DNA from: Saccharibacillus kuerlensis DSM 22868
Lineage (GTDB): Bacteria; Bacillota; Bacilli; Paenibacillales; Paenibacillaceae
Reading direction: 5' to 3'
Length of the DNA: 64,000 nucleotides
Assembly: GCF_000378145.1 (NCBI RefSeq)
Contig: NZ_KB899284.1
Location: 1 to 64,000 of the forward strand
In this document: piece by piece, positions 1 to 64,000 of the stretch
How positions within the stretch are numbered: the stretch's first letter is position 1
How the letters are laid out: the number at the start of each line of letters is the position of its first letter
Program-made: the position numbers and the translations under genes
Notes under the pieces: generated by a model
What the model saw: only the letters and a program-made list of their open reading frames with translations
Databases searched by the model: none
What the model was told of the DNA's origin: nothing

Positions 1-37
1 CGCCGGTCAACCATTGTCTCGCAGCAGCAACTCTTAT

Positions 38-66
38 ATATTAGCATGTTCGTTTTCGTTTTGCAA
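38..66 (-). promoter_or_regulatory. Promoter P2, probable rRNA operon promoter reading left
   Basis: On the minus strand the -35 hexamer TTGCAA (61-66) is followed by 17 bp and TAATAT (38-43). The downstream start of the transcript reads AGAGTTGCTGCTGCGAGAC. No coding region is seen from here to the left edge. In Bacillus subtilis an rRNA operon (rrnO) follows gyrA in the same direction, so a rRNA operon beyond the window is the likely target. That identification is inference. Confidence 0.55.
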
Positions 67-175
67 GTCTTTTTTAAAATCTTTTTTCAGCTTCTTACGA
101 AGCGTCTATTCCGATTCCATTCTGTACCTGCTCACTTGTCGAACCGCTCAGGCGCTCTCTCAAGGCCGTTCCTAG

Positions 176-204
176 AATATATCATGCTGCCAGTTAAATA
201 GCAA
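176..204 (-). promoter_or_regulatory. Promoter P1, upstream member of tandem pair reading left
   Basis: On the minus strand TTGCTA (199-204), a 17-bp spacer and TATATT (176-181) form a near-consensus sigma-A promoter about 138 bp upstream of P2. Tandem sigma-A promoters with no gene between them are typical of rRNA operons. Positions 205-295 contain no recognisable gene. Confidence 0.55.
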
Positions 205-295
205 GCATTATTTGACGATATATCGATATAAAATGCATTTTATAGATCTTAAGCTTTAAAAACCTACTGTTTATGCCTTTTTCCTTCATATAAAG

Positions 296-332
296 AAGAA
301 GAGATCTTGAGGGCAGCCCCAGATCTCTTCTT
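296..332 (-). terminator. Hairpin terminator after HD-GYP gene
   Basis: A perfect 12-bp inverted repeat AAGAAGAGATCT (296-307) / AGATCTCTTCTT (321-332) with a 13-nt loop sits 25 bp beyond the HD-GYP stop codon. The T-tract is short (CTTTA on the minus strand), so it is a moderate terminator. It may also act in the other direction. Confidence 0.6.
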
Positions 333-356
333 ATATAATCGATTGTTTGTTTATTT

Positions 357-1448
357 CTATAATACTTCCATGATGAAAAGTTGGCGTTCTTGTATCAGAT
401 TTACGATTTCACCGTTAACCGACACCATAGGCCTTGTAGGCTGATTGGCATCCGCATATACAATCTCTCCGACTTTACGGTTATTAAGCTTAACCCGGGT
501 ACCCAGTGCCAACTGCGTCGTATGCTTGATCAGTGTACGTACAATTGCCGGGTCAAGTTTACCGAACGAATCCTGCTCCAGCTGTTCCAATACGAGATAC
601 GGTGATGTTGCCCCGCGATAACGGCGATTTAACGTCATCGCATGGAAGATATCTGCTACAGCTACAATTTTCGAATAAATGTGCAGCTGTTCGCCTGTCA
701 GTTTGAACGGGTATCCACTGCCGTCAATACGTTCATGATGCTGCAGGGCAGCGAGCAGAACCCCTTCTTGCAAAGCCGTAGCATTTTTTAAAATTTGGTA
801 GCCATAAGTAGTATGATTATTCATTTCAATTTTTTCTTCTGGTCCCAACTCTTCAGGCTTGTGAAGAATGTTTGGTGAAACTTTAACTTTGCCGATATCA
901 TGCAGCAGACCGGCTAGTGCAACCTGAATCCAGTTCTTCTGCGGGATATCCATCCAGCGAGCCAGCATATACGAGGTGAGCGCACACAGTACAGCATGAT
1001 GATACATATAATCGTGCTTATCCGGCATTCGCGGTGTAAACCCTAGAATACGGTAACCTTGAATTTGGTCGATCAGCTTCTCCAGCTGTGCACGCCATTT
1101 AAAAACAGGAACCTCCATCGCTAAGACAGACGGGAAACTGGTTTTGATCAATGCGACCAGCTGCTCGTATTCCGAAATGAAGTTACGCTCTCTTTGACTG
1201 ACGGACAATTTAGCGGCGTCACCGGCTTGGAGTGCATTTTCATTTTCACTTTGTTCTGAATCTGTTTTTTCTTTTGGTTTTCTCTCTGACTGGAGTTCTA
1301 CCGAATCGATCATAAAAGCCCGCAAAATTTCTAAATCACGAGGAAACAACACTTTGCCTTTTTGAAAAAGTAAATTCCCTTTATCCGTATAAACGTTGGC
1401 CGCAATCTTTTTTCCTGCCTCAAGTTCATTCACGGGTATACTCACCAT
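357..1448 (-). CDS. HD-GYP domain protein, probable c-di-GMP phosphodiesterase
   Basis: This is a 363-residue cytoplasmic protein with no signal peptide or membrane segment. The N-terminal third (about 1-60) resembles the small beta domain often found before HD-GYP domains and is followed by a charged linker (about 60-85). The HD-GYP domain (about 145-320) shows the metal-binding HDIGK motif, a following NH and QHHERIDGSGYP, the diagnostic HHExxDGxGYP signature. Family members hydrolyse cyclic di-GMP to pGpG or GMP, so an active phosphodiesterase is expected. The ATG is preceded by AAGGAGG. The gene is downstream of gyrA, separated from it by a terminator and served by its own promoter at 1598-1626. 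Its physiological target (motility or biofilm) cannot be told from the sequence. Confidence 0.85.
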   Translation of the reverse strand: MVSIPVNELEAGKKIAANVYTDKGNLLFQKGKVLFPRDLEILRAFMIDSVELQSERKPKEKTDSEQSENENALQAGDAAKLSVSQRERNFISEYEQLVALIKTSFPSVLAMEVPVFKWRAQLEKLIDQIQGYRILGFTPRMPDKHDYMYHHAVLCALTSYMLARWMDIPQKNWIQVALAGLLHDIGKVKVSPNILHKPEELGPEEKIEMNNHTTYGYQILKNATALQEGVLLAALQHHERIDGSGYPFKLTGEQLHIYSKIVAVADIFHAMTLNRRYRGATSPYLVLEQLEQDSFGKLDPAIVRTLIKHTTQLALGTRVKLNNRKVGEIVYADANQPTRPMVSVNGEIVNLIQERQLFIMEVL

Positions 1449-1597
1449 GGCATATACCTCCTTGTATTGCAGTCGGTCGAGTTCCTTAAAGCGGTTATTC
1501 TGCCGGACACGGGCTTCGTCGCACGACTAAGCATAAGGTGTTAATTCCGTTGGAATGTCCGTTTAGTTATTTCGCGTCCCGCTTGCTTATAACTTAA

Positions 1598-1626
1598 ATT
1601 ATAGGCTGTGATACCAAGAGCAACAA
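1598..1626 (-). promoter_or_regulatory. Promoter of the HD-GYP gene
   Basis: The minus strand carries TTGTTG (1621-1626), a 17-bp spacer and a perfect TATAAT (1598-1603). The leader to the ATG is about 145 nt. Confidence 0.5.
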
Positions 1627-1682
1627 TACCAAAAATATCCGAAATCGGACTTTTGCTCATTATTTTATCAAAAAGGGGTTTT

Positions 1683-1720
1683 TTTATAAAAAAAAGGGAG
1701 ATCCCTCGGGACCTCCCTTT
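1683..1720 (-). terminator. Rho-independent terminator of gyrA
   Basis: An AAAGGGAG (1693-1700) / CTCCCTTT (1713-1720) stem is followed on the minus strand by a run of at least eight T (A-tract 1683-1692). It lies 25 bp beyond the gyrA stop codon. Confidence 0.85.
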
Positions 1721-1744
1721 CACTGTTTCATTGCCGACTTCCTC

Positions 1745-4294
1745 TTACTCTGCTGCTTCCGGATCGGTATCCAGCATATCCAGCATCGCTTTAGCTTCAA
1801 CATCAGCTACTACTGTACTTGCATTTTCCTCGGACAATTCGCCTTCAGCCAATTCATCCTCATCGGATTCCTCGCTCTTATCGATCCGGCAGACCGTTGC
1901 GACCGATTCATCCTCGCGAATATTGATCAATTTAACGCCTTGAGCATAACGCCCCATCGAAGAGATTCCATCCATGCTCGTACGGATCAATGTGCCGCTT
2001 GTCGTGATGATCATCAAGTCCTCTTCGGTTTTGACAACTTTCAAGCTGGCAACCGGACCATTCTTCTCCGTGACATTGATCGTTTTGATTCCTTTACCGC
2101 CGCGAGTCTGAATACGGTATTCCGCAATCGGCGTACGCTTGCCGTAGCCATTGCTCGTTACGATCAAGACTTCACGGTCCGGCTTGACGACATCCATGCC
2201 GATGACCGCATCTTCGCCTTCCAGCGAGATCCCTTTGACCCCTGTAGCACCGCGGCCCATCGAGCGCACATTGCTTTCTTTGAAGCGGATCGAAAGACCA
2301 GAAGCCGTACCCATAATGATCTCCTGCTCACCATCCGTCAGCTTGGCACCGATCAGCGCATCGTCTTCACGCAGCGTAATCGCGATTAGACCGCCTCTGC
2401 GGATATTTCCATAGTCGGTCAGCGGAGTTTTCTTCACGATTCCTCGGCATGTTGCGAAGAACAGGAAGCGGTCTTTCTTGAACTCTTGAACCGGAATAAC
2501 AGCATTGATCGACTCTCCCTGTTCAATCTGAATCAGGTTGATGATCGGCGTTCCCCGTGCAGTACGGCTGAGTTCCGGAATTTCGTAAGCCTTAATCCGG
2601 TAAACTTTACCCCGATCTGTAAAGAACAGCAGATGATTATGGGAATTGGTAGCAAAAAGATGCTCGACAAAGTCTTCTTCTTTTGTTCCCATGCCCATTA
2701 CCCCGCGCCCGCCGCGTTTCTGGCTGCGGTATGTGGTAGCCGGAAGACGCTTGATGTAACCGGTATGTGAAATGGTGATAACCACTTCTTCCTGAGGAAT
2801 CAAGTCTTCGTCCAGAATGCTGTCTTCACCGATCGTGATCTCAGTGCGGCGCTTATCCGCAAAACGCTCTTTGATCTCGTTCAGTTCATCGCTGATGATC
2901 TGTACAAGCAGACTTTCGTCTGCCAAAATAGCCCGGAATTCGCTAATCCGCTCCAGCAGCTCGTTATATTCGCCTTCAATCTTCTCGCGTTCCAGTCCGG
3001 TCAGACGCTGCAAACGCATATCGAGAATAGCCTGCGTCTGTTCTTGACTCAGCGAGTAACGCTCGGTCAGCTGTTCGCGTGCAGCGTCGGCTGTCTGCGA
3101 AGCCCGGATCAGCGCAATGACTTCATCCAGGTGATCCAACGCAATACGCAGACCTTCGAGAATGTGAGCACGCGCTTCTGCTTTTTTCAGATCGAACTCG
3201 GTACGACGGCGTACAACCACTTTCTGGTGCTCCAGGTAGTGATACAGCACGTCGCGAAGATTAAGGATTTTAGGTTCATTGTTGACGATTGCCAGCATGT
3301 TGACGCCAAACGTCGACTGCATAGCGGTATGACGGTACAAGTTGTTGAGTACAACGCTAGGATTCACGTCCCGACGCAATTCTACAACAATACGCATACC
3401 ATTCCGGTCGGACTCGTCGCGCAGGTCGGTAATACCGTCGATTCGTTTCTCGCGTACCAATTCGGCGATCTTTTCGACCAGGCGGGCTTTGTTGACCTGA
3501 TACGGAATCTCGGTAACAATAATTTTCGCTTTGTTGCCATGCTCTTCAATCTCTGCCTTGGCACGCATAGTAACCGAACCGCGTCCTGTCTGATACGCTT
3601 GACGAATGCCCGAACGTCCAAGAATAAATCCGGAAGTCGGGAAGTCGGGTCCCTGAATGTACTCCATCAGGTCAAGCGGGGTCAGATCCGGGTTCTGAAT
3701 CAGTGCCTGCACACCGTCAATGACCTCACCAAGATTGTGCGGCGGGATATTGGTCGCCATGCCGACTGCGATACCCGATACGCCGTTAACGAGCAAGTTC
3801 GGATAACGTGCCGGCAGTACGATCGGTTCATGTTCTTCACCGTCGTAGTTCGGTTGGAAGTCGATCGTTTCTTTGTTGATATCGCGCAGCATTTCCATCG
3901 CGATCTTCGACAGTCGCGCTTCTGTGTAACGCATAGCCGCTGCGCCGTCGCCGTCTACAGAACCGAAGTTGCCGTGTCCGTTAACGAGCATATAACGCAT
4001 GGAGAAGTCCTGCGCCATCCGTACCATCGTCTCATATACGGCAGAGTCACCGTGCGGGTGATACTTACCGATAACTTCGCCGACGATTCTCGCCGACTTT
4101 TTAAAAGGCTTATCCGGCGACATGCCGAGTTCGGACATTGCATAGAGAATCCGTCTGTGAACAGGCTTCAGCCCGTCTCTGACGTCCGGCAGCGCGCGGC
4201 TGACGATGATACTCATTGCATAATCCATAAAGGACTCGCTCATTTCTTTGCCGATGTCCCGATCTATGACTTGCGATCTTTGTTCTTCCGCCAT
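1745..4294 (-). CDS. gyrA: DNA gyrase subunit A
   Basis: This 849-residue subunit pairs with GyrB in the A2B2 gyrase that introduces negative supercoils. The N-terminal breakage-reunion domain contains the catalytic tyrosine Tyr123 in [10 protein letters not shown]. The quinolone region has Ser84 and Glu88 (HGDSAVYE), the drug-sensitive residues. The C-terminal beta-pinwheel carries the GyrA box QKRGGRG (near residue 530). The protein ends in a strongly acidic tail (about 805-849), as in other Firmicutes GyrA. The ATG is preceded by GAAGGAGGCAGTC. gyrB lies upstream but is separated by its own terminator and a 350-bp gap, so gyrA is probably transcribed mainly from its own promoter. A TATAAT at 4493-4498 on the minus strand is a possible -10 without a clear -35. 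Confidence 0.98.
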
Positions 4295-4575
4295 GACTGC
4301 CTCCTTCTATTTGGATACATCTTCAACCAACTTGTTCCGAAAACGGATCGCGGTTTGAACATGCCCCGTTGGTGCCTGCATAATCACGTTGGTTACTGCT
4401 CTTTAAGCTGCTGTTGTATTTAAGAACAAGCCTTTAAAATCACCTTGCAAACGCCCAGAATATGAGGCTTCCACATCCTTATTATTATACCATTAATCCG
4501 GCCGGATGTCCGTATTTTATACCGGAAAAGCAAGGATAAAATGACGTTTCTTTTGCGTTTTCATGCATTTTTCAT

Positions 4576-4612
4576 ATAAAAAAGAAGAGGCGCCCTCTGT
4601 CGGCCGCCTCTC
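4576..4612 (-). terminator. Terminator after gyrB
   Basis: The stem GAGGCG (4587-4592) / CGCCTC (4605-4610) is followed on the minus strand by CTTCTTTTTTT. It separates gyrB from gyrA. Confidence 0.7.
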
Positions 4613-4646
4613 CTTCGCCCCTTTCCGAACGAGGGGAAATCCGTTG

Positions 4647-6710
<2,064 letters not shown>

Positions 6711-6962
6711 TCAAAGACCCGCGCTGAACGACTTGGAACGTTTCTTCAGCGTAGCGGATGAAATAGGCGAATAGTATACGACCGACTTGGTAACAACGAT
6801 CGATTTGGCTTCTTCTTCGCCGATCGTTTCCACCTGTTTGTTTTCTATGGCGGCATTAACGAACTGCTTGGAAATCCGCGACGCTTTTTCGATCGAGATA
6901 TCAAAGATGCCAATTAGCTCCGTAGAACGGATGATTTTTTCGCCACCAAGATGAATATACAT
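6711..6962 (-). CDS. remB: Extracellular matrix regulator RemB (YaaB, DUF370)
   Basis: This 83-residue protein belongs to the DUF370 family. In Bacillus subtilis remB (yaaB) has the same place, between recF and gyrB, and its RemA paralogue binds DNA and activates biofilm matrix and osmoprotection genes. The sequence begins MYIHLGGEKIIRSTELIGIF, which is typical of the family. AAGGAGG is present about 11 nt before the ATG. Function is inferred from family and position. Confidence 0.85.
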   Translation of the reverse strand: MYIHLGGEKIIRSTELIGIFDISIEKASRISKQFVNAAIENKQVETIGEEEAKSIVVTKSVVYYSPISSATLKKRSKSFSAGL

Positions 6963-6998
6963 AAGAACCCGTAACCTCCTTGGGATGGGAGAACGTAT

Positions 6999-8108
6999 CT
7001 AGGATTCGACATGTCCTTCGCTGACCTGATAAATATGAGCCCCCTGCAGCTTCTCCGCATGAATCGTTTCGATCCCTGTCGCAGTAATAAAGGTCTGCAC
7101 CCGACTCTGGAATGTCTCGATCAGCTGTGTCTGCCGATACGGATCAAGCTCGGACAATACGTCATCGAGCAGGAGAATCGGATATTCGCCGATTTCTTCG
7201 TGTATGAGTTCGATCTCTGCCAACTTTAGGGAAAGCGCCGTTGTGCGCTGTTGGCCCTGCGATCCAAAATTGTGCACTTCTTTTTCGTTGATGAAAAAGC
7301 TCAGGTCGTCCCGGTGAGGACCGGCAAGCGTCGTTCCCCGGCGGATTTCCTGATCACGCACTTGTGATAATTTTATCATAAATTGATCCAATAAAACAGC
7401 TTCATCTTCTTCTTCGACTTCGCCAAATGAAGGAACATAGCGCAGCAGAAGCTCCTCTTTTCCGCCAGTTATCCCCTTGTGGATATCCTGCGCCCAAATT
7501 TGAAGCTTGCGAATAAATCGCTTGCGTCTGCGTACGATGTTCGCTCCGTGTTCAGCAAGCTGTTCGTTCCAGATTTCCATCAGAACCGGATCCGGCGTTT
7601 TGCCGTATGACTGCTTGAGCATATTGTTGCGCTGCACAAGCACTTTCTGATACTGCTGCAGGTGGAAAAGGTAACTTGGCTGTACCTGTCCGATTTCCAT
7701 GTCGAGAAAACGGCGGCGGATGCCAGGGGTTCCTTTGACAATTTCGAGATCTTCCGGCGCAAACATCACCACATTCAGCGTCCCGATGAAATCGCTCAGC
7801 TTACGCTGTTCCAGCCCATTAATCTTTGCTTTTTTCCCTTTGGGAGAAAGCGACAATTCCAAATGCACGTTTCCGTACTTTTTTTCCACATGACAGCCTG
7901 CATAGGCACTATCCTCGCCGAAAGAGATCAGCTCGCGGTCTTTGGCCGTGCGATGCGACTTGGTCAGCGCCAGCACGAACAGAGACTCCACAAGATTCGT
8001 TTTGCCTTGGGCATTGCGGCCGATCATCAGGTTCACGCTGCCGAAGTTTTCCAGTTTCAGTTCGCCATAGTTGCGGTAATTCTTGAGTGCGATGTCTCTA
8101 ACTTGCAC
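6999..8108 (-). CDS. recF: DNA replication and repair protein RecF
   Basis: This 369-residue SMC-like ATPase loads RecA at gaps with RecO and RecR. Walker A GRNAQGKT is at residues 30-37, the ABC-like signature region is near 300, and Walker B ILLLDDVLSELD is near 320. The open frame extends 92 codons further upstream, through the yaaA-recF gap and into yaaA. I place the start at GTG (8108), 12 nt after AGGAGG, because family alignment begins at QVRDIALKNYRNYGEL. The gap to yaaA is about 150 bp. Confidence 0.93.
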   Translation of the reverse strand: MQVRDIALKNYRNYGELKLENFGSVNLMIGRNAQGKTNLVESLFVLALTKSHRTAKDRELISFGEDSAYAGCHVEKKYGNVHLELSLSPKGKKAKINGLEQRKLSDFIGTLNVVMFAPEDLEIVKGTPGIRRRFLDMEIGQVQPSYLFHLQQYQKVLVQRNNMLKQSYGKTPDPVLMEIWNEQLAEHGANIVRRRKRFIRKLQIWAQDIHKGITGGKEELLLRYVPSFGEVEEEDEAVLLDQFMIKLSQVRDQEIRRGTTLAGPHRDDLSFFINEKEVHNFGSQGQQRTTALSLKLAEIELIHEEIGEYPILLLDDVLSELDPYRQTQLIETFQSRVQTFITATGIETIHAEKLQGAHIYQVSEGHVES

Positions 8109-8262
8109 GTGATTTCGATGCCTCCTGTGCGCCCGCCGCAAAATGAAGACGAGGCCGCATTTGCTTCTACGCAAAGCCGCCCCGTCTGTGTAAGTGAGTA
8201 ACCCGCTTCTGCGGGTGCTGTATGCTTGCTTGTCATTGCCGCCGCGGCTTACGGAAAAAGCT

Positions 8263-8481
8263 TTAGTCTTCCCGGACCACCTTGAAGGTTCCCTCGCCGT
8301 CCACTTCGACCGTGTCCCCGGGATACAGCTTACGTCCCCGACGCTCTTCGTTTTCTCCGTTGACCTGCACGAGACCTTCGGCAATCAGCATTTTGGCGCT
8401 GCCCCCAGTGGAGATACAGTTCGCCAGCTTCAGAAACGTGTCAAGCTTAATATATTCCGTGCGGATTGATACTTCATTCAT
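8263..8481 (-). CDS. yaaA: S4 domain protein YaaA
   Basis: This 72-residue RNA-binding S4 domain protein is found between dnaN and recF in most Bacilli. It shows the S4 pattern IKLDTFLKLANCISTGGSAK and NGENEERRGRKLYPGDTV. AAAGGAGG lies 8 nt before the ATG at 8481. An ATG one codon earlier (8484, 5 nt from the SD) is the alternative. Its role is probably ribosome-related but has not been demonstrated by sequence. Confidence 0.88.
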   Translation of the reverse strand: MNEVSIRTEYIKLDTFLKLANCISTGGSAKMLIAEGLVQVNGENEERRGRKLYPGDTVEVDGEGTFKVVRED

Positions 8482-8550
8482 CATTTTGCCCTCCTTTCGT
8501 CCTTGTGTCAAAAAAAGAATTGAAATAGGGCGCTGTATGGCGTCTTCGCC

Positions 8551-9693
8551 TTAGTTCGTCGTCCGGTAAGGGAGAATGATATACAGGCTGTTGCTGTCAT
8601 CGGTCGGTTCGATAATGATCGGGCTCATCACGCCTGTGAAACGGATGATTAACTGCTCGCTTTCGATCACTTTCAGTACATCAAGCATGTATTTGGAGTT
8701 GAACGACAGACGCAGCTGCTCGCCTTCGAACTCCGCCAATTCGATCTCTTCTTTTACGCGTCCAAGTTCTGTCGAACTCGACGAGATCTCGATGCCGCCG
8801 CCTTCGATCGTCTGCATACGCACGATATTCGTTTTTTCTTCACGCGACAGCAAATAGGCCCGGTCGATCGACTCGCTCAGCTTTTTTGTATCAAGCAGCA
8901 GTCTCGTTTTGTGACTGGATGGAATAATTTTGGACGTATCCGGATACAAGCCGTCCAGAATACGCGAATAGAACAGCACCCGGTCTACTTTGAACAGCAC
9001 TTGGTTGTCGGCAACGACGATATCGACAAGTGTGTTTTGATCCGGAATAATTTTGCTAAGCTCGCTAAGTGTCTTACCGGAAATGACAACATTGTTGAAT
9101 TCAAGATCTTCCGTGCCTTCCAGTCGAACGGTACGTGTTGCCAGGCGATGCCGGTCGGTCGCTACGAATTTGAGCTGTCCTTCTTTCAAACTCCACATCA
9201 CACCGGTCAGAATCGGAGTCGTCTCTTGTGTAGAGATCGAGAAGCCGGTTTGACGAATCATATGCCGCAGCAGATCGCCGGGTACGGACAGAATGCGGTT
9301 TTCTTCGATGCTCGGCAGAACCGGGAACTCTTCCGGATCCAGGCCTACCAGTTGGATGTCCGTTGCGCCCGCACGGATAAACGTCTGGAATCCGCTGCCC
9401 ACTTCCATCTCAATCTCCGCAGTCGGCAGCTTTTTGATAATTTCCACAAAGAACTTGGCCGGGAGCACAACGCTGCCGACTTTCTCTACCGTCACTACCA
9501 TTTTGTTGCCTTCCTCAGCAGGAATAAACGATTGGATCGAAATATCCGTATCGCTGGCAGTCAAAGTAACTCCGTGGTAGGCGACATCGAATTTAATGCC
9601 TCCAAGGATTGGAATTGTTGTACGGCTGGAAATAGCTTTGGATACATGTTGAATGGCGTCGCTGAGGTGGGATTTGGAAATGCTGATCTTCAT
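8551..9693 (-). CDS. dnaN: DNA polymerase III beta subunit (sliding clamp)
   Basis: This 380-residue protein has three clamp domains and ends in the family-typical LYIILPYRTTN. As a homodimer it rings DNA and tethers polymerase and other clamp-binding proteins. The ATG at 9693 is preceded by GGAGT. It is downstream of dnaA, with an unusually informative 156-bp gap that contains DnaA boxes and a DnaA-trio (see 9733-9771). Confidence 0.97.
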   Translation of the reverse strand: MKISISKSHLSDAIQHVSKAISSRTTIPILGGIKFDVAYHGVTLTASDTDISIQSFIPAEEGNKMVVTVEKVGSVVLPAKFFVEIIKKLPTAEIEMEVGSGFQTFIRAGATDIQLVGLDPEEFPVLPSIEENRILSVPGDLLRHMIRQTGFSISTQETTPILTGVMWSLKEGQLKFVATDRHRLATRTVRLEGTEDLEFNNVVISGKTLSELSKIIPDQNTLVDIVVADNQVLFKVDRVLFYSRILDGLYPDTSKIIPSSHKTRLLLDTKKLSESIDRAYLLSREEKTNIVRMQTIEGGGIEISSSSTELGRVKEEIELAEFEGEQLRLSFNSKYMLDVLKVIESEQLIIRFTGVMSPIIIEPTDDSNSLYIILPYRTTN

Positions 9694-9732
9694 CTCGTCA
9701 CTCCTGTATAGATAATATATTCTTTAAGATCT

Positions 9733-9771
9733 TTATAGTAAAAGTAGTAGGGGCCCTGAATATGTGGATAA
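9733..9771 (-). other. DnaA box, GC spacer and DnaA-trio: oriC unwinding module
   Basis: Read on the minus strand, a perfect DnaA box TTATCCACA (9763-9771) is followed by a short spacer with GGGCCCC (9750-9756). The trinucleotide run TACTACTTTTACTA follows (9736-9749), and then an AT-rich stretch into dnaN (9694-9735). This order matches the basal unwinding system of Bacillus subtilis, where DnaA loads from the box onto single-stranded TAC/TAG-like trios to melt the origin. The module is in the dnaA-dnaN gap, the equivalent of incC. Confidence 0.75.
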
Positions 9772-9803
9772 CATTGAAAAAAGGGCGAAAAACATAATAA
9801 ACG

Positions 9804-9840
9804 AAGCCTATCCACATGTGTATAAGGTGTGCATAGGCTT
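9804..9840 (-). promoter_or_regulatory. Hairpin with two back-to-back DnaA boxes after dnaA
   Basis: The inverted repeat AAGCCTAT (9804-9811) / ATAGGCTT (9833-9840) lies 10 bp after the dnaA stop. Inside are CTATCCACA (plus, 9808-9816) and TTATACACA (minus, 9817-9825), both one base from the consensus TTATCCACA. It may be a weak terminator or attenuator between dnaA and dnaN as well as part of the DnaA-binding array. The T-tract is poor. Confidence 0.5.
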
Positions 9841-9849
9841 TTCGTTTAT

Positions 9850-11205
9850 TCAGGAAGGATTTTTGATTTTCTCCGTCAGGTTGTGGACAACTTTTGACAA
9901 CTCCTGATCGACTTTGAGCGATTGGGAGATTTTCTCGTGCGCATGAATGACAGTCGTGTGATCGCGTCCACCGAATGCTTCGCCGATCTTCGGCAGAGAG
10001 TAGTCGGTCAGTTCACGGGACAGATACATGGCAACTTGACGCGGGAAAGCAATGGCTTTGGTACGTTTCCTCGCTTTGAAATCTTCCATTTTGAGATTAT
10101 AGTACTCGCCGACCCGCTGCTGAATATCCTGGATGGTAATGATTCGCGGCCGGCTGGAAGGAATGATATCTTTGAGCGCTTCGGCAGCGAGATGCGCCGT
10201 TACGTCCTGATTGGTCAGCGAAGAATACGCAACAACACGAATCAGCGCTCCTTCCAATTCCCTGATGTTAGTGTCGATCTGATTAGCGATGTACATCATG
10301 GCTTCATTCGGCACATCCAGGTTTTCCGCTTTGGCTTTTTTGCGCAGGATCGCAATCCGCGTCTCCAGATCCGGCGGTTGAATATCGGTAATCAATCCCC
10401 ACTCGAACCGTGAGCGCAGTCGTTCTTCAAGCGTTGGAATTTCTTTTGGAGGACGGTCGCTGGAGATGATAATCTGCTTACTCTCCTCATGCAGCGCGTT
10501 AAACGTATGGAAAAATTCCTCCTGAGTCGATTCCTTGCCTGCGATGAATTGAATGTCGTCGATCAGCAGAATATCGATGTTCCGATACTTGTTCCGGAAG
10601 CTTTCGCCGCGGTTGTCGCGGATCGAATTGATGAACTCGTTCGTGAACTTCTCTGAAGAGATGTACACGACGCGGCTGTTCGGATTGTGCTGCAAAATGT
10701 AATGTCCGATTGCATGCATCAAATGTGTTTTTCCAAGTCCTACTCCCCCGTACAGAAAAAGTGGGTTGTAGGCTTTTGCCGGCGCCTCGGCGACGGCAAG
10801 CGATGCGGCATGGGCGAAGCGGTTGCCGGATCCGATGACGAATGTGTCAAATGTGTACTTCGGATTCAGCATATTTGTGTTCGCTTCGACGCTGACCTGT
10901 ACCGGCGTAGGTGCCGGTGCAGAAGGTTTTTGTTGAAGTTCTTCCTCGCGGCCGGGTTCCTCGATAACGAATTTGACTGTGACGCTGCGTCCCAGCACGT
11001 CAAAAGCCACCTGCGCCACAAGCTTGGTATACCGGCTTTCCAGCCACTCCACGGCAAATGTTGTCGGTGCCGATACGGTCAGCGCGCGCTGAGTAAGCTG
11101 AATGGCCTGAGTTGCCTTGAACCAGGTATCAAAACTGGGTTTGCTCAGCTTTGTTTGAATAATAGATAGAATTTGCTGCCACAATTGAGCGGTATGGCTG
11201 TCCAC
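9850..11205 (-). CDS. dnaA: Chromosomal replication initiator protein DnaA
   Basis: This 451-residue AAA+ initiator binds DnaA boxes and melts oriC. Domain I is at about 1-85, a Pro/Gln-rich linker at about 88-108, Walker [10 protein letters not shown] at 153-161 and Walker B LLIDDIQF near 215. Domain IV has the DNA-binding signature [16 protein letters not shown] near 415. The start is GTG (11205), preceded by AAGGAGT at an 8-nt spacing. It leads the dnaA-dnaN-yaaA-recF-remB-gyrB series. Autoregulation through the DnaA boxes upstream and downstream is likely. Confidence 0.97.
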
Positions 11206-11426
11206 AAACTGTCACTCCTTTGAAATCATACGTGTGGCTTAAGCCGGAGCATCCGCCAAAAGTTTTCGGAAATGCGGCGTGTCTTCAAGTTGATGTGTCG
11301 TCCGAATAAATCGGATACGACCCTCTGTTTCACTGCCGCAGCACTTAGCCGGAAGCCAAAAAGTAAGAGGATATCGCAGAGGCGACGAGTTTTGAAGGCA
11401 CGACCTAGGGAAAAGCCGAGAGGGAT

Positions 11427-11802
11427 TTATCCCCATTATCAATAATTATGGGAACAAAAAAAGAAGGATAAATTGAACTTGTTCACAACGTTATCCACAG
11501 ACTGTTGATAATATAGAGGCTAAAGCCGAATATTCACACCGAAAAGTAATCTAATCATAGCAAAAGAAGCCAGTCATTTCAACGGGGGACGTTATTTTAT
11601 CCACAAATCCAATAACTTGTGCATAAAACATATCCACACCACTAGATATTGTTTATAACGTGTTCAGAAACGACCTGTTAATAAAATATGTACCGAAAAA
11701 TATACACAGGCCAAAAGGCAATATGGTGGAAAACTCGATTACGCAAAAACGTGCTTTTAAACATTGGTTGGTATAGAGCTGGTGTTTCCGTATTGTGGAT
11801 AA
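11427..11802. other. oriC: Origin of replication: DnaA-box cluster upstream of dnaA
   Basis: Between dnaA and rpmH lie perfect boxes TTATCCACA at 11491-11499 and 11597-11605 (plus) and at 11794-11802 (minus). Near-matches are TTATCCCCA (11427-11435, plus), TTATGCACA (11618-11626, minus) and ATATCCACA (11630-11638, plus). Four boxes fall within 42 bp, between 11597 and 11638. The surrounding DNA is AT-rich. Together with the dnaA-dnaN module this makes a bipartite origin like that of Bacillus subtilis. No gene is seen between 11206 and 12311. Confidence 0.85.
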
Positions 11803-11805
11803 CTT

Positions 11806-12150
11806 TTGGGGCAGCGTGAAGAGAGCTAAAAGCTTCAAATCGAAAATCGGTTCGGAAAATGGAGAAAGAGGTGGCTGAAGGGGAAGTGAAGATGGGAGTG
11901 TACTGAAAAAGAATAGGTAGAAGCCAAGGAGGAGAAGAGGATCGCTGCGGAAAATCAGGGAAGAGAAAGGGGAAGCAAAAGAAATGACCACTAATGGGGT
12001 TCCGAGTTCAAAAACAATGAATCTCAGACTGAAAGATCGAAGAGAGCGGTGCAGTTTCCAGCAGTTTGAGAGATGAAGTTTCCGGGAAAGCAGCAGCTGC
12101 AAAATTTGGGTTTCCTTATATACGGGTATTTTCGTCTGATTTTTTAATAA
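11806..12150. other. Gene-free purine-rich stretch between oriC and rpmH
   Basis: The plus strand from about 11806 to 12000 is strikingly G+A-rich, with long runs such as GGAGAAGAGGA. I see no convincing gene here. A 149-codon frame on the other strand is low-complexity and has no family resemblance. Function unknown. Confidence 0.4.
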
Positions 12151-12180
12151 AAAAAGAGGGAGGGATCACATGAAGTTTAC

Positions 12181-12209
12181 TTGACTTTACTGGAAACGCA
12201 TGATTAAAT
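12181..12209 (+). promoter_or_regulatory. Promoter of rpmH
   Basis: TTGACT (12181-12186), a 17-bp spacer and TTAAAT (12204-12209) precede rpmH by about 100 bp. Confidence 0.5.
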
Positions 12210-12311
12210 GATATAAGGCATGTTCTGCGAGAAGAAGAACGAATGTGTGTAATTATATTGGTTTAGCGATTTTGCAAAACCTGTACTACCGGTATAAGGA
12301 GGTGCTATTGA

Positions 12312-12446
12312 ATGGGTCCTACTTTCAAACCAAACACCAGAAAGCGTAAAAAGGTGCACGGGTTCCGTAAAAGAATGAGCACGAAAAACGGCCGCAAGGT
12401 GCTGGCTGCTCGTCGTCTCAAAGGCAGAAAAGTGCTGAGCGCGTAA
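12312..12446 (+). CDS. rpmH: 50S ribosomal protein L34
   Basis: This is a 44-residue, very basic ribosomal protein. The central [20 protein letters not shown] is invariant in L34. It starts [14 protein letters not shown] where most Firmicutes have MRPTFKPN, a small deviation. AAGGAGG precedes the ATG by 10 nt. It is the first gene of the right replichore and is followed by a terminator before rnpA. Confidence 0.97.
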
Positions 12447-12464
12447 GCTTAGGCACATGAGCGA

Positions 12465-12491
12465 AGACCACCTGAGGTGGTCTTTTTTTTT
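12465..12491 (+). terminator. Terminator between rpmH and rnpA
   Basis: The stem AGACCACC (12465-12472) / GGTGGTCT (12476-12483) with a 3-nt loop is followed by nine T. It probably reduces rnpA transcription relative to rpmH. Confidence 0.85.
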
Positions 12492-12517
12492 CTTAAACAA
12501 AGGGGACGCGAGAAAAG

Positions 12518-12868
12518 GTGCAAAAAAAGCTACGATTACGAAACCGCGCCGAGTTTACCCGCGTATATCGTCACGGCAAGTCTTTTGCGAACCGGCAGTT
12601 GGTCCTTTACTGGTTCCATAAACGCGACGTCGAACAGTTTCGCATGGGCGTATCGGTCAGCAAAAAAGTGGGAAATGCGGTCGTTCGGAATAGAATGCGC
12701 CGCCTTATGAAAGAAATTGTCCGGCATCATGCCGGTGAGATTGTCGATCATGTCGATCTCGTGTTTATCGTCCGTAAGGGCGCGCTCGACCTGGAGTACA
12801 AGGAGCTGGAGAAGAGCGTGCTTCACGTGCTTCGCAAATCCTCGCTGCTCAAGCGCAGAGGCCGTTAG
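12518..12868 (+). CDS. rnpA: Ribonuclease P protein component
   Basis: This 116-residue basic protein assists the RNase P RNA in removing tRNA 5' leaders. The conserved RNR-type motif appears as GVSVSKKVGNAVVRNRMRRLMKE (residues about 46-68, not all in one block of identity). The start is GTG, about 10 nt after AGGGGA. The gene order rpmH-rnpA-yidC-jag is standard. yidD, often next to rnpA, is absent here because only 141 bp separate rnpA from yidC. Confidence 0.95.
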   Translation: MQKKLRLRNRAEFTRVYRHGKSFANRQLVLYWFHKRDVEQFRMGVSVSKKVGNAVVRNRMRRLMKEIVRHHAGEIVDHVDLVFIVRKGALDLEYKELEKSVLHVLRKSSLLKRRGR

Positions 12869-13009
12869 ACAGCCGCATCGGGGGATATGCCAATGAAGCG
12901 CTTTTTTTGCGTTTCAAATGGTGAGTTAATTATGGTATGATTTTCACAACTGCAAACGGTTTGCCTTACGGGAGTGCAGGAACATGTAGGTTAAGAGAGG
13001 GGTTATCAA

Positions 13010-13900
13010 GTGTCTCATTTGTTTAAACGCAGGGGCAAGTGGCTGTTGGTTATGGCTGCCGTCCTGCTCATTACCGTTCTTGCAGGCTGTGCGCCGACCG
13101 ATACGGTTCTGCAAACGACGGAAGACTTGAAGAATAGCGGCAGCTTCTGGAGAAGCAATGTCGTATATTGGTTCTCGCTGGCGCTCGATACATTTGCTCA
13201 GTGGTTCGGCGGCGAGTACGGACTCGCGGTTCTGCTGCTCGTGCTGATCGTACGGACATTGATCCTTCCACTGACAATCAAGTCAGTCAAAAGTTCCAAG
13301 GCCATGCAGGCGATTCAGCCGGAAATGCAGAAGCTGAAAGAACAATATAAGGATGATCCGCAGCGTATGCAGCAAGAACAGATGCGTCTGTTCCAAGAGA
13401 ACAAGGTTAATCCGGCCGCAGGCTGTCTGCCGCTGATTATTCAAATGCCAATCTTTATCGCGCTGTATAATGCCATCATCTATAACAGCGACCTGGCACA
13501 GCATTCCTTCCTATGGATGCAGCTGGGTAAACCGGACATTCCGCTGACGCTGTTTGCAGCAGCAACGACGTTCCTGCAGACTTGGTTGATGATGCGTCAG
13601 AACCCGACTCAGCAGCAGGGACCGATGCAGTTCATGCTGTTTGTATATCCGGTGCTGATCTTCTTCATGGGTTATCAGTTCCCATCTGCCCTCCCGCTGT
13701 ACTGGGCAATGAGTAACGTGTATACAATTGTGCAGAACTTCTTCTTGTACCGCAATAATGATCCAAAAGCCGCAGCTGCCGTTATCGCGCAGCAGGGTGG
13801 AGCAAAGCCAGCAGACAAAAATGGCGCTTCCGGCGGTGTAAGTCTGTCGAAGGGCGCAGGCCCGGTTGCCAGCCGCAAAAAGAAAAAGAAAAAACGTTAA
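13010..13900 (+). CDS. yidC: Membrane protein insertase YidC (SpoIIIJ type)
   Basis: This 296-residue lipoprotein has a signal peptide and lipobox LAGC (cleavage before Cys26 or so), then about five membrane segments of the YidC/Oxa1 fold. The cytoplasmic loop MQKLKEQYKDDPQRMQQEQMR and the following AAGCLPLIIQMPIFIALY are typical. It inserts proteins into the membrane with or without Sec. The SpoIIIJ paralogue is needed for forespore signalling. The C-terminus is a basic tail (KKKKKKR). The start is GTG after GAGAGGGG. jag follows 74 bp later. Confidence 0.95.
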   Translation: MSHLFKRRGKWLLVMAAVLLITVLAGCAPTDTVLQTTEDLKNSGSFWRSNVVYWFSLALDTFAQWFGGEYGLAVLLLVLIVRTLILPLTIKSVKSSKAMQAIQPEMQKLKEQYKDDPQRMQQEQMRLFQENKVNPAAGCLPLIIQMPIFIALYNAIIYNSDLAQHSFLWMQLGKPDIPLTLFAAATTFLQTWLMMRQNPTQQQGPMQFMLFVYPVLIFFMGYQFPSALPLYWAMSNVYTIVQNFFLYRNNDPKAAAAVIAQQGGAKPADKNGASGGVSLSKGAGPVASRKKKKKKR

Positions 13901-13974
13901 TATCTATTATAGAAATAGCTGAAAAATGAGCGTGTGCAAAAGACGAAGCGTGAACACAAGGGGGCGCGGATTCG

Positions 13975-14865
13975 ATGACGAGCAAAGTGACGGCTGTGGG
14001 AAAAACGGTGGATGAAGCCATATCACAAGGACTGGCGCAGCTTGGCGTAACGAGAGATCGTGTCGAAGTCAACGTGCTGGAACATCCTTCAAAAGGGTTT
14101 CTCGGTCTGTTCGGCGGCCGAAAGGCCAAAATCGAACTCACATTAATCCGCTCCGGCCGCGTTTTGCAGGAATCGGCTTCGTCGGTTTCTGAAGCGAAGG
14201 TGTCGACAGAGCCGGTAGCAATTCCAGAGCCTGGAGAATTCGAAAATCAGCCGCCGCGAAGGGAAAGTCCAAACCCGGCGGCGCCCGATCCATCTTCACC
14301 GAATCCGGTGGAGGAGGACGAGAATCTGCCTCGGCGCCAACGGCCTAACCCGGCGGCTCCTGCTCCAATGGGAACAGAGTCTGCGGAAATCGAGACTTTG
14401 TCCTCGAGCGCACGTGCGGAAGAACGGTATCGTGAAGCTGCCGCTTTTATTCGTGACGTTGCAGAGGCTATGGGACTCGAGGTCGTAGTCGATGTACGCA
14501 GGACCCGGGACGGCGGATTGCTCGATATCTCGGGACCAGAGCTCGGCATGCTGATTGGACGCCGCGGCCAGACACTGGACGCGCTGCAGCTGCTTGCCAG
14601 CGTTGTAGCAAATCAGGGGTCGGATAAGTTTGTACGGCTAACACTGGATGCGGAGAACTTCCGCCGCCGCCGAGCGAAGACATTGGAGGAATTGGCAGAT
14701 CGGCTCGCCGAGCGTGTCATCCGTACACGCAAGGAAGTCGTGCTGGAGCCGATGCCTCCACAGGAACGGAAAGTCATTCATGCCCGTCTGCAGAGTCACC
14801 CTAAAGTCGAAACGGGAAGCCGGGGCGAAGAACCGAACCGGCGCGTCGTAATCACGCTCAAATAA
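13975..14865 (+). CDS. jag: RNA-binding protein Jag/KhpB with proline-rich linker
   Basis: This 296-residue protein has an N-terminal Jag_N domain (about 1-50, ending KGFLGLFGGRKAKIEL). A low-complexity linker follows (about 60-135) with two imperfect repeats around NPAAPDP and NPAAPAP. Then come a KH domain with GMLIGRRGQT and a C-terminal R3H domain containing RxxxH-like residues (RKVIHARL). KhpB with KhpA binds RNA and affects cell division and sporulation in Firmicutes. The linker is longer than in Bacillus subtilis Jag (208 residues). It is encoded with yidC, as usual. Confidence 0.93.
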   Translation: MTSKVTAVGKTVDEAISQGLAQLGVTRDRVEVNVLEHPSKGFLGLFGGRKAKIELTLIRSGRVLQESASSVSEAKVSTEPVAIPEPGEFENQPPRRESPNPAAPDPSSPNPVEEDENLPRRQRPNPAAPAPMGTESAEIETLSSSARAEERYREAAAFIRDVAEAMGLEVVVDVRRTRDGGLLDISGPELGMLIGRRGQTLDALQLLASVVANQGSDKFVRLTLDAENFRRRRAKTLEELADRLAERVIRTRKEVVLEPMPPQERKVIHARLQSHPKVETGSRGEEPNRRVVITLK

Positions 14866-14965
14866 GCCGAAAGCTCCCGGCAGGCGAGCGCCCTCTTTGC
14901 CTATTTGGCGAAGAGGGCCTCTGCCGTTTATGGAGCTGTTCATTGGACACAGAATTGAATGGAAA

Positions 14966-15015
14966 GAAACGGGCAAGAGCGGATAAATCGGCTTGGGCTG
15001 CCCGTTTCTTCTTGT
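14966..15015 (+). terminator. Terminator after jag
   Basis: A perfect 10-bp stem GAAACGGGCA (14966-14975) / TGCCCGTTTC (14999-15008) is followed by TTCTTGTA. A second stem at 14889-14896/14911-14918 without a T-tract lies closer to the stop codon. Confidence 0.6.
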
Positions 15016-15064
15016 ATATATAAGGCATATAAACGGATATGCTCAGAAAGCGAGGAAGAATCCG

Positions 15065-16441
15065 ATGATTAGCGATACGATTGCGGCCATTTCTACGGCC
15101 GTGGGGGAAGGCGGCATCGCCGTCATCCGTGTAAGCGGACCGGAAGCGGTAAGCGAAGTAAGCCGCTTGTTCCGAAGCGGCACACCGCTAAGCGAGGCGG
15201 CTACCCATACGGTACATTATGGATTTATCGTCGACCCTGACACAAAAGAGAAGCTTGAAGAGGTTCTGGTTACGCTAATGCTTGCACCGCGGTCATTTAC
15301 GACTGAAGACATCGTTGAGATCAGTGCACACGGCGGTGTCGTCTCGGTACGGCGCATTATGGAGCTGCTGCTGAAGCAGCGAATTCGTCTGGCCGAGCCT
15401 GGCGAATTCACAAAGCGTGCTTTTCTAAATGGTCGAATCGATCTGTCCCAGGCAGAAGGCGTCATCGACTTGATCCGTTCCAAATCGGATCGGGCGTTCT
15501 CTGTTGCGTTCAAGCAGGTTGAAGGCGATCTGTCCCGGCGTATTGATCAGCTGAGACAGACACTGATCGAAACGCTGGCGCATATCGAAGTTAATATCGA
15601 TTATCCCGAGCATGACGTCGAATCGCTGACTTCTCTGTTTATTCAAGAAAAATGTGGAGCGGTGCTGGAAGAAGTCGAACGCCTGCTCAAAACATCGAAC
15701 CAGGGTAAGATTTTGCGGGAAGGCATTACGACAGCTATTGTCGGTCGTCCGAATGTCGGCAAGTCCTCGCTGCTTAACGCTTTGTCCGGTCAGAATCGGG
15801 CGATCGTAACCGATATTCCGGGCACAACCCGTGATGTGATCGAAGAGTTCATTACAATCAATAATATCCCACTCAAACTGCTCGATACGGCAGGTATTCG
15901 CGAGACGCTCGATGTTGTTGAACAAATCGGAGTGGAGCGTTCCCGAACCGCGCTTAACGAAGCGGATTTGATTCTGCTTGTATTGAACAACGGCGAACAA
16001 TTGGATGATGAAGAGCGGCGATTGATGGAACAGATCCAAGGTAGACAATCGATCGTCATTATGAATAAAATGGACCTGCCTCAAAAACTCGAAATAGAAA
16101 AAGTGCGTGAGTTCTACAAAGACGAGCTTATTGTGCCGATGACCGTTAAAGAGGGAGAAGGCGTTGATCGGCTTGAAGCCGCAATCTCTTCTTTGTTCTT
16201 CGAAGGCAAGCTTGAAAGTGCCGATCTGACTTATGTCTCGAATGTGCGTCACATCGCACTGCTGCATCAGGCTAAGCGCTCGCTGAATGATGCGGTCGAA
16301 GCGGCACAGATGATGGTTCCGATCGATATGATTCAAATTGATGTGCGTCTGGCTTGGGAACAGCTTGGCGAAATTGTCGGCGATACTGCTCAAGATTCGC
16401 TGATCGACCAGATTTTCTCGCAGTTCTGTCTCGGGAAATAA
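15065..16441 (+). CDS. mnmE: tRNA uridine-5-carboxymethylaminomethyl GTPase MnmE
   Basis: This 458-residue GTPase, with MnmG, modifies U34 of tRNAs reading A/G-ending codons. The N-terminal tetrahydrofolate-binding domain is at about 1-118, the G1 motif GRPNVGKSS at 227-235, with DTAG (G3) and NKMD (G4). The C-terminus is FCLGK with the conserved cysteine. The start at ATG 15065 is preceded by GAGGAAG. The open frame extends 24 codons further upstream over the jag terminator, so the upstream start is unlikely. Confidence 0.96.
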
Positions 16442-16491
16442 ATCTTGGCAGTGAGCTGAATATTTTCAAAGCGAAATGTCTGTTGGAATGA

Positions 16492-16527
16492 AAGGCGAAT
16501 CCATTGGTTTACCTTCATATTCGCCTT
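16492..16527 (+). promoter_or_regulatory. Stem-loop between mnmE and mnmG
   Basis: A 9-bp stem AAGGCGAAT (16492-16500) / ATTCGCCTT (16519-16527) with no T-tract lies in the 157-bp gap between mnmE and mnmG. It may be an RNA processing or stability structure rather than a terminator. Confidence 0.35.
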
Positions 16528-16598
16528 ATATAGATGAAAGAACTTTCAGATATTAAAACGAAGCAAGTGAACGAACCACCTCAAGGAGGAAAACATCA

Positions 16599-18485
16599 AT
16601 GACATATACAGGCGGAGAATTTGACGTTATCGTCGTCGGAGCAGGACATGCCGGCGTCGAATCGGCGCTCGCAGCGGCTCGAATGGGCTGCAAGACGCTG
16701 ATGGTTACAATCAATCTCGACATGGTCGCATTCATGCCGTGCAATCCTTCGATCGGCGGACCGGCCAAAGGACATGTGGTACGCGAGATCGATGCACTCG
16801 GCGGCGAAATGGGACGTAATATCGATAAGACCTTTATCCAGATGCGGATGCTGAATACCGGCAAAGGCCCGGCTGTTCATGCACTGCGCGCACAGGCGGA
16901 CAAATTCTCTTATCAGCAAACGATGAAAGAAACGATGGAAAAGGAACCAAATCTGACGATGCGTCAGGGAATGGTTGAAGAGCTGATCGTGGAAGATGGC
17001 AAATGCGTAGGCGTCCTCACCAAGACAGGAACGCGTTATATGGCCAAATCGATCGTGCTGACGACAGGGACTTACCTGCGCGGCAAAATCATTATGGGCG
17101 AGCTAATGTATGAGAGCGGACCAAACAACCAGCAGCCTTCTGTCCGGTTGTCGGAACATCTTCGCGAACTGGGCTTCAATCTGGTGCGTTTCAAGACCGG
17201 AACCCCTCCCCGCGTTCATAAGGATACGATCGACTTTTCGAAAACGGAGATCCAGCCGGGTGACGATAAGCCAAAATTCTTTTCTTATGAAACCAAAGGT
17301 TCGAGCAACGAGCAGCTCCCTTGCTGGCTGACCTACACATCGCCTGAAACGCATCAAATTATTAACGACAATTTGCATCGCGCTCCAATGTTCTCCGGAT
17401 TGATCGAAGGAACAGGACCGCGCTACTGTCCGTCTATCGAGGACAAAGTAGTACGCTTCAGCGACAAATCGAAGCACCAGATCTTCCTTGAACCGGAAGG
17501 CAAAAATACAGCCGAGTATTATGTGCAGGGTCTGTCGACCAGTCTGCCGGAAGATGTACAGCTGCGTATGCTGCGTACGATTGCCGGTATGGAAAAGGTA
17601 GAGATCATGCGTAACGGCTATGCAATCGAGTACGATGCAATGGTACCGACGCAGCTGTGGCCGACACTTGAAACGAAGCTTCTTCCAGGTCTATTTACAG
17701 CCGGACAGATCAACGGAACCTCCGGTTATGAAGAAGCTGCAGGTCAAGGCATCATGGCAGGCATCAATGCTGCACGTAAAGCGCAGGGTCGTGAACCGGT
17801 CGTACTGGATCGTTCGCAGGGATATATTGGTGTACTAATCGACGACCTTGTAACCAAAGGAACGAATGAACCTTACCGTCTGCTGACTTCGCGTGCCGAA
17901 TATCGTCTGCTGCTTCGTCATGATAATGCAGATCTGCGTTTGACTCCGATTGGACATGAGATTGGGCTGATTTCCGAAGAACGGTACACCGTTTTCCTTG
18001 ATAAAAAGGCTAAAGTGGAAGCGGAGATCGAACGTCTGCGCAAAGCTAAAGTTCATCCGGATCAAGTAAACCCAATGCTTCAGCGCCTTGAATCAGCAGT
18101 TATCAGTAACGGTTCCGATCTGCTTACTATACTGCGTCGTCCGGAGGTCACCTATTCGGATATCGAGAATATTATTCCGACGGATATTCAATTGGACGAA
18201 GAAATGAAAGAACAAGTCGAGATTCAGGTGAAGTATGCCGGATACATCGAGAAGCAGCAAGCACACGTGGAACGACTGAAAAAGATGGAGCGAAAGAAAC
18301 TTCCGGAAGACCTCGTATATGATGAAGTACGCGGCCTTGCTATGGAAGCCAAACAAAAGCTGTCGTCTATTCGACCATTGTCGATCGGACAAGCTTCACG
18401 AATCTCGGGCGTAACGCCTGCGGATATTTCGATTTTGCTCGTTTACCTGGAACAGTTTAACCGGGTAGCGGCAGCACGGGGGTAA
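16599..18485 (+). CDS. mnmG: tRNA uridine-5-carboxymethylaminomethyl synthesis enzyme MnmG (GidA)
   Basis: This 628-residue FAD- and NADH-dependent partner of MnmE has the FAD-binding GAGHAG at residues 14-19. It also has the conserved TGTYLRGKI region and a C-terminal helical domain for MnmE binding ([20 protein letters not shown]). AAGGAGG lies 9 nt before the ATG. rsmG begins 2 bp after the stop codon, implying coupled translation. Confidence 0.97.
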
Positions 18486-18487
18486 GT

Positions 18488-19210
18488 ATGGACGAAATTC
18501 AACAGCGTTTTACAGACCGATTAAAGGGACAGGGTATTGAACTGGACGAGCAGCAGCTTGAACAGTTCGAGACCTATTACCGTCTGTTGGTCGAGTGGAA
18601 CGAGAAAATGAACCTGACCGGGATTACCGAACGGGAACAGGTATATGAGAAACATTTCTACGATTCACTGACGCTGGCTTTTTATGTGGATATGAAAAAA
18701 GTGAAAAGCTTGGCCGATATCGGCTCGGGCGCTGGGTTCCCCGGTGTACCGCTTAAAATTGCATTTCCGCATTTGAAGCTGTGCATTATCGACTCGCTCA
18801 ACAAACGGATCAACTTCCTTAAAGCCGTCTCGGAAGGAATCGGATTGAAAAACGCCGAATTCCTGCACGGTCGTGCCGAAGAGTGGGGACACAAACGGGG
18901 TTACCGGGATTCCTTCGATCTGGTAACGGCTCGTGCAGTAGCGCGTCTTGCCGTACTGAATGAATTTTGTCTGCCGTTCGTGAAGCCGGAAGGAATCTTC
19001 GCAGCCATGAAAGGGACAGACCCGGCTGAAGAAATCGGAGAATCTCAGAAAAGTCTGCGCGAACTGCGCGGAGAGATCACCGACGTAGAAGCTTTCCGTC
19101 TGCCGTTCGATGATTCCGAGCGTCATATTATTCGTGTGATCAAAACAGGAATTACGCCTTATAAATACCCACGCAACCCTGGACTTCCGCTTAAGAAGCC
19201 GTTGATCTAA
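18488..19210 (+). CDS. rsmG: 16S rRNA m7G527 methyltransferase RsmG
   Basis: This 240-residue class I SAM methyltransferase modifies G527 of 16S rRNA. SAM motif I DIGSGAGFPGVPLKI is near residue 78, with N-terminal EWNEKMNLTGI typical of GidB/RsmG. Loss of this enzyme gives low-level streptomycin resistance in other bacteria. The ATG is 2 bp after the mnmG stop. A parS site begins 7 bp after its own stop codon. Confidence 0.96.
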   Translation: MDEIQQRFTDRLKGQGIELDEQQLEQFETYYRLLVEWNEKMNLTGITEREQVYEKHFYDSLTLAFYVDMKKVKSLADIGSGAGFPGVPLKIAFPHLKLCIIDSLNKRINFLKAVSEGIGLKNAEFLHGRAEEWGHKRGYRDSFDLVTARAVARLAVLNEFCLPFVKPEGIFAAMKGTDPAEEIGESQKSLRELRGEITDVEAFRLPFDDSERHIIRVIKTGITPYKYPRNPGLPLKKPLI

Positions 19211-19216
19211 TCAATC

Positions 19217-19232
19217 TGTTTCACGTGGAACA
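19217..19232. other. parS: parS centromere site (rsmG-noc gap)
   Basis: TGTTTCACGTGGAACA is a parS match at all 16 positions, allowing the T/C variation seen in natural sites. ParB binds here, loads as a clamp and spreads, guiding origin segregation with Soj. Confidence 0.9.
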
Positions 19233-19265
19233 GATTCCTACACTTAAATGGGAGTAGCAAAATGT

Positions 19266-19288
19266 GCCGCCTTCGGGCGGCTTTTTTC
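19266..19288 (+). terminator. Terminator of mnmE-mnmG-rsmG
   Basis: The stem GCCGCC (19266-19271) / GGCGGC (19276-19281) with a UUCG tetraloop is followed by CTTTTTTCTT. From 19289 to 19629 I see no gene and no clear regulatory element. Confidence 0.85.
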
Positions 19289-19629
19289 TTATCAAATTCT
19301 TCAAAACAGACAATTGAAGAAGGCGATTTCAGGATAGGATTCACCGGGGAAAAGTGATAAACTGGAATTGTCTGCCCGTCATTTTTTTAATATCCCGGGC
19401 ATATGCGCAAATGCTGCAATTAAGAAAGAGACACAGTGCCAACGGCTGTAAGTACAGGCTTGGCAGGCGGTCATTACAGGCGGAAATAACGGCTGCCGGA
19501 AATGCGGGGGGAACGCATTGCTGCCGGAATTCCGCCCTGTCGTAAACGCCATGCAAAGTCGGGAGTTGAAATTTCTTGAGAAGGACGGCGCGGTTTGCCG
19601 CCTTACCGGAATAGGTGGTCATGTTCGGA

Positions 19630-20448
19630 ATGAAAGAGCAATTTTCCAAGTTATTTGGTCTGACAGAGCGTTCAGGCGGAGATGAGATCAAACAAATTCC
19701 TGTTGACGAGGTAGTTGGCAGTCCCTATCAGCCGAGAACCATTTTCGACGAAGAGAAAATTGAAGAGCTGTGCCAGACGATTCGTACGCATGGTGTCATA
19801 CAGCCAATTGTTGTTCGTCTGAGAGGCGGACGTTACGAAATCATTGCCGGTGAACGGCGCTGGCGTGCAGTCCGAAAGCTGGGACTGACGACCGTACCGG
19901 CAATCGTACGCGAGTTCAACGATTCTCAAGCAGCTTCAATTGCCTTAATCGAGAATCTGCAGCGTGAAGGACTAACGGCGATCGAGGAAGCTGCCGCTTA
20001 TGAAAAGCTGCTTGAGATGCATAAGCTGACCCAGGAAAGTCTTGCTCAGCGGCTCGGCAAAAGCCAGTCTACGATCGCCAATAAGCTGCGGCTGCTTCAG
20101 CTTCCAGAAGAAGTGAAGCAGACGCTGATGAAGCGGGAAATTACGGAACGTCATGCTCGTGCACTGCTGTCACTGGGCAGCGAAGAACTGCAGCTCAAGG
20201 TGCTAAAAGAGATCGTTGAGAAAGAGCTGAATGTTAAACAGACGGAAGCAAGAGTCGCTTTTTATAAGGAAGCCGTTCAAGCCAAGAAATCCAAGCGCGT
20301 CTCGTATACGAAGGACGTCCGGCTGGCATTGAACACGATCCGCCAATCTATCGATATGGTGTCAGGATCGGGTATGGATATCCAGACGACGGAAGCCGAC
20401 CAGGGGGATCACTATGAAATTGTGATTCGGATTCCGAAGAAGTCCTGA
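19630..20448 (+). CDS. noc: Nucleoid occlusion protein Noc
   Basis: This ParB-family DNA-binding CTPase is 272 residues from the ATG at 19630. The N-terminus [13 protein letters not shown] is an amphipathic helix of the kind that anchors Noc to the membrane. The ParB box [27 protein letters not shown] and the CTP/clamp motif GERRWRA follow, then an HTH ([20 protein letters not shown]). It lies between rsmG and soj, the standard site of noc, which separates it from the true ParB at 21237. ATG 19621 and GTG 19615 are alternative starts. AGGTGG at 19613-19618 gives 11 nt to the chosen ATG. Noc keeps FtsZ rings off the nucleoid. Confidence 0.9.
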
Positions 20449-20482
20449 CGGGCTAAACCAATGCCAACTGAGGTGAATCCGA

Positions 20483-21244
20483 TTGTCCAAAATTATTGCA
20501 ATCGCCAACCAGAAAGGCGGAGTCGGTAAGACGACGACATCCGTTAACCTGAGCGCCGGTCTGGCTAAGCTGGGCAAGCGTGTGCTGTTGATCGATATCG
20601 ACCCGCAGGGCAACACAACGAGCGGTGTCGGAATCAATAAGGCTGATGTGGAAAATTGCATTTACGACATCTTGATCAACGAAGTTCATCCGCGAGAAGC
20701 GATTGTACCGACACATATTGAAGGGTTGGATGTTATTCCTGCCACGATTCAGCTGGCTGGCGCAGAGATTGAGCTGGTCCCAGTCGTTTCGCGAGAGCTT
20801 CGCTTGAAGAAGAACATTCACCTGATCAAAAAAGACTACGATTACATCCTCATCGATTGTCCGCCCTCCCTGGGTATTCTGACAATCAATTCGCTGACGG
20901 CAGCCGATTCTGTCATTATCCCGATTCAGTGCGAATACTATGCCCTTGAAGGCTTGAGCCAGCTGTTGAACACGGTTCGTCTTGTGCAAAAGCATCTCAA
21001 CACAGAGCTTCAAATCGAAGGCGTACTGCTGACTATGCTGGATGCACGGACCAATCTCGGCATTCAAGTTATCGAAGAAGTGAAAAAGTATTTTCAAGAT
21101 AAAGTGTACAGTACGATCATTCCGCGCAATGTGCGCCTGAGCGAAGCGCCTTCGCACGGCCAGACGATTATGACGTACGATCCCCGTTCCAAGGGAGCGG
21201 AAGTGTATATGGAGCTGGCAAAGGAAGTGATCACTTATGAATAA
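20483..21244 (+). CDS. soj: Chromosome partitioning ATPase Soj (ParA)
   Basis: This 253-residue ParA/MinD-type ATPase has the deviant Walker A KGGVGKTT at residues 10-17 and Walker B-like YILIDCPPSLG. With ParB it moves and separates origins, and it also regulates DnaA in Bacillus. The start is TTG after CTGAGGTG. The last codons overlap parB by 8 bp, so the two are translationally coupled. Confidence 0.96.
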   Translation: MSKIIAIANQKGGVGKTTTSVNLSAGLAKLGKRVLLIDIDPQGNTTSGVGINKADVENCIYDILINEVHPREAIVPTHIEGLDVIPATIQLAGAEIELVPVVSRELRLKKNIHLIKKDYDYILIDCPPSLGILTINSLTAADSVIIPIQCEYYALEGLSQLLNTVRLVQKHLNTELQIEGVLLTMLDARTNLGIQVIEEVKKYFQDKVYSTIIPRNVRLSEAPSHGQTIMTYDPRSKGAEVYMELAKEVITYE

Positions 21245-22091
21245 AAAGTCGGGCAAGGGGCTCGGAAAAGGACTTGATGCGCTTTTTCCGTCTCTGGAAG
21301 TCGGCGAAAACGACAAGGTAATCGAGATTCCGTTAAATCAGCTGCGGGCCAATCCTTATCAACCGCGTCAGACATTTGACGAAGAAGGACTTCGTGAGCT
21401 GGCCGAGTCGATTCGCCAACATGGCGTGATTCAGCCGATCATCGTCCGCAGTGTATTGAAAGGTTATGAGATTATTGCCGGTGAGCGTCGAACCCGTGCA
21501 TCGAAGTTGGCTGACAAAGTCAATATCCCGGCTGTTGTTCGGGATTTTACCGATCAGCAGGTGATGGAAATTGCCCTGATCGAAAATGTGCAGCGGGAGA
21601 ATCTAAATGCGATGGAAATCGCGGTTGCTTATCAATCGCTGATGGATGAATTCAAAATGACCCAGGAGGACCTTTCCTTAAAAGTCGGGAAATCGCGTTC
21701 GCATATTGCCAATTTCCTGAGGCTGCTGACCCTGCCAGATGAAGTGAAAGAACATGTTTCACGTGGAACGCTGTCTATGGGACATGCTAAAGCAATCGTG
21801 GGATTAAGAAATCCCGATCTGCAGATCCAATTGGCGGAGAAAGCGATTCGCGAAGGATGGAGTGTCAGGGAACTTGAAGAAGCAGCGCAGGAAGCTGGCA
21901 CAAAATCTCGCAGCAAAACCAAAAACAAAGTCAAAAAACGGGATCCGTACATTGAGCATGTCGAAGAATCGCTGCGTGAACATTTCAAAACTACCGTCAA
22001 GATCAAGCCTGGCAGCAAAGAGAAAGGCAAGATCGAATTGAACTATTATAACCAACAAGATCTCCAGCGTCTCCTTGACCTTCTTCAGTGA
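21237..22091 (+). CDS. parB: Chromosome partitioning protein ParB (Spo0J)
   Basis: This 284-residue ParB CTPase begins with basic KKSGKGLGKGLDALF, the Soj-interacting peptide. It has the ParB box RQTFDEEGLRELAESIRQHGVIQPI, GERRTRAS and an HTH for parS (QEDLSLKVGKSRSHIANFLRLL). Its own coding sequence contains a parS-like site at 21755-21770, as in Bacillus spo0J. It overlaps soj by 8 bp. Confidence 0.96.
   Translation: MNKKSGKGLGKGLDALFPSLEVGENDKVIEIPLNQLRANPYQPRQTFDEEGLRELAESIRQHGVIQPIIVRSVLKGYEIIAGERRTRASKLADKVNIPAVVRDFTDQQVMEIALIENVQRENLNAMEIAVAYQSLMDEFKMTQEDLSLKVGKSRSHIANFLRLLTLPDEVKEHVSRGTLSMGHAKAIVGLRNPDLQIQLAEKAIREGWSVRELEEAAQEAGTKSRSKTKNKVKKRDPYIEHVEESLREHFKTTVKIKPGSKEKGKIELNYYNQQDLQRLLDLLQ
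21755..21770. other. parS: parS site inside parB
   Basis: TGTTTCACGTGGAACG differs from the 19217 site only in the last base. The Bacillus subtilis spo0J gene also contains a parS, so position and sequence both support it. Confidence 0.8.
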
Positions 22092-22246
22092 GCGTCGAAA
22101 GTGTTCAAGTAATTATGGACACTTTCGCAGCAGCATTTCAATGTCTGGACCGCCGTTTTACAGTTTATTCGAAAAATTTCTTCATTATATATGCACAAAA
22201 TAAATGTCCTGATCAATCCGCGTCCAGAGGACAAGGAGGACTGCAA

Positions 22247-23416
22247 ATGAACCGAAACGCGGATAAGCCTGTCATTTATTTGGATCATGCGGCGACTTCC
22301 TGGCCTAAGCCGGCAGCGGTGCTGGAGGCCATGCATCATTCCATGTTAGAAGAAGCAGCCAATCCCGGTCGTGGAGGCCATCGTATGGCTGTGTCGGCAG
22401 GCCGGGTACTGATGCGAACACGTATGGAACTTGGCCGGTTGTTCGGCGTATCGAATCCTAACGACATTGTTTTTATGCCGAATACGACTGCAGCACTGAA
22501 TCAAGCGATCAAAGGTCTGCTGCGTTCGGGCGATCACGTTATTGCTACAATGATTGAACACAACTCTGTGCGCAGACCGCTTGAGTATATGCGGCGGGAA
22601 CATGGCGTGCAGGTCGATTATGTACAAGCTGATGAATTTGGTATGATCAATCCTTCAGAAATCGCTGCACTTTGCAGACCCAACACACGAATGATCGTCT
22701 GCAATCACAGTTCAAATTTGCTCGGCAGTATTCTTCCTGTAGCGGACATCGCCGAAATCGCCAAAAGCCGAGGAGCCGTTCTGCTGGTTGATGCGGCCCA
22801 GAGTGCTGGCGTAATGGATATCCATGTTGAACATCTGGGCATCGACATGTTGGCTTTCCCGGGACACAAAGGACTGCTCGGACCACAGGGAACCGGAGGA
22901 CTGTACATCCATCCTTCAATCGACCTTATACCGCTGATTCATGGCGGAACAGGAAGTCAGTCCGAAGAAGCCGATCAACCGTCTATACGGCCTGACCGCT
23001 ACGAAGCAGGTACTCCGAATACTGTTGGAATCGCTGGACTTGGTGCTGGCGTCAGACATGTACTGCAAGAAGGACCTGCTGTGATCGGCCGTAGAGAATG
23101 GGAGCTTACTCAGCTTCTGATGGGACGACTGTCCTCCGTGAGCGGACTAAGGCTGCTGGGTCCGAAATTGGGTGAACCGCGAACAGGCATCGTATCTTTT
23201 ACTGTTGAAAGTATGGATTCCGCCAAGGTCGCTTTTAGGCTGGATCGTGAATACGGCATTGCCGTGCGTGCCGGTTACCACTGCACACCGCTGGCCCATC
23301 GCGTTTCGAATACGACGGACGGCGGCGCTGTGCGAAGCAGTGTGGGCTGCGATACGACCGAAGCTGATACGGAAGCTCTGGCAAATGCAATTGTGGAAAT
23401 AGTAGGTTCCGTGTAG
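22247..23416 (+). CDS. Cysteine desulfurase-like class V aminotransferase
   Basis: This 389-residue PLP enzyme of the NifS/SufS group has the PLP lysine Lys208 in AFPGHKGLLG and a candidate sulfur-carrying Cys346 in AGYHCTPLAH. The C-terminal region is typical of the stand-alone cysteine desulfurase subfamily found in Firmicutes. It would take sulfur from cysteine, but the acceptor is not evident because no suf or isc scaffold gene is nearby. DUF3343 is encoded 0.65 kb downstream. In some genomes this subfamily occurs with DUF3343 or selenium/sulfur genes. The ATG at 22247 follows AAGGAGGACTGCAA. 155 bp separate it from parB. Confidence 0.82.
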   Translation: MNRNADKPVIYLDHAATSWPKPAAVLEAMHHSMLEEAANPGRGGHRMAVSAGRVLMRTRMELGRLFGVSNPNDIVFMPNTTAALNQAIKGLLRSGDHVIATMIEHNSVRRPLEYMRREHGVQVDYVQADEFGMINPSEIAALCRPNTRMIVCNHSSNLLGSILPVADIAEIAKSRGAVLLVDAAQSAGVMDIHVEHLGIDMLAFPGHKGLLGPQGTGGLYIHPSIDLIPLIHGGTGSQSEEADQPSIRPDRYEAGTPNTVGIAGLGAGVRHVLQEGPAVIGRREWELTQLLMGRLSSVSGLRLLGPKLGEPRTGIVSFTVESMDSAKVAFRLDREYGIAVRAGYHCTPLAHRVSNTTDGGAVRSSVGCDTTEADTEALANAIVEIVGSV

Positions 23417-23559
23417 AGCGGTTAGCAATCGGGTATATACCGAAGATGCACCCGCCGATTTGGTTAGAAAATATTTACTTGGACATGCAGAAAAACCTCG
23501 ATTCATTCAGGATTTATAAGTATGCCGAAGACAAGCGACAGAAGGGAAAGAGTCGAAGC

Positions 23560-24060
23560 ATGACAGAATTGAATCAATTAATTTCCGAGCAGCTGTTTGT
23601 CATCATAGCCGCCTTGACGGTGTTGGTGTTCCTCCTTCTGTTTGTCGTCCTATCGCAGTCTGTCAAATTGAACCGACTGCGCAAAAAATACGAGCGTATG
23701 ATGGCTGGAGCGGGAATCGAAGATTTAGAGTCGCTGCTGCTCAATTTGAAAATGCAAACCGATTCCGTGGAAGACGAGCAGGAGAAACAGCGCCGAACAC
23801 TGATGATGATCGAGCAGCGTCAGCGGATATCGAAGTCCAAGCTCGGAGTCAAACGTTACAATGCCTTTTCGGATCAGGGCAGCGATCTTAGTTTCTCCCT
23901 TGCACTGTTGGATGAGCTGGACAACGGTATCGTGATGAGCGGCCTGCACAACCGGGAAAGCTCTTATGTCTATGCGAAGCCAATTGAACAGGGGGCATCG
24001 AAGTACGCGCTGTCGCCTGAAGAGAAGGATGCAATTGAGATTGCGCGCCGGGAGGGCTGA
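23560..24060 (+). CDS. DUF4446 family membrane-anchored protein
   Basis: This 166-residue protein has one N-terminal membrane segment (about 11-33). A coiled-coil-like region (about 34-95, many Lys/Arg/Glu) and a C-terminal domain containing KLGVKRYNAFSDQGSDLSFSLALLD follow, the DUF4446 signature. No enzymatic function is known to me. It is conserved near parB in many Bacilli and Clostridia. The ATG at 23560 is preceded by AAGGGAAAG. The frame is open upstream but lacks an SD there. Confidence 0.8.
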   Translation: MTELNQLISEQLFVIIAALTVLVFLLLFVVLSQSVKLNRLRKKYERMMAGAGIEDLESLLLNLKMQTDSVEDEQEKQRRTLMMIEQRQRISKSKLGVKRYNAFSDQGSDLSFSLALLDELDNGIVMSGLHNRESSYVYAKPIEQGASKYALSPEEKDAIEIARREG

Positions 24061-24062
24061 CC

Positions 24063-24314
24063 GTGGACGAACAGAATCTGATCATCGCCTTCGACTCGTC
24101 ACAGCAGGCACTGCGTGCGGAAATGATTTTGGAAGAGGAGCCGATCGCCATCGAGCTGTGTCCGACTCCCAAGGAGATCACCGCAGGCTGTGCTTTATGT
24201 ATCGCTTTTTCCGAAACTGAATTCGAGCGGGTGCAGACGATTGTCGAACGGGAGCGTATCGAAATCCGGGGCATATTCCGGAAAAGCGGCCCCGATTACA
24301 ATCAGTTGACTTGA
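24063..24314 (+). CDS. DUF3343 family small protein
   Basis: This 83-residue protein contains two cysteines (ELCPTP and AGCALC with a second Cys). DUF3343 proteins are thought to be putative Se/S carriers related to YedF, so the Cys-rich segment could carry a sulfur group. The nearby cysteine-desulfurase-like gene agrees with this but does not prove it. The GTG start is 2 bp after the DUF4446 stop, with GGAGGG before it. Confidence 0.75.
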   Translation: MDEQNLIIAFDSSQQALRAEMILEEEPIAIELCPTPKEITAGCALCIAFSETEFERVQTIVERERIEIRGIFRKSGPDYNQLT

Positions 24315-24405
24315 ATCCAAACGAAAGGCCCGCACTTACCCAGAATTGTATGGTGCCTGGCAGCACCGGGGAGGTAGGCGCGCGGCTGAAGGAAGGAGCG
24401 CTGAC

Positions 24406-25494
24406 ATGTCTGACATGTTAAAAAGATTTTTGACCGCAGACGATACGAATATACCGGAACAGGCGACCGATACGGCAAAAGAAGCCGTAACGTTTATGAC
24501 AAGCGTATGGAATAGGTTGACCGACCCGGCTACTTGGCTGGCTCTTGCCGATACGGCACTGCGTATTGTGCTAATCGTGGTTCTGGCTCAGATCGCCATT
24601 CGAATCTCGTACCGGATTATCGATCGGGCTATTCTGCGTCAGAGCGAAGAAGGCAAAGGAAATAAATTCAGAGTAAAGCCGAGACGATTCGTCACAATTG
24701 GCAAGCTGCTGAAAAATATGGCGTTGATCGTATTCAACTTCATCATGCTGCTGCTGATTATCTCCGAATTGGGATATGATCTTGCACCGTTGATTGCAGG
24801 TGCCGGCGTCGTCGGATTGGCAATCGGCTTCGGAGCGCAGAGTCTGGTCAAAGATGTTATCACCGGATTCTTTATCGTATTTGAAGATCAGTTTGCGGTA
24901 GGGGATGTCGTACAAATTGCGACTTACAAAGGCACGGTCGAAGTAATCGGTCTGCGAACAACCCGGCTCCGAAACTGGAACGGGGAGGTATACGTGATTC
25001 CGAACGGAACGATCACAAACGTGACAAACTTTTCGCTCGCCAATGCTAAAGCGGTAATCGACATTCCGATGAGTGCGGACCATGCGCTTGATGAATCGCT
25101 CAAGCTCGTTAGCCGCGCAGTGGAAAAAGCTCGTGACAAAAACGTCAAAGTGCTGGAGCTGCCAGAAGTTCGCGGCATTCAGACAATGACAACCGGCGAG
25201 TATACACTGCGAGTCGTCGTGAACTGCGAACCGAATGCACAAAGTGAAGTGGAGAGCCTGATCCGCGGCGAAGTCAAAAGAGCGTTGGAGCGTGACGATG
25301 CGCTGAAGAAAGCGCTGGCCGAAGAGGCCGAGCGCAAAGCTCAAGCCGAAGAAGAACGCAAAGAAACAGAGGCCAAAGCGCTTGAATCGTCCAGCGTGGA
25401 TATGCAGGTGTCGGGTCCGGGGAAGCCAGAGGTTGAAAAAACGGATGCGGAGAAAAAGCCAAACACGGAAGACAAGCCGCATTCGGCGCAGTAA
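24406..25494 (+). CDS. MscS-family mechanosensitive ion channel
   Basis: This 362-residue inner-membrane channel has about three membrane helices between 40 and 155. The pore-lining TM3 region reads GLAIGFGAQSLVKDVITGFF, followed by the beta domain FEDQFAVGDVVQI and PNGTI. It opens on membrane tension to release solutes during osmotic downshock. The C-terminal tail (from about 300) is a charged Glu/Lys/Ala-rich extension absent from the smallest family members. GGAAGGAG precedes the ATG at 24406. Confidence 0.9.
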   Translation: MSDMLKRFLTADDTNIPEQATDTAKEAVTFMTSVWNRLTDPATWLALADTALRIVLIVVLAQIAIRISYRIIDRAILRQSEEGKGNKFRVKPRRFVTIGKLLKNMALIVFNFIMLLLIISELGYDLAPLIAGAGVVGLAIGFGAQSLVKDVITGFFIVFEDQFAVGDVVQIATYKGTVEVIGLRTTRLRNWNGEVYVIPNGTITNVTNFSLANAKAVIDIPMSADHALDESLKLVSRAVEKARDKNVKVLELPEVRGIQTMTTGEYTLRVVVNCEPNAQSEVESLIRGEVKRALERDDALKKALAEEAERKAQAEEERKETEAKALESSSVDMQVSGPGKPEVEKTDAEKKPNTEDKPHSAQ

Positions 25495-25512
25495 ATGAAG
25501 GGAGTGGTACGA

Positions 25513-25725
25513 GTGGAACGCAAAGTGTTCGGCCTAGGGGACATTGTACAGATGAAAAAGCCGCATCCTTGCGGCAGTAACGAAATGGAGATCATTCGTA
25601 TGGGCATGGATATTCGGATCAAATGCACCGGATGCCAGCATAGCGTTCTGATCCCTAGAGCCAAGTTTGAAAAAAACCTCAAAAAAGTACTCAAGTCAGC
25701 GGCTGCAGAAGAGCCGCAGGGATAA
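25513..25725 (+). CDS. DUF951 family protein
   Basis: This 70-residue protein has HPCG and CTGC motifs, consistent with a small metal or nucleic-acid binding fold. Family members begin MERKVFGLGDIVQMKKPHPC, so I use GTG at 25513, 8 nt after AAGGGAG. An ATG at 25495 overlaps the SD. It lies at the end of the mscS transcript. Function unknown. Confidence 0.8.
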   Translation: MERKVFGLGDIVQMKKPHPCGSNEMEIIRMGMDIRIKCTGCQHSVLIPRAKFEKNLKKVLKSAAAEEPQG

Positions 25726-25730
25726 GCCAA

Positions 25731-25815
25731 AGCCCCGAACCGTTCAAAGCGGCAGCAGCCGATACAGGAAGAAGCCGACAGTTCGGGGCTTGGATTTGTC
25801 TGATTTAATTTTTTC
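25731..25815 (+). terminator. Long-loop hairpin, probable terminator after DUF951
   Basis: A perfect 10-bp inverted repeat AGCCCCGAAC (25731-25740) / GTTCGGGGCT (25791-25800) encloses a 50-nt loop and is followed by T-rich DNA (TTTAATTTTTTC). The long loop is unusual for an intrinsic terminator. Confidence 0.5.
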
Positions 25816-25835
25816 AAGGAATTTAAGTTAAGCGC

Positions 25836-25864
25836 TTGATTTCATAAAGAGCCTGCTGTATAAT
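25836..25864 (+). promoter_or_regulatory. Promoter of tRNA-Ser
   Basis: TTGATT (25836-25841), a 17-bp spacer and a perfect TATAAT (25859-25864) lie 25 bp before the mature tRNA. Confidence 0.8.
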
Positions 25865-25889
25865 AAATCTTGTTGTAAAACTTGCTTGT

Positions 25890-25980
25890 GGAGAGGTACC
25901 CAAGAGGCCCAAGGGGGCTGACTCGAAATCAGTTAGGCGTCATCAGGCGTGCGTGGGTTCGAATCCCACCCTCTCCGCCA
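25890..25980 (+). tRNA. tRNA-Ser (anticodon CGA)
   Basis: This is a 91-nt class II tRNA with acceptor stem GGAGAGG / CCTCTCC, discriminator G and an encoded CCA end (25978-25980). The anticodon loop CTCGAAA places CGA at 25924-25926, reading UCG codons. A long variable arm is typical of serine tRNA, and the T-arm is GTGGGTTCGAATCCCAC. Confidence 0.97.
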
Positions 25981-25996
25981 TATTGTTACTCAGACT

Positions 25997-26020
25997 AACG
26001 ACCAAGGGTCGTTTTTTTGT
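25997..26020 (+). terminator. Terminator of tRNA-Ser
   Basis: The stem AACGACC (25997-26003) / GGTCGTT (26007-26013) with an AAG loop is followed by TTTTTGTTTTT. Confidence 0.85.
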
Positions 26021-26042
26021 TTTTATCGACGATATAATTTTG

Positions 26043-26071
26043 TTGATACTGTAGGCGAAGTCTGATATAAT
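26043..26071 (+). promoter_or_regulatory. Promoter of rpsF-ssb-rpsR
   Basis: TTGATA (26043-26048), a 17-bp spacer and a perfect TATAAT (26066-26071) predict a start near 26078. Confidence 0.8.
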
Positions 26072-26080
26072 AATACGGTC

Positions 26081-26147
26081 CGGGCTTACAGCCCGTTCCT
26101 TGCTCCCAACAGGATTGGGGGCCTTAGTCCAAGAGGAGGTGAAACAT
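26081..26147 (+). promoter_or_regulatory. Structured rpsF leader, candidate S6:S18 autoregulatory element
   Basis: The leader holds CGGGCT/AGCCCG (26081-26086/26090-26095) and a second 8-bp stem GCTCCCAA/TTGGGGGC (26102-26109/26115-26122) with a CAGGA loop, just before the SD. Leaders of rpsF operons in many bacteria bind the S6:S18 complex to repress translation. Assignment to that class is an inference from position and structure only. Confidence 0.45.
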
Positions 26148-26438
26148 ATGCGCAATTATGAAGTGATGTACATCATTCGTCCAGACGTTGAACAAGAAGT
26201 GGTAGACGCCGCTATCAATAGATTCTCTGGCATCATCACTACGGGTAATGGCGAAATTACCAAGCACGATGCTATGGGTAAACGTCGCCTCGCGTATGAG
26301 ATCAAGAAATACCGTGACGGATTCTACGTTCTGACTAACTTTACGGCAACGCCGGAAGTTATTTTCGAACTTGAACGCGTTATGAAGATTTCTGACGATG
26401 TCATTCGTTACCTGATTACCGTAGTACCAACGAAGTAA
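26148..26438 (+). CDS. rpsF: 30S ribosomal protein S6
   Basis: This 96-residue protein has the S6 fold signature MRNYEVMYIIRPDVEQE and KRRLAYEIKKYRDGFYVL. It pairs with S18 on the 30S platform. AGAGGAGGTG precedes the ATG at 26148. An upstream in-frame start lies in the structured leader and is rejected. Confidence 0.97.
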   Translation: MRNYEVMYIIRPDVEQEVVDAAINRFSGIITTGNGEITKHDAMGKRRLAYEIKKYRDGFYVLTNFTATPEVIFELERVMKISDDVIRYLITVVPTK

Positions 26439-26471
26439 TCGGAAACTTACCGTGTAAAGGATGGGATCGAG

Positions 26472-27017
26472 ATGTTGAACCGAGTCATTCTGATCGGCCG
26501 GCTGACACGCGACCCTGAGCTGCGGTACACGCCTGCGGGCGTAGCCGTAACCCAGTTTACGATTGCAGTCGACCGTCCGTTTACGAGTCAAGGCGGAGAA
26601 CGCGAAGCGGACTTCATTCCAGTAGTGACCTGGCGCCAGCTGGCAGAAACTTGTGCAAACTATTTGCGCAAAGGACGTCTGACAGCGGTAGAAGGCCGTA
26701 TTCAAGTACGGAACTACGAAAATAACGAAGGTAAACGTGTATACGTCACTGAAGTTATTGCCGATAATGTCCGTTTCCTGGAATCGCCAAAAAGCGATGG
26801 CGGATCGAGCCGCGATGAGTCGTCTTCTTATGGAGGCGGCAGCAATGGCGGAGGCAACAGCGGCGGAGGAAATCGTCCTGAACCATCTTACGGTGGTGGA
26901 GGCGGTGGAAATCGCGGCGGTGGCCAAGCTCCTCGTGGAGGCGGAAGCAACAGTCAGGATCCTTTTTCCGATGACGGAAGACCGATCGATATTTCGGATG
27001 ATGACCTGCCATTCTAA
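26472..27017 (+). CDS. ssb: Single-stranded DNA-binding protein
   Basis: This 181-residue protein has an N-terminal OB fold (about 1-105, [20 protein letters not shown]) and a long Gly/Ser/Asn-rich linker. The acidic tip DISDDDLPF recruits replication and repair proteins. It lies between rpsF and rpsR, the usual Firmicutes arrangement. The linker is rich in GGG-coding repeats, so slippage-prone DNA is expected at 26800-26960. Confidence 0.97.
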
Positions 27018-27038
27018 TTATAGAAAGGAATGAATCTA

Positions 27039-27314
27039 ATGAGCTTTAGACAACGTGATGCCGGAGACGGCGAAAGACGTCCAAGCGGCGGCCGTCGTGG
27101 CCGCAACAAGCGTCGTAAAGTATGTTATTTCACTGTAAATAAGATCACTTTCATCGACTATAAAGATACGGACCTGCTCCGTAAATTTATCAGCGAGCGC
27201 GGCAAAATCTTGCCACGTCGTGTAACAGGAACAAGCGCGAAATACCAGCGCATGCTGACTGTTGCTATCAAACGTTCCCGTCAGGTAGCCCTGCTGCCTT
27301 ACACAACGGAATAG
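27039..27314 (+). CDS. rpsR: 30S ribosomal protein S18
   Basis: This 91-residue basic protein has [17 protein letters not shown] and the C-terminal [19 protein letters not shown] typical of S18. The ATG at 27039 is 9 nt after AAAGGA. The ATG at 27030 abuts the SD and is rejected. It is the last gene of the operon before a strong terminator. Confidence 0.97.
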
Positions 27315-27326
27315 GATAAACGACAT

Positions 27327-27361
27327 AAAAGACGACCGATTTTATCGGTCGTCTTTTTTTA
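27327..27361 (+). terminator. Terminator of rpsF-ssb-rpsR
   Basis: A 14-bp perfect stem AAAAGACGACCGAT (27327-27340) / ATCGGTCGTCTTTT (27344-27357) with a TTT loop runs into a T-tract. Confidence 0.95.
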
Positions 27362-28050
27362 TTGTCCAAAAGATTACTGCAGCCGACAAAAAAAGCTGTA
27401 CAAATATGAAAACGTTCTTATAATAAAAGGAAAACAAAAAAGAGTTAGGAAGTGTCTTCCAGATTCCTTTCCTTTATAATTGCTCATCCATTTTTTCAAT
27501 AATCGATGAAGCCAGATCCCCTTCTTAATATCACTTCTTAAAAGATGATAAATCCTTTTTCTTGTCACGTATCCTAACATCAAAAAGCATGACGATTACA
27601 TATCCTTTATGAAAAGGGATTGTTTTACGCTGCCTTAACGTTTTTTTATTCAAAAAACAGATATAAAATTCAATTTTCCGCTTAGGATGAAACAGAAATG
27701 GGCTTTTTTTCTTAAAAAATCTATTGACGTGAGTATAATTTACACGTATTATTGACATTAAATTTACCGCTGGTTCATTAAGCAAACGCATTAAATCTAG
27801 TATTTATGCGACTTGAAATCAACCAAGGGTTAAATGCTGGGATTTGCAGATACCTTTATGCATTTATGCTTAAAGAGAGAAAGAGAAAATTTGCAGTCCA
27901 ATTGCCGGCCGCCGTAGGGTTTTGCTTGAAATAATCTAGTCGCTACGCGATTTCCGATTATTTTCATCGCTTTTGAAGCTTTAGAATCTGTTACGAGGAG
28001 AAAGAAGAGTTCGAGAACAAATTCTAAATAACTCAATTAGGGGGATCTAC
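27362..28050 (+). other. AT-rich gene-free region upstream of oppA
   Basis: About 690 bp without a convincing gene. It is clearly more AT-rich than its surroundings, especially 27360-27790. A promoter is predicted at 27724-27752, leaving a leader of about 290 nt to oppA. Within the leader AATAATC (near 27930) and GATTATT (near 27957) could pair. No known riboswitch was recognised. Confidence 0.5.
27724..27752 (+). promoter_or_regulatory. Candidate promoter of the opp operon
   Basis: TTGACG (27724-27729), a 17-bp spacer and TATTAT (27747-27752). A second TTGACA follows at 27752-27757 without a good -10. Confidence 0.5.
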
Positions 28051-29805
28051 ATGAAAAAGAGATTGTCTTTGATGCTCGTGACACTGATGGCCTTCGGTTC
28101 GATTTTGGCAGCTTGCGGTGGGAACGAAGAAGCGGCTCCTGCAGCAGCACCTACTGAAAATTCCACGACGGGCGAAACAGGTGCGGAAGAAAGTGCAGCA
28201 ACCGAAGAGGTTAACAAGGCGAACGGCATTATCGAGGCCACCGACATGAGCATGAACCCGGCAACCGCTACATCCCGTACGGATACCATCGTAGTCGGCA
28301 TGACGGCTCCACAAGGCATTTTCAACCCTCTGTTCTACACGACGGCCTATGACAACTACGTAAACCAAGTTGTCTTCTCAGCCATGATGAAGGTCAAAGC
28401 AGACGGCACATATGAGAACGACCTGGCGGAATCGATCGATATTTCCGAAGACAATCTTACTTATACGTTCCATATTCGTGACGACGCGCAGTTTAGCGAT
28501 GGCACGCCAGTAACAGCAAACGACTATCTCTTTACAATGAAAGTATATATGGATGCGACTTATGACGGGCCTTCCGACCCGCTCAGCTGGAATATCGTAG
28601 GCTCGGAAGAATACAATAAAGGCACTTCTTCCGAAATTCCCGGTATTAAAGTTATTGACGACAAGACGGTTGAAGTAACGGTTAGCGAATACTCGGCCAT
28701 CACACTGCCGGAACTCTCCATTTACGTCCTGCCTGAAGCCTACTATGGCAAAGACTACAAGCAAGGTGACGTAACGTCGGTTAAAGCACTCAACGCCGAG
28801 CCAGTAGGCTCCGGTCCTTACAAGCTGACGGGCTACACGCCTGGACAAGAAGTTAACTTCGAAGCCAACGAAAATTACTATGGTGGAACACCTAAGACGC
28901 CTAAGCTGATTTACCGTACCACAACTGATAACACGAACATGGCGATGCTGCAGTCCGGCGAAACGGATTTGGACAACGTTACGGTAAGTGAAGACAATGT
29001 GGAAGAACTGCAGGGACTGGGCTTTGTTGAAATGCACGTTCTGCCAAACTTGGGCTACGGTTATATCGGTATGAACAACGAAAGTCCTCTGTTCTCCGAC
29101 AAGAAGGTTCGCCAGGCATTGACCTACGGTCTGAACCGTGCTGAGGTTGTTGAAGCGATCTATGGTCCTTACGCTGAAGTTATCAACATTCCGGAATCGA
29201 CAGTATCCTGGGCTTATACGGAAGAAGACATCAATCCATATGAGTATGATCCGGAACAAGCCAAGGCACTTCTGGAAGAAGCCGGTTGGGTAGAAGGTTC
29301 CGATGGTATCCGCGAAAAAGACGGCAAAAAGTTCAAAATTAACTTCTCGGCAACAGCAGACAACCCGGTTATCGACGCCCTGATTCCGATTATGACAGAG
29401 AACTATAGAGAGTTAGGCATCGAGCTGGTAACCGAGACGCTTGATTTCAACGCTATTATGGAAAATGTTAAAGCCGAAAACTATGAAATGTTCTTCGCAG
29501 CGTGGGGCCTGACTCCGGATCCGGATTCTACGGTCTACATTAGCGAAGGTGCGCAGAACAACAACAACTATTCCAACCCTGAAGTCGATAAGCTGATGAA
29601 AGAGGGCAAAAAAGAGCTGGACCTCGAAAAACGTAAAGCAATCTATGCGGATGTGTACAAATTGCTGAACGAAGATATGCCGGCAATCTTCCTGTACCAG
29701 AGAACGAACATGAACGCGATCAACGGCAGACTTGATGGCTGGGATATCTCGTCGTACAAAGAGTTCACGTACAGCTTGGATACCGTGACTATGGAAGCTC
29801 AATAA
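28051..29805 (+). CDS. oppA: Peptide ABC transporter substrate-binding lipoprotein
   Basis: This 584-residue family 5 solute-binding protein has a signal peptide and lipobox LAAC (lipidated Cys about residue 24). A low-complexity Ala/Glu/Thr spacer (about 26-55) precedes the binding domain with YTFHIRDDAQFSDGTPVTANDY and the family motif GYIGMNNE. It is anchored outside the membrane and delivers oligopeptides to OppBC. GGGGGATC precedes the ATG. The exact ligand (oligo- or dipeptide) cannot be read from sequence. Confidence 0.9.
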   Translation: MKKRLSLMLVTLMAFGSILAACGGNEEAAPAAAPTENSTTGETGAEESAATEEVNKANGIIEATDMSMNPATATSRTDTIVVGMTAPQGIFNPLFYTTAYDNYVNQVVFSAMMKVKADGTYENDLAESIDISEDNLTYTFHIRDDAQFSDGTPVTANDYLFTMKVYMDATYDGPSDPLSWNIVGSEEYNKGTSSEIPGIKVIDDKTVEVTVSEYSAITLPELSIYVLPEAYYGKDYKQGDVTSVKALNAEPVGSGPYKLTGYTPGQEVNFEANENYYGGTPKTPKLIYRTTTDNTNMAMLQSGETDLDNVTVSEDNVEELQGLGFVEMHVLPNLGYGYIGMNNESPLFSDKKVRQALTYGLNRAEVVEAIYGPYAEVINIPESTVSWAYTEEDINPYEYDPEQAKALLEEAGWVEGSDGIREKDGKKFKINFSATADNPVIDALIPIMTENYRELGIELVTETLDFNAIMENVKAENYEMFFAAWGLTPDPDSTVYISEGAQNNNNYSNPEVDKLMKEGKKELDLEKRKAIYADVYKLLNEDMPAIFLYQRTNMNAINGRLDGWDISSYKEFTYSLDTVTMEAQ

Positions 29806-29834
29806 TTCCCTCAAAATTCAGATTAGCGATCATC

Positions 29835-29868
29835 CGATATGCTCAGCTCGCGAGAGCTGGGCATATCG
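29835..29868 (+). promoter_or_regulatory. Strong GCGA-loop hairpin between oppA and oppB
   Basis: A 15-bp stem (29835-29849 / 29854-29868, one T-G wobble) is capped by the GNRA tetraloop GCGA. No T-tract follows. It most likely protects the oppA mRNA 3' end so that the binding protein is made in excess of the membrane parts. Confidence 0.6.
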
Positions 29869-29895
29869 ATTTCTATGCCAGGAGGAGAATAGCAA

Positions 29896-30858
29896 ATGAG
29901 TCAGTTTATCATTCGGCGTCTGCTGCAGATGATCCCGACATTGATCGGGATTTCAATCATCGTTTTTATCATCTCCCAGTTGGTGCCCGGCGATTACATT
30001 ACAGCTACACAAAATCCTAATATGACTGCCGAAAGAGCAGATCAGCTGCGCGCTATTTATGGTCTGGACAAACCTCCGGTACAGCAATATTTTGTTTGGG
30101 TGAAGAATATGCTGACAGGCAATCTAGGGGAGTCTTTCCAGCATAAAATGCCTGTTACTGAAGTCATTAGTACTTATGTATGGAATTCTTTTGTTATTGC
30201 ATTTGTTTCTTCTCTTTTAAGTTGGATTATTGCCGCTTTTGTCGGGGTGTTCTCAGCACAATACCAGTATTCTTGGTTTGATAAAATGGTGACCCTGCTT
30301 GTCTTCCTTTGCATGTCGCTGCCATCATTCTTTATCGGTCTCTTAGCAATCAAGTATCTGGCTCTGGATTTGAAATTGTTCCCGATCGGCGGCATGACCA
30401 CCGCGGGTTTAAACGCAGGCGGATGGGCCTACATAAAGGACGTCGCGCAGCATATGCTTCTTCCGGTAACGGTACTGACAGTCTTGAGTGTCGGAAGTCT
30501 CACACGTTATTTCCGAACGGGAATGCTGGAAGTTATTCGTCAGGACTATATCCGTACAGCTCGCGCTAAAGGACTCAAAGAGCATACGGTTATTTTCAAA
30601 CACGCTTTCCGCAATGCGCTGCTTCCGGCTATTACACTGCTCGGGCTTGAACTTCCGACTTTGTTCGGAGGAGCCATGATTCTGGAGCAGGTCTTCACCT
30701 GGCCGGGTATCGGGCAAATTTACTTGGCTTCGCTGAACATGCGCGATTATCCGCTGATGCTCGGATTTACGATGTTCCTGGCTGTACTGACGCTTATCGG
30801 CAACTTGATTTCCGACATTTTATACGGCGTTGCGGACCCGAGAATTCGCTTAAAGTAG
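29896..30858 (+). CDS. oppB: Peptide ABC transporter permease OppB
   Basis: This 320-residue permease has about six membrane helices. It starts MSQFIIRRLLQMIPTLIGIS and carries the ABC coupling (EAA) loop RTARAKGLKEHTVIFKHAFRNAL. It forms the channel with OppC. GGAGGAG precedes the ATG. Confidence 0.93.
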   Translation: MSQFIIRRLLQMIPTLIGISIIVFIISQLVPGDYITATQNPNMTAERADQLRAIYGLDKPPVQQYFVWVKNMLTGNLGESFQHKMPVTEVISTYVWNSFVIAFVSSLLSWIIAAFVGVFSAQYQYSWFDKMVTLLVFLCMSLPSFFIGLLAIKYLALDLKLFPIGGMTTAGLNAGGWAYIKDVAQHMLLPVTVLTVLSVGSLTRYFRTGMLEVIRQDYIRTARAKGLKEHTVIFKHAFRNALLPAITLLGLELPTLFGGAMILEQVFTWPGIGQIYLASLNMRDYPLMLGFTMFLAVLTLIGNLISDILYGVADPRIRLK

Positions 30859-30871
30859 GAGGAGATTAAAA

Positions 30872-31801
30872 GTGGAACAGCCGTTAAATCGAACCGAGCA
30901 GCTTCAGGAGCAGCTCAAACTTGTTAAAGTCGAATCTCCCTGGAAAATCGCGTTTCGCCGTTTTGCACGAAACAAGCTTGCGGTCATTGGTCTGACTATT
31001 CTCGTATTGATGTTCCTGCTTTGTTTCATAGGACCGCTATTTTCTCCCTATACATTGATGCAAACCAATATTCCAGGTAAAAATCAGGCGCCGAATGCGA
31101 CTCATTGGTTAGGAACGGACAAGCTGGGTCGGGATATCCTGCTGCGTATGATGCTTGCCGGTCGAATCTCCTTGACCGTCGGTATTGTGGCAACGGCAAT
31201 TGCTGTTGCTATCGGCGTTACGCTTGGAGCTGTCGCCGGCTTCTATCGTAAATTCGCCGATACGTTGATCATGCGAATCGCCGATATTTTCCTGGCACTT
31301 CCTTCCCTGCCGATCTTGATTACACTGGGTGCCATTCTGTCCGACCTTAAAGTTAACCCAAGTCAACGGATTTACTTCCTGATGCTCATTATCGGGGTAT
31401 TGGGCTGGGTATCGCTGGCGCGTCTGGTACGAAGCCAAATCCTGACGCTGCGCGAGCAGGAATTCATGCAGGCAACCGAAGCGCTCGGTTTGCGGGATAA
31501 CCGTAAAATTTTCCGTCACTTGATGCCGAATACCATTCCGATTATTATCGTGTCGGCAACATTGGGTGTAGCCGGCGCAATCATCACCGAGTCGGCGCTC
31601 AGCTTCTTGGGTCTTGGCGTTGTGCCTCCAACCCCATCATGGGGCAATATGATTAATGCGGCCAATAATCTGGTCGACTTCCGCAAACGTCCGTGGATCT
31701 GGATTCCGCCAGGCTTCTGCATTTTGATCACCGTAACGGCGATCAATCTGATCGGAGACGGCCTGCGTGATGCGCTCGATCCAAAGATGAAAACACGGTA
31801 A
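30872..31801 (+). CDS. oppC: Peptide ABC transporter permease OppC
   Basis: This 309-residue permease has an N-terminal OppC leader domain (FRRFARNKLAVIGLTIL) and about six helices. The coupling loop region is QATEALGLRDNRKIFRHLMPNT. The start is GTG, 14 bp after oppB, with AGGAGGAG before it. Confidence 0.93.
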   Translation: MEQPLNRTEQLQEQLKLVKVESPWKIAFRRFARNKLAVIGLTILVLMFLLCFIGPLFSPYTLMQTNIPGKNQAPNATHWLGTDKLGRDILLRMMLAGRISLTVGIVATAIAVAIGVTLGAVAGFYRKFADTLIMRIADIFLALPSLPILITLGAILSDLKVNPSQRIYFLMLIIGVLGWVSLARLVRSQILTLREQEFMQATEALGLRDNRKIFRHLMPNTIPIIIVSATLGVAGAIITESALSFLGLGVVPPTPSWGNMINAANNLVDFRKRPWIWIPPGFCILITVTAINLIGDGLRDALDPKMKTR

Positions 31802-31868
31802 GAATTGAGACAACAGGCGATAAACGAAACGATAAAGCTGCAAATAATGAAGAAGTAGGAGAGACAAA

Positions 31869-32855
31869 ATGGCAAAAGAACTGGTCGAATTCCGTAACCT
31901 CGAGACTCACTTTAAAACGTCTGCCGGAACTGTCAAAGCGGTTAACGATGTCAGCTTCTCCATACGCGAAGGCGAAACGCTGTGCGTTGTTGGCGAGTCG
32001 GGCTGCGGCAAAAGCGTAACGGCAATGTCCCTGATGCAGCTAATCGAGTCTCCTCCGGGCAAGATCGTCGGCGGCGAAATTATATTCGAGGGCAAAGACC
32101 TGTTGAAGCTGAGCAAGAAGGACATGAGCCGCCTGCGCGGTAATGAAATTGCGATGATCTTCCAGGAGCCCATGTCGTCTCTGAACCCGGTATTCACAAT
32201 CGGCAAGCAGATTACTGAGCCGCTGTTATATCATCTGGGCATGACACAGAAAGAAGCGAAAGCGCGCGCGATCGAATTGATTACGATGGTAGGGATTCCA
32301 CGTCCGGAAAAAATCTACGATTCGTACCCGCATGAATTAAGCGGCGGTATGCGTCAGCGGATCATGATCGCGATCGCGCTGAGTTGCAATCCGAAGCTGC
32401 TGATCGCCGATGAGCCGACAACGGCGCTTGATGTCACGATTCAAGCCCAGATTCTGGACCTGATGCGCGATATCAAGGGCAAGATGAATACGGCGATCAT
32501 GATGATCACCCACGATCTCGGCGTCGTAGCGGAGATGGCTGACTTTGTCGTCGTTATGTATGCCGGTAAGGTAATCGAAGAAGCTCCTGTATTGGAATTG
32601 TTCAAAAATCCTCAGCATCCTTATACTCAGGGACTGCTGAAAGCCAAGCCAGTCATCAACCAACGTCAGGAACGCCTGTATTCCATTCCAGGCCAAGTAC
32701 CGAACCCGGTCGATCTGGGGGACAACTGCCATTTCCACGATCGCTGCGAATTCTGCATGGAAATCTGCAAAGCCAAGACGCCGCCTTTACGTACGCATGC
32801 GGACGGACACAAGACAGCCTGCTGGCTGTATGAAGAGGAGGGGAAAGCGCAATGA
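31869..32855 (+). CDS. oppD: Peptide ABC transporter ATPase OppD
   Basis: This 328-residue ATPase has Walker A GESGCGKSV, signature LSGGMRQR, Walker B LLIADEPT and an H-loop ITHDL. The C-terminal oligopeptide/dipeptide transporter domain has clustered cysteines (CHFHDRCEFCMEIC), resembling the iron-sulfur-type cluster region of OppD/DppD proteins. It overlaps oppF by 4 bp (ATGA). Confidence 0.94.
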   Translation: MAKELVEFRNLETHFKTSAGTVKAVNDVSFSIREGETLCVVGESGCGKSVTAMSLMQLIESPPGKIVGGEIIFEGKDLLKLSKKDMSRLRGNEIAMIFQEPMSSLNPVFTIGKQITEPLLYHLGMTQKEAKARAIELITMVGIPRPEKIYDSYPHELSGGMRQRIMIAIALSCNPKLLIADEPTTALDVTIQAQILDLMRDIKGKMNTAIMMITHDLGVVAEMADFVVVMYAGKVIEEAPVLELFKNPQHPYTQGLLKAKPVINQRQERLYSIPGQVPNPVDLGDNCHFHDRCEFCMEICKAKTPPLRTHADGHKTACWLYEEEGKAQ

Positions 32856-33862
32856 GCGAATCGGTGGTCCAATTGGACAAGCAGCAGAGCGGCGGAAGCA
32901 GCCAACCCCTCGTCCGGGTCGACAATCTGAAAAAGTATTTCCCGATTACAGGCGGAGTCTTCCAGCGCCGTGTCGGTGATGTGAAAGCTGTCGACGGCGT
33001 TTCTTTTGCTATTAATAGAGGAGAATCTTTCGGTCTTGTAGGCGAGTCGGGCTGCGGTAAGAGCACAATCGGACGGACTCTGCTGCGTCTGAACGATAAG
33101 ACCGACGGTACCGTCACTTTTGATGGACAGGATCTGCACAAGCTTTCCAAAAGCGATCTGCGCAATATGCGTACCAAGATGCAGATCGTATTCCAGGATC
33201 CTTTCAGTTCGCTGAACCCTCGGATCAAGGTAGGCGAAGCAATCGGCGAAGCGTTGATCGACCATGGTCTTGCCAGTCGAAAAGATGTAAAAAATCGCGT
33301 TATCGAAACAATGAAAATTTGCGGCCTCGCCGAGTATCATTACGATCGATTTCCACATGAGTTTTCTGGCGGTCAGCGTCAGCGGATCGGAATTGCCCGC
33401 GCACTGATCATGAACCCCGAGTTCATCGTTGCCGACGAGCCGGTATCTGCACTCGACGTATCGATTCAAGCCCAAATCATCAATTTGCTCAGCGATCTTC
33501 AGCGTGAGAAGCAGTTGACCTACCTGTTCATTTCTCACGATCTTAGTGTCGTCGAGCATCTGTGCAACCGTGTAGGCGTGATGTATCTGGGTACAATGAT
33601 GGAGATGGCGCCGACAGACGAGCTGTTCAGCAACCCGCTGCATCCGTATACGAAAGCCTTGATGTCGGCTATTCCGATCCCGGATCCGACACTGAAGCGC
33701 GAACGTATTGTCCTACAGGGCGATATTCCAAGCCCGGCGAATCCGCCTTCCGGCTGCAAATTTCATACGCGCTGCCCAATGGCGGCGGATATTTGCAAGC
33801 AGCAGGTGCCGGAATACCGGAATGTAGGCAATGAACACTTCGTAGCCTGCCACTTTGCTTGA
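32852..33862 (+). CDS. oppF: Peptide ABC transporter ATPase OppF
   Basis: This 336-residue second ATPase has Walker A GESGCGKST, signature FSGGQRQR and Walker B FIVADEPVSALD. A C-terminal oligopeptide domain carries CKFHTRCPMAADIC. It forms the asymmetric ATPase heterodimer with OppD. It is translationally coupled to oppD and is the last gene before a strong terminator. Confidence 0.94.
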   Translation: MSESVVQLDKQQSGGSSQPLVRVDNLKKYFPITGGVFQRRVGDVKAVDGVSFAINRGESFGLVGESGCGKSTIGRTLLRLNDKTDGTVTFDGQDLHKLSKSDLRNMRTKMQIVFQDPFSSLNPRIKVGEAIGEALIDHGLASRKDVKNRVIETMKICGLAEYHYDRFPHEFSGGQRQRIGIARALIMNPEFIVADEPVSALDVSIQAQIINLLSDLQREKQLTYLFISHDLSVVEHLCNRVGVMYLGTMMEMAPTDELFSNPLHPYTKALMSAIPIPDPTLKRERIVLQGDIPSPANPPSGCKFHTRCPMAADICKQQVPEYRNVGNEHFVACHFA

Positions 33863-33921
33863 GAAGCTGATCTACGAACAATAAAATCCGATTATCCAGT
33901 ACAATCTTATATTTTCTTTCG

Positions 33922-33957
33922 GGAAGCCTGGCTCAAATGCCAGAGCTTCCTTTTTAT
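33922..33957 (+). terminator. Terminator of the opp operon
   Basis: The stem GGAAGCCTGGC (33922-33932) / GCCAG-A-GCTTCC (33939-33950) with one bulged A is followed by TTTTTATTTTTCC. Confidence 0.9.
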
Positions 33958-34087
33958 TTTTCCTTTTTGGTTGCGCTTACACCGTATTGTGATCAAATTT
34001 GTCATTAAAAGGTTAATTTTTTTTCGTTTTTTGCAGACTAAAATCCGTTTTCATACGTCTATAAGAGTAGTGAAGGGAGCGGATCGA

Positions 34088-35050
34088 ATGAAGAACGGTG
34101 GCATATGGAAAAAAGGAACGCTGGTTGTCTTAGTCGTACTGCTGCTGTTGGTTCCTCAACAGCTGCTGGCTGATCATTCGAAGATCGAAGCGGCAGCTGC
34201 CGTTCTGATCGATGCGCAAACGGGAGAAATTTTGTGGGAAACTGAAGGAGATCGAGTACTGCCTGCTTCGGGTATTGCTCAATTGATGACGGAATGGCTG
34301 GTGCTTGATGCAGTACGGAGCGGCCGGATTAACTGGGAAGATTCGGTACGTATAGGGGGAGAGCCGAGAAATGATACGGTTCAACTTTCGAATTTCTATG
34401 ATGGTAAAGGCAATAGTGGTATTCCTCTGCGTTCCGAGGATCAGATTCCGCTGAACGAGCTGTTTATGGGATTGACCGTATCATCGTCCAAGGAAGCTGA
34501 GGCAGCGCTGGCCCGCTACGCGGGAAGCTCGGAAGCTTCTTTTGCCTGGATGATGAACGACAAGGCACGCCGAATCGGTATGTCGCCTTCAACATTGTTT
34601 AAGCCGGTTACAGCCGGACCGGTGAGAGACTTGGACGAAACGTCTGCTGACCAGCCGCTTTCCGGAAGCCGAATGACTGCAAAAGATGCGGCTGCGCTGT
34701 GCCGGGCGCTAATTGAAGCGCATCCTGAAATTCTGCGGATGTCTTCAGTAGCGCAGACTGAAATCAGTTCTCGCAGCATTTACTTGACGAACAATAATGC
34801 CATGCTGCCGGAATTTGCCGGCCCGCATGCTTATCGTGGACTCGACGGATTGAAGGTCTGTGGATCCGAGCAAGACGGTTATTCTTTTGCCGGAACAGCG
34901 CAGCGCGACGGAAAGCGTCTGATTGTTGTCATTATGGGCGCGCAAAGTCGGGAGAAAAGTTTTCAGTCTGCCGGCCGACTGCTTGACTATGGATATGCGC
35001 GGTCGGGTTCTATCGTTGAGCGTGCCGCATCTTGGATGAAGCTGGTATAG
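34088..35050 (+). CDS. Degenerate S11 (D-Ala-D-Ala carboxypeptidase) homologue, likely catalytically dead
   Basis: This 320-residue protein has an N-terminal signal or anchor helix (about 10-28) and the S11 penicillin-binding fold (about 33-290). The catalytic motifs are all altered. The SxxK position reads G62-I-A-Q65 in an ungapped alignment with PAS-xx-K-MMT of active enzymes, although a serine (Ser61) is one residue away. SxN reads Ser133-Ser-Lys135. KTG reads Lys256-Val-Cys258. The flanking family text is well kept (AAAAVLIDAQTGEILWE, YRGLDGLK, GYSFAGTA), so it is a maintained fold rather than a decayed gene. It may bind cell-wall fragments or act structurally. The ATG at 34088 follows AAGGGAG. 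It stands alone between two terminators. Confidence 0.8.
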   Translation: MKNGGIWKKGTLVVLVVLLLLVPQQLLADHSKIEAAAAVLIDAQTGEILWETEGDRVLPASGIAQLMTEWLVLDAVRSGRINWEDSVRIGGEPRNDTVQLSNFYDGKGNSGIPLRSEDQIPLNELFMGLTVSSSKEAEAALARYAGSSEASFAWMMNDKARRIGMSPSTLFKPVTAGPVRDLDETSADQPLSGSRMTAKDAAALCRALIEAHPEILRMSSVAQTEISSRSIYLTNNNAMLPEFAGPHAYRGLDGLKVCGSEQDGYSFAGTAQRDGKRLIVVIMGAQSREKSFQSAGRLLDYGYARSGSIVERAASWMKLV

Positions 35051-35096
35051 CCTAGACAAAAACACATAGCGCAATAAAGCGAAAATATGAATTCTG

Positions 35097-35131
35097 AATC
35101 AGCGGCCTACTATGCAGCCGCTGATTTTTAC
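35097..35131 (+). terminator. Terminator after the S11 homologue
   Basis: A 10-bp perfect stem AATCAGCGGC (35097-35106) / GCCGCTGATT (35117-35126) is followed by TTTTACTTTC. A TATAAT at 35152-35157 may be the -10 of the next gene. Confidence 0.85.
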
Positions 35132-35294
35132 TTTCTGCATCGAGTTTACGTTATAATGAAATGGCGGACCGGTTGAACGACCCCTTTTAAAAGATCTATC
35201 TTCCCATAGGATTCGAAGATGTCGTTTTTAGGGTGATGAACAAGAGAATCTTCATCTGCCGCCGAGTTCAACAATAGAGAAGGAGAAATCCGTT

Positions 35295-35726
35295 ATGAAT
35301 ATTGCTTTTTTCCTGCTGCCTAAGCATGAAGTCGCATTCGTTACGCTCGATGCTACACTTCGCCAAGTCATTGAGCGTATGGAACATCATCGTTATACCG
35401 CGATCCCGATCATTGACAAAGAGGGCCAGTACGCCGGTACCGTTACAGAAGGCGATATCCTATGGCACATGAAGCATTCAGAAGGCAAAATCACTTTTGA
35501 GAACGCTTCACGATTTATGCTTAAGGAAGTGCCACTGCGTATGAACAACAGGCCGGTATCGATCGAATCCGACATGGCCGATCTGATCAATTTGTCTAAA
35601 ACCCAGAACTTTGTTCCGGTTGTCGACGATCGCAGCCGATTTATCGGTATTGTGCGCCGCAGCCAGATTATCGAGTACTGTGCGAGTTTTGTTGCCAGAC
35701 AGAACGATGCGGCGCAAAATAAATAA
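35295..35726 (+). CDS. CBS-pair protein resembling c-di-AMP receptor DarB/CbpB
   Basis: This 143-residue protein consists of two CBS motifs (about 10-65 and 75-135). The first has YTAIPIIDKEGQYAGTVTEGDIL and the second NFVPVVDDRSRFIGIVRRSQII. Size and layout match Bacillus DarB (YkuL) and Listeria CbpB, which bind c-di-AMP and control Rel and pyruvate carboxylase. Here gdpP, the c-di-AMP phosphodiesterase, lies 1 kb downstream, which supports a c-di-AMP link but does not prove it. AGAAGGAG precedes the ATG. Confidence 0.7.
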   Translation: MNIAFFLLPKHEVAFVTLDATLRQVIERMEHHRYTAIPIIDKEGQYAGTVTEGDILWHMKHSEGKITFENASRFMLKEVPLRMNNRPVSIESDMADLINLSKTQNFVPVVDDRSRFIGIVRRSQIIEYCASFVARQNDAAQNK

Positions 35727-35812
35727 CATCCCGGGCACGCGGTATCGGCGTCCATTCGGAATATGCTATAATAAATGCTAAACTTTCATATCCGCACAAG
35801 AGGTGAATCTAC

Positions 35813-36739
35813 TTGAAATTGCGTTTGTCCTCGGCGATGTGGGCCATCCTATATTTGCTGGTTCTTCTGTCGCTGTTAACGCCGCTGTCCGCGATCACTC
35901 TGCTGGTTATGATCGTTCCGGCAGCTGTGCTTTACGCCTCTTTGCGCGTAAACGTTTTTTGGCTGCACGTCCTGCCTGTGTTTGCGATACTGGGCATTTT
36001 ATCCGGCGGACTGGCGCCGTACACACTGATTTTAGCTTTTTATTTCTTGGTGCCCGGCATCGTTATGGGACATCTGTACAAGAAGCGCGCTCCTGCGCTG
36101 CAGACGATCGCATACGGAGCGGGTACACTGCTCGGTCTGCTTCTTATTTTGCTGGCCGGTGCCAAGCTTCTGCGCGGATTCGACCTGTCGAGTTACGTGA
36201 GCAATTTCGTTCATGACACATTTGATCCGCTGCTGGCCGTAGCAGAAGTAAATCCGATGATTAGCGATCAATGGAGTCCGGACTTTATTTTTGCGCTGTC
36301 CAATCAGACGGTCATGATGATTCCGCTCGGCATCACCGTAAGTTCGCTTGTATTGGCGGTGATTACTCATGCGATCGTTCGGCCAACGCTGTCTTCTATG
36401 GGTGTGGCGGTGCCCAAGCTGCGTCCTGCACACGAATGGAGACTTCCGCGTGCGCTGCTGTTCTATTATTTTATCGTTCTCATTTTGGAGATCATGACTT
36501 TCAATGAGGCGGACGGATTCTGGAAAGCAGCCGCAATCAACCTTCTTCCGCTGCTGCAGCTCGGTTTCACCGTGCAGGCAGTCGGATTCTGGTTTTTTAT
36601 CGGGCACATCAAAAAGTGGCATCGGGCGCTCTCTATCCTGATGGCGGTCGTAACGGTTATTTTTCCACCGATGCGAATTATCGGCATCATCGATCTGGCA
36701 TTCCCGCTGCGAGAGTTCATTACAAGACCTAAGCGATAG
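35813..36739 (+). CDS. yybS: YybS family (DUF2232) membrane protein
   Basis: This 308-residue integral membrane protein has about eight hydrophobic segments. It is in the DUF2232/YybS family and lies just before gdpP, as in Bacillus subtilis (yybS-gdpP-rplI). Related proteins resemble the S component of ECF transporters, but the substrate is unknown. The start is TTG after AGAGGTGA. gdpP follows 12 bp later. Confidence 0.85.
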   Translation: MKLRLSSAMWAILYLLVLLSLLTPLSAITLLVMIVPAAVLYASLRVNVFWLHVLPVFAILGILSGGLAPYTLILAFYFLVPGIVMGHLYKKRAPALQTIAYGAGTLLGLLLILLAGAKLLRGFDLSSYVSNFVHDTFDPLLAVAEVNPMISDQWSPDFIFALSNQTVMMIPLGITVSSLVLAVITHAIVRPTLSSMGVAVPKLRPAHEWRLPRALLFYYFIVLILEIMTFNEADGFWKAAAINLLPLLQLGFTVQAVGFWFFIGHIKKWHRALSILMAVVTVIFPPMRIIGIIDLAFPLREFITRPKR

Positions 36740-36751
36740 GGTGAGAAAACC

Positions 36752-38743
36752 ATGCCAAACTTTTTGCTGAAACGCTGGTACGGTTATCGGACCGTTTGGG
36801 CGTTTCTCCTGCTGCTGATATTGACCGCGTTTGTCACGGCGTATAACTGGCTGCTCGGCCTGCTATCGTTGTGTCTCGTTATCGTCGTCATTTTCGTTAT
36901 GCTGCGGGCGGAACTGAAATTCAGGCGCGAACTTGCCGAATATACTTCTACACTCTCCTACCGCGTAGGCGGCATCGAAGGCGAGATTACAAGCCGTCTG
37001 CCGTTCGGTCTGCTGCTGTACGATAAGGATCGTACAATTGAATGGCATAACCGTCAGGTCAGCCAACTGCTTGGAATCGATACAGCCATTGGGCTTTCTC
37101 TTTCCGAACTGCTGCCCGGACTGCCTCCATTGGCTCGAGATAAAAAAGACGGCTCGAAAGAACCGCTGAGTCAAGTCAGAGCGGAAATCGAAGTAGGTGC
37201 GGAGACGTACGACGTTCGGGTCTATCCGGAAGAGCGGCTGATCTATCTGCAGAAAATGACGGAGATGGCCGAGCTGCGGGAACGATACGAGAAAGAAAGT
37301 TTGACGCTTGGCATACTGGTGCTCGACAATTTGGATGAAGCATTCCAAGGAATGGACGATCAGCAGCGGACGCTGACTATCGCCCGTGCAACCAGTTTGA
37401 TTAACGGTTGGGCACGTCAGTATGAAGTTTATTTACGGCGGTTGTCCAGCGAGCGCTATATGATGCTGCTGAACCAAGCGTCGCTGGAGAAGCTGGAGAA
37501 CAGCCGCTTCGTGATTCTCGACGAGGTGCGCGAGGCAACGAGCGACCTTAAGGTGCCAATGACACTCAGCATCGGTCTGGCCTGCGGCAGCGAGAAAATC
37601 AGCGAATTGGGCGCATTGGCGCAGTCCAGCCTTGATATGGCACTTGGTCGCGGCGGTGATCAGGCGGCAGTCAAAGCAGGACAGCGGCTGTCGTTCTACG
37701 GCGGCCGTTCCAATGCGGTGGAGAAAAGGACTCGAGTGCGGGCTCGCGTCATCGCACACGCGCTGCGCGACTTGATCAAGCGCAGCGACCGGGTGCTGAT
37801 TATGGGACACCAGAATCCGGACATGGACGTGATCGGTGCAGCGATCGGCATGCTGAAAGCTGCCGAAAGACTGGATGTCGAGGCCAGTATTGTGTTGGCC
37901 GGCGACAATCCTTCTATTGCTAAGATGATGGAACATATCCGTGACGATTCAACGCTTGAGGACCAATTTATTTCACCGGATGAAGCCCTTTCGTTAATGA
38001 CCGAACGCACGCTGCTTGTTGTTGTCGATACACACAAACAATCGATGACGATCGAGCCGAAGCTTGTGCAGCGAGCGAAGCAGGTGGTCGTGATCGACCA
38101 TCACAGACGCAGCGAGGAATTCATTAATGATGCTGTCATTGTATACTTGGAGCCGTACGCTTCTTCCACCAGTGAGCTGGTAACGGAGCTGCTGCAGTAC
38201 ATTGACGACAATATGGCGCTGACTCCGCTTGAAGCCACATCGCTGCTCGCCGGTATTACGGTAGACACCAAGCATTTCGCACTGCATACCGGATCGCGAA
38301 CATTCGAAGCGGCAGGATTTTTGCGCCGCAGCGGCGCAGATACCATGCTTGTACAGCGCATCTTGAAAGAAAATCTGAATGAGTACATTTCAAAAGCAGA
38401 GATTATCAAGCATACCCGTGTCGTCATGGGCGGGGTGGCGCTTGCTGTTACCGAAGAAGGGCACCAATTTCCGCAGCTGCTGATTGCACAGGCCGCGGAT
38501 ACGCTGCTCAATATGACGGACGTGAACGCGTCGTTCGTCATCGGCAGCCGACCCGACGGGCTGACCGCCATCAGTGCCCGCTCATTCGGCAAAATTAATG
38601 TTCAAGTCGTCATGGAGCGTTTGGGCGGCGGCGGGCATTTGACCAATGCGGCAGTGCAGCTCGACATTTCTCCGCAGGAAGCGGAAAAGAAACTGCTTGC
38701 CGTACTTGAAGACATCGAAAAGGAAGAGGGGCTATTTGAATGA
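36752..38743 (+). CDS. gdpP: Cyclic-di-AMP phosphodiesterase GdpP
   Basis: This 663-residue membrane protein has two N-terminal helices (about 12-52), a PAS-like domain (about 75-150) and a degenerate GGDEF domain (about 175-305; the signature is GRGGDQAA). The DHH domain has [25 protein letters not shown] and [12 protein letters not shown]1 near the C-terminus has [13 protein letters not shown]. It hydrolyses c-di-AMP to pApA and thereby sets potassium and osmotic homeostasis. It overlaps rplI by 4 bp (ATGA), coupling it to a ribosomal protein gene as in other Bacilli. Confidence 0.95.
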
Positions 38744-39183
38744 AGGTTATTTTTCTGAAAGACGTTAAAGGACAAGGCAAAAAAGGCGAAGTTAAGGAAG
38801 TATCGGAAGGCTATGCACATAATTTTCTGTTTAAGAACGGAGCGGCAAAGCCGGCAACTCAAGGCAATGTGAAGACGCTTGAAAACCAGCATGCGGCTGA
38901 AGAAAAGCGTAAAGAAGAAGAGAAGCAGGAAGCAATCGAAGCCGGCAAGAAGCTGGAAGAGATTACGGTACAGATCAAGGCTAAAGCCGGAGAAGGCGGC
39001 CGCCTATTCGGTGCCATCACAAGCAAACAAATTGGTGAAGCGTTGTCCAAGCAGGGAATCAAAATTGACAAGCGCAAGATCGAGCTCGATGAGCCGATCC
39101 GTGCACTGGGGGTAACCCAGGTTCCAGTTAAACTGCATAAGGAAGTCAAAGCAACGCTTAAGGTCCAGGTTACGGAGGAATAA
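38740..39183 (+). CDS. rplI: 50S ribosomal protein L9
   Basis: This 147-residue protein has the L9 N-domain [30 protein letters not shown], a long connecting helix and a C-domain. The start overlaps the gdpP stop (ATGA). The dnaC start is 1 nt after its stop codon, so gdpP, rplI and dnaC are one coupled unit. Confidence 0.97.
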
Positions 39184-39184
39184 G

Positions 39185-40552
39185 ATGAGCGAGGATCTCT
39201 TTTTCGACCGGATTCCGCCGCAAAATCTGGAAGCGGAGCAGGCCGTACTGGGTGCGGTGCTGCTTCAGGCCGAGGCACTTATTACAGTCATGGAGAAAAT
39301 TACGGCCGACGATTTTTACGACAAGTCGCACCAGATGATATTCGAGGCTATGGTCCAACTCGGGGAAGAGAGTCAGCCGATCGATCTCGTGACGCTGGCC
39401 TCGCTGCTCAAAGATAAAGGTCAGCTTGAAGATCTTGGCGGAGTCAGCTATCTGTCCAAACTGGCGCATGCGGTTCCGACGGCTGCCAACGTCGAATATT
39501 ATGCGCAGATGATTGAAGAAAAAGCGATGCTGCGCCGGCTGATCCGCACTGCAACGCAGATTGTCAGCGAAGGTTATACCGGCGGGGAAGATGTCGGACT
39601 GATGCTGAGCGACGCGGAGCGCAAAATCCTCGAGATTTCCAACCGTCGATCGAGCGGCGGCTTTGTCGCCATTCGCGATGTATTGATGGAAGTATTCGAC
39701 CGCGTTGAAACGCTGCATCAGAACTTGGGCGGCGGCGGTACGACAGGTATTCCATCCGGCTTCGTCGATCTGGACAATATGACAGCCGGTTTCCAACGCA
39801 ACGACTTAATCATTCTGGCAGCGCGTCCTTCTGTCGGCAAGACAGCGTTCGCGCTTAACGTCGCGCAGAATGTCTCGGTTCGTGCGGGAGAGACTGTAGC
39901 GATCTTCAGTCTCGAAATGTCGGCAGCTCAGCTTGTTCAGCGTATGATCTGTGCCGAAGCGAATCTGGATGCCAGTGTTATGCGGACAGGGGAATTTAAG
40001 AGCGATGAAGATTGGACCAAGCTGACGATGGGTATTGCGTCGCTGTCCGAAGCCGAAATTTATATCGATGATACGCCGGGAATCACGGTGGCGGACATTC
40101 GATCCAAGTGCCGCCGGCTTAAAAAGGAAAAAGGACTTGGCATGATCGTGATCGATTATCTGCAGTTGATCAGCGGACGCGGTAAAGCGGGCGAGAACCG
40201 TCAGCAGGAAGTCTCGGAAATTTCACGTACGTTGAAGCAGATTGCGCGGGAACTGGAAGTGCCGGTTATCGCCCTGTCCCAGCTCAGCCGGGGTGTCGAG
40301 CAGCGTCAGGACAAACGTCCGATGATGTCCGACCTTCGGGAATCGGGTTCGATCGAGCAGGATGCTGACATCGTCGCTTTCCTCTACCGGGACGATTATT
40401 ACAATGCGGATACGGAAAAAAAGAATATCATCGAGATTATTATTGCCAAACAGCGTAACGGCCCTGTTGGCACCGTCGAGCTGGTGTTCCTGAAAAACTT
40501 CAATAAATTCGTCAATTATGAACGGGCTCATTCGGATTCGTTCGCAGGATAG
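39185..40552 (+). CDS. dnaC: Replicative DNA helicase (DnaB family; DnaC in Bacillus)
   Basis: This 455-residue hexameric RecA-fold helicase has an N-terminal domain (about 1-110, PPQNLEAEQAVLGAVLL), Walker A ARPSVGKTA and Walker B MIVIDYLQLI. The arginine-finger region SMSDLRESGSIEQDAD appears as MMSDLRESGSIEQDA. It unwinds DNA at the fork. Gene symbol follows Bacillus usage (dnaB in E. coli). SD TACGGAGGAATAAG lies in the end of rplI. Confidence 0.96.
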   Translation: MSEDLFFDRIPPQNLEAEQAVLGAVLLQAEALITVMEKITADDFYDKSHQMIFEAMVQLGEESQPIDLVTLASLLKDKGQLEDLGGVSYLSKLAHAVPTAANVEYYAQMIEEKAMLRRLIRTATQIVSEGYTGGEDVGLMLSDAERKILEISNRRSSGGFVAIRDVLMEVFDRVETLHQNLGGGGTTGIPSGFVDLDNMTAGFQRNDLIILAARPSVGKTAFALNVAQNVSVRAGETVAIFSLEMSAAQLVQRMICAEANLDASVMRTGEFKSDEDWTKLTMGIASLSEAEIYIDDTPGITVADIRSKCRRLKKEKGLGMIVIDYLQLISGRGKAGENRQQEVSEISRTLKQIARELEVPVIALSQLSRGVEQRQDKRPMMSDLRESGSIEQDADIVAFLYRDDYYNADTEKKNIIEIIIAKQRNGPVGTVELVFLKNFNKFVNYERAHSDSFAG

Positions 40553-40553
40553 C

Positions 40554-40592
40554 AAAAGGCCCGGACATCCGTTGGATGTCCGGGCCTTTTTG
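40554..40592. terminator. Strong terminator after dnaC (bidirectional)
   Basis: A 17-bp perfect stem, 40554-40570 / 40574-40590, with a GTT loop, has A-runs upstream and T-runs downstream. It serves the plus-strand operon and could also stop the convergent DUF2512 gene. Confidence 0.95.
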
Positions 40593-40662
40593 CTGTGCAT
40601 CATAAGGTTCTAAATCATGAGTTGAGAGGTCTTTCTGTTATCCATGCTCAGTCCTACCGCTC

Positions 40663-41040
40663 TTAGCGCTGCATAGGCATACGGGCATGTCCAGCGTTGT
40701 CTTTCCGGCCTGGGATGCCGCTCTGCAGCAGCCAGACGTGGAAGAAGAATTCGAAGATCCCAACGACCAGCGCAATAACGAACAGTTCGAAGAACGAAAG
40801 TCCCCATCCCAGCATTTCGGAAGCGGCCCAGAGTACAACATACGACAAGGCGGCATCTGCAAGGGTAGCGACGGTATTACCTGCCGCTGGCAGAATAAAC
40901 ATATCGCCGATTACGTAAGCGAGTGCTCCGAGAATTAAAGTAACAATCAGGGCGCTCATAAAACTCGCTTCTCCAAACCACATGGTCAGACCAATGATGG
41001 CAATTGCGTTCACGAGCATTTTCACTGCGATTTTAGCCAT
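40663..41040 (-). CDS. DUF2512 (YndM-like) membrane protein
   Basis: This 125-residue protein has four hydrophobic helices (about 4-25, 28-50, 58-78, 83-105), followed by a polar tail ending MPMQR. It matches the DUF2512 family, of unknown function and often sporulation-associated in Bacilli. The ATG at 41040 is used because AGAGGTGAAAAG precedes it. It is the only minus-strand gene between dnaA and the accessory region. Confidence 0.75.
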   Translation of the reverse strand: MAKIAVKMLVNAIAIIGLTMWFGEASFMSALIVTLILGALAYVIGDMFILPAAGNTVATLADAALSYVVLWAASEMLGWGLSFFELFVIALVVGIFEFFFHVWLLQSGIPGRKDNAGHARMPMQR

Positions 41041-41336
41041 TCTTTTCACCTCTTTCAGAAGTTTTTGTCGTGTTGATTGGTTGTGCAAAAACGGCTTGTT
41101 GCTCTTTTTTTAAACGGACAGGCTCTCCTTTAAACACCTTTTTGCGGCGGAAGGAGAAAAGAGAAGGACAAATCATTTGATAAAAACGATCAAATTGCAT
41201 GCAATTCAAAACAGTAAAGCATACAAATATCAATTAGATCTTTGAAAGCGGAAGAGAATATTCTTTTCCGCTTTTCTGCATTATTTCGCTTTTTTCCGAC
41301 GTTTATGTCTCTTTCCTTAATCCCTTTTTCTTTTCA

Positions 41337-41381
41337 TTTTCCGAACATTAGATTTATATACATCCTTATTCGTTCGTTATT
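41337..41381 (+). promoter_or_regulatory. Candidate PurR operator (PurBox pair) of purA
   Basis: TTTTCCGAACATT (41337-41349) matches the Bacillus PurBox well. An inverted, weaker half (GTTCG core at 41372-41376) follows after about 19 bp, directly upstream of the purA -35. Bacillus PurR binds such pairs and is relieved by PRPP. The second half has two mismatches. Confidence 0.45.
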
Positions 41382-41384
41382 TAT

Positions 41385-41413
41385 TTGACTTTGGAAAAAT
41401 GGGCTGGTACACT
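41385..41413 (+). promoter_or_regulatory. Promoter of purA
   Basis: TTGACT (41385-41390), a 17-bp spacer and TACACT (41408-41413). Confidence 0.7.
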
Positions 41414-41615
41414 ATTGGTGCTGTGTCAAAGCAGCATAAGGAGCGCTCTTCGGTCGCTCGGGTCCGCCTGGCGGACGCGGCGCATTCAGAGAGAGCCGTC
41501 TCCGCTCGTCCGTTAGCACGCTTCTCTGCAGTGTTTTCCACCAACGAATTTCCTGCCGGGATAGAGGACGGACGACCAATACAAAGGTGCAAAGGCACCC
41601 ACGGAGGAATGTACA
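41414..41615 (+). promoter_or_regulatory. Structured 200-nt leader of purA
   Basis: The leader contains GTCCGCC/GGCGGAC (near 41462-41477) and GGTGC/GCACC (near 41586-41599) stems plus several GC-rich segments. It does not match a known riboswitch class that I recognise. It contains no T-tract terminator, so transcription attenuation is not obvious. Confidence 0.4.
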
Positions 41616-42902
41616 ATGTCAACAGTAGTCGTAGTGGGAACGCAGTGGGGAGACGAAGGAAAAGGCAAGATTACGGATTATTTGGCGGAAGGCGCCGACG
41701 TGGTCGCTCGTTATCAAGGCGGCAACAATGCGGGCCATACCATTTTGATCGAAGAAAAAAAATACAAATTGACGATGATCCCATCGGGCATTTTCTATAC
41801 AGATAAAGCCTGCGTAATCGGCAACGGGATGGTCATCAACCCGAAAGCGCTGATCGAGGAAATTAACTACATCCATGATAATGACTTTACAACGAAAAAC
41901 TTGTCGATTAGCGATCGTGCACATATCATCATGCCGTACCATATGGTGTTGGACGCGCTTGAAGAAGAACGCAAAGGTCCAAACAAGATCGGAACAACAG
42001 GCAAAGGCATCGGACCCTGCTACATGGACAAAGCGGCCCGTATCGGTATTCGTATGGCGGATCTGATGGACGCTGAAGAGTTCGAGCTGAAACTGCGCCA
42101 TCTGGTGAAAGAAAAGAACCACATGATCGAACAGGTATACGGCGGTACACCGGTCGATGTGGAAGAAATTTTGAAAGATTACCTGGGATATGCCGAAGTA
42201 CTGCGTCCTTACGTATGCGATACATCGGTTGTGTTGAACGAGTACATCGATCAGGATAAAAAGGTGCTGTTTGAAGGCGCTCAAGGCGTAATGCTGGATA
42301 TCGATCAGGGAACCTACCCGTTCGTTACGTCCTCCAACCCTTCTGCAGGCGGCGTGTGCATCGGTTCCGGCGTCGGTCCCGCTCGTATCAATCAAGTCAT
42401 CGGCGTAGCCAAAGCTTATACAACGCGCGTAGGCGACGGACCGTTCCCGACTGAGCTGCACGATGCAATTGGCGACACGATCCGCGAAACAGGTCACGAG
42501 TACGGTACGGTAACAGGACGTCCGCGCCGTGTTGGCTGGTTCGATACGGTTGTCGTTCGTCATGCAAGACGTGTCAGCGGCATTACAGGTCTGTCCTTGA
42601 ACTCTCTTGATGTTCTGACAGGGCTGGAAACGGTTAAGATCTGCACTGGCTACAAATTGAACGGCGAGATTATTACGCATTATCCGGCAAGCCTGAAGCA
42701 GCTCGCCCAGTGCGAAGCCGTATATGAGGAAATGCCGGGCTGGAGTGAAGATATTACCGGTGTTAAGACACTGGAAGAGCTTCCGGAAACGACTCGCAAT
42801 TACGTGAACCGTGTTAGCGAACTGACAGGCATTCCGATCGCCATTTTCTCTGTTGGCCGCAACCGTGAGCAGACTAACCCAGTTATGCCGATCTACGTTT
42901 AA
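41616..42902 (+). CDS. purA: Adenylosuccinate synthetase
   Basis: This 428-residue enzyme joins IMP and aspartate with GTP hydrolysis, the first step from IMP to AMP. GDEGKGK is at residues 12-18 with catalytic Asp13, and NNAGHT contains the catalytic His41. It ends [20 protein letters not shown] precedes the ATG. It is monocistronic, with promoter, operator and terminator all visible. Confidence 0.97.
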
Positions 42903-42963
42903 TTTTAAGCTAGCAGACGGACGATCATAATCGTTTGTCAAAAAAGTTGCTTAGAAGCCTCCG

Positions 42964-42990
42964 AACCCGCGCCCGGCGCGGGTTTTTTGC
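42964..42990 (+). terminator. Terminator of purA
   Basis: A 9-bp stem AACCCGCGC (42964-42972) / GCGCGGGTT (42976-42984) with a CCG loop is followed by TTTTT. Confidence 0.92.
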
Positions 42991-43096
42991 TTTTTTGCAA
43001 AGTTGAATTGTAGAGGGCAGCTGTGTTAAAGTAAACGAAGGTTTGAAAAGGTTAAAATTTTGACACTATTTGATTTGCCAGGCAAAGGAGAAGATC

Positions 43097-44734
43097 ATGG
43101 AAAGTTTGGACAACAAAGGCCAGGGCGAAGCAGCGTCTGTCGAAAAGTCGCAGATGCGGCAGAAAAACGAACACGTAATGGATAACAGACAGAAACCAAA
43201 AAAACTTCGTCGATGGGCAGCAGGAATTGTGGGCGGTATTGCGCTTGCGGGCGGACTAACCTTCGGCGGGTTCAAATACGTAGAGACTCATACTTATCCG
43301 TACTATACGGTTTATTCCGGCGATACGGAGATTGGAACGATCGCGGACAAAAAGCAGCTGGATCAGCTGATCGAGAAGAAGCAGCAGGAATTTTCGGAAA
43401 AATATCCAGATGCAAACATGAAGCTGTACACGGATGGTATTCGCGCAGAAGCGGCAGAAGGCTACAAAGTGACAGCGGATACGGAAGCTACGCTGCAGAA
43501 GCTGGACGAGTCGATCAAAGCTTATGCCACAGGCACCGAGCTGATCGTGGACGGCAAAACGATTGGCATCGTCAAAGACGAAGAGACTGCCAAGAAGCTG
43601 ATCGAAAAAGCCAAAAAATCGTATATCGGCAAAGGCACTCAGACTGCAGCGGCAGCCCCTAAGCGAATTTCAACGGGGAGTAAGACCGTTACATACGGTT
43701 CCGCGTCCAAGCTCGATTCCATCAAGATCGACGATCAAATCGCTTATGAAGAAACTCAAACGTCCCCAACGCGAATTCTGACCGAAGAGGAAGCGTACAA
43801 GCTGCTGACGATCGGCGAAAAAGATCCGGTTACGTATACTGTTGCCGAAGGCGATACGGTAAGTTCGATCGCAGAAAAATTCGACATCACGCAGGATGAG
43901 CTGTACGCGAACAATTCGAACATTGAGGAATTTACGCTGCAGATCGGTCAGGTGCTGCGTATTACGCTGCCGGAGCCGGCTATAAACGTCACGACGGTTG
44001 AGACGGTCTCTGAAACGGTACCGACCGCTTCCGAAATGGTTATCCGCCGCAATTCCGATATGGCTTACGGCAAGCGAATCGTCGTTTCCGAAGGTAAAAA
44101 AGGTGTGAAACGCGTCGATTACCGGCTGACCAAAAAGAACGGTGAAATTGTACGTGAGGAATGGATTGGGCAGGAAGTCGTTCGCGCATCTTCCCCGGTC
44201 ATTATCGTAAAAGGAACCAAAGTGATCGAAAAGCCTAAGCCGGTTGTCGTTCAAGAGTCGGTTGTCGATAAAGAACAAAGCGAAGAAACTTCGGTAAGCC
44301 GCACGCAGCAGTCGGCTCCTGAAGAGCCAAGCTCTTCAGACGATAACCAAGAACAGGTGACGGCGAGCGGCAGCGGCTTCAGCTGGCCGGTCAGCGGCGG
44401 ATCGATCTCCAGTACGTTCGGCACCCGCTGGGGCAAGCTTCACGCCGGCATCGACTTGACGGGTCCATCGAATATAGCGGCATCCGCACCGGGGACGGTC
44501 ACGTATGCCGGAGTGATGAGCGGCTACGGCAACATCGTAATCATCAGCCACAGCGATGGATACGAGACGCGCTACGGCCACTTGAAGAGTATGAGCGTCA
44601 GTGTCGGACAATCCGTTTCGCGCGGCCAGTCGATCGGAGTTATGGGCAATACCGGTCACTCGACGGGTACACACCTGCACTTCGAGATCCGCAAAGGCGG
44701 ATCGCCTCAAAATCCACTATCCTATCTTCCTTAA
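43097..44734 (+). CDS. M23 family metallopeptidase with LysM and G5 domains
   Basis: This 545-residue cell-wall hydrolase has one N-terminal membrane helix (about 45-66). A long repeat-containing region (about 70-235), a LysM domain (about 240-290, YTVAEGDTVSSIAEKF) and a G5 domain (about 295-375, ending VIIVKGTKV) follow. A Ser/Glu-rich linker leads to the peptidase M23 domain (about 430-545). The zinc ligands are present: HAGIDL (His-x3-Asp) and HLHFEI. It would cut peptidoglycan cross-bridges. Its place next to walRK, which controls such enzymes, suggests shared biology. The ATG at 43097 follows AAAGGAG. Confidence 0.9.
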   Translation: MESLDNKGQGEAASVEKSQMRQKNEHVMDNRQKPKKLRRWAAGIVGGIALAGGLTFGGFKYVETHTYPYYTVYSGDTEIGTIADKKQLDQLIEKKQQEFSEKYPDANMKLYTDGIRAEAAEGYKVTADTEATLQKLDESIKAYATGTELIVDGKTIGIVKDEETAKKLIEKAKKSYIGKGTQTAAAAPKRISTGSKTVTYGSASKLDSIKIDDQIAYEETQTSPTRILTEEEAYKLLTIGEKDPVTYTVAEGDTVSSIAEKFDITQDELYANNSNIEEFTLQIGQVLRITLPEPAINVTTVETVSETVPTASEMVIRRNSDMAYGKRIVVSEGKKGVKRVDYRLTKKNGEIVREEWIGQEVVRASSPVIIVKGTKVIEKPKPVVVQESVVDKEQSEETSVSRTQQSAPEEPSSSDDNQEQVTASGSGFSWPVSGGSISSTFGTRWGKLHAGIDLTGPSNIAASAPGTVTYAGVMSGYGNIVIISHSDGYETRYGHLKSMSVSVGQSVSRGQSIGVMGNTGHSTGTHLHFEIRKGGSPQNPLSYLP

Positions 44735-44740
44735 AAAAAA

Positions 44741-44764
44741 CGCCGCCGGTATTTTCCGGCGGCG
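44741..44764 (+). terminator. GC-rich hairpin after the M23 gene
   Basis: A 9-bp stem CGCCGCCGG (44741-44749) / CCGGCGGCG (44756-44764) is preceded by eight A. The tail ATTTAG is weak, so plus-strand termination may be partial. Confidence 0.55.
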
Positions 44765-44780
44765 ATTTAGTGTCTTGAAG

Positions 44781-44950
44781 GTTTCATTTGCGAAGGCTAA
44801 AGCGAAAGGAGAATTTTGGTGTAGGAGCGTCAGCGTTCGCCTTTGCAATCGGGAAGCTTCCTTAGTGACGTGAATTCGGCTTCCCGATTGTAACATGCGA
44901 CCGGAACGAAATTCTTCTGGAGCCTCTGCCTTCTGTGTTTCCAATGAAAC
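44781..44950. repeat. 170-bp imperfect inverted repeat, MITE-like
   Basis: The two ends are GTTTCATT (44781-44788) and AATGAAAC (44943-44950). An inner perfect 12-bp stem CAATCGGGAAGC (44846-44857) / GCTTCCCGATTG (44879-44890) and matching AGAATTT/AAATTCT and GAAGGC/GCCTTC segments lie between them. The whole can fold into one long hairpin with a 21-nt loop. No protein is encoded. It may be a non-autonomous mobile element or a large regulatory RNA structure. Confidence 0.55.
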
Positions 44951-44964
44951 ATTATCGACATTCT

Positions 44965-44996
44965 GCGCCGCCGGACGTTTCCCGGCGGCGCTTTTT
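44965..44996 (+). terminator. Terminator before walR
   Basis: A 10-bp stem GCGCCGCCGG (44965-44974) / CCGGCGGCGC (44982-44991) is followed by TTTTT. It shields the wal operon from upstream transcription. Confidence 0.85.
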
Positions 44997-45082
44997 CCCG
45001 TCGCCTATGATAAAATGAAGAAGATATCCCTTCGAAAAGAACCGGAAAACAATAGGGAATCGAAGCAGGGGGGCTGGGAAAA

Positions 45083-45811
45083 ATGCAGGGTAAAATCCTG
45101 GTTGTGGACGACGAGCAGCCGATTGCGGATATTTTAAAATTTAATCTTGAAAAAGAAGGCTACGAAGTCACCTGCGCGTTCGACGGAATCCGGGCAGTAG
45201 AGCTGGCATTGAGCGAATCGCCTGACCTTATTCTGCTGGATCTGATGCTGCCGGGCAAGGACGGGATGGACGTCTGCCGCGAAGTGCGGGCGAAGCTGCC
45301 GGTGCCGATCATCATGCTGACTGCCAAAGACGGCGAGATCGATAAAGTACTGGGACTTGAGCTGGGCGCGGACGATTACGTGACCAAGCCGTTCAGTACG
45401 CGCGAGCTGCTGGCACGGGTGAAGGCACAGATGCGGCGTCATCAGCCGGGAGCGGCACTGCATCCGGGAACAGGTATGCAGGAGCAGAAGCGGCAGGGAT
45501 TGACGGTCGAAGACCTTTTTATCGATACGGATATGTATACCGTGTACAAGAACGGGGAACCGCTCGATCTGACACACCGCGAATATGAGCTGGTTTATTA
45601 TATGGGGAAAAATGCTGGCAAAGTGATGACCCGCGAGCATCTGCTGCAGGCGGTATGGGGATTCGAATACTTTGGCGATGTACGCACCGTCGATGTAACG
45701 ATTCGGCGGCTGCGCGAGAAGATCGAGGACGATCCGAGCAAGCCGGAATATATTTTGACCCGCCGCGGACTCGGCTATATGATGCGTTCCAACAAGCCGG
45801 GAGGATTTTGA
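45083..45811 (+). CDS. walR: Response regulator WalR (YycF)
   Basis: This 242-residue OmpR-type regulator has acidic pocket Asp9/Asp10, phosphoacceptor Asp53 (LLDLMLPG), Thr80 and Lys102. The C-terminal winged helix contains [23 protein letters not shown]. It controls cell-wall hydrolases and is essential in most Firmicutes. A short linker between the domains (about 120-145) is richer in Gly/Pro than in Bacillus WalR. It heads the operon, with walK 3 bp later. Confidence 0.96.
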
Positions 45812-45814
45812 TCG

Positions 45815-47680
45815 ATGCTGCGCGGAGCGGCATTTTTCCGTTCGGTGCAGGCGAAGCTGATCATCGTCTATATGCTGCTGATCCTTATTGCCATGCAGCT
45901 GATCGGCGTTTATTTCGTTAGTGCAATGAAAGCATCGCTGACGAATAACTTTACGAACGATCTGAAGGAGCAGGCCGAATTGTTGTCCGTATTGGCCGGT
46001 CAGAATTGGACGGGCAGCGGAGAAGCGGCCGAGGACAAGACGGCAAGCCTGCGTACGCTGGTCGACAATTTCTCCAGCATGAGCAGCGGCGAGATTCAAG
46101 TGATCGACGTCAGTGGACGGGTTCTGATTACGTCGCTGTCTACGCACGCGGATCTCGTGAACAGCAAGAACACACAGACGGTGGTCAGCCGGGCACTGCA
46201 GGGCATCGACGATAACGAGGAGTACATCGTTGACGAAGACAATCTGCGTAAAAAGGTTGTCGCCAAGCCGGTATTCAGCGGCGGCAAGATCGTCGGAGCG
46301 ATTTATATTGTCGCTTCGATGCAGGGACTCTACGATACGATGCAGCGGATCAACAGCATTTTCATTTCTGGCGTACTGATCGCACTTAGTCTGACAGCTG
46401 TTCTCGGCGTCATCTTGGCGCATACGGTTACGCAGCCGATCAAGGAAATGACCAAGCGGGCGACCGCAGTCGCCGAAGGGCGGTTCCATGTACGGATGCC
46501 GGTCTTCGGCAAAGACGAGATCGGGCAGTTGGGCGAAGCGTTCAACCATATGACGAGCCGGCTGCAGGGCGTATTGTCATTGAACGAAGAAGAGAAGGAG
46601 AAGCTGTCCTCCATCCTGACCAATATGAGCGACGGCGTGATCGCCGCCGACGAATCAGGCTCGGTCATTCTGGTCAACCGGGTGGCCAGCGCGATGCTCG
46701 GTATGAGAGAAGCGGACATTATCGGCCGCAGTATCTCGGAACTGCTCGATCTGCCGGAAGAAGACGGAGATCTGAATGCTGCCGGACTGCGCAGTATTAT
46801 CTTAGGCGGCAGCGGAGGCACGCCGGATTCGCCCGGCAGTCCGGGCGGCCGCGACGATCTGACGATCAAAGCGACGCTCAGCCCGATTCACCGCCGCGAA
46901 AGCGGAACGGAGATCGGCGTCAGCGGCACGATCGCAGTGCTGCAGGATGTGACCGAGCAGGAAAGACTGGATATGCTGCGCCGGGAATTCGTGGCAAATG
47001 TATCGCATGAGCTGCGCACGCCGCTCACGACGATCAAGAGCTATACGGAAGCGCTGGAAGACGGCGCGCTTGATGACCGCGCGGTAGCCGGACGCTTCGT
47101 CGGCGTGATCCAGAACGAGACGGAACGAATGATTCGTCTCGTGACAGATCTGCTGCAGCTGTCGCGAATGGATTCCAAGGAGACGGCGCTGCGGCGCAAA
47201 AAAGCGGATTTGTTCGAATTAATTGAAGAAGTCGCGGAACGGTTTGCCTTCCCACTGCGCAGCAAAGGGATTGAGCTGCGGCTCAACGCTTCGCCGGAGC
47301 TTGGAACGGTCAATGTGGATCGGGATCAGATCGATCAGGTATTGGATAATGTCGTCTCCAATGCCATGAAATATACAGGCGAAGGCGGCCGGGTAACGCT
47401 CGATGCTCATCGCCTTGAGGATGGACGGCGTTATGCGATCGTTGTGTCTGACACCGGTATTGGCATTCCAAAAGAAGAAATCGGACGAATCTTTGAGCGC
47501 TTCTACCGCGTCGACAAAGCACGCTCTCGCGGGATGGGAGGCACCGGTCTTGGTCTGGCCATTGCGCGGGAGATTGTGGAAGCGCACGGCGGTGAAATCG
47601 CAATCGAATCGGATCTTGGGCAAGGCACACGCGTGACATTTACGATTCCTGCCTATGCGGAAGGAGGCGGCGATAAGTGA
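45815..47680 (+). CDS. walK: Sensor histidine kinase WalK (YycG)
   Basis: This 621-residue kinase has TM1 (about 15-36), an extracellular sensor domain (about 37-181), TM2 (about 182-203), HAMP (about 204-256) and PAS (about 262-380). HisKA has His398 in NVSHELRTPL, and the ATPase domain has N, G1 and G2 boxes (DTGIGIPKE, GTGLGLAI). The PAS domain has a Gly/Ser/Pro insertion (about 331-346). It phosphorylates WalR in response to lipid II or wall state. It overlaps walH by 4 bp. Confidence 0.96.
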   Translation: MLRGAAFFRSVQAKLIIVYMLLILIAMQLIGVYFVSAMKASLTNNFTNDLKEQAELLSVLAGQNWTGSGEAAEDKTASLRTLVDNFSSMSSGEIQVIDVSGRVLITSLSTHADLVNSKNTQTVVSRALQGIDDNEEYIVDEDNLRKKVVAKPVFSGGKIVGAIYIVASMQGLYDTMQRINSIFISGVLIALSLTAVLGVILAHTVTQPIKEMTKRATAVAEGRFHVRMPVFGKDEIGQLGEAFNHMTSRLQGVLSLNEEEKEKLSSILTNMSDGVIAADESGSVILVNRVASAMLGMREADIIGRSISELLDLPEEDGDLNAAGLRSIILGGSGGTPDSPGSPGGRDDLTIKATLSPIHRRESGTEIGVSGTIAVLQDVTEQERLDMLRREFVANVSHELRTPLTTIKSYTEALEDGALDDRAVAGRFVGVIQNETERMIRLVTDLLQLSRMDSKETALRRKKADLFELIEEVAERFAFPLRSKGIELRLNASPELGTVNVDRDQIDQVLDNVVSNAMKYTGEGGRVTLDAHRLEDGRRYAIVVSDTGIGIPKEEIGRIFERFYRVDKARSRGMGGTGLGLAIAREIVEAHGGEIAIESDLGQGTRVTFTIPAYAEGGGDK

Positions 47681-48975
47681 AAGAACGGCTCAAAACGGTG
47701 ATCCTTACCCTGCTTGTCGCCGTCAGCCTTGTGCAGAGTTATTTGCTGATCTACCGTCTGCCCGGTACGGGTTCGGTCGTCGTCTCGTCGTCCGGTTATG
47801 TACGAACCGACGAGATGGGCGAACAACGCAGCGTCGAAGATACGCTGTATCCTGACCGAATGATTATCCATATGGGCGAAGATCGGCATACGATTTTTTA
47901 TCCGGATTCGGCTTTTTACAAGCTGATCTATACACGTATTCAGGCACGCGACTTCGCATCTTTTCAGGTGCAGCCGGTGACAGCCGCGGACTGGACCGAG
48001 ATTGCATCCGACAATCCGGGCATCGAGCTGTCGTTCGGCAGCGGTCTGCCTGTGCCGCTTCTGCAAAAAACGATGCGTCTGTCGGCCGATGCCGCGTTTG
48101 AGACGGCGAATATCGACCGCATCTGGATTTATACCGGCAGCGGCGAAGAGAAACCTCGAGCGTTCTTCTTCAGTTCGAACGGTCAGACTGTGTATGAGGC
48201 CAAGCAGCTGGATCTGACCGTGCAGGACGTGCTTCAGCATGTGGCATTCGGTGAAGAATGGACGCCGTATACGCCGCTCAAATCGTATACGCTGTACGTT
48301 CCTTCCAAGCCGATCGTGCTGGCGGAATCCGTACTGGAAACGGATGCGTTCACCAGTGAACAGATGCAGCGCAATCTGTTTGCCGATCCGGCCGTTACAC
48401 GCAATATTCATGAACAGGACGGATCGGAGATCTATACCGACAGCAAACGAAGCCTTCAGATCGAGGACGACGGACGCTGGATGACGTATACCGATCCCGC
48501 AGCGGTGCCGGTAATCGGCGCAAACGCCACTGAAAGCGTGCTGTCGGCAGTCGATTTTATCAATCAGCACGGCGGATGGAATGGCACTTACCGGGCCGAG
48601 CTGCCGGAAGAAGGGACCGGGGGCAGAGACTCGGATCTGAACGTCCGCTTCCAGCAGTATTACGGTTCGCTGCCGGTGCTGGGCAGCGGTACGGTAAGGT
48701 ACGGTTATATGAATTTGATTTTGCAGCAGGGTACGGTCTCCTTTTACGAGCGCTCGCTGCTCGAGACGCCAGAAGAAGGAGAGCAGGGACTTCAACACAC
48801 GCTGCCTGGCGGACAGGAATTGATCGATCGAATCACCAAGATCGAAGACGTTCACGGTCTGAAAGTGACTAATTTTTACCCGGCGTATATGCCGCGAATG
48901 AACGGCGATAAGCTGAGGCTGGTACCGATCTGGGCAGCCGAGCTGTCCGATAGCACAACCATTACGTTTAACTGA
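47677..48975 (+). CDS. walH: WalK regulatory protein WalH (YycH)
   Basis: This 432-residue protein has one N-terminal membrane helix (about 7-27) and a large extracellular region. It is the YycH homologue by position and length. In Bacillus it forms a complex with YycI that restrains WalK. The GTG start overlaps the walK stop. Sequence conservation is low, as usual for this family, so the assignment relies partly on context. Confidence 0.85.
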   Translation: MKERLKTVILTLLVAVSLVQSYLLIYRLPGTGSVVVSSSGYVRTDEMGEQRSVEDTLYPDRMIIHMGEDRHTIFYPDSAFYKLIYTRIQARDFASFQVQPVTAADWTEIASDNPGIELSFGSGLPVPLLQKTMRLSADAAFETANIDRIWIYTGSGEEKPRAFFFSSNGQTVYEAKQLDLTVQDVLQHVAFGEEWTPYTPLKSYTLYVPSKPIVLAESVLETDAFTSEQMQRNLFADPAVTRNIHEQDGSEIYTDSKRSLQIEDDGRWMTYTDPAAVPVIGANATESVLSAVDFINQHGGWNGTYRAELPEEGTGGRDSDLNVRFQQYYGSLPVLGSGTVRYGYMNLILQQGTVSFYERSLLETPEEGEQGLQHTLPGGQELIDRITKIEDVHGLKVTNFYPAYMPRMNGDKLRLVPIWAAELSDSTTITFN

Positions 48976-49017
48976 TACCGTTTAACGGATACGTTCGGAG
49001 AGAGGAGGAATCGGAAC

Positions 49018-49755
49018 TTGGATTGGGGAAGAGCCAAGAACGTCTTGATCTATGCCTTTCTGCTGCTGAATCTCGTGCTGGGCTATCAGCTTTGGAGCGA
49101 CGTGCGCGAACAGCAGGGGGCAAGCCTCGGCTTCGATTCACTCAGCGAAAGCACGCAGCGCGCGATGGAAGAGAAAAATATCCAAGTGCTCACCTCTGTG
49201 CCGGCCGATACACCGAGCCTCCCGAAAATTTCGTATCGCTATACGCATGAGATTCCGGAGGCGCCGATACCGCTGGCTGCTCCCGCAGACAGCAAACTAA
49301 TCTTCGCCCCGGGCGATCTGTCGGCAGCTCTTCGTTCCGAAATTCCGGAGATCGGCGATTACAGCTATGATGCGTTTTCCGGAAGCGGCGGAGACGGATC
49401 GTTTACGCTGCATCCGCTGTTTGAGCAACGGTGGCCGCTGTTTAATTCGAGCCTGGAACTTTTTTATACCGATCAGAAAATCAATGCCTATCGAGGCGCG
49501 CCGGTAGAGATTCAAGATGCCGGAGGCGAGACGGAGGTACTGCCGGCGCAGAAAGCGCTGGGTACGCTGGTCGAGAATTACCTGCCGGAAGGGACAATTG
49601 TCAAAGACATCGTGCTGGGCTTCTACGGTCAGACTTTCGATTCCGAGACGCAGGTAGCCGCTCCGGTATGGCGGTTTACTGTCGAAAACGGCGAGTCGTC
49701 CGCGTACAGCGTCTATTACGTACAAGGAGCCAGTGGGGACGTCATCAGTCCTTAA
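49018..49755 (+). CDS. walI: WalK regulatory protein WalI (YycI)
   Basis: This 245-residue protein has an N-terminal helix (about 8-25, NVLIYAFLLLNLVLGYQLW) and an extracellular YycI domain. It works with WalH on WalK. The start is TTG, after GAGAGGAGG. It follows walH by 42 bp. Confidence 0.88.
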   Translation: MDWGRAKNVLIYAFLLLNLVLGYQLWSDVREQQGASLGFDSLSESTQRAMEEKNIQVLTSVPADTPSLPKISYRYTHEIPEAPIPLAAPADSKLIFAPGDLSAALRSEIPEIGDYSYDAFSGSGGDGSFTLHPLFEQRWPLFNSSLELFYTDQKINAYRGAPVEIQDAGGETEVLPAQKALGTLVENYLPEGTIVKDIVLGFYGQTFDSETQVAAPVWRFTVENGESSAYSVYYVQGASGDVISP

Positions 49756-49780
49756 GCAGCAGGAGAGAAGGAGATTATCA

Positions 49781-50602
49781 ATGAGTATGGGAATGCGTTT
49801 TACCGTTTTGTCGAGCGGATCGACGGGCAATGCCACCGTGATTGAACTGGGGGGTACGTCGCTGCTGGTCGATGCGGGCCTGAGCGCAAGAAGATTGGAG
49901 GAGCTGTTCCGGGAACGCGACGTATCGCCGGAGCAGCTCAGCGGCATCCTGGTTACGCACGAGCACTCGGATCATGTTAAAGGTCTGGGTGCACTCTCGC
50001 GTAAATACAAGCTGCCGATCTATGCCAACGAAAACACGTGGGATGCGATGAAAAAGTTCGTCGGCCAGATCGAGCCGGAACATCGCAAAGTTATGGAAAC
50101 GGGCGCGGCGATCGACTTTGGCTCGCTGCGCGCCGTGTCATTCGGCATCTCGCACGATGCGGCGGAGCCGGTCGGTTATACGTTCGACGATGGCGTACAC
50201 AAGTTGAGTCTGGCTACCGACCTTGGATATATGAGCGACAAGGTCAAGGAAGCCGTCTACGATTCCGATGTGCTGGTGCTGGAATCGAACCACGATATTG
50301 AGATGCTGCGAATGGGACGCTATCCGTGGAACATCAAGCGGCGGATCCTCAGCGATGTCGGCCACTTGTCGAACAATGCAGCGGGAGAAGCGCTCAGCGA
50401 ACTGCTGAACGGCCGATTGAAGCGGACTTATCTGGCTCACCTCAGCCGCGACCACAATATGATGGATATCGCTAAAATGACGGTAAGATGTTCGATGGAA
50501 GACTGCGGAATCTTTTTCAAAGACAGTGAATTTGAGCTTCGCGACACCCATTGGAATATGCCGACACCTTGGGATGAAGTCGGAAGCCGATCGGGCGAGT
50601 AA
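49781..50602 (+). CDS. walJ: Metallo-beta-lactamase fold nuclease WalJ (YycJ)
   Basis: This 273-residue MBL hydrolase has the metal motif THEHSDH (HxHxDH) and a following GHLSNNAAG. The family is a 5'-3' exonuclease linked to mismatch repair in Bacillus/Geobacillus. The ATG at 49781 is chosen because AGAAGGAG precedes it. ATGs two and four codons later are possible. It is the fifth gene of the operon. Confidence 0.92.
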   Translation: MSMGMRFTVLSSGSTGNATVIELGGTSLLVDAGLSARRLEELFRERDVSPEQLSGILVTHEHSDHVKGLGALSRKYKLPIYANENTWDAMKKFVGQIEPEHRKVMETGAAIDFGSLRAVSFGISHDAAEPVGYTFDDGVHKLSLATDLGYMSDKVKEAVYDSDVLVLESNHDIEMLRMGRYPWNIKRRILSDVGHLSNNAAGEALSELLNGRLKRTYLAHLSRDHNMMDIAKMTVRCSMEDCGIFFKDSEFELRDTHWNMPTPWDEVGSRSGE

Positions 50603-50764
50603 TCCGGCGTCGACGGGGCGTTAATCGGTTTATAAATGAATAGAGAATCAAGGTTAGAGAATAAGGAGAAAAGAAGAAAGCATCCGGAGCGGCCGCTCCA
50701 GGAGACCGGCGTAAGCTCGTCGCCTCGCATACAGCGGTTGGCGCGGATAGAAGGAAGGGTGCAC

Positions 50765-52003
50765 ATGGGGCTGTTTGACGACGAATACTACGGCGGAAGC
50801 GGAAGCCGGCGCGGATTCAGCGAGTATGGTTCGCGCCGCAGCCGGCGGCGTTCCGGCGGATACAACGGCTCCGACCGCCGATCCGGCGGTCTCTCGAACG
50901 CAGCGGTCAGCGCGGTTCTCGCTTCGCTGTTTACGGCACTGCTGCTCTGCGGCCTGTTCGCCGTCTTAGTACTGCCGAGACTGAACGGTACGGCTTTCAC
51001 CGCTCTGTCAGCATCCGATCCGTATGATCGGATTGTCCAGGCTGCGGCCGCTGTACGACCTTCGGTGGTCAGTATCGTCAATCACCGTACGGCAGGCGAG
51101 GTCATGGCCGAGAATGCTGCATTGGGCTCGGGGGTCATTTTTCAAAAGCAGGACGGCAAAGCTTATGTGATTACGAATGATCATGTGATCGCGGGTGCGG
51201 AAGAACTGGAGGCGGTACTGATCGATGGGACCCGCCTCAAAGCAGCGGTCGTCGGTACGGATGTGATTACCGATGTGGCTGTGCTGGAGATTGAAGGCGG
51301 CAAAGTCAAATCCATCGCGAAGGTCGGCGATTCCGACCGACTGGATCTGGGGGAGACGGTCATCGCGCTCGGCAATCCGCTGGGACTGGGCGATACGCTC
51401 ACGTCAGGCATCGTCAGCTATCCGAAGCGGGTTATGCCCGTTTCGCTGAATGAAGACGGAGTCTACGACTGGGAACAGCAGGTGATCCAGACCGACGCGG
51501 CGATCAATGAAGGCAACAGCGGCGGTGCGCTGGTCGATCTCGACGGCCGATTGATCGGTATTAACACGATGAAGATCGCCAGCACCGGCGTCGAAGGCAT
51601 TGGCTTTGCCATTCCAATCAATCAAGTGATCGAGACGGCGGAAGAATTGGTGCGCAGCGGCAGGATCAGCAGACCTTATTTAGGCGTCTACTCGCTCGAT
51701 CTGAACAATCCATACGCACCGATGGCCGAAGATCAGCTGAGCGACCTCAAGCTGCCGAAAGGCATCGAAAAAGGTGTGGTCGTGCTGGAATCGCTTGGCC
51801 CCGCCAAAGAGGCCGGAATCAAGCTGAACGACGTCATTGTCGGCTTCGACAATCATTCGATCGATTCCACGCTGATGCTGCGCAAATATCTGTACGGCTA
51901 CAAGCGGATCGGTGATAAAATGAAGATCAGCTACTATCGCGACGGCAAGAAACAGTCGGTCACCGTCACGCTGGGGGAACGCCCGCAGGCGGGCGAGCAG
52001 TAA
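50765..52003 (+). CDS. htrA: Membrane-anchored serine protease HtrA (S1C) with PDZ domain
   Basis: This 412-residue protease has a cytoplasmic Arg/Gly/Ser/Tyr-rich segment (1-45), one membrane helix (about 47-71), a trypsin-like domain and a PDZ domain (about 305-405). The catalytic triad is His140 (ITNDHVI), Asp170 (ITDVAVL) and Ser252 (NEGNSGGAL). It degrades or refolds damaged surface proteins. The ATG at 50765 follows GGAAGGG. It sits at the end of the wal operon, as in Bacillus (yyxA/htrC). Confidence 0.94.
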   Translation: MGLFDDEYYGGSGSRRGFSEYGSRRSRRRSGGYNGSDRRSGGLSNAAVSAVLASLFTALLLCGLFAVLVLPRLNGTAFTALSASDPYDRIVQAAAAVRPSVVSIVNHRTAGEVMAENAALGSGVIFQKQDGKAYVITNDHVIAGAEELEAVLIDGTRLKAAVVGTDVITDVAVLEIEGGKVKSIAKVGDSDRLDLGETVIALGNPLGLGDTLTSGIVSYPKRVMPVSLNEDGVYDWEQQVIQTDAAINEGNSGGALVDLDGRLIGINTMKIASTGVEGIGFAIPINQVIETAEELVRSGRISRPYLGVYSLDLNNPYAPMAEDQLSDLKLPKGIEKGVVVLESLGPAKEAGIKLNDVIVGFDNHSIDSTLMLRKYLYGYKRIGDKMKISYYRDGKKQSVTVTLGERPQAGEQ

Positions 52004-52077
52004 AAAGCGGCTTATTGCCGTCATCCACTGCGGACTGCCGGAATCTTTTTTACATCAAACAATCGGGAGTGTCATTC

Positions 52078-52245
52078 ATGTACTGTGTATGCAAGCAACA
52101 TATCGAGAACGCGCTTGAACAATTTTTGGACGAATACGAAGAAGCACCGGACCTGGTAAACCTGAAGGAGACCGAATTCTCCGACTGGGACCCTCCGGTT
52201 CAATGTGCGCACTGCGAAGCACCCGCAGAAGTATTGGTTGTCTGA
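52078..52245 (+). CDS. CxxH/CxxC small protein (BA_5709 family)
   Basis: This 55-residue protein contains CKQH near the start (Cys3, Cys5, CxxH) and CAHC near the end, a zinc-ribbon-like pair. It is a known small family located between htrA and rlmH in Bacilli. The ATG is preceded by CGGGAG. Function unknown. It marks the ancestral neighbour of rlmH, which here is 4.6 kb further on. Confidence 0.85.
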   Translation: MYCVCKQHIENALEQFLDEYEEAPDLVNLKETEFSDWDPPVQCAHCEAPAEVLVV

Positions 52246-52286
52246 CCCGGCTGCGGCCACATCTCCGATATCAAAGACTGGCATAG

Positions 52287-52335
52287 AGGCTGCCCGTATG
52301 ATCCCTTACAACTGGGCTTGCGGACAGCCTTTTTG
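52287..52335 (+). terminator. Terminator of the wal-htrA operon
   Basis: AGGCTGCCCG (52287-52296) pairs with CGGACAGCCT (52321-52330), with one mismatch and a 24-nt loop, followed by TTTTT. Confidence 0.7.
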
Positions 52336-52364
52336 GCCGGCGAAATGAAAGGGAGCTATACCTG

Positions 52365-53447
52365 ATGAACTTCCTTTTTACCTATGGATTTTATGGAATA
52401 TCCGTTTTGCTGCTGGCAGCGTTTGTGGTGAGCTATCTGCACGACAAGCGGCGAATCCGGGTCGGGATGCTGCTGACTTCCGGACTGCTGATGTTGGCTT
52501 TGTCACTGATGATCACCCTAATCCGAATTGCCGACGAAAGCGGAACAGTCAGGTACGCCGCTATCCTGGGGGCGTTTGCGGTGGTTCTGCTGCTGCCGCT
52601 GCTTGTCGTAGGCACAGGGGCGGGATTGATCTATAATGCGCGCATCTTGTGGAGAAAAGAAGGCTTTAAGCTGAACAATCTGCTGACGTTGGCTCTTGGT
52701 CTGTTGATTTTTCTCTATCTGGGACTGCTGGTTTCCTCGCCGCTGTGGACCGATCATGAAGAGCTGGCCATGCCGATTCTGCTAATGACGGCGATCACCG
52801 GCTACCTTGGCTTCGTCTTCCTCTGTTACCTCGTCTCCTGCGTGCTGTACAATCTGGTGCGTCCCAAGCCGCCGCGCGATTATATCATTGTGCTTGGCGC
52901 AGGGTTGAAGGGAGACAAAGTCACGCCTCTTCTGGCCGGACGGCTGAATCGGGGCATCGAATTCTATCGGAAACAGGAGAATCTGCCTTACGTGCCCCCT
53001 ATCTTCGTCGTGTCAGGCGGCAAAGGTTCAGATGAGATGATCTCCGAAGCGGCGGCGATGCGCAATTATTTGCTGGAGCAGGGCATTCCGAGCGAGTGGA
53101 TTCGGATGGAGGACCGCTCGGTGAATACGCTGCAAAATATGGCCTTTTCCAAACAGATCATGGACGCAGAACGCGGCGAAGGCAATTATACCTGCGTGTT
53201 CACAACGAATAACTTTCATCTGTTCCGGGCCGGTGTGTATGCGCGAAAAGCGGGTCTCAAAGCAGAAGGCATCGGTTCCAAAACGGCGTTCTATTACCTG
53301 CCCAATGCGTTTATCCGTGAGTACATAGCCATTCTGTCCATGTACCGCAAATGGCACATCTCCGTGATCATCGCCATTGTGCTGATGTTCGGTCTGGCAG
53401 GGCTGCTGCTCTGGTGGATGGACCGTTCGGCAGGCGTAGGCGTATAA
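52365..53447 (+). CDS. YdcF family (DUF218) membrane protein
   Basis: This 360-residue protein has about five N-terminal membrane helices (about 5-170), a soluble DUF218 domain (about 172-325) and a final helix (about 333-353). The DUF218 domain shows YIIVLGAGLKGDKVTPLLAGRL, VVSGGKGSDE and TTNNFHLFRA. The family includes SanA/ElyC-like envelope proteins involved in lipid-carrier or vancomycin phenotypes. Exact function unknown. AAAGGGAG precedes the ATG. Confidence 0.85.
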   Translation: MNFLFTYGFYGISVLLLAAFVVSYLHDKRRIRVGMLLTSGLLMLALSLMITLIRIADESGTVRYAAILGAFAVVLLLPLLVVGTGAGLIYNARILWRKEGFKLNNLLTLALGLLIFLYLGLLVSSPLWTDHEELAMPILLMTAITGYLGFVFLCYLVSCVLYNLVRPKPPRDYIIVLGAGLKGDKVTPLLAGRLNRGIEFYRKQENLPYVPPIFVVSGGKGSDEMISEAAAMRNYLLEQGIPSEWIRMEDRSVNTLQNMAFSKQIMDAERGEGNYTCVFTTNNFHLFRAGVYARKAGLKAEGIGSKTAFYYLPNAFIREYIAILSMYRKWHISVIIAIVLMFGLAGLLLWWMDRSAGVGV

Positions 53448-53524
53448 CCGGAAATCATTCGATTATTGGCGGGAAAAGGAGTAGACTAGAAGAAGAACGA
53501 TATTTTAGCGGGGTGAGCAAAAGC

Positions 53525-54004
53525 ATGGCAGAAGAAGAAGTAGTATTGACGCAGGAAGGTTTCGATAAGCTCCAAGCGGAGCTCGACGACCTCAAATTTG
53601 TAAAACGCAAAGAGCTGGCAGCGCGGATCAAGCTTGCAATCAGCTATGGCGACCTTAAAGAAAACAGCGAATATCATTCGGCCAAGGACGATCAGGCCTT
53701 CATGGAAACACGCATTATGCAGTTGGAGAAAATGCTGACCAAAGCACGGATCGCGGATGCGAGCAAAGGTAATTCGGGCATTATCGGCGTAGGATCGAAC
53801 ATTGTGCTCAAAGACATCGAATTCGGCGACACCCTGGAGTATCAAGTGGTGGGACCGGCTGAAGCCGATGTAGCAGACGGCAAGATCTCGTACGAAAGCC
53901 CGCTGGGCAAAGCGCTGATGGGCAAAAAAATCGGTGAAAAGATCGCTGTTGACGCGCCGATGGGTACGATCCATTATGAACTGCTGGAAGTTAAAGGGCT
54001 GTAA
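53525..54004 (+). CDS. greA: Transcription elongation factor GreA
   Basis: This 159-residue protein has an N-terminal coiled-coil (about 10-78) with the tip acidic residues GDLKENSEYHSAK. A C-terminal FKBP-like domain contains SPLGKALMGKKIGEKI. It stimulates RNA polymerase to cleave backtracked RNA. The ATG is preceded by GGGGTGAG. It is unusual to find greA between htrA and rlmH. It could be the only copy or a duplicate. Confidence 0.93.
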   Translation: MAEEEVVLTQEGFDKLQAELDDLKFVKRKELAARIKLAISYGDLKENSEYHSAKDDQAFMETRIMQLEKMLTKARIADASKGNSGIIGVGSNIVLKDIEFGDTLEYQVVGPAEADVADGKISYESPLGKALMGKKIGEKIAVDAPMGTIHYELLEVKGL

Positions 54005-54039
54005 GGGTCTGCGCTCGAGCGTGACAGGATAGGAAAAGA

Positions 54040-54081
54040 AAAAGACGGCCGACCGGTGGATACGCGGGTGCCGTCTTTTTG
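54040..54081 (+). terminator. Terminator of greA
   Basis: AAAAGACGGC (54040-54049) / GCCGTCTTTT (54070-54079) form a 10-bp stem with a 20-nt loop, followed by T. Confidence 0.85.
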
Positions 54082-54201
54082 TTGTGCAGAGGGATTGGGA
54101 GAGAGGACGGCGCGGAAGATCGGCATCGGACAATGTGGTAAAATAAGGAAATAATAACGGAAACGAAGCTTCATGAAGTCGTTTCGTGGAGAGGTGAGAA
54201 G

Positions 54202-55134
54202 ATGCAAATCAGCCGATTATTTCAGATAGTCCATATCTTATTGGAAAAGGGAAGGGTTACCGCGCCGGAGTTAGCCGAGCGATTCGAGGTGTCCGCCCGA
54301 ACGATCTATCGAGACGCGGAAGTGCTGAGTCAAGCGGGAGTTCCTATTTATACCCTCCAAGGAAAAGGCGGCGGCATTTCGGTATCGGATCAATTTGTGC
54401 TCAACAAATCGCTGCTTACTGATCAAGAGCAGAATGAGATCTTGTTCTCCCTGCAAAGCTTGTCCGCAGCTCGATTGCCCGACTCCGACAAAGTACTGTT
54501 GAAGCTGAGCAGTTTGTTCAGGAAAAACAGCGCAAACTGGATCGAAGTCGATTTCTCCCCGTGGGGAAGCGGCCAACAGCAGAAAGAACTGTACGCCCTG
54601 CTCAAGCAGGCCATTTTGGAACATAAAATCATTTCGTTTGCCTACCTGAATGCGGCCGGAGAGCAGGAGAACCGGAGCGCCGTGCCGATGAAATTGCTGT
54701 TCAAGGACAGGGCTTGGTACGTAGAAGCTTACAGCATCGAAAAAGAAGCGCCAAGAACGTTCAAGATTACCCGAATGTCGCAGGTAAGTCTGTCGGATAG
54801 GGACGAGAGCGAATTGCCCCGGCTTCCGCAGCAGCGCATGGAGAATGCAGGAACTTCCCATGAAGAAAGCCCGGCCGAGGCGATGCCGAGAATCCCTTTG
54901 GTGCTGCGGATCGAACCGGCAGGAGCTTCCCGAATCGTGGACGAGTTTAAGGAAGAGCAGATTGTGAAGCAGGAAGACGGTTCTTTTTGGATTGCTTCGG
55001 AGATGCCGGATGGAGAATGGCTTTTTCAGTATCTACTTTCTTACGGCGAGCTGTTGGAGGTCATAGAGCCCGCATCGATCAGGCAGGAGATGCAGCGCCG
55101 CATAGCCGAAATGTTTCGTAATTATTTGGGATAA
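54202..55134 (+). CDS. YafY-type HTH/WYL transcription regulator
   Basis: This 310-residue protein has an N-terminal winged HTH (about 1-60, GRVTAPELAERFEVSARTIYRDAEVL) and a central WYL domain (about 130-200, including KLLFKDRAWYVEAYS). A C-terminal WCX-like part extends to 310. WYL regulators sense ligands or nucleic acids. It lies upstream of, and in the same direction as, the SDR and SnoaL-Dabb genes, so it may regulate them. GGAGAGGTGAG precedes the ATG. Confidence 0.88.
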   Translation: MQISRLFQIVHILLEKGRVTAPELAERFEVSARTIYRDAEVLSQAGVPIYTLQGKGGGISVSDQFVLNKSLLTDQEQNEILFSLQSLSAARLPDSDKVLLKLSSLFRKNSANWIEVDFSPWGSGQQQKELYALLKQAILEHKIISFAYLNAAGEQENRSAVPMKLLFKDRAWYVEAYSIEKEAPRTFKITRMSQVSLSDRDESELPRLPQQRMENAGTSHEESPAEAMPRIPLVLRIEPAGASRIVDEFKEEQIVKQEDGSFWIASEMPDGEWLFQYLLSYGELLEVIEPASIRQEMQRRIAEMFRNYLG

Positions 55135-55210
55135 CCGGACACACTGCTGTCAGGTTCTGTCGATTATCCTATCCTTACACCCCAACCGTATAAGGAGGAT
55201 TCGACAGAAA

Positions 55211-56011
55211 ATGAATAATGCCGCGTACTTATTGGATATGAGACAGGAATTTGAAGGGAAACGGGCACTGGTAACCGGCGGGACTCGAGGAATCGGCTTA
55301 GCGATCGTTCAGCGCTTGCATGCCGGAGGAGCAGAAGTGATCGCCGTAGCCAGGTCGACGCCCGAGACATTGCCGGAAGGCGTCGGATTCGTGCAGGCCG
55401 ATGTCAGTCTTCCGGAGGGCGTAGACCGGATCGTGGAAGAAACGATCCAACGATTCGGCGGTCTGGACATCTTGATCAACAACGTAGGCGGTTCCTCGAC
55501 CAGCACGGCGGGAGCTTTGGCTTTGACGGACGAAGATTGGCAAACGACCTTTAACGCCAATTTATTTTCTTCCGTGCGTCTGGATTGCGGATTCCTGCCC
55601 CATATGAAGGAGCGGCAAAGCGGAGCGATCGTCCATATTTCTTCGATTCAAAGCCGACTTCCCGGCAATATGACCATGTCTTATTCAGCAGCCAAAGCCG
55701 CACTCGTGAATTACAGCAAAAATCTGGCGACTCAATTTGGCCCGGAAGGGATAAGAGTCAACGCGGTAGCGCCCGGATTTACCGAAACGGAAGCTGCGGG
55801 ACGCTTGATCGAGCGCATGGCCGCCAACGCCCAAACGGATTATGAATCCGCGCGCCGACAGTTAATGGATGAACTCGGAGGCATTCCTCTTGGCCGGCCG
55901 GCCAAACCCGAAGAAGTTGCCGAGCTTACCGTGTTCCTGGCTTCGGCTCGGGCTTCTTATATTACGGGCTGTGAATACGTCATCGACGGCGGAACGATCC
56001 GCACTGTCTAA
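55211..56011 (+). CDS. Short-chain dehydrogenase/reductase
   Basis: This 266-residue SDR has a Rossmann fold with TGGTRGIG (22-29), NNVGG (90-94) and catalytic Ser145, Tyr158 and Lys162 (SYSAAKAAL). It ends in VIDGGTIRTV, typical of the classical family. Substrate unknown. AGGAGG is 12 nt from the ATG at 55211. An internal ATG (MRQEFEGKRALV) is possible but lacks an SD. The next gene starts 26 bp later, so the two are co-transcribed. Confidence 0.88.
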   Translation: MNNAAYLLDMRQEFEGKRALVTGGTRGIGLAIVQRLHAGGAEVIAVARSTPETLPEGVGFVQADVSLPEGVDRIVEETIQRFGGLDILINNVGGSSTSTAGALALTDEDWQTTFNANLFSSVRLDCGFLPHMKERQSGAIVHISSIQSRLPGNMTMSYSAAKAALVNYSKNLATQFGPEGIRVNAVAPGFTETEAAGRLIERMAANAQTDYESARRQLMDELGGIPLGRPAKPEEVAELTVFLASARASYITGCEYVIDGGTIRTV

Positions 56012-56036
56012 TCCCGAGAGCGAAGGAGTTGAGAAT

Positions 56037-56687
56037 ATGAAGCTTGATATCCATCTGCTGCCGCCGGTTATTCGGGATTTCATCGCCGCCGCCAATCAAC
56101 CTGATCATGCTGCTTACCTGGATTGTTTTGCGGAAGATGCGCTTGTGTTCGACGAAGGCCAAGAGCGCAAAGGCAAAGAGGCGATACAAAAATGGAGCAG
56201 CGAGCATCACTTCGGCGCTCATATCGTGCTCGAACCGATCCGACATCGGACAAGCACGGATGAAATCGGGGTCGTGTTCGAGGTAGACGGCGATTTCGAT
56301 AAATCCGTTCTGCCCGATCCGTTCTGCTTGGAGTTTCTTTTTCAGATCAAGCAGGATAAGATTCAGCGGCTGGTGATCCAACCACCCAAAATGATCGTCA
56401 ATCATGTACTGCTGAAGCTGAAAGACCGCCGTCCCGAGCAGATCGAGCAGGCGCAAACCGTACTGATGAGTCTACAAGGAAAAATAGACGTTCTGCTACA
56501 TATCCAGGTGGAACGCAATGTTCGCCCCGGCGCTTCCGCTTATGATCTGATCCTGATTACCCGGTTTGCTTCTATGGAAGATCTGGATCAGTACCTCATT
56601 GACCCGGCCCATCAGGAGGTCGCCCAGTGGATTGGAACGGTCGTGGAGACGCAGGCGTCGGTGTGCTGCGAAGTTGGAGAGAGATGA
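56037..56687 (+). CDS. SnoaL-like domain fused to Dabb stress-responsive barrel domain
   Basis: This 216-residue protein looks like two joined domains. The N-terminal NTF2/SnoaL-like half (about 1-118) has FAEDALVFDEGQERKGKEAI. The C-terminal Dabb half (about 120-210) starts VNHVLLKLKDRRPEQIEQA and ends EVAQWIGTVVE. Both folds occur in small-molecule or polyketide-related and stress proteins. The fusion with a neighbouring SDR suggests a substrate-specific pathway that I cannot name. GAAGGAG precedes the ATG. Confidence 0.75.
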   Translation: MKLDIHLLPPVIRDFIAAANQPDHAAYLDCFAEDALVFDEGQERKGKEAIQKWSSEHHFGAHIVLEPIRHRTSTDEIGVVFEVDGDFDKSVLPDPFCLEFLFQIKQDKIQRLVIQPPKMIVNHVLLKLKDRRPEQIEQAQTVLMSLQGKIDVLLHIQVERNVRPGASAYDLILITRFASMEDLDQYLIDPAHQEVAQWIGTVVETQASVCCEVGER

Positions 56688-56793
56688 ATGCTGAACTGCG
56701 CTGCAGAATTTGTGAATTAGGCGGTGGAAACGGGAAAGACGTAAGTGATGCGAAATATGGGAAAAATGCGAAAGAAATAAGACTCTAATCGGT

Positions 56794-56838
56794 AAAGACG
56801 GCTATCCGACGCATACAGCGCCGAGGCCGTCTTTTTTT
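56794..56838 (+). terminator. Terminator after the SnoaL-Dabb gene
   Basis: AAAGACGGC (56794-56802) / GCCGTCTTT (56826-56834) form a 9-bp stem, followed by T-tract to 56838. Confidence 0.85.
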
Positions 56839-56904
56839 GAGCCGCAGAGCGGAGTCTATCGTATAATGGAGGTATCACATCAAGAGCGGAAAACGGGAGG
56901 ATCT

Positions 56905-57384
56905 ATGTTTATTCAAATTATTGGAGTCGGCAAGCTGAAGGAAAAATATCTCGTCCAGGGGATTGCGGAGTACAGCAAGCGGCTGACGCCGTACCTCAAG
57001 CTGCAGATCATCGAAGTACCGGACGAGAAAGCACCGGATACCCTGAGCGACGCGGAAGTGAAGATTGTGAAGGACAAGGAAGGCGAGCGGATCTTGAGCC
57101 ACATCAAGCCGGATGCTCACGTCATCGCGCTGGCGCTCGACGGTAAAATGTGGAGCTCGGAAGATCTGGCCTCGGAGCTGGATCGGCTGGCGACTTACGG
57201 CAGCAGCCATGTTGTGTTCGTGATCGGCGGCAGCCACGGGATCAGCGACGACGTGTTGAAACGGGCACAGCAGAAGCTGTGTTTTGGTCGGATGACGCTG
57301 CCGCATCAGTTGATGAGGTTGGTGCTGGTGGAGCAGGTGTATCGGGCGGTGAAGATTAATCGGGGAGAACCGTATCATAAGTAG
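56905..57384 (+). CDS. rlmH: 23S rRNA pseudouridine-1915 N3-methyltransferase RlmH
   Basis: This 159-residue SPOUT methyltransferase homologue is called OrfX in staphylococci. It has the knot motif [13 protein letters not shown] and the C-terminal [26 protein letters not shown]. It methylates pseudouridine 1915 of 23S rRNA. The ATG at 56905 is preceded by CGGGAGG. An upstream in-frame start lies before the SD. The last 18 bp (57367-57384) resemble the SCC attachment core. The gene is complete, as it would be after integration at its 3' end. Confidence 0.95.
57367..57384. other. att: Putative SCC-type attachment site at rlmH 3' end
   Basis: GAACCGTATCATAAGTAG encodes the conserved E-P-Y-H-K-stop end of RlmH. 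It closely resembles the staphylococcal SCC core (about GAAGCxTATCATAAxTGA), where Ccr recombinases integrate. The second copy would be at the far end of the element, outside the window. Confidence 0.55.
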
Positions 57385-57515
57385 GGCGAAATTTAAAATA
57401 TAATACTTTTTCGATAATAAGTCGCTAAGTGTCTTTTAAGTACTTTGGATTATCTCATGGAATAACGTTTTTAACTCATGCTTTCTAGAAATACAGAGTT
57501 AAACTGAAATTTCAA

Positions 57516-57544
57516 TTTACTAAAACAAGTTTCTTTGATATAGT
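57516..57544 (+). promoter_or_regulatory. Promoter of the small HTH gene
   Basis: TTTACT (57516-57521), a 17-bp spacer and TATAGT (57539-57544) in the AT-rich flank. Confidence 0.5.
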
Positions 57545-57558
57545 TCATTTAACAGATT

Positions 57559-57578
57559 TTATCGCATATTATCGCATA
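57559..57578 (+). repeat. Tandem 10-bp repeat, candidate operator
   Basis: TTATCGCATA occurs twice in a row (57559-57568 and 57569-57578), one helical turn apart, between the promoter and the SD of the HTH gene. This geometry suits autoregulation by the HTH protein. Confidence 0.5.
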
Positions 57579-57594
57579 AAAGGAGTGGATAGTA

Positions 57595-57870
57595 ATGAAA
57601 TCGAAGTTGACAGAAAGACACCAAGCCATGGCATACGTTTTAAAACATGAGTTTGGATATACGCAGAAGGATATAGCTTCATTAATGAAAGTAAACCAGT
57701 CTACAATAAGTAATGCTATAAAGGAGTTTAAGTTTAAAAAGCAAATCCAGGATTTAAGTTTAGAACTAAAAGAAGCGAGAGATAAAATTTCACAAATTGC
57801 GGAAAAAGGAATCGATTCTTCTACGCTTATTGGATCTCCTATGATAATTGATATAACTCCTAAAAGTTAA
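57595..57870 (+). CDS. Small HTH protein
   Basis: This 91-residue protein has a helix-turn-helix (about 20-45, YTQKDIASLMKVNQSTISNAI) and a helical, Lys/Glu-rich C-terminal half. The coding DNA is AT-rich, unlike its neighbours, a sign of separate origin. AAAAGGAG precedes the ATG. It is probably a regulator or replication/partition accessory of the element. It is convergent with the recombinase genes. Confidence 0.7.
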   Translation: MKSKLTERHQAMAYVLKHEFGYTQKDIASLMKVNQSTISNAIKEFKFKKQIQDLSLELKEARDKISQIAEKGIDSSTLIGSPMIIDITPKS

Positions 57871-57912
57871 TTGGTTATAAAAATCAAATGAATACAAAGA
57901 TTAAGGTAATAC

Positions 57913-59571
57913 TTACAAACCAAATTCAAAATTATTTTTAGTGTCAGAAGACTTGTCGTGTAAAGTAAAAGCCCCTGCCGCTGTATAAGCGGGAGGGGCT
58001 TTATTTAAAAAATGTTTCTGAGCTTCTTCGTTAAATGCTAATTCGATCCGGTCCACTCTCTTCCTCTCATCCAGAGTAATCCGTTTCACAATCAAGTGAA
58101 GCAATGTCTTCCGCTGCACAAACGGTGACCGTCTCAATAACTCCTCGAACCTCTCCATCAAGGAACGCACAAGCTCATAAGGAACTGGCTCCGACTGATC
58201 GTCTCGAACCGCCACCTCCAGCTTCGACCTTCGCCTCAGTTCCACATCCAGCTCCTCATTCAAATCTTTGAGCCTTTCACTGAACAGCAGCCGATCAATC
58301 TCATCCATCTCGTACAGCTCCAGGTACTTCCGTTTCTTCTCCTCCAGCTTCTCGATTCGAGACTTCACAGCAGAAAGTTCAGCCTGCGCCGGTTTGGACT
58401 GCTGAGTCCTTTGCTCGTTTACCCTCTGCACAATCGCCTTCAAAATCGAAGGGTTCTCGACGACGCTACGAATCCGATCAGTCACAGCCTGCTCTGCTTC
58501 CAGCTTGCGAACACTGTTGGCGTGGCAAACAGAACTTCCTTGACTACGAAACCGGCTGCACGAGTAATACATACGAGTCATTTTGGTTCCGTCCCTCATC
58601 CTGTTGACCGTCCGGCTGGCGGTCATCGCCGCCCCGCATTCGGGGCAGCGGATGATTCCGGTCAATAGGTATTCGCCTTCAAAGCGCTTCTGAGGCATCT
58701 TCGATTTTTTTCGTTGAAGGAACTGGACTTTCTCCCACAACTCTTCGGAAATGATCGCCGGGTGAAGCCCTTCTACAATGATCTCGTTATCGCTCTGACC
58801 CCGACGACGTTTCTCGGACCAATTCTCGTAGCGATTATAGCGGATCTTTCCCACGAACATCGGGTTGGTGACAATGTCTTTGATGGCCGTAGTGGAAAAA
58901 GGCTTTTTGCGCTTTGTCCGATGGCCTTCCTGGTTCAGCTCGTTGGCAATTGATTTAAGCCCTCGGCCTCCGGCGTACATTTCAAAGATGCGGCGCACGA
59001 GATTCGCTTCTTCCTCAACCACGATGACTTTCGTATCGCGACCGTACGGATTGCCATACTCATCGACTTTTTGAATCTTGTATCCGAGCGGAACCTGACC
59101 GTTGTGCTTGCCGGTCTTGGCACGCTGCTTATGGCCCATCTTCACGTTCTCTACGATCGTGTTGCGTTCGAGTTCGCCGACGGCTCCCATCATCTGGAGC
59201 GCGAAGCGTCCCATCGGAGTGCCGGTCTCGAAGTTTTCCGAGAATGAGCGAAAAGCTACGTTGTTCTTCTCCAGCAGATCGACAATGTGAAGCAGGTCGA
59301 TGTTCTTGCGCGCCAAGCGGTTGAACTTCCAGACTACCACTTCGCTAAAGCGACGCTCCTTGGCGTCGCGAAGCATCCGCTGAAGTTCGAAGCGGCCGTC
59401 CATGCTTTTGCCGCTGACCCCGCGATCCACGTACTCGTCGAAGATGACCTTGTCATAGAGCTTGCAGTAGGTTCTGAGCGTGTCGAGCTGGGCGTCGATC
59501 GAGTAGCCGTGCTCGGCCTGCTCCTCTGTGCTAACGCGGGCGTAGATGGCTACGCCGGCTGTGTTTTCCAT
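57913..59571 (-). CDS. Large serine recombinase, downstream member of pair
   Basis: This 552-residue recombinase has a catalytic resolvase domain (about 6-150) with Ser14 (IYARVSTEEQ) and conserved Arg residues (RLARK). The recombinase domain (about 165-275), zinc ribbon (CPEC...SCSRF...VCHAN, about 305-350) and coiled coil (about 390-450) follow. It catalyses site-specific integration or excision through a phosphoserine link. The start at 59571 overlaps the upstream recombinase gene by 22 bp, a coupled pair like ccrA/ccrB. The last residues (HDKSSDTKNNFEFGL) are read across a hairpin that looks like a terminator. Confidence 0.93.
   Translation of the reverse strand: MENTAGVAIYARVSTEEQAEHGYSIDAQLDTLRTYCKLYDKVIFDEYVDRGVSGKSMDGRFELQRMLRDAKERRFSEVVVWKFNRLARKNIDLLHIVDLLEKNNVAFRSFSENFETGTPMGRFALQMMGAVGELERNTIVENVKMGHKQRAKTGKHNGQVPLGYKIQKVDEYGNPYGRDTKVIVVEEEANLVRRIFEMYAGGRGLKSIANELNQEGHRTKRKKPFSTTAIKDIVTNPMFVGKIRYNRYENWSEKRRRGQSDNEIIVEGLHPAIISEELWEKVQFLQRKKSKMPQKRFEGEYLLTGIIRCPECGAAMTASRTVNRMRDGTKMTRMYYSCSRFRSQGSSVCHANSVRKLEAEQAVTDRIRSVVENPSILKAIVQRVNEQRTQQSKPAQAELSAVKSRIEKLEEKKRKYLELYEMDEIDRLLFSERLKDLNEELDVELRRRSKLEVAVRDDQSEPVPYELVRSLMERFEELLRRSPFVQRKTLLHLIVKRITLDERKRVDRIELAFNEEAQKHFLNKAPPAYTAAGAFTLHDKSSDTKNNFEFGL
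57967..58003 (-). terminator. Terminator-like hairpin inside the recombinase 3' end
   Basis: GCCCCT-G-CCGC (57971-57981) pairs with GCGG-G-AGGGGC (57989-57999). On the minus strand the stem is followed by TTTTACTTTAC. It lies inside the last 30 codons of the recombinase. It may be the functional terminator of the element's minus-strand operon. Confidence 0.55.
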
Positions 59572-61160
59572 GCGGACTCACTTCCTTTCTCCGGAATACC
59601 TGCGACATTGAGGTTGGCAATCGCGGCCGTTCCGTATAGGGTGGAATTTTTGATCTGGCGATCGGCGGGGACCACGATCTTCTCTATTATGGTTTTCAGC
59701 AATTGCTTCTGCTGCTCGGGCATGGCTTGGCGAAAAATAGAACCGAACCGACTCAGCGCAGTTCTTACTTCTTCCAGATTAGGGCCGTCTGAGCGGATCG
59801 AAGAGGTCTGTCGCTCCAGCTCGACCTTTCGCAATATCAGCGGCTCAGAAGCCGCATCCAGACTGTGCAATTTTTCTTGAAGATCCTCTTTGCTGAGGTA
59901 GTCCTCTTCGAATAGCTCGAAGCAGCGCGTTTTTCGCCGTCGAAGTGTTTTCAGCTCCTTCTCCAACTCGGACAGCTCGCGGAGGAGATCGGAACGATTC
60001 TGCTGGGTATTTTTGCCGCGAATCGCTGAGCAGAGCTGGCTTGTAATCTCTTCGCCGGAAACCAGCCTTTCGATCTGCAGGACTACCCAGCGTTCTATTT
60101 CGTCCGCCGGAACGTGGTTGGCTTTGCAAGCCGCAGCGCCTCGGTTATGGTATCGTCCGCATACATAGTAGTGCCTGAAGAGCAGCGCTCCGCTTTGTCG
60201 CTGCCGTTTGCTATGGATGGGGATCATTCCGCTGCCGCAGCTCGGACACTTGAGCAGACCGGGCAAAAGATACACCCGCTCCGTCTTTTTGGCCGACGGC
60301 TTGGAGCGCTTTTTCAGCTGGAGTTGAACTTGGCTCCACAGCTTGTCGGAAATAATAGGAGGGTGCTCGCCTGCTACAACGTGCTCCGTAAGCTTCCCCT
60401 TAGATTTTCCCGGCTCCTGAGTTCTATACTTGATCTGTCCAATATAGTTCACGTTTCGCAGAATGTTGCGTACGCCGTTCACGCTGAACAGCCGGCCTTT
60501 CTTGGTCCGGATTCCGGACTTGTTGAGCCTGTTGGTAATGGCCTTGAAGCCGAGTCCCGCAGCGTACCACTCAAAAACTTGCCCGACGACCAAAGCCTCT
60601 GCAGGCACGATTTCTGCTCTGGCATTATTTGAGCCAGTCCCGCTGGTTTCCCAGCGGTAGCCGAGCACGAGGTTGCCGCAGTTCCACTTCCCCTGCTTGC
60701 TGCGCTGACGTAGACCCAGGCGCACGTTCTCCGCCGTCTGCTCGCGTTCGAACTGGGCAGCCGCCCCGCGCATCTGGAGCAGAAAAGTGCCGATCGGCGT
60801 ATCCGGCGGCATTTCCTCGGTCAGGCTGTGCATCCGAATGCCGAGAGACTGGAACAGTTCGGCCATCTGGAGGAAGTCCTGCAGGTTCCGCGACAAGCGG
60901 TTCATCCGCAAGAAGACAACCTGTCCAAATGCTCCCTGCTTGGCGTGGTGAAGGAGATCCTGCAGCGCCGGCCGCCCCGTAATCGACTTGCCGGAGATCC
61001 CTTCGTCGGCGTACAGCTTGTAGACGGGGATGGCGTGGAGCGTGCAGTATCGGAGCAGCTCCTCGCGCTGGGCCTCCAGGCTGAATCCCTTGACCTGCTC
61101 CTCGGAAGATACCCGGATGTACAGTGCGGCGGCAGGATTGGCTTTCATCGCGTTGTCCAT
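59550..61160 (-). CDS. Large serine recombinase, upstream member of pair
   Basis: This 536-residue recombinase has Ser18 (LYIRVSSEEQ) in the catalytic domain, and GISGKSITGRPALQDLL and MNRLSRN typical of the family. A recombinase domain (about 170-280), a zinc ribbon (CPSC...VCGRY...ACKAN) and a coiled-coil region follow. It starts 1 nt after the stop of the 42-codon gene and overlaps the second recombinase by 22 bp. The two recombinases are clearly paralogous but diverged, as CcrA and CcrB are. Confidence 0.93.
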   Translation of the reverse strand: MDNAMKANPAAALYIRVSSEEQVKGFSLEAQREELLRYCTLHAIPVYKLYADEGISGKSITGRPALQDLLHHAKQGAFGQVVFLRMNRLSRNLQDFLQMAELFQSLGIRMHSLTEEMPPDTPIGTFLLQMRGAAAQFEREQTAENVRLGLRQRSKQGKWNCGNLVLGYRWETSGTGSNNARAEIVPAEALVVGQVFEWYAAGLGFKAITNRLNKSGIRTKKGRLFSVNGVRNILRNVNYIGQIKYRTQEPGKSKGKLTEHVVAGEHPPIISDKLWSQVQLQLKKRSKPSAKKTERVYLLPGLLKCPSCGSGMIPIHSKRQRQSGALLFRHYYVCGRYHNRGAAACKANHVPADEIERWVVLQIERLVSGEEITSQLCSAIRGKNTQQNRSDLLRELSELEKELKTLRRRKTRCFELFEEDYLSKEDLQEKLHSLDAASEPLILRKVELERQTSSIRSDGPNLEEVRTALSRFGSIFRQAMPEQQKQLLKTIIEKIVVPADRQIKNSTLYGTAAIANLNVAGIPEKGSESAWKTQPA

Positions 61161-61289
61161 CTAAGCTGCCCTATCGTCGGCATCCTCGCTGGAAAGCGTC
61201 TCGGGATTGGCCTCGATATACTGGCAGACCATATCGGAGAGAATGTCGACGAAATGGGCGAACTCTGCGTTTGCGATAGGTGTGTTCAT
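61161..61289 (-). CDS. 42-residue hypothetical protein coupled to the recombinases
   Basis: The reading frame starts MNTPIANAEFAHFVDILSDM and ends DDRAA, with AGGAGGAG 7 nt upstream of the ATG. Its TAG stop is directly followed by the ATG of the upstream recombinase. It is acidic at the C-terminus and has one cysteine. No known family. The strong SD and tight coupling argue that it is translated. Confidence 0.65.
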   Translation of the reverse strand: MNTPIANAEFAHFVDILSDMVCQYIEANPETLSSEDADDRAA

Positions 61290-61329
61290 AGGTTGTCTCC
61301 TCCTGAGTGGATAGTCGTTTTCCTTGCGG

Positions 61330-61794
61330 CTACATCAAGCCTCGTTCTTTCATGCTGGCAAAGCGGTTCTCGCCGAGTACAAGGTGGTCAAGCAGTTCGA
61401 TGCCCATCAGCGATCCGGCATCCCGAATCCGCTCGGTCAGCTCGACGTCTTCGCGGCTCGGATCGGGGAGGCCGGACGGATGGTTGTGGCAGGCGATGAT
61501 TGACGCGGCATTCGCCATGATGGCCAGCTTGAAAGTCTCTCTCGGGTGCACGAGGGAAGCGTTCAGCGTTCCCCGTGACACCTCATGCAGAGCGGTGGGC
61601 TGGTTCTTGGTATCCAGGGTCATGATGCAGAAGACTTCTCGATCAGAGTCCCCGATGAACTGTCGGAACAGCTCGGCGGCTTCTCTCGGACTACTGATCT
61701 TTCGCTGAGGATACAGAATCGACGGTTTTTCTCGAACCATTTTCAGGCTGAGGCACTGGATACGCTTGGCGGGTGTTTTCTTAGGATTGGACAT
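61330..61794 (-). CDS. radC: RadC family JAB domain protein
   Basis: This 154-residue protein consists of the RadC/MPN+ domain with the metal motif HNHPSGLPDPSREDVE (His-x-His-x7-Ser-x2-Asp). It lacks the N-terminal HhH part of full-length RadC (about 225 residues), a form common in mobile elements. The role is unknown but probably in DNA recombination or repair. ACGGAGGAG precedes the ATG. SCC elements also carry radC near the recombinase genes. Confidence 0.9.
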   Translation of the reverse strand: MSNPKKTPAKRIQCLSLKMVREKPSILYPQRKISSPREAAELFRQFIGDSDREVFCIMTLDTKNQPTALHEVSRGTLNASLVHPRETFKLAIMANAASIIACHNHPSGLPDPSREDVELTERIRDAGSLMGIELLDHLVLGENRFASMKERGLM

Positions 61795-61905
61795 GTATAC
61801 TCCTCCGTTTGCTGATCGAATGGGCAGCCGGTTACTCGGGCTGTACGTAGGTATAATATGAGTCCGACTTTTCGTTCAGTTCCCGGAGGAGTCGTGTCAC
61901 TTGTC

Positions 61906-62165
61906 GGGACGCTTAGGGTGCGAGCGACACCGTATATTCCCTTGAGTTACCTGGGTTCTCCGTCTTTTGGGTCGCTGTGGCGCTTTCTTGGAAATCTTTT
62001 TTGGCACCCTGGGGAGGAGGGGGGTTCCTCTATCTCTTTTTTCTATCTTTTTCTTCGAAATAAGTGTCCCAAGCGCCACGGGTTAGACGAGATCCCAGGC
62101 AGCCGTTGGGGAAATGGAGTGGCACCTACCCTTTCGAAGTGTCCCGCAAGCGTCCCAAGTGTCCC
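61906..62165. repeat. 9-bp repeat cluster, candidate replication origin of element
   Basis: AAGTGTCCC occurs at 62062-62070, 62137-62145 and 62157-62165. AAGCGTCCC occurs at 62148-62156 and, inverted, at 61906-61914. Three copies are nearly head-to-tail at 62137-62165. The patch lies between the primase-helicase gene and radC. P4-type elements replicate from iteron arrays next to such primases. No gene is convincing here (61795-62201). Confidence 0.5.
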
Positions 62166-62201
62166 AGAAAGCCAATAGGTAGTAGCAACTTCTTTATGAG
62201 G

Positions 62202-64000
62202 TTATTCAATATCCTCAATATCTGTAATTGTAGTGAATCCTGTCCGCAAATCCGTTGTCTGCTGCGATAGCTGCTTTAGTCTGACTCCCTCCAGCCCGCG
62301 AATGCCTCCCGACTTATAGCGGTTTACTGCTATGTTTTGACCTCGAAGGTTATTTTCGATGGCATTGAGGAGACGCTGATTGTTCATTGGATTGGAGATA
62401 TTGGCACCTGTGCACCAACTCTGGTAGCGGACCGCCATGTCGCGATTCGGTATCCGATCGTCAGGTTTGCCGGCCTCGATGTTGTCCTCAATGAAGCGTT
62501 CGATCGGATCGAGGTCCATTCTATAGTCGTCCAGCGCTTGTCTGGCAGCTCTGGAATTGGAGAATCGGAACTTGTTTTTCTGCAGGCGTCGGAGCCCTCT
62601 CAATGCAAAGTTCAGGATGCCGGGAAGCTCTTTGTTCAGCTTAGCGGCGAGATGAGGATCTTGTTCCTCTTCCCTGAATATGCGATTGAAGGGGAGGACG
62701 ATCAGGCGCCGTGTAAAGCCGTGGCTCTTGTCTCTGGAATAAGGAAGATTGTTCAGCGCCAGAACCAACTTGCAGAACGGCTGATAGGAAAACCCTGGCC
62801 CGTACTTAACTTCGACTCGAATACTGTCTCCTGCTACGACGGACTTGAAGAACTGCGTGTTTAGGCCTTTTGAGCCGACCTCATTCTCCGTAGAGAGGAG
62901 AAGCGACTTGTCGACGAGTTCCGAGCGGGCGAACGCTTGGTCCAGGTCACTCAAGGTCAAGTTTGTAACGTTCTTCTTGCCGACGAGCTGCTCCAATACG
63001 CCAGCCAATATGCTTTTCCCGTTCGCCCCTTGACCGTAGAGTACGAAGGCTTTCTGAGCCTCAACTCCTGAGGTGAGGCAGTAGCCAAACATCTCTGCGG
63101 TAAGGTCGATCAGCTCCTGGTCGTTGTTGTAGATCTGTGCCAGAAACTGATCGAAGCGCGGGCAGGCTGCCTTCGGATTATAATGAATCGGGATGCGAAT
63201 GGTCGAGTGAAATTCCGGCTTATGCCGATAGAGCTTGAAAGGTCTTCTCTCTGGTTCTTTTCGTTTGTTTCTCAAGCTGAGCATTCCGTTCTCTAGATTG
63301 AGCAAATTTCGCCGGCCGTCCATTCTCTCTACAGTTTCGGCTTGCAATTGCAGAGCTTTGAGGTAAGCCTCCTCCGTTATCGGTCTCCAGAAGTCGGCAA
63401 CATAGCCATTCAGAATGTCGCGCAGCTTACGCCGGAGCTGGTTATCGCTAAGGACGTTCCAGACTCCGTCGTCGTATAGGTAGAAGCGGTCCCCCAGTGT
63501 GTGCACGAGCTTGAGGCGATGTTCGACGACGTGCCGGGCAAAGGCGTTCGGGTTGAGCCCCGTTGGTCTTCCGCTGTTACGATCTAGGATGAACCCTACA
63601 GTGGAAAGGTTTACTGAAGGCAGCGGAGCTGCCTTTTTACGGGGAGTAGCAAGAGATTTGACCGGGCTGTTTGTGATCTGTCCTTTTTCGTTCTTGCGCA
63701 CATTGTTCGGAAAGCAGAGGCCGACCTGCTTGACATCGCAGCCAAAAGTTGTGCAGCGCGTACAGCCTTTCGGAGGATTCGCTATGAGCTCGCTTATACG
63801 CCGCTCGCTTCCCGCGTCGTGCTTGACTGAGGCCCGAGAGAAAGCCAGTGCAGCTTGCGGATTACCTGAGGCGATAAGCAGGGAGATCCATTTGTACCAC
63901 CGCTCTTCCGGAAGTCCGTCCTGCTGCTGGATGCTCCAGTCTTGCGCGAAAGCCGGGCAGGAGGATTGCAGGATAGTCAGTGCAGGATCTTCGGCGGGCA
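62202..64000 (-). CDS. P4/D5-type primase-helicase, 5' end beyond window
   Basis: Visible 598 residues; the frame stays open to the right edge, so the gene is partial. The N-terminal visible part has WYKWISLLIASGNPQAALAF and a Cys cluster CTRCTTFGC...GLC (63714-63764), a likely zinc-binding site. The D5_N domain and the SF3 helicase follow, with Walker A YGQGANGKS and NNLPYSRDKSHGFTRRLIVLPF near the sensor/arginine region. It likely initiates replication of the element by priming and unwinding. A GTG at 63701 would give a shorter protein but is internal to a conserved region. Confidence 0.88.
   Translation of the reverse strand, partial: PAEDPALTILQSSCPAFAQDWSIQQQDGLPEERWYKWISLLIASGNPQAALAFSRASVKHDAGSERRISELIANPPKGCTRCTTFGCDVKQVGLCFPNNVRKNEKGQITNSPVKSLATPRKKAAPLPSVNLSTVGFILDRNSGRPTGLNPNAFARHVVEHRLKLVHTLGDRFYLYDDGVWNVLSDNQLRRKLRDILNGYVADFWRPITEEAYLKALQLQAETVERMDGRRNLLNLENGMLSLRNKRKEPERRPFKLYRHKPEFHSTIRIPIHYNPKAACPRFDQFLAQIYNNDQELIDLTAEMFGYCLTSGVEAQKAFVLYGQGANGKSILAGVLEQLVGKKNVTNLTLSDLDQAFARSELVDKSLLLSTENEVGSKGLNTQFFKSVVAGDSIRVEVKYGPGFSYQPFCKLVLALNNLPYSRDKSHGFTRRLIVLPFNRIFREEEQDPHLAAKLNKELPGILNFALRGLRRLQKNKFRFSNSRAARQALDDYRMDLDPIERFIEDNIEAGKPDDRIPNRDMAVRYQSWCTGANISNPMNNQRLLNAIENNLRGQNIAVNRYKSGGIRGLEGVRLKQLSQQTTDLRTGFTTITDIEDIE

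Follow-up and report, generated by a model that had tools for sequence, protein, structure and literature searches.

The stretch of 64,000 nucleotides analysed here (the window) takes in the left third of a cassette integrated in a chromosome of the Saccharibacillus group; positions past 64,000 are given as contig C8. The features that fall within the window are collected in Table 1. The original prediction had named RlmH, an attachment core at the end of its gene, an AT-rich flank, overlapping recombinases, RadC and a D5/P4-type helicase, and each of them was found where it had been placed.

Table 1. Features of the cassette's left part and its host gene, in window positions
Feature	Positions	Strand	Basis and remarks
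rlmH, host gene; 3' end is the attachment site, tail EPYHK kept	56866..57384	+	best NCBIfam model, 247.5 bits (cut-off 172)
attL core GGAGAACCGTATCATAAGTAG, the rlmH 3' end	57364..57384	+	partner attR at C8:75237-75257, outside the window
Left terminal inverted repeat, arm TAGGGCGAAATTT at 57382-57394	57370..57397	+	20/28 bases shared with the reverse-complemented right end
AT-rich leader, inside the left end	57385..57594	.	base composition
91-aa helix-turn-helix ORF	57595..57870	+	ORF list, domain search
LSR1, large serine recombinase, CcrB-like	57913..59571	-	423.7 bits to the CcrB model (cut-off 900)
LSR2, paired large serine recombinase	59550..61160	-	258.9 bits to the CcrB model; 22-base overlap with LSR1
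RadC/JAB protein	61330..61794	-	domain search
D5/P4-type primase-helicase (TIGR01613)	62202..64000	-	open at window end; ORF listed to C8:64271

The minus-strand genes follow the order helicase, RadC, LSR2, LSR1, and both recombinases contain the Resolvase, Recombinase and Zn_ribbon_recom domains. The ORF of the helicase, which we take to be a member of COG3378, overlaps the Prim-Pol ORF at C8:64049-64582, so the listed helicase start is provisional. A 200-aa ORF adjoining the Prim-Pol gene has no Pfam match and is possibly a diverged SSB. The cargo consists of a BsuBI/PstI-type restriction-modification pair and an AriAB-like ATPase-TOPRIM protein. The unnamed ORFs of the element code for 200, 347, 286 and 164 aa; the Pfam scan took in 14 element proteins, and the 164-aa ORF was scanned against PADLOC only. 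Homologues of the RadC/JAB protein occur in 57 of the 123 non-duplicate loci examined (the window locus counted), and the 91-aa helix-turn-helix ORF has no homologue among the other 122. The G+C content of the 1-kb bin starting at 57000 is 41.1%.

The core TATCATAA, which marks SCC insertion, is present in attL, and GAACCGTATCATAAG at 57367-57381 is the sole exact copy in the 4.70 Mb genome. The short core is uninformative on its own, because with up to two mismatches GAACCGTATCATAAG occurs at 9 places in the genome and a control pattern at 10. Its likeness to the staphylococcal core is weak evidence as well, since the stretch encodes the conserved RlmH tail and is there irrespective of the presence of an element. 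The reality of the element rests instead on a second rlmH-end copy, attR, 17,873 bp downstream of the left end, together with an inverted arm. The copy scores 20.3 bits with a matrix built from 51 rlmH ends, which in 3.26 Mb of control sequence gave no match of at least 18 bits and one of at least 16 bits. The right arm agrees with the inverted left one at 20 of 28 bases, and the best interior position reaches 16. A right arm of like sequence (TTCGCTCT...TACGG) is found 15.0-17.9 kb from rlmH in five relatives (G009, G113, G340, G294 and G279), whose elements have closely similar arms at both ends; arms like the left terminal repeat also occur 3' of rlmH in relatives. The gene content, both ends, the inverted arms and the like arms in the five relatives are established at the sequence level. 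The expected second attachment copy within 100 kb was found, and the proposal of an SCC-like element integrated at rlmH gains support from it and from the arm. We believe that the locus very probably holds an SCC-like integrative element of 17.9 kb.

The two attachment copies differ at 4 of 21 bases, two of these within the last 12 bases of rlmH, so attR may have decayed; it carries TACCATAA, a variant that is also found in rlmH of relatives. The same differences are what one would expect of an immobile remnant, i.e., an old rlmH island with drifted ends retained for its defence genes, and related elements with a broken LSR1 (an internal deletion in G009; a partial gene with two stops in G006) point the same way. 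We consider such a remnant rather unlikely, though worth keeping in mind: LSR1, LSR2, RadC, the helicase and Prim-Pol are all open without internal stops, and the inverted arms are well preserved.

A third, degenerate rlmH-end copy lies at 83003-83023 beside an rlmH remnant, which indicates a layered history of the region. The rlmH-end DNA matches 82973-83022 at 82%, and relatives often have loci with more than one rlmH-end copy, so one could think of a larger element (25.6 kb) ending at the third copy, or of a composite of two insertions. This is improbable. The left context of the third copy is rlmH coding sequence and includes no element arm, and the preceding block, which starts at 79995, is chromosomal in relatives: in 11 of the 15 relatives fetched from the genus it is found after rlmH, whether an element is present or not. 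The 82% match was accordingly rejected as attR, and the third copy, from its surroundings, is better read as a fragment of rlmH. The interval between 75258 and 79990 may hold a second insertion. When 17 relatives (15 of the genus, one of these over 9 kb only) were compared downstream of their rlmH, the sequence right of attR, from 75258 to about 79990, gave only two short matches, 151 bp in G015 and 49 bp in G002.

The 17.9 kb cassette is not a fixed part of the genus. A homologue of LSR1 (E<=1e-60) is present in 5 of 16 genomes, this one counted, and absent from 11, and rlmH and the next shared block lie 0.9 to 17.2 kb apart (11 of the 15 relatives from the genus, those with the block inside the stretch fetched); the presumption that the genes are not fixed in all relatives is thereby borne out. 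The original prediction had also suggested looking for empty rlmH sites. Within the genus they exist: the sequence to the right of a 2.7 kb insert of G004 follows rlmH directly in G010, G005 and G007, and as aligned this is an occupied versus an empty site. For the window's own element no empty site was found among the genomes compared, one per species. G009 (S. deserti) matches the window genome at 90.9% over 58700 to 69660 and next at 79995; past 69660 the window genome, unlike G009, continues with the restriction-modification and ATPase genes. At the level of alignment, the two species have different cargo on the same backbone, in keeping with an exchange of cargo.

In the wider family, 389 of 394 genomes have an rlmH match and 62 have LSR1 homologues, with a homologue not more than 25 kb downstream of rlmH in 50 of the 62. 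The 94 individual matches divide into 73 within 25 kb downstream of rlmH, 11 on another contig and 10 elsewhere. In the named scan, rlmH was found in 58 of 79 loci, facing the 3' end of the recombinase gene in 54 and on its far side in 4. The recombinase family occurs at the rlmH end in Bacilli, among them Paenibacillaceae and Bacillaceae, and, in two draft genomes of clostridia, near rlmH; there are several recombinase classes, each tending to have its own arm sequences.

The recombinases differ from Ccr, as had been proposed. LSR1 is 37% identical to CcrB overall, neither protein reaches the cut-off of the CcrB, CcrC or CcrA model, and by the family cut-off there is no CcrB match in this genome, nor in any of 14 control genomes. 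In a tree without a CcrC reference, LSR1 and LSR2 fall outside the staphylococcal CcrB and CcrA clades. The further suggestion of an independent lineage using the same site is upheld in part: the tree favours an origin of the pair independent from CcrA and CcrB, which is unproven, as a topology with LSR2 and CcrA in one clade is not rejected (p-AU 0.163). Phages often carry large serine recombinases, and among phage records 389 match LSR1 (E<=1e-20), every one below 60% identity; this speaks for the reading of a prophage or conjugative element that uses rlmH by chance. We regard it as very improbable, considering that no phage structural or conjugation family, and no relaxase or transfer family, is among the Pfam matches of the 14 element proteins scanned. 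Furthermore, three phage integrases lie outside the LSR clade (midpoint root; three phages only), in agreement with the expectation that the recombinases do not group with those of phages.

For the SCC-like element we infer excision, replication of a circle, transfer and defence activity as follows. LSR1 and LSR2 would act on a site common to the last codons of rlmH and to the circular element, the arms of the latter being GATACGG...CCGTATC and TAGGGCGAAATTT. Insertion would leave the tail of the RlmH protein unaltered and duplicate the rlmH end at the other side of the element; the reverse recombination would free the circle, which may be primed and copied by the element's own Prim-Pol and D5-type helicase. 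The right part is exchangeable cargo, in which the restriction-modification pair and the AriAB-like protein would guard the host against phages.

Some relatives of the cassette appear to damage the gene that they enter and to bring a spare. In class C elements the RlmH tail YHK is changed to YRL, YRF, YRR, YIF, YIFQG or YLV. A second RlmH with an intact tail is present in all 9 altered-tail loci, and such an ORF is found in none of the 92 intact-tail loci. The second RlmH of the class C elements at rlmH ends in the intact tail PYHK. In Bacillaceae it is full-length; in Paenibacillaceae it has 133 aa, the glycine-rich loop of the SAM site is gone, and EQxYR and the tail are kept. An active site of RlmH combines the SAM site of a monomer with the tail of its partner. 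For this reason the 133-aa protein could act as a tail donor, a host RlmH without a working tail and a 133-aa RlmH without a SAM site forming one working site. Catalysis by E. coli RlmH requires the corresponding residues of the tail, Y152, H153 and R154 (PMC5430550). It is tempting to propose that class C elements inactivate the enzyme they enter and carry its rescue; we hold this tentatively, with nearly as much to be said for it as against. All three independent pairs (supported branches) go in the expected direction, which with so few pairs gives p 0.25 in a sign test. The tail pattern search of family rlmH genes detects class C arms only. The literature search brought up no element with a second or compensating rlmH, which is no proof of absence. 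If the proposal is true, the host depends on the class C element as on an addiction module. Through class C elements one can put to the test the case of mobile DNA that impairs a conserved rRNA methyltransferase and brings either a replacement or a complementing subunit. More generally, a diverse recombinase family docks at the rlmH end, which provides material for tracing the origin of SCC and for new site-specific recombinases.

As for known systems, the cassette shares with staphylococcal SCC the rlmH site with TA[TC]CATAA, a second attachment copy, terminal inverted repeats, and a helicase followed by two tandem recombinases with a JAB/RadC gene nearby. It differs in the recombinases, LSR1 and LSR2 scoring far under the cut-offs of the Ccr models, and the post-ccr genes SAUGI, DUF960 and DUF1643 are not among the Pfam matches of the 14 element proteins scanned. 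The Enterococcus cassette chromosome, in the available part of its description (PMC6222049), likewise uses the rlmH 3' end and has attL/attR of about 50 bp, a dyad in attR and variable cargo; it is set apart by its SCCmec-like ccrAB and by its genus. The CcrDE island of Staphylococcus brunensis (PMC10581047) is also SCC-related and has a recombinase gene complex, but, going by the title, lies outside rlmH.

The closest likeness is to the SCC-like rlmH islands of Bacillota, as far as they are presented in the accessible part of PMC10061031. Common to both are the site, a further copy of the final ~12 bp of rlmH downstream of that gene, composites, restriction-modification cargo, and two large serine recombinases adjoining a COG3378-type helicase. 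The original prediction knew of no such element in Paenibacillaceae; the kind has in fact been described there, since the same source reports for Paenibacillus pinistramenti an rlmH island composite that has two large serine recombinases. That pair (locus L143/G114) groups with LSR1 and LSR2, at 53% identity to LSR1 and 38% to LSR2, and Niallia nealsonii (L144), another example from that part of the source, also has such a pair. Nor does the D5/P4-type helicase set the element apart from SCC, as had been thought: the source lists a COG3378 helicase for SCCmec type V. In the islands reported there, an A-family Pol and an SSB are paired next to the helicase (a selection criterion); here a Prim-Pol gene is found instead. 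The cassette therefore joins a known kind of rlmH islands, noted in print in 2023 for Paenibacillus and other Bacillota, and is distinguished by its recombinase clade and by the Prim-Pol gene in place of the Pol-SSB pair.

A second attachment copy, as implied by the original prediction, is present beyond the window (attR), 17,873 bp downstream of its counterpart at the rlmH 3' end (attL), from which it differs at 4 of 21 bases. It scores 20.3 bits with a matrix of 18 positions built from 51 rlmH 3' ends; 3.26 Mb of controls made from the reverse strand, the reversed and the complemented sequence contained no match of 18 bits or more and a single one of 16 or more. To the left of this site lies TTCGCTCTGTAACTGATACGG, inverted relative to the element's left end, CCGTATCATAAGTAGGGCGAAA; the two agree at 20 of 28 ungapped positions, compared with 16 at most elsewhere inside the element on either strand. 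Closely similar left arms after rlmH and right arms before a second copy occur in five further genomes (G009, G113, G340, G294, G279), where rlmH and the second copy are 15.0 to 17.9 kb apart. In several other loci, the same matrix detected no second site in the stretch examined, as is expected where the element exceeds that stretch.

The searched genome comprises 4.70 Mb in 56 contigs, and the contig concerned (C8) is 180 kb long. According to gene calls, Pfam and NCBIfam, the genomic island runs past the window end, with the content listed in the table. The 91-aa helix-turn-helix ORF, located between attL and LSR1 and convergent with the latter, is a candidate regulator or directionality factor.

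Features of the rlmH element and of the DNA to its right, in order (positions on contig NZ_KB899284.1, prefixed C8 beyond the window)
Feature	Position	Strand	Remark
rlmH	56866-57384		followed by AT-rich leader
attL	57364-57384		rlmH 3' end
91-aa helix-turn-helix ORF	57595-57870
LSR1	57913-59571	-	large serine recombinase
LSR2	59550-61160	-	large serine recombinase
RadC		-
Primase-helicase		-	D5/P4 type
Prim-Pol gene	C8:64049-64582	-
200-aa ORF			no Pfam match
296-aa ORF			weak FG-GAP match
XRE-type regulator	C8:66870-67232	+
347-aa ORF			no Pfam match
286-aa ORF			no Pfam match
Methylase	C8:69749-71338	-	Eco57I type
Restriction enzyme	C8:71445-72395	+	BsuBI/PstI
ATPase protein	C8:72392-74563	+	top PADLOC model AriAB, 77.8 bits
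164-aa ORF			
attR	C8:75237-75257		second attachment copy
DNA right of attR	C8:75258-79990		L011, L012
Partial rlmH copy	C8:82917-83023		L012; degenerate

Of the 394 Paenibacillaceae genomes, 62 contain LSR1 homologues, and in 50 of these 62 at least one homologue is encoded no more than 25 kb downstream of rlmH. Counted by matches, 73 of 94 are so placed, 11 occur on a different contig and 10 at other positions. A scan of named bacterial genomes gave 534 confirmed stretches, the best 80 of which yielded 79 loci. Among these, 58 include rlmH in the stretch examined (54 facing the recombinase 3' end and four on the far side), in genera including Paenibacillus, Cohnella, Brevibacillus, Alicyclobacillus, Niallia, Virgibacillus, Bacillus and Staphylococcus; several of the 21 loci without rlmH are truncated by contig ends.

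In a tree of 148 recombinases (a quick method with a midpoint root, long branches being present), LSR1 and its relatives form a supported clade of 25, LSR2 and its relatives a separate clade of 22, and several pairings recur in both. The staphylococcal CcrB clade groups with the class C recombinases (another rlmH-targeting group) and not with LSR1 (SH-aLRT 93), while CcrA stands apart; the AU test does not reject a topology joining LSR2 and CcrA (p-AU 0.163). Under this rooting, the three phage integrases in the tree lie outside the LSR clades, which agrees with the original prediction, as does the difference from Ccr: the NCBIfam CcrB model gives 423.7 bits for LSR1 and 258.9 for LSR2 against a cut-off of 900. 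The element thus looks as if it works like SCC, yet the curated models do not class its recombinases as Ccr.

The arm sequence tends to follow the recombinase class, the classes having been assigned by eye. After the rlmH stop, most elements with LSR1-type pairs carry TAGGGCGAAATTT or a close variant of it; a second group (G218, G126, G273, G208, G271) carries [GC]GGCAAGTT; and class C, with one recombinase gene seen per locus, carries GGTAAAATA or close variants. Those right arms that were detected are the inverse of the left ones: TTCGCTCTA for the LSR1 type, AACTTGCCGTTA for the second group (G218, G126 and G271, no right arm being found for G273 and G208) and TTTACCCTA for class C. Several recombinase classes thus use one chromosomal site. 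Class C element ends were also noted away from rlmH, in L218 (G395) and at G208:C217:267791, which are probable secondary insertion sites.

Within the genus, LSR1 homologues (E<=1e-60) occur in 5 of 16 genomes, that of the window included. In 11 of 15 relatives, rlmH is followed by the gene block that begins at 79995, at a distance of 0.9 kb (G010) to 17.2 kb (G009); in the other four, the block does not appear within the stretch examined. In G004, a 2.7 kb insert is flanked by two rlmH-end copies, and its right flank directly adjoins rlmH in G010, G005 and G007. The expected empty sites are therefore borne out for the genus, where occupied and empty states coexist, though not for the very element of the window.

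The DNA immediately right of attR is represented in the relatives' stretches by just two pieces, of 151 bp (G015) and 49 bp (G002), being nearly missing downstream of their rlmH. ORFs for an acetyltransferase-like protein, a membrane protein and a kinase-regulator pair (named by eye) lie in it, and it could represent a second island, though one with no recognised right end. Further right, 25.6 kb downstream of rlmH, the partial rlmH copy joins two separated gene parts; other fragments or frame-broken copies were seen downstream in L086 (G007, about 4 kb), L105 (G224, +38.6 kb) and L222 (G304).

The genes of the element were counted over 123 non-duplicate loci by tblastn (E<=1e-6, a single piece covering 40% or more of the query): RadC is present in 57, the XRE regulator in 35, the 347-aa ORF in 19, the 286-aa ORF in 15, the helicase in 14, Prim-Pol in 12, and the methylase and the restriction enzyme in four each; neither the ATPase nor the 164-aa and 91-aa ORFs turned up in any other locus of this set. 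The backbone of S. deserti (G009) matches with 90.9% identity as far as 69660, after which its DNA differs until 79995; the right part is thus changing cargo.

Some class C elements alter the host gene itself. The last rlmH codons, normally encoding YHK, are changed to YRL, YRF, YRR, YIF, YIFQG or YLV in 9 of 101 loci (Paenibacillaceae L095 and L122-L125; Bacillaceae L201, L203, L204 and L207), a count that drops 12 duplicate loci and those without rlmH and covers stretches of unequal length. A second RlmH ORF (at least 90 aa, PYHK tail) accompanies all nine, versus none of the 92 with a YHK or YHR tail, which mostly belong to other recombinase classes; the count misses G007, with an intact tail and a frame-broken second rlmH. 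On the class C tree (19 rows, nine changed and ten unchanged), the tail state requires at least four changes, and the three independent pairs all agree, being too few for significance.

In E. coli RlmH, PMC5430550 reports undetectable activity in Y152F, H153F and R154A and an active site formed jointly by two monomers; the correspondence of its tail with that of our loci rests on alignment ends. The GGS loop is retained in the changed-tail hosts, five Paenibacillaceae and four Bacillaceae. The second RlmH of the four Bacillaceae has 159-161 aa, the other three being 87-88% identical to the L201 copy, to which three Bacillaceae host copies are 56-61% identical. The Paenibacillaceae one has 133 aa, is 30-38% identical to RlmH of the window, and is missing the glycine-rich loop belonging to the SAM site together with a stretch before it, with EQxYR and HPYHK retained. 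These small copies are under constraint, judging by dN/dS: the three pairs not near saturation give 0.14, 0.10 and 0.11, and the nine pairs computed span 0.08-0.18. We infer that the changed host RlmH would lose activity and be rescued by the second copy.

Across the 394 family genomes, the small RlmH occurs in 11 and tail-changing class C arms, by pattern search, in eight. Where such an arm is at rlmH (G117, G119, G132, G139, G170, G195), the small gene is present in 6 of 6, the recombinase match in G170 lacking its N-terminal part. Away from rlmH, the arm is accompanied by the small gene in G395 and not in G208, whose host rlmH is intact. Exceptions to a strict rule are the small genes found despite an intact host tail: in G227 (intact, 1.5 kb from rlmH), G300 (2.6 Mb away), G306 (three stops, 9 kb away), and G368 and G395 (on a contig other than that of rlmH). 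Some class C arms end in ATCGC and give the tail YHR (L199, L200, L202, L205; G060, G070, G030, G338). Such an arm is at rlmH in the four loci and G030, and away from it in G060 and G338; each of the four loci has a single RlmH, and the search of the 394 genomes found no small RlmH in G060, G070, G030 or G338.

The original prediction knew of no established description in Paenibacillaceae; this does not hold, since PMC10061031 already reports islands that lie downstream of rlmH and encode large serine recombinases, one of them in Paenibacillus pinistramenti; they were found via their Pol-SSB genes, and restriction-modification cargo is noted in them. Islands of the rlmH type are likewise described for Enterococcus in PMC6222049. 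The window element belongs to this described kind, with the difference that Prim-Pol replaces the Pol-SSB of the islands in PMC10061031.
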